Below are positions 1 through 40,808 of a stretch of DNA of 40,808 bases, piece by piece. Origin of the DNA: Gammaproteobacteria bacterium (GTDB lineage Bacteria > Pseudomonadota > Gammaproteobacteria > Pseudomonadales > Oleiphilaceae); the NCBI GenBank assembly GCA_030427465.1, contig JAUIAZ010000004.1, positions 1-40,808 on the forward strand, written 5' to 3'. Position numbers and translations under genes: made by a program. Numbering within the stretch: the first letter of the stretch is position 1; the number at the start of each line of letters is the position of its first letter. The notes under the pieces were generated by a model. The model made no database searches. It was not told the origin of the DNA and was given only the letters and a program-made list of their open reading frames with translations.

Positions 1-555
1 GAACGGAATCGCGAATCCGTTGTGCTGGTGGATGAGGCCTACGTCGATTTTGGGGCGGAATCTGCCGTGGCACTGATCAACGAGTTTCCGCAATTGCTGG
101 TCGTGCAGACCACCAGCAAATCGCGTGCATTGGCGGGGCTGCGACTGGGCTATGCCTTGGGTCACCCGCAGTTGATAGAGGCGCTGGAAAGGGTCAAGAA
201 CAGTTTCAATTCTTATCCCATTGACCGTCTGGCCGAGCAGGCCGGCATTGCCTCGTTTGAAGACGATGCCTACTTTCAGAAGGGCTGCAAAGACATTCGG
301 GCCACTCGGGACGAGACGGCGGCAAAGCTGGCCTCCCTGGGGTTCGAGTTGCTCCCGTCACAGGCAAATTTCCTCTTCGCCAAACCCTTGTTTGCACCGG
401 CAAAGCAGGTTTTTGAGCAGCTCAGGGAACGTGCCATTCTGGTGCGCTACTTCGACAAGCCACGTATCAGTGATTATCTGCGCATTACCATTGGTCTGCC
501 TGAGGAAATGCGGGCCCTGACCAGGGCCCTGGAAGAAATCCGGGCTGCCGCCTGA
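1..555 (+). CDS. hisC: histidinol-phosphate aminotransferase, C-terminal part (5' truncated by window)
   Basis: Open frame from base 1; VDEAYVDF, TTSKSRALAGLRLGYALG and LRITIGLPEEM are typical HisC/aminotransferase I motifs. Confidence 0.88.
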   Translation, partial: ERNRESVVLVDEAYVDFGAESAVALINEFPQLLVVQTTSKSRALAGLRLGYALGHPQLIEALERVKNSFNSYPIDRLAEQAGIASFEDDAYFQKGCKDIRATRDETAAKLASLGFELLPSQANFLFAKPLFAPAKQVFEQLRERAILVRYFDKPRISDYLRITIGLPEEMRALTRALEEIRAAA

Positions 556-616
556 CAACCCGCCGCCCGAAGTCGGGGTGGCTTGATGCTGGCTGTGCCG
601 GGCAGCCTCCCTTTGG

Positions 617-1075
617 TTATTGTGCCCAGTCAGCCGAGAACGGAGTGCAGGCGTCGAGGCGTTGCCGGAAGCCTGCCGGAATGGTAACGACCTGCTGGGT
701 GGTATAGTCAAAACACAGCAGCCGGGTTTTGACTCGCGCCACCTCATGCAGTTTTTCCGAATCACGTATGCTGTAGATGAAATCCAGGGCCTTGTCGGTG
801 GCGGTTGTAACGGCCAGGTCGACCTCAAGGATATCCCCATAGAAGGCCTCGGCCAGGTAGTCGATCTGCGAATTGCGCATGATCAGGCCGGCGCTTTCAA
901 AGACCACGGCATTTTCGTAGCCCAGATACCTGACGAAGCCGAACTGGGCCTCGAGAGCTATCGGCAGAATGCGATCGGCGCCCAGGTGGTTGGCAGCATT
1001 GATGTCGCTGTAAACCACACGGTAAGTGGTTCTGAAGAGAAACTGTTCCGGCAGTTTGATCTGGTCTTGTGGCAA
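617..1075 (-). CDS. acyl-CoA thioesterase, hotdog fold (4-hydroxybenzoyl-CoA thioesterase-like)
   Basis: Translation RTTYRVVYSDINAANHLGADRILPIALEAQFGFVRYLGY resembles hotdog thioesterases. Confidence 0.7.
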   Translation of the reverse strand: MPQDQIKLPEQFLFRTTYRVVYSDINAANHLGADRILPIALEAQFGFVRYLGYENAVVFESAGLIMRNSQIDYLAEAFYGDILEVDLAVTTATDKALDFIYSIRDSEKLHEVARVKTRLLCFDYTTQQVVTIPAGFRQRLDACTPFSADWAQ

Positions 1076-1320
1076 GGTGTCATACTCTTTTCAATGATGA
1101 ACATCCCCCTATTATAAAGCCTTTCCACAGCGGAGGCCCGCTTGTGTGTTTTTCCACAGACTTTGTGTACAAGCTTGTGGATAAGCTCCGGGAAACAATG
1201 GGAAATGTATCTGGCGGCCGCAGCGGCTGCGGCTTGCGGGAATGTGATCAGCGGCTGATCAGCTTGACAGCGTGTGGCAGGAAGGTAACTTAGGGGCCTC
1301 ATTTTATGGGAGTCTGATGC

Positions 1321-2553
1321 ATGCCGGGGTGTGAACAAAAGGGGCTGACGGTACTCGAGACCGCACTGTCGGAAATCCTTGAAGCGGTGCCTGACTGGTC
1401 GCGTACGGAAACGGTTCCGCTGCCACAGGCACTGGGCCGGGTGCTGGCAGAGGATCAATACTCAAGGGTAGACGTGCCACCAGCTGATAACAGCGCGATG
1501 GATGGCTATGTCCTTCCCGCCGGTCTGTCAGCCGGATCCGAAGGTTGCCTGCCGGTGGCGCAACGCATTGCTGCCGGCGATGTGCCGCGCCCGCTGGAAG
1601 ACGGTCATCTTGCCCGGATTTTTACAGGGGCCGGGATCCCCGCTAACGGCGCAGCGGTGCTGATGCAGGAGGACTGTGAAGTATCACCGGATAAAGAACG
1701 GGTGCGTTTTCCGGGCGGATGGAAAGCGGGGCAGAACATCCGTCGCAAGGGGCAGGATGTCGCCTCGGGTGACCGGGTTCTGAGTGCCGGGAAGCGCTTG
1801 TCAGCGATCGAGGTCGGGCTTCTGGCTTCCGTTGGTCTTGATCGGGTGACTGTCCGGAAGAAACCCAGGGTCGCCATTCTCTGTACCGGAGACGAACTGG
1901 TCGAACCAGGAGAGCCCCTGCCGCCTGGCAAACTGTTTAATTCAAACCGCTATCTGCTGGAAGCACTCGTGCGTCATACCGGGGCTGAGCCTGTGGTGCT
2001 GCCGCAGGTCGCTGATCGTCTGGAGGCTACCCTGGAAGCCTTGCGCGGGGCCGCGGCGCAATCCGATGTCATCCTCACGACCGGTGGAGTCTCGGTAGGT
2101 GAGGAAGATCATGTAAGGGCGGCGATTGAGCGCTTGGGCCGTATTGATCTTTGGCGGCTGGCCCTGAAACCCGGTAAACCCTTTGCCTTCGGTGAGGTCG
2201 CCGGAGTGCCGGTACTGGGGCTGCCCGGCAACCCCAGTTCGGTTTTGGTGACCTTCGGTCTGATGGCACGGCCTTTCCTGCTGAAGATGCTGGGGCAGAC
2301 AGACTCCGGCAGGCTTTTCCGGCTGCCCTTCCGGGGCAGCGTTGCAAAGCCTGGCAAGCGTCGGGAATTCCTGCGAGTGCGTCTGGTTAGCAGCGAGGCC
2401 GGTCTTGAGATGGAGCCGCATCCCAACCAGAGCTCCGGGATGCTCAGCTCCGCCTCCTGGGCTGACGGTCTGGCCATCGTGCCGGAACACGCTGTCGTGA
2501 AGGCCGGAGATTCGCTGGAATATCTGCCATTTGAGAACTGGCTCACCTTGTGA
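1321..2553 (+). CDS. moeA: molybdopterin molybdenumtransferase MoeA
   Basis: PPADNSAMDGYVL, IFTGAGIPANGAAVLMQEDCE, TTGGVSVGEEDHV and LPGNPSSVLVTF are MoeA motifs. Confidence 0.93.
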   Translation: MPGCEQKGLTVLETALSEILEAVPDWSRTETVPLPQALGRVLAEDQYSRVDVPPADNSAMDGYVLPAGLSAGSEGCLPVAQRIAAGDVPRPLEDGHLARIFTGAGIPANGAAVLMQEDCEVSPDKERVRFPGGWKAGQNIRRKGQDVASGDRVLSAGKRLSAIEVGLLASVGLDRVTVRKKPRVAILCTGDELVEPGEPLPPGKLFNSNRYLLEALVRHTGAEPVVLPQVADRLEATLEALRGAAAQSDVILTTGGVSVGEEDHVRAAIERLGRIDLWRLALKPGKPFAFGEVAGVPVLGLPGNPSSVLVTFGLMARPFLLKMLGQTDSGRLFRLPFRGSVAKPGKRREFLRVRLVSSEAGLEMEPHPNQSSGMLSSASWADGLAIVPEHAVVKAGDSLEYLPFENWLTL

Positions 2554-2596
2554 GCTTCAACGGGGAGCGCTGACTGGTAGGCGCAAAGGAGAACCC

Positions 2597-2842
2597 ATGT
2601 TTGTACTTTTTTTTGCCCGGCTTCGTGAACAGGTGGGCACTGAACGTCTCGATCTTGAGGCCCCTTACCCCGTCACAGTGGCTGCCCTGCGTGAGCTGCT
2701 CACGCAGAAAGGAGAACCCTGGGCGCAGGCACTGTCAGATAATAAATTGCTGGTGGCCGTTAACCAGGCCATGGCGCACCCGGATACTCCATTGAAAGCC
2801 GGTGACGAAGTCGCCTTTTTTCCACCGGTTACCGGGGGCTGA
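2597..2842 (+). CDS. moaD: molybdopterin synthase sulfur carrier subunit MoaD
   Basis: 81 aa from ATG 2597 with upstream AAGGAG; ends in VAFFPPVTGG (C-terminal GG); adjacent to moeA. Confidence 0.9.
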   Translation: MFVLFFARLREQVGTERLDLEAPYPVTVAALRELLTQKGEPWAQALSDNKLLVAVNQAMAHPDTPLKAGDEVAFFPPVTGG

Positions 2843-2860
2843 GAGCCCTTCATCAACTGC

Positions 2861-3436
2861 TCAGGTGGGTGGGAAGTCCTCCAGCATCGCCTGGATCAGC
2901 TCGCTCAGTGTCTCTTCCCGGGCCTTTGGGTCGCTGTCCAGAGGCAGCGGGCTTCTGGCGGTTGCGCTCCAGATGATAGCCTGAGTTGCCGGGTCTACCA
3001 TTTCCAGAACCAGCTTTTCGCGGGGACGGGCTTCGCTGGGAACCGGTCTGTCGAGTTGCACCCCGACGGCTGAGCGTGCCCCCACGCCCAATCCATATCC
3101 GAAGCCCCAGGTAAAGCCCTGATTCACAATTTCGGTGACGGGTTCATAACGCCAGGTTACTCTTACATCGGCGTTGTCCGGGGTTTGTGAGGGGGTAAGA
3201 CCCCGTTGCGGCAGCTGAGTCTGCAAGATGGCGGCCACGCGCTGGTCTGCCAGAGACTGAGCGCCCTGCGACCCGGGTGCCGGAGTAGCCAGCTCGAAAG
3301 TCTTCAGGGAGGCAAAGTTGCGGCCACTCTGATAGTCCAGGATGTAAGGGCTGGCGCAGCCACCGAGATGGAGGAGGGCGGTCAGCAGGATCAGCCAGGC
3401 AAGCGGCCTGCCCGATAGATTCAGATCTTTGATCAC
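2861..3436 (-). CDS. DUF4136-type lipoprotein
   Basis: Lipobox LLHLGGCASP; DFxxGxNFASLKTFEL and ADVRVTWRYEPV pattern typical of DUF4136. Confidence 0.75.
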   Translation of the reverse strand: MIKDLNLSGRPLAWLILLTALLHLGGCASPYILDYQSGRNFASLKTFELATPAPGSQGAQSLADQRVAAILQTQLPQRGLTPSQTPDNADVRVTWRYEPVTEIVNQGFTWGFGYGLGVGARSAVGVQLDRPVPSEARPREKLVLEMVDPATQAIIWSATARSPLPLDSDPKAREETLSELIQAMLEDFPPT

Positions 3437-3565
3437 GTTGGTTCTCCAGTGCTTTTCACCAGCTTATCAGAGGAAAAGCGCTTGCTGCGAGTTTTCCGGC
3501 AGCTGCCACAGCGTGCCGGCTTGCACTATCTTTGATACGGTGGCTTTGACAGGAGGGGCGCAGTC

Positions 3566-4945
3566 ATGCGGGAGAACGGGTCGGGTTCAGGCCGACATGC
3601 CCTTCGGGGGCAGCTGCTCTCCTATCGGGCGGATCCGTTCCGGCACCCGGTGGCCGAATGCCTGATGCATGAAACGGACGGCGTGATTGTCATTGAAGCG
3701 GGCCGCATCGCCTCGGTCGGGCCGGCATCGGAGATTCTCCCGGCGTTGGCGGAAAATGTGCCGGTTACACACTACCAGAATGCACTGATCACGCCAGGAC
3801 TGATCGACTGCCACGTGCATTACCCACAGACGGAAATCATCGGCGCCTACGGGAAGCAGCTGATCGACTGGCTGAAGCAATATGCTTTTGTCGCGGAGCA
3901 AAAGTTCGGCAACAAGGAATATGCGCGTGAGGTGGCCAGAGCCTTTCTGAGGGAAAGTCTGCGCTGTGGTACGACCACTTCGGCCGTGTTCTGTACAGTA
4001 GACCCGGTCTCTGTGGACGCTTTTTTTGAAGAGTCACGCAAGCTGGATATGCGCAATCTGGCAGGCAAAGTGCTGATGGATCGCAATGCTCCGGAAGCGC
4101 TGCTGGATAGCGTCCAGAGCGGGTATGACCAGACCCGGGAACTGATTGCCCGATGGCATGGCAACGGCCGCTCCCTCTATTGCGTGACCCCTCGCTTTGC
4201 GCCGACCAGTACACCAGAGCAAATGGAAATGGCCGGTGCCGTCTGGAAGGAGCATCCGGGAACCTATCTTCAGTCTCATGTGTCAGAAACCCGGAAAGAG
4301 ATCGAGTGGGTGAAGGCGCTTTATCCCGGGAGGAAAGGCTATCTGGATGTTTACCAGCATTACGGACAGCTGGGAGAGCGAAGTATCCTGGGGCATGGGA
4401 CCTACCTGACCGAAGAAGAGTTTCAGCTGCTGCATGATACCGGTACGGCCATTGCTCACTGCCCTACCTCCAACCTCTTCCTGGGCAGTGGTCTGTTCCG
4501 TATCGGCCAGGCAGTGGACAGCCGTCGGCCCGTGCGGGTCGGTCTGGCGACTGACTTGGGCGCTGGCACAAACTTCTCGCAACTGGTGACCATGAACGAG
4601 GCTTACAAAGTGGCGCAATTGAATGATTATTCACTCAGTGCGCATCACGCCTACTATCTCGCAACAAGAGGGGCCGCCCATGCGCTGTACCTTGACGATA
4701 CCATTGGCAGTATTGAAGCCGGAATGGAGGCAGACCTGGCGGTGCATGACCTGAGCGCCACGCCTCTTCTGGACTACCGTCTGCGATACGCCAGAAACCT
4801 GGATGAGGTGCTGTTCGTGTTGATGACGCTGGGTGATGACCGAAGCACGTGCGCAACCTATGTGGCAGGCAAACGGGTCTATGCCAGTGGTCGTGAGGAA
4901 TCGCCGGCGTATTTTTCGGACTCTTTGAGGCCTAGGTGCCAGTGA
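3566..4945 (+). CDS. guaD: guanine deaminase
   Basis: GLIDCHVHYPQTEIIGAYGKQLIDWL, HVSE, HCPTSNLFLGSGLF and GLATDLGAGTNFS amidohydrolase motifs; start codon uncertain. Confidence 0.9.
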   Translation: MRENGSGSGRHALRGQLLSYRADPFRHPVAECLMHETDGVIVIEAGRIASVGPASEILPALAENVPVTHYQNALITPGLIDCHVHYPQTEIIGAYGKQLIDWLKQYAFVAEQKFGNKEYAREVARAFLRESLRCGTTTSAVFCTVDPVSVDAFFEESRKLDMRNLAGKVLMDRNAPEALLDSVQSGYDQTRELIARWHGNGRSLYCVTPRFAPTSTPEQMEMAGAVWKEHPGTYLQSHVSETRKEIEWVKALYPGRKGYLDVYQHYGQLGERSILGHGTYLTEEEFQLLHDTGTAIAHCPTSNLFLGSGLFRIGQAVDSRRPVRVGLATDLGAGTNFSQLVTMNEAYKVAQLNDYSLSAHHAYYLATRGAAHALYLDDTIGSIEAGMEADLAVHDLSATPLLDYRLRYARNLDEVLFVLMTLGDDRSTCATYVAGKRVYASGREESPAYFSDSLRPRCQ

Positions 4946-4985
4946 ATTGACTATCTGGGTAAGGAGAACCAATACCGGAAAGTAT

Positions 4986-5072
4986 TGGTGCCGAGGAGAG
5001 GACTCGAACCTCCACGGGGTTGCCCCCACCAGCACCTGAAGCTGGCGTGTCTACCAATTTCACCACCTCGGC
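4986..5072 (-). tRNA. tRNA-Leu (anticodon CAG)
   Basis: Reverse complement GCCGAGGTGGTGAAATTGGTAGACACGCCAGCTTCAGGTGCTGG...GGTTCGAGTCCTCTCCTCGGCACCA folds as class II tRNA with loop TTCAGGT and encoded CCA. Confidence 0.95.
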
Positions 5073-5214
5073 GTGAAGCAGTGGCGCGCAATTTACTGAT
5101 TCTTTCTTTTTTTGTCAACGATTCACCACAAAAAAAATTAAGCCGTTATACTGCAGCTGTGCACAATGATGAATTGTTCTCGTTCCATCCTTCCTTTCGA
5201 GCCAGAAATCCAGA

Positions 5215-7779
5215 ATGACCAAAAAGAAAAAATCCTCAAAGTCTGCTCCTGTAGATCCATACGCCAACCGTGAAGCGCAGAACTACGATGATCCGATCGT
5301 GAGTCGTGAGGGCATCATGGCCTATCTCGAAGAACTCGGTACGCCCGCTTCCCGGCCACAGATACAGGAACACTTCCGTCTCGTGACAGAGGCCCAGCAG
5401 GAAGCCCTGAGGCGCCGGCTGATTGCCATGACCCGCGATGGACAACTGATTTGTAACCGTCGCGGCGATTACGGGCTGGTGCGACGCATGGATCTGATCC
5501 GTGGTCGCGTCAGCGGCCACCGCGATGGTTTCGGGTTCCTGATTCCGGAAGACGGCAGCGACGACCTCTATCTGTCTGCCCGCCAGATGGCCCAGGTGTT
5601 TGATGGCGATATCGTCCTGGTGCGGGAAGAGCGCGGTGGACGCCGCGACAAACGCGAAGGGGTGATTGTGGATGTCCTCGAGCGGCGCACGGAAGAGCTG
5701 GTGGGCCGGCTGTATTCGGAGAGCGGCGTAGCCTTTGTGGTACCGGATAACGTCAAGATCAATCAGGACATCCGGATCCCGGAACATGCGCTGGGTGGCG
5801 CCAGGTCCGGCCAGTACGTCTCCGTGAAACTGACCCGTCAACCCGGGTTCAAGAAAGCACCGGTGGGAGAAGTGTCCGAGGTGCTCGGAGAACACATGGC
5901 GCCGGGCATGGAGATTGATGTCGCTCTGCGCACCTACGGCATTCCCTTCCGTTTCTCCGAAGAGGTGGAGGCGGAAACCGGCGGACTGTCTACCGAAATC
6001 GACCAGAGGGCCACAAAAGGCCGGGTGGATCTGCGTCATCTGCCTTTGGTCACCATTGACGGCGAAGATGCCCGGGATTTTGATGATGCTGTCTATTGTG
6101 AGGCCCGGAAGGGCGGTGGCTGGCGGCTGTATGTGGCGATTGCCGATGTGTCGCACTACGTGCTGCCGGGAACCGCGCTGGACACATCAGCCTACGAGCG
6201 GGGTACCTCGGTCTACTTTCCGGATCGGGTTGTTCCAATGCTGCCTGAAGTGCTGTCGAATGGCTTGTGCTCACTGAACCCGGATACCGACCGCCTGTGC
6301 ATGGTCTGTGAGATGACCGTGTCTGCGGCCGGCAGACTGTCGGGCTACAACTTTTATGAGGGCGTAATGCGCTCCCAGGCGCGACTGACCTACACCCAGG
6401 TCGGCGCATTCCTCGACGAGCCGGAATCAGCGACCGCCCAGGCGCTGGTGGAGAAGCACGGGCACCTCTGTGAAATGTTGCTGAATCTGTTCGCTCTCTA
6501 TCAAGCCTTGAGAGATGCCAGAGAGGCCCGGGGCGCCATCGATTTTGATACCGTGGAAACCCGTATTCTCTTTGATGACACGCGCAAGATCCGGGAAATT
6601 GTTCCGGTTCAGCGCAATGACGCCCACAAGCTGATTGAAGAGTGTATGTTGTGTGCCAATGTGGCGGCGGCGCGTTTGCTGGAAAAAATGGAAATTCCGG
6701 CGCTGTACCGGGTGCACGAAGGGCCTTCTGCTGAGAAACTCGAAAAGCTGCGGGCCTTCATGGGCGAACTGGGGCTGCAATTGGGCGGTGGTGAAAAGCC
6801 CAAGACCCGCGATTACCAGGCGCTGGCGGAAACCATCCGCGCTCGTCCCGACTCTGTGTCCCTGCAGACCGTGATGCTGCGATCGTTGAGCCAGGCCATT
6901 TATCACCCTCAGAATGAAGGGCACTTTGGGCTGGGTTATCCCGCTTATACCCACTTCACCAGTCCGATCAGACGCTATCCCGACCTCCTGGTTCACCGTG
7001 CGATCCGCTCCCTGATACGCAGTGAGGTGCCGTGCAAGCACGTCGTGCGTCCGGATGACCGGCCTGCACAGACAAAGAAAACCGAATACAAGCTCAGTGT
7101 GGCGGACCTGCTGGTAGTCGGTGAGCACTGCTCCATGACGGAAAGGCGCGCAGATGAAGCCACTCGCGACGTCATGGCCTGGCTCAAATGTGAATTTCTG
7201 CAGGACCGGGTCGGGGAGGCCTTTACCGGACGTGTCACGGCGGTGGTGGCTTTTGGCCTGTTCGTCGAACTGGATGACCTTTATGTCGAAGGTCTGGTGC
7301 ATGTCTCCAACCTTAATAGCGATTACTACCATTTTGATGCTGACCGACACCGCCTGGTGGGAGAGCGTTCCGGTCAGACTTTCCGTCTCGGCGATGAAGT
7401 GGAAGTCCGGGTGGCTCAGGTGAACCTGGAAGATCGCAAGGTCGATCTGGAGCTGGTTCAGAAAAGAAGCCGTCACGAAGGGCGCTCGGGTAAGGCCGGT
7501 AACCGTTCAGGGGCGGGCGGCGGCAAAAGCCGGCGCGATGCCATTCTGGAGGAATGGAACCGCGACTTCGAGAAGGAGAAACGCAAGGGCGGGCCCCGAG
7601 GCCCGGAGAGAAACGCCGACAGCAGCGGTCGCAAGGCTTCAGGTAAAGGCGGCAGCAAGGGGGCCGGCAAGAACAGCGGTCAACCCGGCAGTAAATCTGG
7701 CGGCAAGAGTGCCGGGGCGAAAAAGTCCGGCAGCCACGGGGGCCGGGGAAAAGCCCGCAAAGGGAAGCCGAAGGCATGA
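5215..7779 (+). CDS. rnr: ribonuclease R
   Basis: RNB signature [53 protein letters not shown]1 domain and basic G/K/S-rich tail. Confidence 0.96.
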
Positions 7780-8513
7780 GTCAGGAGCATTTTATCGGCG
7801 GCTTCCATGCCGTGCAGGCTTTACTCACCAGGCGTGCCGGTCATGTCCAGGAGATCCGCTACGATGAAGGTCGTCACGACAAACGGTTGCAGGACATTCT
7901 GGCGAAAGCGGCTGCCAAGGGCATTCCGGCCACGGCGACCAAACGCAAGGAGCTTGATGGGCTTCTGGCATCCAGTCAGGGAGTGGTCGCCTTCCTGAAA
8001 CCCGATCGGGTCAGCAATGAGGCGGATCTGGACGACCTCCTGGTGCAGGAAACCGCACCTTTACTGTTGGTGCTGGATTCAGTTACCGATCCCCATAACC
8101 TGGGGGCCTGTCTCCGCTCGGCGAATGCCGCAGGGGTAACGGCAGTTATCGTTCCGAAAGACAAATCTGCGCCGCTGAACGCCACGGCACGCAAAGTTGC
8201 CTGTGGTGCGGCAGAGCTGACGCCGCTGATCCGGGTCACCAATCTGGCGCGTACGCTGGATCATCTGAAATCCTATGGAATCTGGATCGTGGGGACCTGT
8301 GGCGAAGCAGAAACCGGCCTGTTCAGTCAGAAGCTGACCGGGCCACTGGCTTTGGTGATGGGGGCAGAAGACAAGGGCATGCGCCGGCTGACGCGCGAGC
8401 GTTGCGACAGCCTGGTCTTTATCCCGATGGCAGGGGAAGTCAGTTCGCTGAATGTCTCAGTGGCTGCGGGTGTCTGCCTGTTTGAAGCCACACGACAGCG
8501 TCAGCCCGGCTGA
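7776..8513 (+). CDS. rlmB: 23S rRNA (guanosine-2'-O-)-methyltransferase RlmB (SpoU family)
   Basis: [30 protein letters not shown] and [17 protein letters not shown]...[18 protein letters not shown] SpoU motifs; 4-bp overlap with rnr. Confidence 0.95.
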
Positions 8514-8608
8514 GGTTCAGGGATGCATAGTCTGGCCCCTTGTCAGGAGGCAGCCACCGTCTGCATTCTGTGCTAACTTGAAAGAGTTAACTGCGGGCAG
8601 ACAAACGA

Positions 8609-10231
8609 GTGACCCAGACTCCAGACAATAAAAAGAAAAGCTGGTACTCCCGCCGCGGGCTTCGCGGCAAGTTTTTTTTGCTGGTTATCCCGGTTTCCGC
8701 ACTGGCCGTGATTTTGTACACGGTCCTGGTTGTGGAGGTCAGTAACCAGCAGCGGGAGGCGCAGAACCGTGAAGTCGCCGAGAGTATCGGGCGGCGGGAC
8801 GCCCGTCTGCTCGCTCCCGTTTTGTGGAATATCGATTTTGAAGGCCAGCGCCGTATCCTTGAAGTGATTGGCAATGAAGAGCGGCTGCGCTGTCTTAAGG
8901 TTTATGAGTATGCCAGCCCGGGGCCTGATGCACAGGTCGAGCTGGCATCCACGGGCCGTTGTGAAAGTGTTCCGGCTGCCTGCATCGGGCAGAACGCCCA
9001 GCCGGTGGCTCCGGCCTGTCAGGCTGCCTCCATCTACCGTGTGAAAACCCCCATCATTCATCAGGTCGGTACACGCGAAAACATTGTCGGGCAAGCGATT
9101 CACTGGATAGACGTCAGTCGTCAGCAGGACGATGTGCTGCAGGAGGTACTGGGCTTTTCCCTCCTATCAATACTCATGTACAGCTTGCTGGGTATCAGTA
9201 TCACCATCGGTTTTCGGCGGGTTCTGTTCCAACCCATCCATGCCATGGATGAAGCGCTCGAGGATTACAGAAAAACCGGCAAACGCAAGAAGGTCGACTG
9301 GGAGTCGGAGGATGAGCTGGGCAAGATCATTCACGGGTACAACGACAGTGTCGACCGGCAGAACCGGGTGGAAGAAGAGCTCAAACTCGCGCGGGACCAG
9401 GCCCAGAAGGCTCTGGATGAACTGCGGGTGGCCAAAGACAACCTCGTGCAAGCCGAGAAGCTGGCGTCCCTGGGCTCGCTGGTGGCTGGCATTGCCCATG
9501 AAATAAATACCCCCGTTGGCAGCAGCCTGACGGTTGCCACCACCCTTTCCGAACGGGTGAAACAGTTCAGACTGCTTCTGGAGCAGGGGGCCTTACGCAA
9601 GTCCGAGCTCGAAGATTTTATTTCCCAGACTGAAGAAGCGGCGCACATCATGGGGCTTTCACTTCAGGCAGCCGGAGAGCAGATCCAGAAATTCAAGCAG
9701 GTTGCGGTCGATCAGACCAGTGCCAGCCGCCGCCGCTTCAATCTGGCCGTCGTAACGGAGGAAGTGCTGTCTACCCTGCGTCCCCGTATCAAACGCACAG
9801 AAATCAATCTGATCGTCAAGGTAGATCCGGATATCTGGCTGGACAGCTACCCCGGGCCTTTTGGCCAGGTTCTCAGCAACCTTTTCACCAACGCCATTAC
9901 TCATGGCTTTGACGATCAGGGTCGCGGCGAAATTGTGATTGAGGCGCATGCTCTGAATGACAGCGAAGTCGCGATGTCGTTCAGCGACAACGGCGTGGGG
10001 ATGACCGACAAGCAGGTGCAGAGACTCTATGACCCCTTTTTCACTACCCGCATGGGGCGGGGCGGCAGCGGGCTGGGTATGCATGTGGTCTATAATGTCG
10101 TAACCACGATTCTGATGGGGAAAATACAGGTGGTCAGTGCCCCTGGCGAGGGTACCACCGTTACCCTGACGGTGCCGCTGGATCCCCCGCAGCGTGAGCC
10201 AGCCAATAACAATAAAGAGGAAGGCGCATGA
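8609..10231 (+). CDS. membrane sensor histidine kinase with HAMP domain
   Basis: GTG start; two TM segments; H-box LASLGSLVAGIAHEINTPVGSS; HATPase motifs FGQVLSNLFTNAITHGF and SFSDNGVGMTD. Confidence 0.88.
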   Translation: MTQTPDNKKKSWYSRRGLRGKFFLLVIPVSALAVILYTVLVVEVSNQQREAQNREVAESIGRRDARLLAPVLWNIDFEGQRRILEVIGNEERLRCLKVYEYASPGPDAQVELASTGRCESVPAACIGQNAQPVAPACQAASIYRVKTPIIHQVGTRENIVGQAIHWIDVSRQQDDVLQEVLGFSLLSILMYSLLGISITIGFRRVLFQPIHAMDEALEDYRKTGKRKKVDWESEDELGKIIHGYNDSVDRQNRVEEELKLARDQAQKALDELRVAKDNLVQAEKLASLGSLVAGIAHEINTPVGSSLTVATTLSERVKQFRLLLEQGALRKSELEDFISQTEEAAHIMGLSLQAAGEQIQKFKQVAVDQTSASRRRFNLAVVTEEVLSTLRPRIKRTEINLIVKVDPDIWLDSYPGPFGQVLSNLFTNAITHGFDDQGRGEIVIEAHALNDSEVAMSFSDNGVGMTDKQVQRLYDPFFTTRMGRGGSGLGMHVVYNVVTTILMGKIQVVSAPGEGTTVTLTVPLDPPQREPANNNKEEGA

Positions 10232-12450
10232 GTGATGATCTTCTGGTTTTTGCGGAAGAATCTGACGGAGATGACAGTGCAGCTGACAATGAGCCGCTAG
10301 CTCCCTGGCGGGTGTTGATTGTCGACGATGAAGAACAGATTCATGCGGCCACAACCTTTGCGCTGCGGGATGTGCGCTTTGCCGGGCGTCCCGTCACTTT
10401 CGACAGTGCCTATAGTGCCGCTGAGGCCCGTGAGCTGCTCGCCAAAGATGATGGCTATGCCTGTATTTTTCTGGATGTGGTCATGGAAACCGAGCATGCT
10501 GGCCTGGAGCTGGTTCCCTGGATTCGCGAGCAAGCAGCGAACGAAGCGGTTCGTATCATCCTGCGCACTGGTCAGCCCGGATATGCGCCGGAAATGGAAG
10601 TTATCCAGCGCTATGACATCAATGACTATAAAGCCAAGTCGGAACTCACCCGCGACCGCCTGCTGACCACTCTGATTACGGCACTCAGGAGCTACCATCA
10701 GCTGAAGGCTATTGAGTCCAGCCGGGAAGGTCTGCAGATGATTCTGGATGCGTCCACCAGCCTGTTCAGTGTCCGTCATGTCAGCCAGTTTGCCCTGGGG
10801 GCCCTGAAACAGATTTGCAGTCTGTTGCAGACACCCACGGAGGGCATTCTCTGTGCCCATTACGCCGGAGACAGTCGCCAGGACTTGCGCGTGCTGGCCG
10901 CCAGTGGGCGCTTCATGGGTTTGCAGGGGAAAAAGCTCAGCGAAACCGATGTGCAGATGCCGGCCCGCAAAATCCAGTCGGCGATCGACAACAAAAGTTC
11001 CCGGTTTGACGGCTCTTCGACAGTTCTCTATATCGTTTCACCCTTGGGAGACGAACTGGCAGTCTATGTCGATTGCAGCTCGAACCTGAGCGAGCTGGAC
11101 AAACGCATGATCCACCTGTTCTCGGTGAATGTGGCCGTGGGCTTTGAAAATGCTCACCTGTTTGAGCATGTGGAACGACTGGCCTACATAGACCAACTGA
11201 CCCAATTGCCAAATCGTGTGGCCTTCCAGCGGGAAATTGAACGCATGATCAGCCAGGGCAAGCCCTTCGCAGTGGTCATCGCTGATATCGACAATTTTCA
11301 GGCGGTCAATGATGGTCTGGGCCATGAAGTGGGTGATGCCACGCTGAACCTGGCTGCGAAGCTGATAAACCGGCACTTCGGGGGCAAGCACTTTGTTTCG
11401 CGCATCAGCAGTGACTCCTTTGGCATCGTGGTGCCGGCCCCCTCCAGCGAAATGGTGGTAAAAACCCTGGATCGCTTTCAGGCCATCAACGATTCGGTGT
11501 TGCATGTGCGTGATAACCAGGTGCCGTTGTCCACGACCTTCGGCGTGGCGCTGTTTCCGGTCCACGAAACGCAGGCTGAGGCGTTGTTCAAATGTGCGGG
11601 TATTGCTTTGAAGGCGGCCAAAGGGCTGCGCCGGGGCACCTACAAGATCTTTGATGTGAGTATGGAAAAACGGCTGAAGCACCGTCTGAGCCTGATCAAT
11701 GAGCTGCGTAATGCGGCGCCTCAGGAACAGTTCAGCCTCCTGTTCCAGCCTGTTATTCGTGTGGAAACGCGCCAGATATTGGGCTGCGAGGCCCTGATCC
11801 GCTGGATTCAGGGAGACCGCATAGTGATGCCGGATGAGTTTATCCCGGCGGCTGAGGAATCCGGACAGATCATCCGCATCGGTGCCTGGGTGCTGGAGGC
11901 CGTGTGTAAACAGTTGGCAGAGTGGGGGGAAGTAGCCCATGGGCTGCGTATGGCGGTTAATGTGTCTACGCGGCAGTTGCGTGACACCGATTTTCTCGAC
12001 CTTCTGAAATCGCTGCTGCTGAAATACCGGATTCCGCCCTCAGCGCTGGAACTGGAGCTTACCGAATCCTTTCTCATTGAAGACCTGTTTCTGGCCCGGG
12101 AACGTCTGCAGGAAATCCGGGCGCTGGGGGTTGGTCTGGCGATTGACGACTTTGGCACCGGCTACTCCTCGCTCAGCTATCTGCACGAGCTGCCGGTAGA
12201 CCGGCTCAAGATCGACCGTTCCTTTGTGCACAACATGGGGGAATCCTCCCAGGACAGAACCATCTGTGACCTGATCGTGCAAACCGGGCAACTGCTGGGT
12301 ATGACGGTGCTGGCGGAAGGCGTGGAGAACGAAGTGCAGGCCAGTCTGCTGAAGGAAATTGGCTGCCAGGAAGCCCAGGGTTTCCTGTTTGGCCGGCCCA
12401 TGCGGGCCGATAAAATATTTGACTTGCTTAATCCCTCCAGAGAAGAGTAA
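10228..12450 (+). CDS. response regulator with REC, DUF3369-like, degenerate GGDEF and EAL domains (c-di-GMP phosphodiesterase candidate)
   Basis: VLIVDDEEQIHAATTFAL...IFLDVVME; GLQMILDASTSLFSVRHVSQFA; SSDSF in place of GGDEF; EAL motifs EALIRW, NVSTRQL, IDDFGTGYSSLSYLHELPVDRLKIDRSFV, VLAEGVE. Confidence 0.88.
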   Translation: MSDDLLVFAEESDGDDSAADNEPLAPWRVLIVDDEEQIHAATTFALRDVRFAGRPVTFDSAYSAAEARELLAKDDGYACIFLDVVMETEHAGLELVPWIREQAANEAVRIILRTGQPGYAPEMEVIQRYDINDYKAKSELTRDRLLTTLITALRSYHQLKAIESSREGLQMILDASTSLFSVRHVSQFALGALKQICSLLQTPTEGILCAHYAGDSRQDLRVLAASGRFMGLQGKKLSETDVQMPARKIQSAIDNKSSRFDGSSTVLYIVSPLGDELAVYVDCSSNLSELDKRMIHLFSVNVAVGFENAHLFEHVERLAYIDQLTQLPNRVAFQREIERMISQGKPFAVVIADIDNFQAVNDGLGHEVGDATLNLAAKLINRHFGGKHFVSRISSDSFGIVVPAPSSEMVVKTLDRFQAINDSVLHVRDNQVPLSTTFGVALFPVHETQAEALFKCAGIALKAAKGLRRGTYKIFDVSMEKRLKHRLSLINELRNAAPQEQFSLLFQPVIRVETRQILGCEALIRWIQGDRIVMPDEFIPAAEESGQIIRIGAWVLEAVCKQLAEWGEVAHGLRMAVNVSTRQLRDTDFLDLLKSLLLKYRIPPSALELELTESFLIEDLFLARERLQEIRALGVGLAIDDFGTGYSSLSYLHELPVDRLKIDRSFVHNMGESSQDRTICDLIVQTGQLLGMTVLAEGVENEVQASLLKEIGCQEAQGFLFGRPMRADKIFDLLNPSREE

Positions 12451-12549
12451 AATCCGCCCTCCAGAAATCAGGGTCTGTTGTAAGCGGGCCCTCTTATCAA
12501 CCTCCTTGCTCCGGCCAACGTCGGGGCTGCAAAACCGTAAGGAGATGAC

Positions 12550-12999
12550 ATGCGTCATTACGAGATCGTGCTCATGGTTCACCCGGACCAGAGCGAGCAG
12601 GTACCTGCCATGGTAGAGCGTTACGTATCTACCGTTACCACTGGCGGCGGCAAGATTCACCGTCAGGAAGATTGGGGCCGTCGTCAGCTGGCTTACCCGA
12701 TCAACAAGATTCACAAGGCGCACTATGTGCTTCTGAACATCGAGTGCTCACAGGCTGTCCTGGAAGAGCTGGCTCACGCCTTCCGCTTCAACGATGCCAT
12801 CATCCGCGAGATGATCCTGCAGAAAGATGAAGCCGTGACCGAAGTGTCGCCGATCAAAGCCAATGAAGGCAAAGAGCAGCGTGGCCCGCGCCCAGAGCGT
12901 CGTCCTTCTGCGGACTCTTCAGACAGCGATTCCAATGACAACAGATCGGACGACTCTGACAGCAGCGATTCCGACGATGACGAAGAGGAGAACAGCTAA
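12550..12999 (+). CDS. rpsF: 30S ribosomal protein bS6 with long acidic Ser/Asp tail
   Basis: [25 protein letters not shown]; followed by rpsR and rplI. Confidence 0.97.
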
Positions 13000-13229
13000 T
13001 GGCCCGTTTTTTCCGTCGACGCAAGTTTTGCCGCTTCACTGCTGAAGGTGTGAGCGAGATCGATTACAAAGACATCGAACTGCTGAAAGGCTACATCACT
13101 GAAACCGGCAAGATCGTACCCAGCCGGATTACCGGTACCAAGGCACGCTACCAGCGTCAATTGGCTACTGCCATCAAGCGTGCGCGTTATCTGGCACTCC
13201 TGCCATATACCGACAGCCACGACGTATAA
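12999..13229 (+). CDS. rpsR: 30S ribosomal protein bS18
   Basis: [47 protein letters not shown]. Confidence 0.97.
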
Positions 13230-13247
13230 GCTGGAGAGGATAAGACC

Positions 13248-13694
13248 ATGCAAGTAATTCTTCTTGAAAAAGTGGCCAACCTCGGCAAGCTGGGTGACCA
13301 GGTTAAAGTTCGTGCCGGTTACGGCCGTAACTTCCTGATTCCCTTCGGTAAGGCGGTACCGGCCACTAAGGCCAACGTCGAAGCCTTTGAAAAGCGTCGC
13401 GCCGAGCTGGAATCTGCCGAAGCCGAGCGTCTGCAGCAGGCTGAGTCCCGTCAGGAACAACTGCAGGACAAAAGCTTCACCATCGTTGCCAAAGCCGGTG
13501 ACGAAGGCAAGCTGTTCGGTTCCATCGGCACCCGTGACATTGCAGAGGAAATCAGCAAGAGCGGTGTTGAAGTCGTGAAAAGTGAAGTTCGTCTGCCGGA
13601 AGGTGCTCTGCGCCAGACTGGCGAATACGAAATCGCCATTGCCCTCCACAGCGATGTGGAAGCGGTTGTGAAGATTGCGGTTGTCTCTGAATAA
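13248..13694 (+). CDS. rplI: 50S ribosomal protein bL9
   Basis: [32 protein letters not shown] signature. Confidence 0.97.
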
Positions 13695-13711
13695 GTAGAC
13701 ACTTCTCACTG

Positions 13712-13742
13712 AAAGGCAGCCATGATAGGCTGCCTTTTTTGT
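13712..13742 (+). terminator. intrinsic terminator after rpsF-rpsR-rplI
   Basis: AAAGGCAGCC-ATGATA-GGCTGCCTTT hairpin followed by a T run. Confidence 0.9.
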
Positions 13743-13767
13743 TTGTGCCCTCCCTAATCAGAAAAAC

Positions 13768-15138
13768 ATGTCAGCTGATAACGTTCAGGAAATAAGACTT
13801 CCTCCCCATTCCAATGAAGCCGAACAGGCTGTCATCGGCGGTTTGCTGCTGGATAACAGTGCCTGGGACCGGGTCGGTGAACTGCTGACGCCAGAAGATT
13901 TCTATCGGCAGAGCCACCGTCACATCTTTGAATCCATTGCCCGCCTCATTGACGAAGGCCGTGGCTGTGATGCCATTACCGTTTCTGAAATGCTGGAGAA
14001 TCGGGGGCAACTGGAGAAAGTAGGCGGTCTGGCCTATCTGGGCGACCTCGCCAAGAGTACGCCCTCTGCGGCGAATATCCGGGCCTACGCCGAGATTGTG
14101 CGCGAACGTTCGGTCATGCGCCGACTGATGTCCGTGGGGGCCGAGATATCCGAGATGGCTTCCGAACCTGATGGCCGCAGCAGTAACGAAATTCTCGATG
14201 AAGCCGAGCGAAAGGTCTTCCAGATTGCGGAGTCCCGGCCCAACCAGGGGGGGCCAGTTCCGATCAAGCCGATACTGGCCAAAACTCTCAAGCGCATCGA
14301 ACAGCTGTTCGAGCAGCAAGGGGGCATCACCGGGATTACCACCGGATTTGATGTTTTGGACAACAAGACCTCCGGTCTTCAGCATGCCGATCTGGTTATC
14401 GTTGCCGGGCGACCCTCGATGGGTAAAACCACCTTCGCCATGAACCTGGTGGAGAATGCCCTGATGCTGGCCAAGACCTCGGTATTGGTGTTCAGTATGG
14501 AGATGCCGGCAGACTCGATCCTGATGAGGATGTTCTCTTCGATCGGACGTATCGACCAGACTCGGGTTCGTTCAGGTCAGCTGGAAGAGGAAGACTGGCC
14601 GCGTCTGACCAGCGCCATGCAGCTACTGCGTGACGCCAAACTTTACATTGATGACACGCCGGCTCTGACGCCGACTGAGTTGCGGTCCAGGGCTCGCCGG
14701 GTGGCCAGAGAGTTCGATGGCAAGTTGGGGATGATTATGGTGGACTACCTGCAGCTGATGCGGGTTTCCGGAATCAAGGAAGGGCGTACAGCCGAGATCT
14801 CGGAGATCAGTCGCTCGCTGAAAGCGCTGGCCAAAGAGATGAACTGCCCGGTCATTGCCCTGTCGCAGCTGAACCGGAGTCTGGAGCAGCGTCCCAACAA
14901 GCGGCCTGTCAACTCAGACCTTCGGGAGTCCGGAGCGATTGAGCAGGATGCGGATGTGATCATCTTCATATACCGGGATGAGGTCTATAACGAAGACAGT
15001 CCGGACAAAGGGGTGGCCGAAATCATCATTGGTAAGCAGCGAAATGGTCCCATAGGCACCGTCCGGCTGGCTTTCCTGGGGAAATATACCCGCTTTGAGG
15101 ACCTCGCTCCTGAGTATCAGGGGAATTTCGAGGAATGA
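13768..15138 (+). CDS. dnaB: replicative DNA helicase DnaB
   Basis: LPPHSNEAEQAVIGGLLLDN, GRPSMGKTTFAMN, VDYLQLM, DLRESGAIEQDADVI. Confidence 0.97.
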   Translation: MSADNVQEIRLPPHSNEAEQAVIGGLLLDNSAWDRVGELLTPEDFYRQSHRHIFESIARLIDEGRGCDAITVSEMLENRGQLEKVGGLAYLGDLAKSTPSAANIRAYAEIVRERSVMRRLMSVGAEISEMASEPDGRSSNEILDEAERKVFQIAESRPNQGGPVPIKPILAKTLKRIEQLFEQQGGITGITTGFDVLDNKTSGLQHADLVIVAGRPSMGKTTFAMNLVENALMLAKTSVLVFSMEMPADSILMRMFSSIGRIDQTRVRSGQLEEEDWPRLTSAMQLLRDAKLYIDDTPALTPTELRSRARRVAREFDGKLGMIMVDYLQLMRVSGIKEGRTAEISEISRSLKALAKEMNCPVIALSQLNRSLEQRPNKRPVNSDLRESGAIEQDADVIIFIYRDEVYNEDSPDKGVAEIIIGKQRNGPIGTVRLAFLGKYTRFEDLAPEYQGNFEE

Positions 15139-16202
15139 GACCCACCCGGGCCCTGATCGATCTGGATGCACTTCATCACAACCTGGACCTGTTGCAGAAG
15201 AAAGCCCCTCAGTCGCCGCTGATGGGCGTGGTCAAGGCAGACGCCTATGGCCATGGTGTTCACCTGATTGCCCCGGAAATAGCCCCTCATGTCGCCTGCT
15301 TTGCGGTGGCGATCGCCGAAGAAGCCGTTCAGTTGCAGAAGCTGCGAATCTTCAAACCGGTTCTGGTGCTCGAAGGGCCTCAGGGTAAGGCGGGTGATGT
15401 CTCCTTTCTGCGGCCTGACGCTGTTGAGTGGGTCATTCATACCGAAGAGCAGCTTGAGCTGCTGAGCCCTCAGAAGGCCAGCTCAGTATGGTTGAAGTGT
15501 AATGTGGGCATGAACCGGCTTGGCTTCCCGCAGGCGGAGCTGCCCGTGCAGATGGAGGCTCTGGAGCGAAAGCCTCATCTGCACCTGAAAGGTATCATGA
15601 GCCATTATGCCTGTGCGGATGCGCCTGAATCCGGGTGTTTTCAGGAGGAGCGTGAGCAAGCCTGGCAAATTGACGTCCCCGCCGGGATTGAGCGTTCACA
15701 TGCCAATTCGGCGGCGCTGCTGTCCGGCTCCGTTTCTCCGGGTGAATGGGTTCGACCGGGTATCGCGCTCTATGGCGGCTCTCCTTATGCGGGTCAAAGT
15801 GGCACTGATCTCGGGTTGCGCCCGGTAATGACACTGATAAGTGAACTGATTGCCGTCCGGCACCTCAAACCCGGAGACTGTGTGGGCTACGGTGCCTCCT
15901 GGCGTGCTGAAACTGACACGCTGATGGGTATTGTGCCCATCGGATATGCCGATGGGTATGACAGGCATTTGTCGAACTGCGGCTTCGCATCACTGGAGGG
16001 CGTTCGGGTACCGGTTATCGGCAGGGTGTCCATGGACATGGTCGCCCTGGACCTCAGTGCCGTCCCGAGGGCCTCTCCCGGCACACCGGTTGAGCTTTGG
16101 GGCAGGCAGTTGTCTGTGGATGCATTGTCTGCGGCTGCCGGTACGATTTCCTACGAATTGTTGTCGGGGCTCTCTGCCAGGGTGCCCCGGCAAGCGCTAT
16201 AG
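15135..16202 (+). CDS. alr: alanine racemase
   Basis: MGVVKADAYGHGVHLIAPEI PLP-lysine motif; VRPGIALYGGSP; GRVSMDMVALDL. Confidence 0.95.
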   Translation: MRPTRALIDLDALHHNLDLLQKKAPQSPLMGVVKADAYGHGVHLIAPEIAPHVACFAVAIAEEAVQLQKLRIFKPVLVLEGPQGKAGDVSFLRPDAVEWVIHTEEQLELLSPQKASSVWLKCNVGMNRLGFPQAELPVQMEALERKPHLHLKGIMSHYACADAPESGCFQEEREQAWQIDVPAGIERSHANSAALLSGSVSPGEWVRPGIALYGGSPYAGQSGTDLGLRPVMTLISELIAVRHLKPGDCVGYGASWRAETDTLMGIVPIGYADGYDRHLSNCGFASLEGVRVPVIGRVSMDMVALDLSAVPRASPGTPVELWGRQLSVDALSAAAGTISYELLSGLSARVPRQAL

Positions 16203-16272
16203 GTATGAACAGGCTGCTTGCTGATTGCCCTGCAGGGGAGTTTGCGCCTATATTTACTGAATCGGTTAATGA

Positions 16273-17241
16273 ATGGGTCTGACGGGTGTGATACTGGTTA
16301 CGGGGAGTGATTCGGTCATGGGCCGATGCCTGATGGAGGCATTTTCCCAGGCGGGATTTACCGTCTTGGGCATGACAATGGCTGAATGTGAACAGCCCGA
16401 GGACCGGATTCTCAAGTCGCTGACCACCAGTGAAAACTTGCAACTGATCGTTCACGCCTACGAGTATGCCGAGCTGGTCCAGGTTGAAAGGTATGCTGAC
16501 CTTTCCCACCAGCTCAATGTTCGCTTCACACAACTGATTGCCGAGCATGCAGCCAGGCAGCAATGCCTGTTGATCATGCTGTCGAGTTACCTGGTGTTTC
16601 CTGGCAGCAAGAAAAACCCCTATATTGCGGCCAATGAGCCGGCACCGCTCAGTCGTTATGGGCTGGATCGGGCGGAGGCTGAGTCCATCGTTCGGAGCAC
16701 CGTCGAGAAGCACATCATCTTGCGCACGGGGCTGCTCTTGCATGCCGGTGACAACAGCCAACTGATGAAGTGGATTCGTTCGGCATTAGCCGGTGACGCC
16801 CTTCTGGCGTCGCCAGCCCATCAGATCAACCCAACAGCGGTACCGCATCTGGCGCAGGTGGTGGTGGCTGTGAGCAAGCAATTGTTTTGTGACCCGCTAG
16901 AGGTCTGGGGCACCTATCACTACGCGGATGGCGAACCGGTCAGTGTTTTTGATTTCCTGGGCGCCGTTCTACAGAGCCTGTCGGGCTATGTGCCGGGCTT
17001 CAAACCCGCGCTGGAAGCTTACACAGAGGGCGACCCCTACAATCCGGGTGTGGCCTTTCCGCTGAACGGGGTGTTGGGGTGCATCAAGATTCGAAACACC
17101 TTCGGAATCAAGCAGAAAGCCTGGCGTCTGGCGTTGCCCCGACTGATTTCAGAAATTCTGGAGCAGATTGCACAGAACCAAAGCGCAGAAAGTCGCCAGG
17201 ATTCAGAAAATCCGGGCGTAATTACCCACGCTTCAGGCTGA
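16273..17241 (+). CDS. NAD-dependent epimerase/dehydratase, dTDP-4-dehydrorhamnose reductase-like
   Basis: ILVTGSDSVMGRCLMEAF Rossmann start; SRYGLDRAEAESIVR RmlD-like. Confidence 0.7.
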   Translation: MGLTGVILVTGSDSVMGRCLMEAFSQAGFTVLGMTMAECEQPEDRILKSLTTSENLQLIVHAYEYAELVQVERYADLSHQLNVRFTQLIAEHAARQQCLLIMLSSYLVFPGSKKNPYIAANEPAPLSRYGLDRAEAESIVRSTVEKHIILRTGLLLHAGDNSQLMKWIRSALAGDALLASPAHQINPTAVPHLAQVVVAVSKQLFCDPLEVWGTYHYADGEPVSVFDFLGAVLQSLSGYVPGFKPALEAYTEGDPYNPGVAFPLNGVLGCIKIRNTFGIKQKAWRLALPRLISEILEQIAQNQSAESRQDSENPGVITHASG

Positions 17242-18000
17242 AGTGCGTTTACACTCGGTTTCGTGAGACAGGAGACCCTTGAGACCTTCCAGACTCAGAA
17301 TTTCCACATCCCGACCCCGTACCTTGACGAGGCCCTGATTCTGGAAACGGGTCAGTACCCGGCTGATGGTTTCCACGGCCAGACCGAGAAAGTTCCCGAT
17401 GTCGCTGCGGGGCATGGGTAAACGGTATTCGGTACCGGAAAGCCGCCGACGTGAGAATCGCGAAGACAGGGAAAGCAGCAGGGAGGCAATGCGCTCTTCA
17501 GCCGTTTTCTTGCTGAGCAGCAGAGTCAGTTGCCGGCTGTCGCGAATCTCCTGACTCATCAGGTGCATGAAGTGATGTTGCAGACCGGGGATCTCGTCTG
17601 CAATTTCATCCAGCTGCCCCAGCGGAATTTCACAGACCCGGGTTCGTTCGAGGGCAGTCGCAGTCCCTGAGTACTGGTTCATGTGAATGCTGTCCAGACC
17701 AATGACCTCGCCCGGCAGATAGAATCCGGTGACTTGCTCTTCCCCATCGCTTGAGAGGGTATAGGTCTTGACCGCACCGCTGCGCACCGCGTAACACGAA
17801 GTGAAGGGTGCATCTTGCTCAAATATCCGTTCGCCTCTTTCCAGCACACGGCCGCGACTGATGATTTCATCCAGACGGTCAATGTCTTCAGAGTTGACGG
17901 CAATGGGAATGCAGAGTTTGCTGAGGCTGCACTGGTTGCAACCTGGGTTCATCAGGGCTGTCGCGGTAGGAATCTGGTTCTTCATGGTCTGCTTTATCAC
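17233..18000 (-). CDS. Crp/Fnr family regulator, Fnr/Anr type with N-terminal Cys cluster
   Basis: CNQCSLSKLCIPIAVN cluster; cNMP-binding fold; HTH RSDIGNFLGLAVETISRVLTRFQNQGLV. Confidence 0.9.
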   Translation of the reverse strand: MIKQTMKNQIPTATALMNPGCNQCSLSKLCIPIAVNSEDIDRLDEIISRGRVLERGERIFEQDAPFTSCYAVRSGAVKTYTLSSDGEEQVTGFYLPGEVIGLDSIHMNQYSGTATALERTRVCEIPLGQLDEIADEIPGLQHHFMHLMSQEIRDSRQLTLLLSKKTAEERIASLLLSLSSRFSRRRLSGTEYRLPMPRSDIGNFLGLAVETISRVLTRFQNQGLVKVRGRDVEILSLEGLKGLLSHETECKRTSA

Positions 18001-18189
18001 ATTTTATTTCTCTGTGCCAATGACGGCCAGGCAAGGCAGCAGAGTGGTTATTAGCAACTATCGACACACTATAAGCCAAACTGAGCTTGGAATTGTGGCT
18101 TTTCGCACAGTTTTGGTCAAGTTCCCTGCAAGAGAGTAATTCATGGGGACAATTGCTTATACAGGCTGAAACACGGACTCCTGATAAGA

Positions 18190-19011
18190 GTGGTAGACTC
18201 TTCACAGGGTTCGGTTTTTTCGAGGTTTTCTGTGACCGGGGAAGACGCTGTCGCCGCCTGGATGCGGCCTGTGTATGTGATCAGGGGGCTGGTGTTCTAC
18301 ATCGGCTATGCCATGGGGGTGGTCGTCATTGGCTGCACGGCCTTCGTCCTGGGTTTTTTTCTGAGCCCGGAACGGGTGGCTCGATGGGTCTCCCAGTTCG
18401 GTCGCTTTGCCCTGTGGTGGGCCAAGTGTGTCTGCGGCATTCGCCATGATCTGTCAGGGGCTGAGCACATTCCAGAGACACCCTGCCTGGTTGCCAGCAA
18501 TCACCAGAGTGCCTGGGAAACTTACTACTCCGGCGTGCTTTTTCAGCCACAGGCACCTGTTCTGAAACAGGAACTGACCCGTATCCCCTTCTTTGGGTGG
18601 GGGCTCAAGCCCCTGAAGCCGATTGCCATTGATCGTTCGAAACCCTCAACTGCCCTCAAGCAGCTTCTGCGGCAGGGGGCTGACCGGCTCAAGGGAGGGT
18701 GGTGGGTTGTCATTTATCCGGAAGGAACGCGGGTAAGGCGTGGTCAGCCGAGCCGCTACACCAAAGGCGCTGCCATGCTCGCGGTTCGTGCGGGTGTGCC
18801 CGTTCTGCCCATGGCGCATACCGCCGGTCGTTGCTGGCCGGCGGGCCATTTCAGCAAATACCCCGGCACCATCCACGTTGAGCTGGGGCCGCTGATTCCC
18901 ACCCAAGGTCGCAGTGCCGATGACGTTCACGAGGAGCTGGAGCGTTGGATCCGTAGCAAGGCTGCAGAGCTTGAATCCCGGTATGGAGCCCCCACGTGTG
19001 TGGCCGACTGA
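18190..19011 (+). CDS. 1-acylglycerol-3-phosphate O-acyltransferase (PlsC-like)
   Basis: VASNHQSAWETYY (NHxxxxD-like) and VIYPEGTRVRRGQPSRYTKGAAMLA motifs; exact start uncertain. Confidence 0.88.
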   Translation: MVDSSQGSVFSRFSVTGEDAVAAWMRPVYVIRGLVFYIGYAMGVVVIGCTAFVLGFFLSPERVARWVSQFGRFALWWAKCVCGIRHDLSGAEHIPETPCLVASNHQSAWETYYSGVLFQPQAPVLKQELTRIPFFGWGLKPLKPIAIDRSKPSTALKQLLRQGADRLKGGWWVVIYPEGTRVRRGQPSRYTKGAAMLAVRAGVPVLPMAHTAGRCWPAGHFSKYPGTIHVELGPLIPTQGRSADDVHEELERWIRSKAAELESRYGAPTCVAD

Positions 19012-19688
19012 ATATCACCGATTCGCAAGTGGTGATCGATTTCATGGGCAAGCTGGGTTTTGATACCTCAAGACTGCAGGCCCGCGAGCCATTGCCTCGC
19101 TACAATGTGGCCCCCACGGACACAGTATTTGTGGGTTGTGAGGAAAAGGGCAGGCGTAGTCTGCGTGAGATGGTCTGGTGGCTGACGCCGGCCTGGGCCC
19201 CGGAAATCGCCCGTAAATATGCGATGTTCAATGCCCGTTCTGAGTCCGTGGCCAGTAGCCCGGCCTTTCGGGGAGCATTCCAGCATCATCGCGCACTGAT
19301 ACCTGTGTCCGGCTTTATTGAGTGGCAGAAAACGTCGCAGGGCAAACAGCCCTATTATGTGATGCCCCCGGATGGCGTTGCCCTCTTGGCAGGGCTCTGG
19401 TCAGCCTGGGATAAAGACCCCACGTATGAAAGCTGTACTATTCTCACTACGGAAAGTGTTGGTGACTTTCAGCGAGTTCATCACCGGACTCCGCTGGTAC
19501 TGCTTCCTGACGAAGCGGATGCCTGGCTGTCAGCGGGCAGCTCCCGGCAGATTCTGGAATCGCTCATGCAACCCCGCACGCTCGCGGGGTGGACTCTGCG
19601 CCCCTTGTCTTCTGTAGCCAATAACGCCCGCAATAAATCGGCGGAAGCGGCAGAGCCGGTTGCCGCTGAAGAGATCATCAATTCCTGA
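18996..19688 (+). CDS. SOS response-associated peptidase (SRAP/YedK family)
   Basis: GTG start gives MCGRLN (catalytic Cys2); RYNVAPTD; NARSESVASSPAFRGAFQHHRALIPVSGFIEW; overlaps plsC-like end by 16 bp. Confidence 0.92.
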   Translation: MCGRLNITDSQVVIDFMGKLGFDTSRLQAREPLPRYNVAPTDTVFVGCEEKGRRSLREMVWWLTPAWAPEIARKYAMFNARSESVASSPAFRGAFQHHRALIPVSGFIEWQKTSQGKQPYYVMPPDGVALLAGLWSAWDKDPTYESCTILTTESVGDFQRVHHRTPLVLLPDEADAWLSAGSSRQILESLMQPRTLAGWTLRPLSSVANNARNKSAEAAEPVAAEEIINS

Positions 19689-19779
19689 GTCCGGTCGTCA
19701 GGGGCTGCCGCCTTGTAAATAGGGGATATTGAGCTTTACTTCCGTTTACCTGACTGATCATTGCAGGAGTATCGGTACG

Positions 19780-21729
19780 ATGGGCAAATTCAGACTGGAT
19801 AACCTGAAACTGAAGACGCTACTGGCGGGTGCCATGACGCTGGCATTGTTTCTTACCATCCTTATCAGTTCATTCGTAAACATTCAGCAGTTTTCGGGCA
19901 TGTTCTATCAGGTCACGGAGGCTGAGCATTTGCCAAACGTCACCGAACGGGCCAAAGCGCAGATCAGCGCCCAGCTGGAGTCTCCCATTGCTTATTCAGA
20001 AAGCATTGCCCAGAACTATTTCCTTCAGCAGTGGGTGCTCAAGGGTGAGGATCCCTCTGGCCTGGAAGATCTGAAGCAATTTGGCCAGCGCCTGATTCAG
20101 GAGAAAGGCGCTACGGCGATGTTCTGGGTATCAGCATTGAGCAACAACTATTACACCCAGGACGGGCTCTTCAAAACCGTCTCCAGAGACACCCCCAGAG
20201 ATCGCTGGTTCTACGACACGCTGAAGTCAGACAAGGCGGTGGCCCTGAATCTGGATGTGGCTGAGACCACCGGGAAGCTGACGGTCTATGTGAATGTGCT
20301 GGCCAAGACTCTCGATGGCAAGGTTCTTGGCGTTGCCGGTCTGGGTTTTGATGTTTCAGAAATAGTGCGACTGGTCCGGGAAACCCGGGTGGGGGAAAAC
20401 GGATACATGTTTCTGGTCGGTGCGGATGGAAGAATCACTGCTCACCGTGACAGCGCGATGCTGAATAAAAAAGTAGGCGAGCTGCCGCTGTACTCCGGCG
20501 TCGCAGAAAAGATTGCAGGCAACCGCGAGGCTTTTTCCCTGATTGACGGTGAGATCGGGGGCGAGGCGGTGTACCTGGCAACAACCAACATTGATAAGGC
20601 TGGCTGGAAGCTGGTGACGGTCTTCCCCAAGTCAGAAATCAGCGGGGAGGTCAATTCGGTCGTACAACTCTCCATTCTGTCTGCCATTGCACTGGCCGTG
20701 GTCTTCATCCTGCTGTCATTCTTTATCGCCAGCAGGGTCAGTCGTAATATCAGCCGGGTGGGTGACAGGCTGCACAGCATGTCGGATGCCGGGGGTGACC
20801 TGACCATGCGTCTGCATGAAGGCTCGGGCAATGAACTGGGTTATCTGGCCAGTGGTTTTAATGCGATCATCGGTAAATTTGCTGACCTGGTTCGCGAGAT
20901 CAAGGAGGCTGAAACAGCAATCAACGCCGGTGTGGAAAGTCTCAAGCGGGCTTCACGGGAGTCCGAGGGGTATGCGGAAGATCAGCGGGCCCAGACTGAG
21001 ATGGTTGCCACCGCCATCACTCAAATGGGGCAGACCATCAGTGAGGTGTCTTCGGTCGCCAGCAAGACAGCGGAAGACACCTCTGAGGCACTCAAGGATG
21101 CGCATGATACCAATGATGCGATGGTGAGGCTGGCAACCACGATGACCGGGCTGGCTGAGAGCATGAAGGAAAGTGAAGCTTCCATCGCGCATCTGGCCGA
21201 GCAGGCAGAATCCATCAATTCAGTGGTCGATGTGATTAACAGCATCTCCGAGCAGACCAACCTGCTGGCGCTGAATGCGGCCATAGAGGCAGCCCGGGCG
21301 GGGGAGCAGGGCAGAGGATTTGCGGTGGTCGCCGATGAGGTGCGCACGCTGGCGAGCAAAACCCAGGACTCCACCCTGGAAATCCGCGCTCAGATAGAGC
21401 ATCTGCAATCTGCCGCCGGCAGCAGTCTCAAGGCCATACAGGCTGGCAGCCGAAGCAGCCTCGAACTGGCTGAGCTGGCAAAGTCGGCTTCTGAAGCCCT
21501 GACCGCAATTCGCGCCCGTTTTGACAGCATCAGCGATGGCAATCACCAGGTTGCCGCCGCCACGGAAGAGCAGTCAGCGGTGGTGGATAACATCAACGAG
21601 TCAGCTCACAATATATCTGATACAGCGAATAACATTCACGACAGCGCCCGCAGCCAGCTGCAGGAGATCGACACCTTGAAGAGCCGGGCGCAACACATGC
21701 GTGACGTGGTCAGCCAGTTCAAGGTCTGA
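19780..21729 (+). CDS. methyl-accepting chemotaxis protein (Cache-like sensor, HAMP, MCP signalling)
   Basis: [42 protein letters not shown] hairpin tip; ORF open from 19729, start chosen at ATG 19780 ([12 protein letters not shown]). Confidence 0.92.
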
Positions 21730-21826
21730 AAGGAGCTCGCAGGCTGCTGCCTGCAGCGAACCCTGTTTCAGGCAAAGGTCACGACCGTTTTCTGCTTGCT
21801 TTTTCGCGAGTGACTGAGTGCATCAT

Positions 21827-22351
21827 TCATGGCAGCCGTGGCCAAAACGTCGGGTGAATCCCGAGCGCAGCAGCTTCTCCTGCTGTCAGGCTGCCGGAGA
21901 CTACATCAACCCGGTATCCTGTGGTTACCAGGTATTGAACCAGAAGCTTGTTAACAGCCCCCATGCCGGCAACCACGACTGAAGCAGGCTCCTGACTCAG
22001 TAAAGGAGCCGGAACTTTAGTGAAAGCCTGCCAGGCAGTCAGCAGCGGGCAGGGTAGAGCAGCGGCTAGCTCCAGCGGCATGCTCTCAGGTACTCGGATA
22101 AAGGCTTCGGCGCGGACGCGTGTATAGCGGGCAAAGCTGCCATCGCGCGCCAGTGCGGTATGGTAAGCCACACGCTGGCCGTTCAGCGAGGCATCCACGC
22201 CTGCCCCGACCGCCACGATGATTCCGGCACCATCGACACCGGGGATATGTCCTGCCGGCCAGTTGAGGGGATTGCCCTCAATAAACTTCCAGTCAACCGG
22301 GTTTATACCCGCGAAATCATTTCTGACCAGTACCTCTCCTGTATCAGGCAT
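21827..22351 (-). pseudogene. zinc-type alcohol dehydrogenase/quinone oxidoreductase, C-terminally truncated
   Basis: MPDTGEVLVRNDFAGINPVDWKFIEGNPLNWPAGHIPGVDGAGIIVAVGAGV matches the N-terminal MDR domain; ORF ends at HPTFWPRLP without the catalytic C-terminal part. Confidence 0.6.
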
Positions 22352-23159
22352 CCCATTCCGGTGAGAAGTCAGGCGCTGCCTGGCGGTCGCCGCGGTCCAG
22401 GGCGTCAATGGCGGAAACCTCCTCTGCTGACAGAGTCAGAGTGGCTGCTTTCAGGTTGGTTTCGAGATGACTGCGCTTGGTCGAAGAGGGAATGGTTGCC
22501 AGACCGTGTGCGAGTTCCCAGGCAATCACCACTTCGGCGGTACTGACTCCATGGGCTTCAGCAATATCTGCAATGGTTTCATCCTCGAGTACCTTGCCTA
22601 CCGCGAACGGCATGTAGCCAGTGATATGAATACCGTTTTCAGCGCAGTGCCGGCGCAGTTTCTCATTGGTCAGATAGGGGTGAACTTCAACCTGGTTGGT
22701 GAAAATCTCTCCCTCACCCAGGATACGCCGTGCCTCTTCCACTTGGGCAATGGTGAAATTGGAAACGCCGATGTGCGTGGTCAGGCCATCCCGTTTGGCT
22801 TGAGCCAGTTCACCCAGATACTCCTCCATGGATTCGCCATTCTCCGGCGAGGGCCAGTGGATCAATAGCAGATCCACATGGCCGAGGCCTAGCTTCTTCA
22901 GGCTGTCTTTGACGCTGGGTATGAATCCGACGCGGTTGAGTTTGTTCTTCCAGACCTTGGTGGTGACAAACAGTTCGTCACGCGGGATACCGCTGTCGCG
23001 AATCGCGGCACCAACAGTTTCTTCATTGCCATAGATCTGTGCGGTATCAATGTGCCGGAAGCCAACTTCCAGCGCCATACGGACGGAGTCGTAGCACACC
23101 TTGTCTTCCAGTCTGAATGTGCCCATACCCAGTTGGGGGATCAGGTTCTGCGTCGTCAT
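22344..23159 (-). CDS. aldo/keto reductase (2,5-diketo-gluconate reductase-like)
   Basis: GMGTFRLEDKVCYDSVRMALEVGFRHIDTAQIYGNEETVG; LLLIHWPSP; start MTTQNLIPQLG at 23159. Confidence 0.92.
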   Translation of the reverse strand: MTTQNLIPQLGMGTFRLEDKVCYDSVRMALEVGFRHIDTAQIYGNEETVGAAIRDSGIPRDELFVTTKVWKNKLNRVGFIPSVKDSLKKLGLGHVDLLLIHWPSPENGESMEEYLGELAQAKRDGLTTHIGVSNFTIAQVEEARRILGEGEIFTNQVEVHPYLTNEKLRRHCAENGIHITGYMPFAVGKVLEDETIADIAEAHGVSTAEVVIAWELAHGLATIPSSTKRSHLETNLKAATLTLSAEEVSAIDALDRGDRQAAPDFSPEWDA

Positions 23160-23181
23160 TCTGTTTCTCCTGTGTGATGGA

Positions 23182-23678
23182 TCAGTTGTTGATTGCTGGC
23201 ACGTGTGAAAGTTGATGAAAGTGCGGTAAAACTGTTTCTGCAATATTTTGCATGGCCTGCTCTACCGGGTACGAGTTACGCCGGAACTGCAGACCGATGT
23301 GGTTGACTCCGGCAGCCTGCATTTGCTCAAGTTCTTCTGTCAGACCTTTCACGCCGGTCTGTACTCCAAAGCGATGCCGGACAGTCGGCGCATCCGGGGC
23401 TTCACTAAGGTCCAGATGAATAAAGCTGATATATGGCTTGTTTCCGGCCACGCTGCGCCGAAGTCAGGGTCGTACAACGGCACATCATGCACCCAGGCTG
23501 CCCGGAACCCTAACTGGTCAGCCAGTTGGATGCGCTTCCTGTGCTCCTTCATGTCGGGCACGCCGAAGGCACGCCCATCCTGAAGCCTGCTGGCCTGTCC
23601 GGCTTTGGACCAGTCATTGTCCAGCGGCAGTTCCACGCCGACAGAAAACGGAGCAGTCATGAGTGAGTGATAGTTCAC
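23182..23678 (-). pseudogene. LLM-class (luciferase-like) oxidoreductase remnant, internally deleted and frameshifted
   Basis: N-terminal ORF (SVGVELPLDNDW...RIQLADQLGFRAAWVHDVPLYDPDFG) and C-terminal ORF (GLTEELEQMQAAGVNHIGLQFRRNSYPVEQAMQNIAETVLPHFH) in different frames with the family's middle region missing. Confidence 0.75.
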
Positions 23679-23690
23679 TATGCCCCCTCG

Positions 23691-24860
23691 TTACGCTGCT
23701 GCCGCGCGCTTGTCCAGTGTACCTGCGTAGCGGGTGGCTGCCAGTGCCAGCAGTGAGATCAGAGCACCTATCCAGGCGGTATCCTGAAGCGTCATGTGCT
23801 CGACGATTGTGCCGCCTACGGTAGACCCCAGCGCAATCCCGATATTGAAGGCAGCAATATTGAGACCTGACGCAACATCGACAGCGTTTGGCGTAAGCCG
23901 CTCAGCGAGTTGTACGACATAGACTTGCAGGCCCGGCACATTGCCGAAGGCAAAGGCGCCCCAGACCAGTACAACCGCTACCGCAGCAACCTTGGAGGTC
24001 ATCGCAAAGGTCAGAGCCAGCAGAATGATGGTCAGCCCAGTGAATATAAAAGTCAGTGCCTTGATGGGACCATGTGTATCGGCCAGCTTGCCACCCCAGA
24101 TATTGCCTGCAGCGACAGAGACCCCGTAGACCAGCATGATTACCCCAATCGCCGAGGACGCGAAGCCGGTCTGTTGCTCAAGAATGGGGGCCAGATAGGT
24201 GAAGGCAGTGAAGGTGCCGCCGTACCCCAGAGCAGTCATCAGATAGACCAAGAGCAGGCGCGGCTGAAGCAGTACCTTTGCCTGGTCTGGGATTGTAGCC
24301 GGAGCAGACTGTTTCAGATCGCCCGGAACCAGGGCGGCGCTGCCGATCAGGGCGAGGGTACCAAGTGCGGAAACCACAAGGAATGTCGTTCTCCAGCCAA
24401 ATTCCTGGCCGATCCAGGTGCCCAGAGGCACGCCTGTTACCAGGGCCACGGTCAGGCCGGTAAACATGATGGCGATGGCGCTGGCTTCCTTCTCTTTGCT
24501 GACGAGCGAAGTGGCTATGGTGGAACCAATCGAGAAGAAGACGCCATGGGCCAGACCGGTCAATACCCGTGCGGTAATCAGGGAGGCATAGCCTGGCGCC
24601 TGCCAGGCAAGCAGATTTCCAAGGACGAACAATGCCATCAATGACAGCAAGAGGTATTTCCGGTTCCACTTTCCGGTGAGTGCAGTCAGCACAGGCGCGC
24701 CGATGGCGACCCCCAGTGCATAGAGGCTGACCAGAAGGCCGGCAGAAGGTAGAGACACGCTGAGGTCTGTGGCAATGGTGGGTACCAGGCCAACAATGAC
24801 AAACTCGGTCGTGCCGATGGCGAAGGCGCTGAGTGTCAGCGCAAATAATGCAATGGGCAT
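23691..24860 (-). CDS. MFS transporter (sugar efflux/arabinose exporter-like)
   Basis: 12-TM pattern; LSAFAIGTTEFVIVGLVPTIATDLSVSLPSAGLLVSLYALGVAIGAP. Confidence 0.9.
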   Translation of the reverse strand: MPIALFALTLSAFAIGTTEFVIVGLVPTIATDLSVSLPSAGLLVSLYALGVAIGAPVLTALTGKWNRKYLLLSLMALFVLGNLLAWQAPGYASLITARVLTGLAHGVFFSIGSTIATSLVSKEKEASAIAIMFTGLTVALVTGVPLGTWIGQEFGWRTTFLVVSALGTLALIGSAALVPGDLKQSAPATIPDQAKVLLQPRLLLVYLMTALGYGGTFTAFTYLAPILEQQTGFASSAIGVIMLVYGVSVAAGNIWGGKLADTHGPIKALTFIFTGLTIILLALTFAMTSKVAAVAVVLVWGAFAFGNVPGLQVYVVQLAERLTPNAVDVASGLNIAAFNIGIALGSTVGGTIVEHMTLQDTAWIGALISLLALAATRYAGTLDKRAAAA

Positions 24861-25296
24861 GATGTAAGATTCCTGATCGATTACGATGAGGAGATTCTCG
24901 GCTTTTTATTAGTTGCCAAAAACAGCAGGAATGGAAAAATACTTTTGTTGTTTTTGATATAATTAAGTAGCGAAGACACTGGGGCTTTCAGAGTTGTTTG
25001 AGGTAGGGCCATAGGAGCAGGAGTGAAACAAACACCCACATCAATAGGGTTGGATAATGCATCGGACGTTAACCTGGCTTGCCTGTTGAAGAAAAGGTTA
25101 AAGCACTTTTAATACGTCCCATCCCGGTGAATGGACGCTCGATCGTGTTGGACCCTGGATCAAAACATACAGGCTCCCTGAAGGACTATAAGCAAAGCAA
25201 AACGGAACTGGGCGAGGTGCTGAAACACGCTAACAGAGACCACTGGGGGGAGTCTTCAGCCCTTCGGGGAAATGTCACAGGACAGGGGGAGAGGAG

Positions 25297-25352
25297 AAAA
25301 TGGTAGCAAGGGCGAGATTCGAACTCGCGACCCCAGCATTATGAGTGCTGTG
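25297..25352. repeat. att direct repeat, left copy (3' part of tRNA-Met)
   Basis: AAAATGGTAGCAAGGGCGAGATTCGAACTCGCGACCCCAGCATTATGAGTGCTGTG identical to 32738-32793; lacks the tRNA 5' half. Confidence 0.95.
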
Positions 25353-25477
25353 ATTTACCATATATCAATGACTTACGTCACTTTCCCTCGATTGACCAAG
25401 ATTGACATAAAACTCAATAAAAACAGTGGATTAAATGCTTTTCGATTGACTTCGATTGATGCTAATATATTTCCAAA

Positions 25478-25524
25478 GTAGCACAGAGGTAGCACAAAAC
25501 TGATCTGTGCTACCTCTGTGCTAC
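25478..25524. repeat. 19-bp perfect inverted repeat with 9-nt spacer upstream of integrase
   Basis: GTAGCACAGAGGTAGCACA-AAACTGATC-TGTGCTACCTCTGTGCTAC. Confidence 0.95.
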
Positions 25525-25548
25525 CACGAATTGATGGAAATATGACCA

Positions 25549-26865
25549 ATGGCGACTCAAACAGAAAAGTCTCCCCGACTGAATTTCACGAACGCACAAC
25601 TGGCGAAACTTCCAATTCCTGAAACGGGCAGGGTGGTCTATCGGGATCATGGTGGGCAGCAATCAATCACGGGTCTGCAATGTTGGGTGTCATCATCCGG
25701 CCACAAGTCATTCGTGCTTCGGAAGAAACTGCCCGGACAAAAGTCACCCGTGAGTGTCACCATAGGAACTTTTCCTGAACTGGCGGTTGATGCTGCTAGA
25801 AGCCTTGCCCGTGACAAGATCGCCATGCTTCAGGGTGGTGTGAATCCGAACGAAGTGAAACGCAAACAGGCGATACAGGGCACCACGTTCGGGCAGGCGT
25901 TCAAAGACTACATGCAATCCGGTAAGCAGCGATCCCAGAACACGATCGGCAACTATCAAACGATACGGCGCAAGTATCTGTACGATTGGCTCGACACTCC
26001 GGTGAAGTCGATCACCACTGATGCGATAAGCAAACGGCACACGGCAATCAGTAAAGGCAGTTTGCCACCTGGTGACGGGTACAAGGCCAGCGACATGAAG
26101 CCGAGTGTGGCGGCAGCCAACAAAACAGTTCGTATAATCCGGGCGGTGATTAACTTCGCTATGGACCAGTACCCTGAACTTGAAATGACTGATAACCCGG
26201 TGCGAAAGATGCCGGTCAAGGTCAACACGGAAAAGTCACGCCGAACCCGTTTATGGGAAGCCGACCTGCCAGCCTGGTTTGAAGCAGTGGAAGCCTTGCG
26301 CCAGTCAAACAACCTTTTCGATGTTACAGCGGCTGACTATTTGACCTTCGTCTTGATGACTGGACTACGGCGGCGGGAGGCTTCCGGGTTGACATGGGAT
26401 CGGGTGAATATGCGAAACCGCCACCTGACGTTACTCGATACGAAATCCGGTGAACCCCTGCTACTGCCTATCCCGGATTACCTGATGGACATTCTGAAGC
26501 GGCGGCAGAAGCTGGGCGGTGAGTATGTTTTCCCCGGTGGCGGGAAGAACAACACCCTGGATGATCCACGGCGGCAAATTGCGTGGATCAGAAGCCAATC
26601 TGGTGTGTCGTTTACGATCCACGACCTTCGCCGCACCTTCGGCAGCATTGCCGCAAGTCAAGACATTAACTTTGCGGTCCTGAAAACATTACTGAACCAC
26701 AGCAAAGGCCGGGACGTTACCGAGAATCACTATGTCAGCCTTGACGTTGAACGATTGCGGCGACCGATGCAGGCAATTTCCGCCTATATTCTTCGGGCGG
26801 CTGGGATCAGCCAGAACAATGTCACAGCCCTTCCGGTGGCTGATCGGGCAGGGGGTGAGTCATGA
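25549..26865 (+). CDS. int: tyrosine-type integrase (P4-like)
   Basis: MTGLRRREASGLTWDRV (Arg box), FTIHDLRRTFGSIAAS (HxxR), LLNHSKGRDVTENHYV (H and Tyr). Confidence 0.95.
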   Translation: MATQTEKSPRLNFTNAQLAKLPIPETGRVVYRDHGGQQSITGLQCWVSSSGHKSFVLRKKLPGQKSPVSVTIGTFPELAVDAARSLARDKIAMLQGGVNPNEVKRKQAIQGTTFGQAFKDYMQSGKQRSQNTIGNYQTIRRKYLYDWLDTPVKSITTDAISKRHTAISKGSLPPGDGYKASDMKPSVAAANKTVRIIRAVINFAMDQYPELEMTDNPVRKMPVKVNTEKSRRTRLWEADLPAWFEAVEALRQSNNLFDVTAADYLTFVLMTGLRRREASGLTWDRVNMRNRHLTLLDTKSGEPLLLPIPDYLMDILKRRQKLGGEYVFPGGGKNNTLDDPRRQIAWIRSQSGVSFTIHDLRRTFGSIAASQDINFAVLKTLLNHSKGRDVTENHYVSLDVERLRRPMQAISAYILRAAGISQNNVTALPVADRAGGES

Positions 26866-27566
26866 AGCTGGTATGGTCAGCCATTGCACTTGCCACCACC
26901 CAGCATGGCTTTGATAAACCCCGTCTGGAAGTGGTGAAATTAATCTGGGATCGGCACGACCGATGCCCTGCTGTTCGGTCGCTCGACCAGCAAGACATTA
27001 CTGAAGCGGTGCACTGGGTGAGGCTGGATAACAAGCGGTCCTGGGATGACTTCAGCCTCGATGAACAACTGATGTTTTACTTCGCCAGTAACTACCTGAA
27101 AGCGATCAAGGTCGCTGCCATGGCCGGTGAACTGAACCTGACACACCTTGCCGACCCAACACCCCGGTCTGACAGTGACGGTGATCTGGGCATGGGGTGG
27201 CAGTTCTCACCCGATGACATCATAGGCACCGATGACCTGATAGCGTTCGGCAGGCGGTACAGTATCGATTCTGACAAGTTGACCAAGGTCATCAAAGATT
27301 TACAGAAACCCGAGCCGGTGGCAGACACCAGAATGGCTTTGTTCAACCAGTGGTGTGACCGGCTGGAAGCCAAGCTGGGTGGTACACCCTGGAAAATGGA
27401 TGATCGCTTGCCACTCTCGAAAAGCATAATAAAAGCTGCTTTGCCGCAATCACTTCACCCGAATTTTGATCGGTTTTGGCGCACCCAGAAACGTATTAAG
27501 CTGGCCTCCGGTACTGGCAGAACAGCACCCCCCAGTGAACTGCTGGCGATAATCAACAGTCTTTAA
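26862..27566 (+). CDS. hypothetical protein, element-encoded
   Basis: ATG overlaps int stop (4 bp) with upstream GGGGGTGA; no family recognised. Confidence 0.75.
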   Translation: MKLVWSAIALATTQHGFDKPRLEVVKLIWDRHDRCPAVRSLDQQDITEAVHWVRLDNKRSWDDFSLDEQLMFYFASNYLKAIKVAAMAGELNLTHLADPTPRSDSDGDLGMGWQFSPDDIIGTDDLIAFGRRYSIDSDKLTKVIKDLQKPEPVADTRMALFNQWCDRLEAKLGGTPWKMDDRLPLSKSIIKAALPQSLHPNFDRFWRTQKRIKLASGTGRTAPPSELLAIINSL

Positions 27567-27611
27567 CCCTGTACAGACTGACACCCGTCAACCCCCGCCA
27601 CTGCTGCTTTT

Positions 27612-27640
27612 AATCCGGTACATAAACCCTGTACCGGATT
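27612..27640. terminator. strong hairpin after int operon (possible terminator or regulatory palindrome)
   Basis: AATCCGGTACA-TAAACCC-TGTACCGGATT, 11-bp perfect stem, then GTCCCGTTTTT. Confidence 0.6.
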
Positions 27641-27707
27641 GTCCCGTTTTTCCTTCGATTGATTCCTGTTGAACTGGCCTCGACTTCATTCCTGACGAGG
27701 CTATTCG

Positions 27708-27935
27708 ATGAACAAAGATTCCTATTTCAATGACCTGGGGCAGCTGATACCTGCTGCGGAGATGGCGGACCTACTTGGTGTTAAACCCCAGACGCTCGCG
27801 AAGTGGCGTTGTACCCGCACTGATGGACCGGTTTTCGTAAAAGTTGGCCGAGCCGTTCTTTACCCAGAAAGACCCAACGCTGACCTGCTGGCTGCTGGAC
27901 TGAAGCGGGGTAATCACGGGGGGACCCCGGAATGA
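27708..27935 (+). CDS. AlpA-like helix-turn-helix regulator/excisionase
   Basis: LIPAAEMADLLGVKPQTLAKWRCTRTDGPVFVKVGRAVLYPERPNADLLAAG, HTH_17/AlpA pattern. Confidence 0.85.
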   Translation: MNKDSYFNDLGQLIPAAEMADLLGVKPQTLAKWRCTRTDGPVFVKVGRAVLYPERPNADLLAAGLKRGNHGGTPE

Positions 27936-28132
27936 ATGGCTTAGCCGAGCGCGTTGTCCTCGAAACGATCCGACTTAACGAACTGCATGAAAAATGGAAG
28001 GTTGAAATTGCACTCAATACGCTGACTGAAGACCAACGCTCTGAACTGGCGGTGCGTCAGGCTATCGTGCAGGCATTGAACGAGCCTGGTGGTCTGTGGT
28101 TGATGACACCTGACAACGGGGGTGAGTCATGA
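27932..28132 (+). CDS. small hypothetical protein, element-encoded
   Basis: Start overlaps preceding stop and end overlaps next start (ATGA coupling). Confidence 0.6.
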   Translation: MNGLAERVVLETIRLNELHEKWKVEIALNTLTEDQRSELAVRQAIVQALNEPGGLWLMTPDNGGES

Positions 28133-28464
28133 AACAAACGCACAGCCCTGAGAAGGCTTTCAAACTGGTTCGAGACTACGGTGACAACCCCGTGTTGGCC
28201 ACATTTGCCGATGATCAACCTTACATCTATCTCGACACACTCCAGGAGCCGTCACGAAGATCATTCGCGGCAAACGGATCGAAGGGTGTCAGGTGCCACA
28301 GAGGCTACACGATTGTTTCACTGTACACCCTAATGAAGACACCCGGCCTGACTCAACAGGATGCCAAGCACCTTCAGGAGTGGGCTTTCCTCGATAGGCA
28401 CTGCATTGGTGGCCGCAAGAACTGGGGCAATCGCGTCACATTGGCACCAATCACAACTCACTGA
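28129..28464 (+). CDS. hypothetical protein, element-encoded
   Basis: Coupled start GGGGGTGAGTCATGAA; no family recognised. Confidence 0.6.
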   Translation: MKQTHSPEKAFKLVRDYGDNPVLATFADDQPYIYLDTLQEPSRRSFAANGSKGVRCHRGYTIVSLYTLMKTPGLTQQDAKHLQEWAFLDRHCIGGRKNWGNRVTLAPITTH

Positions 28465-28479
28465 TCCAGACATAAAAAA

Positions 28480-28500
28480 AGCCGGGAAGTGGACCCGGCT
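28480..28500 (-). terminator. hairpin with T-tract on minus strand
   Basis: On minus strand AGCCGGG-TCCACTT-CCCGGCT followed by TTTTTT. Confidence 0.6.
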
Positions 28501-28538
28501 TCTCGCGGTAGAACTGGTTTTTAGGAGAACGCACCGCT

Positions 28539-30563
28539 ATGAATACTAATTTATCAGAAAACAATGAGCTATGTACAACAGACACCATTCCCGGCGTGTC
28601 ATTCCCTTGTGAAAAACGCGTGTCAGTGCAAAAGCTCAAAACACATAACGACTCGCCAGGTGTAACTGGTGAAGTCTCACTAGGTAAGCTGCTGGCACAT
28701 TATCAATCGCCCAGAGTGACCGATCAGAAAATTGGTGGCGGCATAATATTTTGCAGACTCAAGGAAGGTGCTGAACAACGAAGGAATGAAGACATCCAGT
28801 CTTCGACAATGATTTTCCTGGATATTGACGGTAAGCAGGATGATGGATGCCCTGGGTTCGGCATGATCCGCCAGCGAATCAAAGATCAAGGTTACGCTGG
28901 AATACTCAAGACCACTCACAGCCACGGCCTAGATGGTCGTAATTGCTACCATATCCTCATCGCTCCAGACCGGGAAGTTTTGCCTCACGAATACCCGGTG
29001 ACCATTAAATTCATCGCTGAAAGCCTGGGGCTTTCGGATTGGCTGGACCCTACCAAAATGAACCCGGCCTCAGTATGCAGAAAGCCTATCGTACATCCAG
29101 ACAGAAAGGACCTGTTCGACTGTGAAAGCATTGCTGGCGATCTACTCCCGGTTGATGAAGTGCTTTCAAAATACCTAGTAGAACAACCCTTATCGAAAGC
29201 GGTACGTCATCGCAAAGCCCGTGAGTTCGATCTGAACACCCGTACAGGCCGGGTCAATCAATATGCACGGGGTCATTGGAAAGAAATTCTCACGACTATA
29301 GGGGTGGAACCATCTTTACTCGATGGCAAAGCTGGCCCTTGTCCCGGATGTGGTGGCGATGACCGGCATACATTTGATGATCAGTTCGGGGAAGGCACTT
29401 ATTACTGTCGTGGTGGTGCTGAGGGGAATCAGACCAGTGGTGATGGCATTGATGCGGCTCAACACTATCTGAGTGTTACCGCTGCTGAGGCACTCGAAAA
29501 AATCGAGTCTGCAATGATGATGCTTGACCTGCTGCCATCGAAAGAAAAACCAACGTGGGACCTGAGTAAATTCGCACTAAACGGGGGACTTGAGCAGATG
29601 AAAACTGAAATGGCGGATGCGGTCTATGTACTTGCAAAGCTGGCGGTACAAGGTCAGATCACCTTTTTCTTCGGTGGTCCGAATACCGGCAAGACACTGA
29701 TCACTATTCGCCTGCTTATGGATTCAGTGAGTGCCGGGATTATCCAGGGTTCCAACGTCATATACATCAACGCCGATGACACATATCGGGGTCTGGTTGA
29801 GAAGCTGGAACTTCTGGAACCCTACGGCATAAAACTTCTGGCACCAGGACACAAGGGTCTGAAGACTGACATGATTCTGGACGCCTTGCAGTCACTGGTT
29901 GAGCGGGGTGAAGTCGCTGGTTTGATCATTGTGGTCGATACCATGAAGAAACTCGGTGACCTGATGGATAAAGGTCAGATGCGGCAGGTCATGGAAGTGC
30001 TGCGCCAGTTTGTCAGTCATGGCGGCACCCTGATTGCACTTGCTCACGTGAATAAGCACCGTGATTCAGAGGGTAAACCAGTTTTCGCTGGCGTGAGTGA
30101 CACGCTGGATGACTGTGATGGTGCTTACACCCTGGACCTGGTGGACGATAACAACGGCAGACGCACGGTGTATCTGAAGAACATCAAGTCGCGCGCCGAT
30201 GTTGACCATGAAGCCTGGTATCAGTACGTGAGGGTTGCAGGGCATTCCTATGGTGATCTGGTCGATTCGGTTACCGCTATCGACTCAAGTGATGCTTCTC
30301 AGGCTGTGAGCCGTGCACAGCAAGCCAGCGAGATTCAGAACGACAAACAATTCATTCAGGTGATTGCTGAAACCATTGGTAATGAAAGCCTGAGCAAAAC
30401 CAAGTTGATCAAGGTTGTCGCTGATAAAGGGCTTCCCAGACGAACTATCGCAGAGGTCCTAGAGAAGTATGACGGTGATCTTTGGTTGTCCCAGATTGGT
30501 GAGCATAACCGGAAAACATATCAGTTGATTGAAGGTGGTGATGGAAGCCAGCACCTTTTCTGA
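28539..30563 (+). CDS. primase-helicase replication protein (AEP/primase-like N-terminus, Zn-ribbon, RepA/RecA-type helicase)
   Basis: IFLDIDGK (DxD-like), KTTHSHGLDGRNCYHILI (sxH-like), CPGCGGDDRHTFDDQFGEGTYYCRGG Zn ribbon, FFFGGPNTGKTLITI Walker A, LIIVVDTMKKL Walker B. Confidence 0.85.
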   Translation: MNTNLSENNELCTTDTIPGVSFPCEKRVSVQKLKTHNDSPGVTGEVSLGKLLAHYQSPRVTDQKIGGGIIFCRLKEGAEQRRNEDIQSSTMIFLDIDGKQDDGCPGFGMIRQRIKDQGYAGILKTTHSHGLDGRNCYHILIAPDREVLPHEYPVTIKFIAESLGLSDWLDPTKMNPASVCRKPIVHPDRKDLFDCESIAGDLLPVDEVLSKYLVEQPLSKAVRHRKAREFDLNTRTGRVNQYARGHWKEILTTIGVEPSLLDGKAGPCPGCGGDDRHTFDDQFGEGTYYCRGGAEGNQTSGDGIDAAQHYLSVTAAEALEKIESAMMMLDLLPSKEKPTWDLSKFALNGGLEQMKTEMADAVYVLAKLAVQGQITFFFGGPNTGKTLITIRLLMDSVSAGIIQGSNVIYINADDTYRGLVEKLELLEPYGIKLLAPGHKGLKTDMILDALQSLVERGEVAGLIIVVDTMKKLGDLMDKGQMRQVMEVLRQFVSHGGTLIALAHVNKHRDSEGKPVFAGVSDTLDDCDGAYTLDLVDDNNGRRTVYLKNIKSRADVDHEAWYQYVRVAGHSYGDLVDSVTAIDSSDASQAVSRAQQASEIQNDKQFIQVIAETIGNESLSKTKLIKVVADKGLPRRTIAEVLEKYDGDLWLSQIGEHNRKTYQLIEGGDGSQHLF

Positions 30564-30577
30564 AAGGTCGGAAATCA

Positions 30578-30836
30578 GTTTTACCAATGAAGGGGGGGTG
30601 GGGTGTGAAAGTGGCAAAACTGGCAAAACTGGGGTGTTCTGGTCGAACTGGCAAAACTGATTGTCGATGCGTGGAAGCACATGCCTGCGAAAAGAAAAAA
30701 ACAGTGTTATTCACGATAGTGACCGGCCCGAAAGCCTTGCCACCAGTGAGTTTAGCCAGTTTTGCCAGATATGCCAGTTTTACCAGATATGCCAGATATA
30801 CCGTTTTTACACCCCACCCCCCGACATTGGTAAAAC
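30578..30836. repeat. inverted-repeat iteron structure, candidate replication origin
   Basis: 33-nt arms 30578-30610 (GTTTTACCAATGAAGGGGGGGTGGGGTGTGAAA) and 30804-30836 (reverse complement GTTTTACCAATGTCGGGGGGTGGGGTGTAAAAA); 9-bp units TGGCAAAAC at 30612-30657 and GTTTTGCCA/GATATGCCA-type at 30750-30803 in inverse orientation. Confidence 0.85.
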
Positions 30837-30960
30837 ACCCTCTTTTTCTTCGCAGGCTGGTGGCGTTATGTGAATTGTACTTGAGCAGGTTTGATAGATG
30901 GTCCGGGCGCGCGGGGGCATCTGCAAAGCTTGTTTTTTAATCGAACCGGAGTACCAACCA

Positions 30961-32063
30961 TGAAAGAATTAACCAAACTGAAAGACCTTGAAACCCAGCT
31001 TCAAAAGGCTGAACAAGAACATGAGTACGTCATCACAGATGCGGCTGACGGTCGATTGACCGATGCAGAAGTTGAAGCCTCGCTGAACAATATCCTGGCT
31101 TTGCGTGAAAAGGTTGCCACTTACAGGCAGATTGAGGAAAGGCGTTCTGAGTTGAAAGCACTGGACAAGGCAGCCGCTGATGACGCAAGACGGGCAGCCC
31201 AAGGCCGCGCTGTGATCGCAGAGTTGAACGGCTTGTATGACACCGCACAGACCGCCCTGAGCCTGGTCATGCAATCACCACCCCACAAGCTGGTCAGCGC
31301 CCTGGAAGCCTTCAGGGAAGCCGAACAGCCCTTGCTTGCGAAAGTGTATGGTCAAGGTGTCCACGGTGAACGTGTCGAATCCATTGCTGAGAAGCTACCA
31401 GCATGGCTGGCTGAACTGACCAGCAAGGGCGGCTGTCCTGTCCTGAGACACAAGGCATTGCTATACACCAACGGTCATTACCTGACACATTATCCCCGCA
31501 CTGACTGGCAGGATGTCAGTGCAATTCCTTCCCTTGCGCTGGCGGCATTGACCAAACACGCAGTGCTGGCTGTACGGGAAAAGCACGGGTGCGGTCAGTT
31601 TGGTGATGACAAAACGAAAGACATGCCTTGCTTCCGGTTGCTGCTACCACTCGAAAGGCGGTGTGACAAAGCAGCACAAGCAGAAAAGGAAGCTGAGACA
31701 GAACGCCGGGCTGAGACTCAGCGGCTAAAGAACGATCCTGTTCACCACTTGGAAGGCTTGCGGCTGGCAATCGAAAGGGACACACCGACACCAGCCATCA
31801 TAAACGAAGCAACACGGTCCCTGTATGATCGTATGAACCCGGACCTACGTAAGCGGTATGTTGCGGCCACCTTGGCTCTGATGCGCCTCAGACCGGACCT
31901 GAGTGCTTCCCTGGAAGCCGATATGACCGCCCACGGCTTTGCCCTGGCTGATCGGAACAAAGCCCTTCCTATGGCTGAGTATGGCCGAGTGTTGGGTGGG
32001 CAGTTCCCCGACCTGTTTGCTGAACAGATTGAACATGAGGCAGAGCACCCGGTCACAGCCTGA
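30961..32063 (+). CDS. hypothetical protein with N-terminal coiled-coil, element-encoded
   Basis: Start at ATG 30961 (MKELTKLKDLETQLQKAEQEHEYV); heptad-like N-terminus; located between origin and cos-like site. Confidence 0.75.
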
Positions 32064-32119
32064 TTGGTTGACTTCACTATCCCGCTGGCAGGATGCTGGC
32101 GGTTATCACCCTGGTGAGC

Positions 32120-32190
32120 GGGTCCTTCCCCGGACCGGTTTGTACCACGGGTCGCGTAGATGCCCGAGTTCGCATTTATTTCAAATTTCC
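32120..32190 (+). other. putative cos packaging site (cosQ-cosN-cosB-like)
   Basis: GGGTCCTTCCCCGG (cosQ-like) at 32120; GGGTCGCG (cosN-like) 29 bp later at 32149; TTCGCATTTATTTCAAATTTCC 20 bp after that, matching recalled lambda TTCGCTATTTATGAAAATTTTCC in order and spacing. Confidence 0.75.
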
Positions 32191-32393
32191 TATGCGAGTG
32201 CCGAGACTGTTATACCGATTCGCAATGAACCAGCACCACAAACACCATTCACCGGCATAAGCCATTCTGACGAATCAAAAACTTACGTTCACCCGAAAAC
32301 ATGCGGTTGAATCAACCACTGAAAATTGCGTGGATTTACAACCAGAATCCGGGACACCCTTCAGGCTCACTCAACAACACAAGGTGAACAACC

Positions 32394-32597
32394 ATGAATG
32401 AAACTGAAGCCCGAACCCTCGAAACCCTGCTGACTGACACCACTCAAGGCCGACTGGCCGCATACAGCGTTCTGCTGGACCCTGAAGGCTGGTCACAGTC
32501 TGACAGGGATCATGCCCGTGAACTGGTCAGCGGTGCGCTGGATAGCCTGGAAGCGGTCACAGACAGGATGAAGCAGGCACTCACCAGATTGGCTTGA
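32394..32597 (+). CDS. small helical hypothetical protein (67 aa), element-encoded, next to cos-like site
   Basis: ATG with upstream AAGGTGAACAACC; predicted helical; no family recognised. Confidence 0.6.
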   Translation: MNETEARTLETLLTDTTQGRLAAYSVLLDPEGWSQSDRDHARELVSGALDSLEAVTDRMKQALTRLA

Positions 32598-32678
32598 AAA
32601 ATTATGGTCTGAACTGATTTTTTTGTGCGGTCATTCCGAAATAGTGCGCCAGCGAATCATCAAAAAAGTGAATTCAAA

Positions 32679-32697
32679 GTAGCACATGGGTAGCACA
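32679..32697. repeat. arm-type repeat pair at right end of element
   Basis: GTAGCACA-TGG-GTAGCACA, same layout as left-end GTAGCACA-GAG-GTAGCACA. Confidence 0.85.
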
Positions 32698-32741
32698 GAA
32701 TTTTGAAGGGTAGGGGAGGTGTTACGTAAGTTGTTGAAAAA

Positions 32742-32818
32742 TGGTAGCAAGGGCGAGATTCGAACTCGCGACCCCAGCATTATGAGTGCTGTGCTCTAAC
32801 CAACTGAGCTACCTTGCC
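32742..32818 (-). tRNA. tRNA-Met (anticodon CAT), intact
   Basis: Reverse complement GGCAAGGTAGCTCAGTTGGTTAGAGCACAGCACTCATAATGCTGGGGTCGCGAGTTCGAATCTCGCCCTTGCTACCA. Confidence 0.95.
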
Positions 32819-32903
32819 ACGTCAAAAGAGGCGCAGATTTTGCGGATATTTGGGTGTCTTGTCAAGCCCTGATCCGCCCTCTTAAACCTCTTGGGAATAC
32901 CCG

Positions 32904-33995
32904 TCAGACGTTGAAGCGGAAATGGATGACATCCCCGTCTTTGACGATGTAGTCCTTGCCTTCCAGACGCCATTTTCCGGCTTCCTTGGCGCCTTGTTCG
33001 CCGTTGCAGGCGACATAGTCATCATAGGCAACGACTTCGGCGCGGATGAAGCCTCTTTCAAAGTCTGTATGGATCACACCGGCCGCCTGTGGCGCGGTGG
33101 CGCCGACTTTGACTGTCCAGGCGCGAACTTCTTTTACGCCGGCCGTGAAATAGGTCTGCAAGCCGAGCAGGGCGTAACCCGCGCGGATGACCCGATCCAG
33201 GCCTGGCTCTTCCATGCCAAGATCAGAGAGAAACTCGATTTTTTCCTCGTCATCAAGTTCGGCGATCTCAGACTCCAGCTTGTTACAGATGGGAACCACG
33301 ACGGCATTTTCAGACTCGGCAATCTCTTTCACCTTATCCAGGTGAGGGTTGTTCTCAAAGCCGTCTTCAGACACGTTGGCAATGTACATGGTCGGCTTGA
33401 CGGTCAGCAGACACAACTCTGCAATCGCAGCGAGTTCTTCCTTGTTCAGACCGGCTGAACGGACTGGCCGCGCTTCATTCAGGTGCGGCATTATTTTCTC
33501 AATCACTTCAATCTGTCGCTTGGCTTCCTTGTCGCCACCCTTGGCAGCCCGAGCCAGACGCTTGAGGGCCTTCTCGGCGGTGTCGAGATCCGCCAGTGCC
33601 AGTTCGGTATTGATAATGGCGATATCGGCTTCCGGGTCTATGCGGTTGGCGACATGAATGACATTATCATCGGCAAAGCATCGCACCACATGAGCGATCG
33701 CATCGGTTTGCCGGATGTTGGCCAGAAACTGGTTGCCCAGTCCTTCCCCTTTGGAAGCGCCTTCTACCAGGCCTGCAATATCGACAAACTCCATGGTTGT
33801 CGGAATGACACGCTCTGGCTTGACGATGTCAGCCAGTTTGTTCAGACGCGGGTCGGGCATGGCGACCACGCCAGCATTCGGTTCAATGGTGCAGAACGGA
33901 AAGTTCTGCGCTTCGATCCCAGCTTGGGTCAATGCGTTAAAGAGGGTAGATTTGCCGACATTTGGCAGGCCGACGATGCCACAGTTAAAACCCAT
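32904..33995 (-). CDS. ychF: redox-regulated ATPase/GTP-binding protein YchF
   Basis: [40 protein letters not shown] signature. Confidence 0.97.
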
Positions 33996-34004
33996 ATCTG
34001 GACC

Positions 34005-34610
34005 TTATTTCGATGATTGGGGGGAAGGGGGCTTGATCTGGTGCAGGCGGTTCATGGGGCCTGACCAGTTATCCCGGATCAGGTCAACCAGTTCGGGGCG
34101 CAGTGCCCGGAAAGTGTCCTCCAGCAGATCGGCCTCCTCGTTGTTCAGTTTGCCAAGTACATGCCCGTGTACTCTTTCCTTGTGTCCGGGATGCCCGATG
34201 CCCAGTCGCAGGCGAGCGAACTCTTTGTTGCCACCAAATTTGCTGATGATGTCTCGCAGCCCGTTATGGCCCCCATGGCCCCCGCCTTTTTTCAGGCGCA
34301 GGCTGCCACAGGGCAAATCCAGTTCGTCATGGGCGACCAGAATTTCCTCGGGCTGGATCTTGTAGAACTGGCAGGCAGCCTGAACGGATGTGCCGCTGCG
34401 GTTCATGAAGGTTTGTGGAAACAGCAGGTGTACGTCGATATCAGCGGTCTGAATGCGACCGTAAAGGGCAGAAAGTTTTTTGTCGGGCCGTAGGGTCAAC
34501 CCGTGATTCTGGGCCAGGTAGGCGACCCAGAGAGCGCCGGCATTGTGGCGCGTCAGTGCATATTCAGGCCCGGGGTTGCCGAGCCCGACGATCAGGCGGA
34601 TGGCAGACAT
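34005..34610 (-). CDS. pth: peptidyl-tRNA hydrolase
   Basis: IRLIVGLGNPGPEYALTRHNAGALWV; KGGGHGGHNGLRDI. Confidence 0.96.
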   Translation of the reverse strand: MSAIRLIVGLGNPGPEYALTRHNAGALWVAYLAQNHGLTLRPDKKLSALYGRIQTADIDVHLLFPQTFMNRSGTSVQAACQFYKIQPEEILVAHDELDLPCGSLRLKKGGGHGGHNGLRDIISKFGGNKEFARLRLGIGHPGHKERVHGHVLGKLNNEEADLLEDTFRALRPELVDLIRDNWSGPMNRLHQIKPPSPQSSK

Positions 34611-34634
34611 GCTGCCACCCGGGAAAGATCGCTA

Positions 34635-35276
34635 TCAAGCCTCATCGTCACCGGATTCGGCGTCTTCGTCAGCTTCTTCGTCGGCCTTGGAGCCTTTTGG
34701 CTTGTGAATCGCAACGACTGGCAGGTCGTGGTCTCCGCCTTTGGACAGCTCGGCACTTTCTACGCCTTCCGGCAGATTCAGGTCACTGATGTGCAGGATC
34801 TGTTCGAGTTCTACAGCGGTCATGTCCACTTCGATAAACTCTGGCAGGTCCTTGGGCAGACAGACGACTTCCAGTTCAGTCATCTGGTGAGTGATAACTC
34901 CACCACCCAGACGAACACCCACACACTTGTCTTCGTTGACGAAGTGCAGAGGAACATTAACGTGCAGCTTCTGACCTTTCTGTACGCGCAGGAAGTCGGC
35001 GTGCATGATCTTTGGCTTGTAGGGGTGACGCTGAAGATCCTTCAGGATCACGGATTCGCTTTCGCCATCAATGTCCAGAGTCAGGATGTGTGAGTAGAAA
35101 GCTTCGTTTTCCAGTGAGTGTGCCAGGTCCTTGTGAGGCAGGCTGATCATCTGGGGTTCTTTCTGACCACCGTAAACGATGGCGGGAACAGTGCCTTCTT
35201 CGCGACGCAGGCGGCGGCTCGCACCCTTCCCTGTCTCTTCGCGTTTGGCAGCAGTAAGAGTAAATGATGCTGACAT
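34635..35276 (-). CDS. rplY: 50S ribosomal protein bL25 (Ctc/general stress form) with acidic tail
   Basis: AKREETGKGASRRLRREEGTVPAIVYGG; start taken at MSASFTL. Confidence 0.93.
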   Translation of the reverse strand: MSASFTLTAAKREETGKGASRRLRREEGTVPAIVYGGQKEPQMISLPHKDLAHSLENEAFYSHILTLDIDGESESVILKDLQRHPYKPKIMHADFLRVQKGQKLHVNVPLHFVNEDKCVGVRLGGGVITHQMTELEVVCLPKDLPEFIEVDMTAVELEQILHISDLNLPEGVESAELSKGGDHDLPVVAIHKPKGSKADEEADEDAESGDDEA

Positions 35277-35371
35277 AGTCTTCTCCAATAAAAAACAAAA
35301 CCCGAAGACCCGCGACCAGGTATTCGGGATGATTCAGGGCCAGGCCCTTTTTTCAGCCGTCCGGACTGGTT

Positions 35372-36316
35372 TTAGCCGAACATGGCGCTGATTGATTCCT
35401 CGTTGCAGACACGCCGGATAGACTCAGCCAGCAGGCCCGCAAGTGAAAGCTGGCGGATTTTATCACAATTTGCAGCTTTGTCACTCAAAGGAATGGTATC
35501 TGTGACGACGAGCTCATCCAGAACCGAATTCCGGATGTTATCGATGGCCGGACCCGAAAGCACCGGGTGAGTGATGTAGGCCACGACTTTGCTGGCGCCG
35601 TTTTCTTTCAGGGCCTTGGCTGCCTGACACAGAGTGCCGGCAGTATCAACGATGTCATCCACCAGGATGCAGTGTTTGTCTTCGACATCACCGATGATAT
35701 GCATGACCTGGGCAACATTGGCCTTGGGGCGACGCTTGTCAATGATGGCCAGGTCAGCGTCGTTCAGGCGCTTGGCAAAGGCGCGGGCACGGACCACACC
35801 GCCGACATCGGGAGAAACCACAACAACGTTGTCTGCGCTGCGGCGTTCAATGTCGTCCAGCATGACCGGCGTCGCGTAGGCGTTATCCACAGGGATGTGG
35901 AAGAAGCCCTGGATCTGGTCAGCATGCAGGTCAACGGTGAGCACTCGATTGATGCCTACGCCGGTGAGGATGTCAGCTACCACCTTGGCGCTGATTGGCA
36001 CCCGGCTGGAGCGTGGACGGCGATCCTGGCGGGCATAGCCATAATAGGGAATAACGGCGGTTATGCGTCCGGCAGAGGCTCTGCGCAGCGCATCAGCCAT
36101 GACCACCAGTTCCATCAGGTTGTCATTGGTCGGAGCACAGGTGGGCTGGATGATGAAAACATCCCGCCCGCGAACGTTTTCGCTGATTTCCACCATGACC
36201 TCACCATCGCTGAAACGGTCAACGCTGGATTTGCCAAGGGGAATGTGCAACTGATCGGCTACTTTCTGGGCCAGCGGAATATTGGCGCGGCCGGTAAAGA
36301 TCATCAACTTGGACAC
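35372..36316 (-). CDS. prs: ribose-phosphate pyrophosphokinase
   Basis: [58 protein letters not shown]; likely GTG start at 36316. Confidence 0.96.
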
Positions 36317-36372
36317 GATATTGTCTTCCAACCTCTTCGGTTTAACAGTTTTCATTCAGGAGAAGAAGGAGA

Positions 36373-36447
36373 TGGCTGGGGTGGCTGGATTCGAACCAAC
36401 GCATGGCGGGATCAAAACCCGCTGCCTTACCGCTTGGCGACACCCCA
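36373..36447 (-). tRNA. tRNA-Gln (anticodon TTG)
   Basis: Reverse complement TGGGGTGTCGCCAAGCGGTAAGGCAGCGGGTTTTGATCCCGCCATGCGTTGGTTCGAATCCAGCCACCCCAGCCA. Confidence 0.95.
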
Positions 36448-36546
36448 GTAACGAGAGCCCTAAGTGAGTGATAGTCAGTTGGCTGTTGGCCGGAATCTGT
36501 ACGTTCACTTGACGTGCTCTACCGAGAAACATCCTTGAAAATCGTG

Positions 36547-37452
36547 TCACACCTGTCCCTGAGTGTAACTTTCAAGTACTTCCGACACTGGAGATTTTTG
36601 CAAGCCTTTGCTTACAAAGCCCTGCCAGTTGTCGGGCAGGCTGCTCAGTATGTCCTTTCCGTCTTCAAGACTCTTTATGCGTGTAAAGACGCAGGAGCCT
36701 GTTCCGGTCAAGTGCGGTTGGCCATAACGGCTCACCCACTTAAAGGCTTTCCTGATGGCCGGGTATCTGCCAAGAACTACCGCTTCGCAGTCATTCTTCA
36801 GTTCGTTACCCAAGGCCTCAACAGCGGGCGCTATTTTGCGTATTGGTGTGTCCCTTGTCAACCGTTCATCGGAAAAAACCTCAGCAGTGGACACTTCGCA
36901 GTCGGGACGAATGACAAGATATACCGGTGACGGCCCCGGGCTAGCGCTGGTAAACAGAGGCAGTGGGGTCAGTTGTTCGCCCACTCCCTGCCCCCAGGCG
37001 GTTTCACCGAGGATAAAAACTGGGACATCAGCGCCGAGTTGCAGCCCGATGGTCTGTAGTGTCCCCACCGTCAGCCCCAGCTGCCAGATCGTATTCAGGG
37101 CCAGCAAGGTGGTGGCGGCATTGGAACTGCCACCTCCCAGCCCGCCGCCCATGGGCAGCTTTTTCTGTATCTCGACATGCACCGGAAAGGGCGGGGCATC
37201 CATTCCGGCATGATTCAGCAAGGCCTTGGCGGCACGGTAGATCAGGTTGCTCTCCAGGGCCACTCCGGGGAGCCCGGGTGACACAGTCAGCAGACCTTCG
37301 CTACCCCTCGAAAAGGACAGGCGGTCTCCGTAGTCCAGAATCTGAAACAGTGTCTGTAATTCGTGGTAGCCATCAGGCCGCCGGCCATTGATGTGCAGAA
37401 ACAGATTGATCTTGGCGGGAGAGGGCAGGTGCCAGACGGCATCGGCTTTCAT
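36547..37452 (-). CDS. ispE: 4-diphosphocytidyl-2-C-methyl-D-erythritol kinase
   Basis: LPSPAKINLFLHINGRRPDGYHELQTLFQ; KKLPMGGGLGGGSSNAATTL. Confidence 0.95.
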   Translation of the reverse strand: MKADAVWHLPSPAKINLFLHINGRRPDGYHELQTLFQILDYGDRLSFSRGSEGLLTVSPGLPGVALESNLIYRAAKALLNHAGMDAPPFPVHVEIQKKLPMGGGLGGGSSNAATTLLALNTIWQLGLTVGTLQTIGLQLGADVPVFILGETAWGQGVGEQLTPLPLFTSASPGPSPVYLVIRPDCEVSTAEVFSDERLTRDTPIRKIAPAVEALGNELKNDCEAVVLGRYPAIRKAFKWVSRYGQPHLTGTGSCVFTRIKSLEDGKDILSSLPDNWQGFVSKGLQKSPVSEVLESYTQGQV

Positions 37453-37456
37453 GAGG

Positions 37457-38065
37457 CTACAGGTTCCATTCGCTGATGATCAGTCTGATACGGGTCTTGT
37501 CCCGGGTCAGCGTCATTTTTTCCGGCAGCCACAGGGGACTTGTGCCTTCTGAGGCCGGTCGGGCAGTCACCCGCTGGTACTGTATGGCCCAGCCAGACTG
37601 CAACAGGACCGTTTCGTTACTTGTGGACTCCCATTCGTAGGCGGGCCCGGGCGCAGGGATGCCTCTCAGCCAGTAGGAGACTTCCCGGATTGGCAGCGGC
37701 CAACCCAGTGCCGCTTCGAGCAGGGCCTCGGGGTTGTCTGAGACGCGCTCGGGCTCGCCGGCGCTCAGGATGGAGAGCTGCTCGGGTGTGCCGCTCAGGC
37801 GTGTGGCCCCCATTCCCAGTAAGGTGGAGGAAAGCTGGATGTCGAAAGATCTGTCGTTTTGCTCCCACTGGTTAATGGCGGCACTGTACTTTTCAACGCC
37901 ATGGGTGAGCCCGATTTTTCCGCGGATCGTCCAGTGGCTGAGCCTTTGCGCCAGTACCTGATTGGCTGCTGTCAGCATGGGGGAATGCGCTGGCGGGGGG
38001 GCGGTTTCGAATACCGAGCAGCCACTGAGCAGTGCGACAGACAGCAACAGTGTTCTGACCCGGAC
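37457..38065 (-). CDS. lolB: outer membrane lipoprotein LolB
   Basis: Lipobox LLSVALLSGCSVF; WTIRGKIGLT; adjacent to ispE; ORF open to 38095, start uncertain. Confidence 0.88.
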   Translation of the reverse strand, partial: VRVRTLLLSVALLSGCSVFETAPPPAHSPMLTAANQVLAQRLSHWTIRGKIGLTHGVEKYSAAINQWEQNDRSFDIQLSSTLLGMGATRLSGTPEQLSILSAGEPERVSDNPEALLEAALGWPLPIREVSYWLRGIPAPGPAYEWESTSNETVLLQSGWAIQYQRVTARPASEGTSPLWLPEKMTLTRDKTRIRLIISEWNL

Positions 38066-38081
38066 CACCAGGCAGGCGCAG

Positions 38082-39863
38082 TCAGTCCAGCTCAATGTTC
38101 AGGCGTTCCAGCGTATTCTTCAGGATTCGATGGTCCGGTTCTTCGTCATGATGGCGCTGGAAGACTGCCAGCGCTTCGTCCCGGCGCCCCATAGACCAGA
38201 GGATTTCACCAAGATGGGCTCCGACTTCGGGATCCGGATAACGGGCATACGCTTCCCTGATCCACTTGAGCGCTTCCTCAAGCTGACCCAGGCGAAAACG
38301 GACCCAGCCCATGCTGTCAATAATGGCGGGGTTGTCCGGGTCGAGTTCATAGGCTGTCTGGATGTAGCCTGCGGCTTCTTCCAGGCGCTGGTTGCGATCC
38401 GCCAGGGTGTAACCCAGCGCATTCAGGGCGACAGCATTTTCAGGGTCTTCTGCCAGAATCTCCCGGAGATCAGACTCCATGCCTTGCAGGTCTCCCTGCC
38501 GTTCTTTCAGCATGGCTCTGGAGTACAGCAGGTTGTGGCTGGCGGGGTATTCCTGTAAGGCCCTGTCAGTCAGCGCAAGCGCCTCAGCGAACTGTTCCAG
38601 TTCCACATACAGATTGATCTCCAGTTCCCAGATCTGTTCAGCCTGACTCGGGTTGTCCATACGCGCTTCATGGAAGAGAGCCTGGGCAGACTCTGCCTCC
38701 CCGCGCTGATGCAGCAGGAAGCCGGCTCTGGCGAGAGCATTGAAATAATTGGCACCACTGTTTACCTGGCGGTACTCGGCAATAGCTTCTTCTGAGTTCT
38801 CGCGAATTTCAGCGATGCGCGCAAGATAGAAATGGGCTTCGTTGGTATGCTGATCTGCGAGGATAAGATCCCTGAGTATGGAGGCAGCTTCGTCGAGGTT
38901 TTGGTTCTCCAGCGCCACCAGGCCCAATGCCAGTTTCAGGTGCGTGGCGTCGGGGAAGCTCTCGGAAAGGTCTCGGTAAACGGTTTCCGCTTCATCCAGT
39001 CTCTGTCCTTCAATCAGGATGCGGCCATAGAAGTTCCCGAGTTGGGGGTCCTTAAGTAGCAGATCCTGGCGTGGGGTCAGAAACTCGATCGCAGCTTCGT
39101 TGCCGCCGGTCTTGGAAAGCAGGCCGGCCATCAGGGTAATGATGGCAGCCTTTTCCGGCGTTTTCTGTAGCTGTTCCTGGGCTGTTTTCAGTGCCCCGGA
39201 GAGATCTCCTGTCAGCTCCTGAAGAACCGCATAGCCATAGCGCAATTCGCCGTTGTCTGGGTGCCTTTCCAAAACTTTTTCATACAGGACCTTCACCTCG
39301 GCCTGCTCTTCGGGAGGCAGGCTTCTGGCCTGCAACGCGATGCGATCGAAAGAGGTATCGCCCCCCATCTCGAGCACTTTCTCCATTTGCAGCAGCGCAG
39401 CTGCGAAGTCGCCGTTCTTGACCTGTTCGAAAGCCAGCTGCTGCTGGACATCGAGATTTTCTGGCTCTATTTCTGCCCAGAGATAGGTCATTTCGGATAT
39501 GGTCTGGTCATCCTTCAGATACTGGGCAATGCCGTAGGTCCGGGTGACGACTGCGTGGTCCCGGGTGCGTGTGGCAACCCGGGAGTAATTTTCGAGGACG
39601 ACATTGAAAGCCTGTCTTCTCGCAGCCACCTCAGCCACGAGCAGATCGTACAGGTTGTCCCGGCTGAACTGTGTGGGATTGACGCCGCTTTCCTCGGGGC
39701 TGGGGCCGAACTCTTCAGGGTCGCTTGTGTCTGTGAATTCAAGCCGCTCAAGGGTTGCTTCGCTCTGGTCTCCAGGCTGCTGGCCTGTCACGGTAGAGCA
39801 GGCGCCGAGAGAGAGCAGCAGATAAGCCAGAAGTGCCGTTTTGGGCAGAAAAAAGCTGGGCAT
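38082..39863 (-). CDS. tetratricopeptide repeat lipoprotein
   Basis: Lipobox LLSLGACST and repeated TPR units (ALNALGYTLADRNQRLEEAAGYIQTAYELDPDNPAIIDSMGWVRFRLGQLEEAL); between lolB and hemA. Confidence 0.9.
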   Translation of the reverse strand: MPSFFLPKTALLAYLLLSLGACSTVTGQQPGDQSEATLERLEFTDTSDPEEFGPSPEESGVNPTQFSRDNLYDLLVAEVAARRQAFNVVLENYSRVATRTRDHAVVTRTYGIAQYLKDDQTISEMTYLWAEIEPENLDVQQQLAFEQVKNGDFAAALLQMEKVLEMGGDTSFDRIALQARSLPPEEQAEVKVLYEKVLERHPDNGELRYGYAVLQELTGDLSGALKTAQEQLQKTPEKAAIITLMAGLLSKTGGNEAAIEFLTPRQDLLLKDPQLGNFYGRILIEGQRLDEAETVYRDLSESFPDATHLKLALGLVALENQNLDEAASILRDLILADQHTNEAHFYLARIAEIRENSEEAIAEYRQVNSGANYFNALARAGFLLHQRGEAESAQALFHEARMDNPSQAEQIWELEINLYVELEQFAEALALTDRALQEYPASHNLLYSRAMLKERQGDLQGMESDLREILAEDPENAVALNALGYTLADRNQRLEEAAGYIQTAYELDPDNPAIIDSMGWVRFRLGQLEEALKWIREAYARYPDPEVGAHLGEILWSMGRRDEALAVFQRHHDEEPDHRILKNTLERLNIELD

Positions 39864-40004
39864 GTAAAGAGGTTCTCATTATTTCAGCGTATCCGGAACA
39901 GCATAAACCAGAAGGAGCGGTCTTGCAGCTCGGCCTTTCGGGATATTACCGGATCGTCATGGGATGATATACTAGGAAATTGATGTAACGAACTGGATAC
40001 CTGC

Positions 40005-40808
40005 GTGCCCCTGTTTGCCCTGGGAATCAATCACAAGACGGCAGCTGTTGATGTCAGAGAACAGTTGTCCTTCACACCGGAGCGTCTGGAGCAGGCCCTG
40101 CATCAGGCCCGCTCGCTCGACGGAGTGGAAGAGATGGCCATACTCTCCACCTGCAACCGAACGGAACTGTACGTCAATTCGCCGGTGGCAGATGAGTCGC
40201 TGGTACTGGAATGGCTTGAGGCTTTTCATAGTGTCTCGGCCAGTCAGCTGCGGCAGTCCATTTATGTGTTTCGCGATGAGTCAGCTGCCAGACACATGAT
40301 GAACGTGGCCTGCGGGCTGGACTCCATGGTGCTCGGAGAGCCCCAGATTCTGGGCCAGCTGAAGGATGCGCATGCCCGGGCCAAAGAGGCCGGAACGGTG
40401 GGCGGCAGCCTGGACCGCCTGTTCCAGCATACCTTTTCTGTGGCCAAACGGGTACGGACACAGACGGCCATCGGGGAAAGCCCGGTTTCAGTGGCTTATG
40501 CGGCTGTACGTCTGGCTGGCCGGATTTTCAGTCAGCTGGAGGAAACCACAGCGCTCCTGGTGGGTGCGGGAGAAACCGTCGAGCTGCTGATGCGCCATTT
40601 ACAACGCGCCGGCGTGCGGCAGTTTATTGTGGCCAATCGCACGCTGTCTCGCGGTCAGGCGCTTGCCCAGACGGTTCAGGGTACAGCCATCGGACTATCC
40701 GAAATTCCCGAGCACCTGCACAGAGCCGACATTGTCATGACTTCGACAGCCAGTTCTTTGCCGCTGGTGGGCAAGGGGATGGTTGAACGCGCTCTGCGCA
40801 AGCGCAAG
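40005..40808 (+). CDS. hemA: glutamyl-tRNA reductase, N-terminal part (3' truncated by window)
   Basis: GTG start gives [55 protein letters not shown]; open to window end. Confidence 0.95.

Follow-up and report, generated by a model that had tools for sequence, protein, structure and literature searches.

A candidate iteron replication origin downstream of a primase-helicase gene in a small integrated element of a gammaproteobacterium

Directly 3' of a primase-helicase gene in a 40,808-bp stretch of DNA from a gammaproteobacterium of the family Oleiphilaceae (referred to below as the window), two facing arrays of 9-bp units lie within a long inverted repeat, and we read this site as an iteron origin from which an integrated mobile element of 7.4 kb would replicate. 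The probability of this reading, in which the initiator binds probably via its C-terminal winged helix, is put at about 0.84. A replication origin had been proposed in the first-pass annotation of this DNA, and the proposal is supported both by the presence of iterons beside relatives of the primase-helicase in other genomes and by a layout common to the crr region of P4 and the origin of EcCICFT073.

The repeat structure and its element

The primase-helicase gene (28539-30563, + strand), which was identified by Pfam and PHROG matches and by alignments, encodes a protein of 674 aa. Its stop codon ends at 30563 and, after 14 bp, the structure begins at 30578, just after the gene as first described. 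The left outer inverted repeat GTTTTACCAATG (30578-30589, + strand) contains a single, oppositely oriented unit, placed outside the G-tract GGGGGGGTGGGG (30592-30603, + strand), and is followed by the left iteron array (30612-30657, + strand) with five abutting units of 9, 9, 10, 9 and 9 bp and the consensus TGGCAAAAC. This consensus is found at 30612, 30621 and 30649, with TGGTCGAAC at 30640 and a degenerate 10-mer, TGGGGTGTTC, at 30630. The right array (30750-30803, - strand) consists of six abutting 9-bp units of the GTTTTGCCA type in inverse orientation, and it is bordered by a C-tract, CCCCACCCCCC (30812-30822, - strand), and the right outer repeat CATTGGTAAAAC (30825-30836, - strand). 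Between the arrays lies a centre of 92 bp (30658-30749), the proposed melting region, which at 49% GC, against 52% for the element, is hardly AT-rich overall and is so only locally, in an A-rich pocket of 30 bp with 27% GC (about 30689-30718).

A base-by-base check returned both arrays exactly where they had been placed, and the length of the centre and its A-rich stretch were as described. The near-identity claimed for the 33-nt outer arms (30578-30610 and 30804-30836) needs qualification: their first 12 nt (GTTTTACCAATG) are identical and the G-tract that follows differs by one G, and the likeness holds with a one-base shift but is lost without it.

The period-9 score of the site has a z value of 14.3, and its inverted-array score is 7, a value reached by none of 600 dinucleotide shuffles, the best of which scored 4. 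When the whole window was scanned at 400 bp, a score of at least 5 was reached at this site only. A chance origin of the arrays is excluded by the shuffles together with the control windows considered below. A pattern search of the 3.96-Mb genome for the 18-mer TGGCAAAACTGGCAAAAC with at most two mismatches gave three occurrences, all within the site, and no DNA-level copy of the site was found in the phage collection. A near match in the genome of one relative (G660) turned out to be due to chance.

The element is integrated at tRNA-Met and is bounded by an exact 56-bp att repeat. Its left copy, attL (25297-25352), is a partial tRNA-Met copy, scored as a partial tRNA by Rfam, and attR (32738-32793) overlaps the intact tRNA-Met gene (32742-32818, - strand). 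The genes begin with a tyrosine integrase, int (25549-26865, + strand; PF00589, PF13356), whose end shares an ATGA overlap with an unknown gene of 234 aa (26862-27566, + strand) that yielded neither a Pfam or PHROG match nor sequence relatives in the fetched loci. Then follow a small AlpA-like HTH protein gene (27708-27935, + strand), two small ORFs, the primase-helicase gene, the repeat structure, an unknown 367-aa ORF (30960-32063) for which Pfam, PHROG and the fetched loci gave no matches or homologues and, as the last of the element, a 67-aa ORF. No partition gene was recognised in the element by Pfam and PHROG searches. Repeats of the GTAGCACA type occur near both ends (25480-25530 and 32680-32700), with an inverted pair beside attL, and they are probably integrase arm sites.

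In its size and in the order of int, an ATGA-overlapping gene in the position of iolg, an alpA-like gene and prim, the element resembles the PICMI satellites of the Vibrionaceae (PMC10803314), but it is integrated at tRNA-Met and not at fis, the PICMI hallmark. Within the int, alpA and prim set, the integrase and the primase-helicase are clear, whereas the AlpA-like assignment depends on a weak HTH_17 match (E 0.001) under the curated cut-off. Origin iterons are not mentioned in the PICMI paper (PMC10803314). The element is probably a minimal phage satellite or something similar.

Related loci and the helicase that accompanies them

Homologues from the order and the class provided a helicase alignment which, used as query, revealed 80 loci in 84,980 genomes of bacteria and archaea; viral contigs yielded 24, whereas a protein scan of them with a single sequence gave none. 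Reading the DNA after the helicase stop revealed facing arrays in many relatives, with units that differ between them, for example GTTTGAACA (L014), GTTTCCCTA (L050 and L114), GTTATTCCA (L032) and TTTGCCAAA (L027). Inverted arrays of 8-9-bp units with a score of at least 5 were present in 46 of 89 regions downstream of the helicase, as against one of 356 control windows from the same loci, while at a score of at least 4 the counts were 57/89 and 8/356; about half of the relatives carry no array above the threshold at the expected place in these 89 regions. The first-pass annotation had suggested testing the origin reading by looking for conserved iterons behind homologous primases, and the outcome was strongly positive.

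The strongest tandem period among 100 loci was 9 in 38, 8 in 15, 18 in 10 and 17 in 8 (71 in all), where shuffled sequences gave about 4 to 7 for each. Further unit copies, counted from seeds taken solely from direct arrays of at least three units, were more often inverted than direct in 34 loci, with the reverse in four. Tracts like those that frame the window arrays are also enriched beside the arrays of relatives: of 45 loci, 24 have G/C runs (at least five, or split runs of three, no more than 45 bp outside the array) beside the left array and 18 beside the right one, compared with 4.9% of control 49-mers, about ten times the chance level. Their sense varies among loci and is the same in three of the 10 loci that carry both tracts.

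In some elements that have another gene after the helicase, the array lies away from the helicase stop. It precedes the stop by about 3.1 kb in L043 and L044, by 5.8 kb in L045 and by 3.0 kb in L072, and follows it at 2.5 kb in L034. Such movement within elements, combined with continued association with the helicase, is easier to reconcile with an origin than with a transcript-end signal, and the displacement of the array when another gene follows speaks for a movable cis site and against a terminator. Two Vibrio loci (L062, L066), read by eye, carry a short form of the array right after the stop.

Some loci depart from the common arrangement in other ways. The polarity of the arrays is opposite in L072, L100 and L114, with GTTTTG-type units on the helicase side, and the two arrays are still mutually inverted. 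In L009, L010, L013, L020, L024, L037 and others, the helicase and winged helix form a protein of their own, about 340-400 aa long and lacking the primase part, and arrays still follow it. The contigs of L004, L005, L007, L046 and L063 break off a few to about 120 bp from where the helicase gene ends, which would fit an assembly stop at the array region.

The window protein comprises a variable N-terminal primase part with a DxD motif, a Zn ribbon (aa 263-303), a RecA-type (AAA_25) helicase (aa ~360-560) and a C-terminal winged helix (aa ~598-664). Alignments show that the helicase and the C-terminal domain are the constant part of the family, while the N-terminal part is freely replaced, the version in the window matching that of L050 alone among the relatives. 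AlphaFold gave no reliable model of the N-terminal primase part (pLDDT 32) but modelled the C-terminal 99 residues (aa 576-674) as a winged helix with a pLDDT of 84 and a core above 90. A Foldseek search with the C-terminal model retrieved generic winged helices in the PDB only, with E above 0.01. The part of the gene that codes for it (30264-30560, + strand) is proposed to specify the iteron-binding domain.

Unit spelling is correlated with distance between the helicases (Mantel r = 0.32, p = 0.002) and also with distance between the winged helices (r = 0.28, matched in none of 500 permutations); the partial correlations of unit spelling were weaker, at 0.19 (p = 0.012) for the helicase and, for the winged helix given the helicase, a marginal r = 0.12 (p = 0.04). 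In the pairs L040/L049 and L014/L093, helicases that are about 90% identical accompany winged helices that are 55-59% identical and units that differ, while in L037/L064 and L088/L092 the winged helices are about 90% identical and the units similar. These comparisons suggest that the winged helix may read the unit. The winged helix as sole partner of the unit spelling was set aside, as co-variation cannot part it from the helicase.

A sequence of events can be proposed. The element would first be excised, and the primase-helicase would then bind both facing sets of 9-bp iterons, with its C-terminal winged helix as the most likely contact. Two helicase rings may assemble facing each other and open the centre, with melting in the A-rich pocket, and replication would be primed in both directions. 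Points that weigh against this model are the slight AT-richness of the centre as a whole, the share of relatives with no array above threshold after the helicase, the marginal partial correlation for the winged helix and the generic nature of its structural matches.

Comparison with characterised origins

The crr of P4, its annotated cis-required region, carries 8-bp type 1 repeats, which alpha binds, with a spacing of 9 bp in one orientation and 18 bp in the other. Like the window site, it lies directly 3' of a primase-helicase gene (alpha) and holds short units 9 bp apart in both orientations. It differs in carrying two 120-bp copies of the repeat set and in the spelling of the unit, TGTTCACC as against TGGCAAAAC. 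P4 has a second origin, and its alpha protein is an SF3-type helicase with a Toprim primase. The structure of the C-terminal domain of alpha has been solved (1ka8); this domain is an origin-binding winged helix. Our inverted-array metric is 7 for the window site, 9 for P4 crr and 6 for the EcCICFT073 origin.

EcCICFT073 is a PICI of E. coli whose origin supports plasmid replication with its pri-rep (PMC6092414). We located this origin by the island annotation, 3' of the primase gene, and not by the figure of that paper. Its units, CTGTCTACC and GGTAGACAA, are 9 bp apart on facing strands and, as at the window site, the units are of 9 bp and inverted. Both EcCICFT073 and SaPI origins share with it a position 3' of pri-rep and two iteron sets around a centre, but the window site differs from PICI and SaPI origins in that its centre is AT-rich only locally and that it is framed by G/C tracts. 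The initiator helicases of SaPI and SCC bind iterons just downstream of their own gene by a C-terminal domain, apparently as two hexamers (PMC7581432). The initiators themselves are dissimilar, since that of EcCICFT073 is of the D5_N/DUF5906/Pox_D5 kind while the window protein is of the RecA type (AAA_25), with no BLASTP similarity between them. The window protein lies outside the initiator types of P4 crr and PICI-type origins, which are SF3/D5 or P4-alpha helicases. By comparison, the reading of the window site as an iteron origin of the P4/PICI kind is well supported, with another helicase family as its partner and many relatives beside it.

A further parallel comes from the archaeal plasmid pRN1 of the Sulfolobales, which needs a stem-loop downstream of its primase-helicase gene in order to replicate (PMC4234260). 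There too an inverted repeat immediately downstream of a gene for a primase-helicase with a winged helix holds the origin, which shows low sequence but high structural conservation (PMC4234260). It differs from the window site in having an SF3 helicase and in being described as a stem-loop and not as 9-bp iterons.

Other readings of the site and its wider meaning

The main rival to an iteron origin is a stem-loop origin of the kind proposed for pRN1, in which an extruded hairpin (cruciform), instead of or besides linear 9-bp sites, would be what the initiator recognises or where it loads. A single strand of the site would form one long hairpin of -127.9 kcal/mol (z -10.3), the arrays of relatives fold better than shuffled sequences (median z -4.0) and facing units pair slightly better when kept in register than when shifted (1.91 versus 2.18 mismatches of 8, p = 0.001), so that pairing may play some role. 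Folding is, however, expected of any inverted pair of arrays. Moreover, left and right unit numbers are unequal (e.g., 4 and 12, 2 and 7), the polarity of the G/C tracts is not always complementary (same sense in 3/10) and variant units on one side of the window site (GATATGCCA) have no mirror on the other. We regard the hairpin as an unlikely, if serious, contender.

Strong RNA folding and a position directly after the stop codon would also suit a terminator, an attenuator or a 3'-end stabiliser of the primase-helicase transcript. Yet the site matches neither the intrinsic-terminator consensus nor any Rfam family, the array may sit kilobases from the gene end in relatives, and a terminator has no need of tandem units in variable copy number. 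A known RNA family was rejected on the Rfam result, and a terminator on the lack of a consensus match and on the shifts in array position between loci, and of the readings considered we hold an RNA element to be the least probable. Scarcely more credible is another kind of cis site, a locus for packaging (pac/cos), partition or incompatibility to which a different protein would bind. Iterons are also used in plasmid copy control and partition, and satellites need packaging sites, but the arrays follow the helicase-winged-helix gene across many elements whose other genes differ, the unit spelling tracks that protein and the element carries no recognised partition gene; no tool result favoured a packaging, partition or incompatibility function.

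For the preferred reading, an iteron origin, no description of the origins of this group of small integrated elements was found in the open-access literature. Features that seem new are how broad the group is, the framing by G/C runs, unit spelling that changes from one element to the next, and the occurrence of the 9-bp inverted layout with unrelated helicases. Tentatively, and at somewhat less than even odds, the loci may represent an apparently undescribed but widespread replicon type of proteobacterial mobile elements, in which a RecA-type helicase with a winged helix and a swapped N-terminal primase part would act on G/C-framed inverted 8-9-bp iterons of fast-changing spelling and fixed layout. 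The 9-bp inverted layout common to P4, PICI and this unrelated helicase would then imply either convergence or the exchange of an origin-recognition module between helicase superfamilies.

The outcome is a candidate origin for this group of small integrated elements, along with roughly a hundred natural relatives. Changes of spelling beside near-identical helicases suggest selection for compatibility of co-resident elements. Finally, the same layout accompanies unrelated or distantly related helicases in the window, in P4 alpha and in PICI Rep, and this raises the question of whether the 9-bp inverted spacing reflects a shared way of loading two helicase rings.
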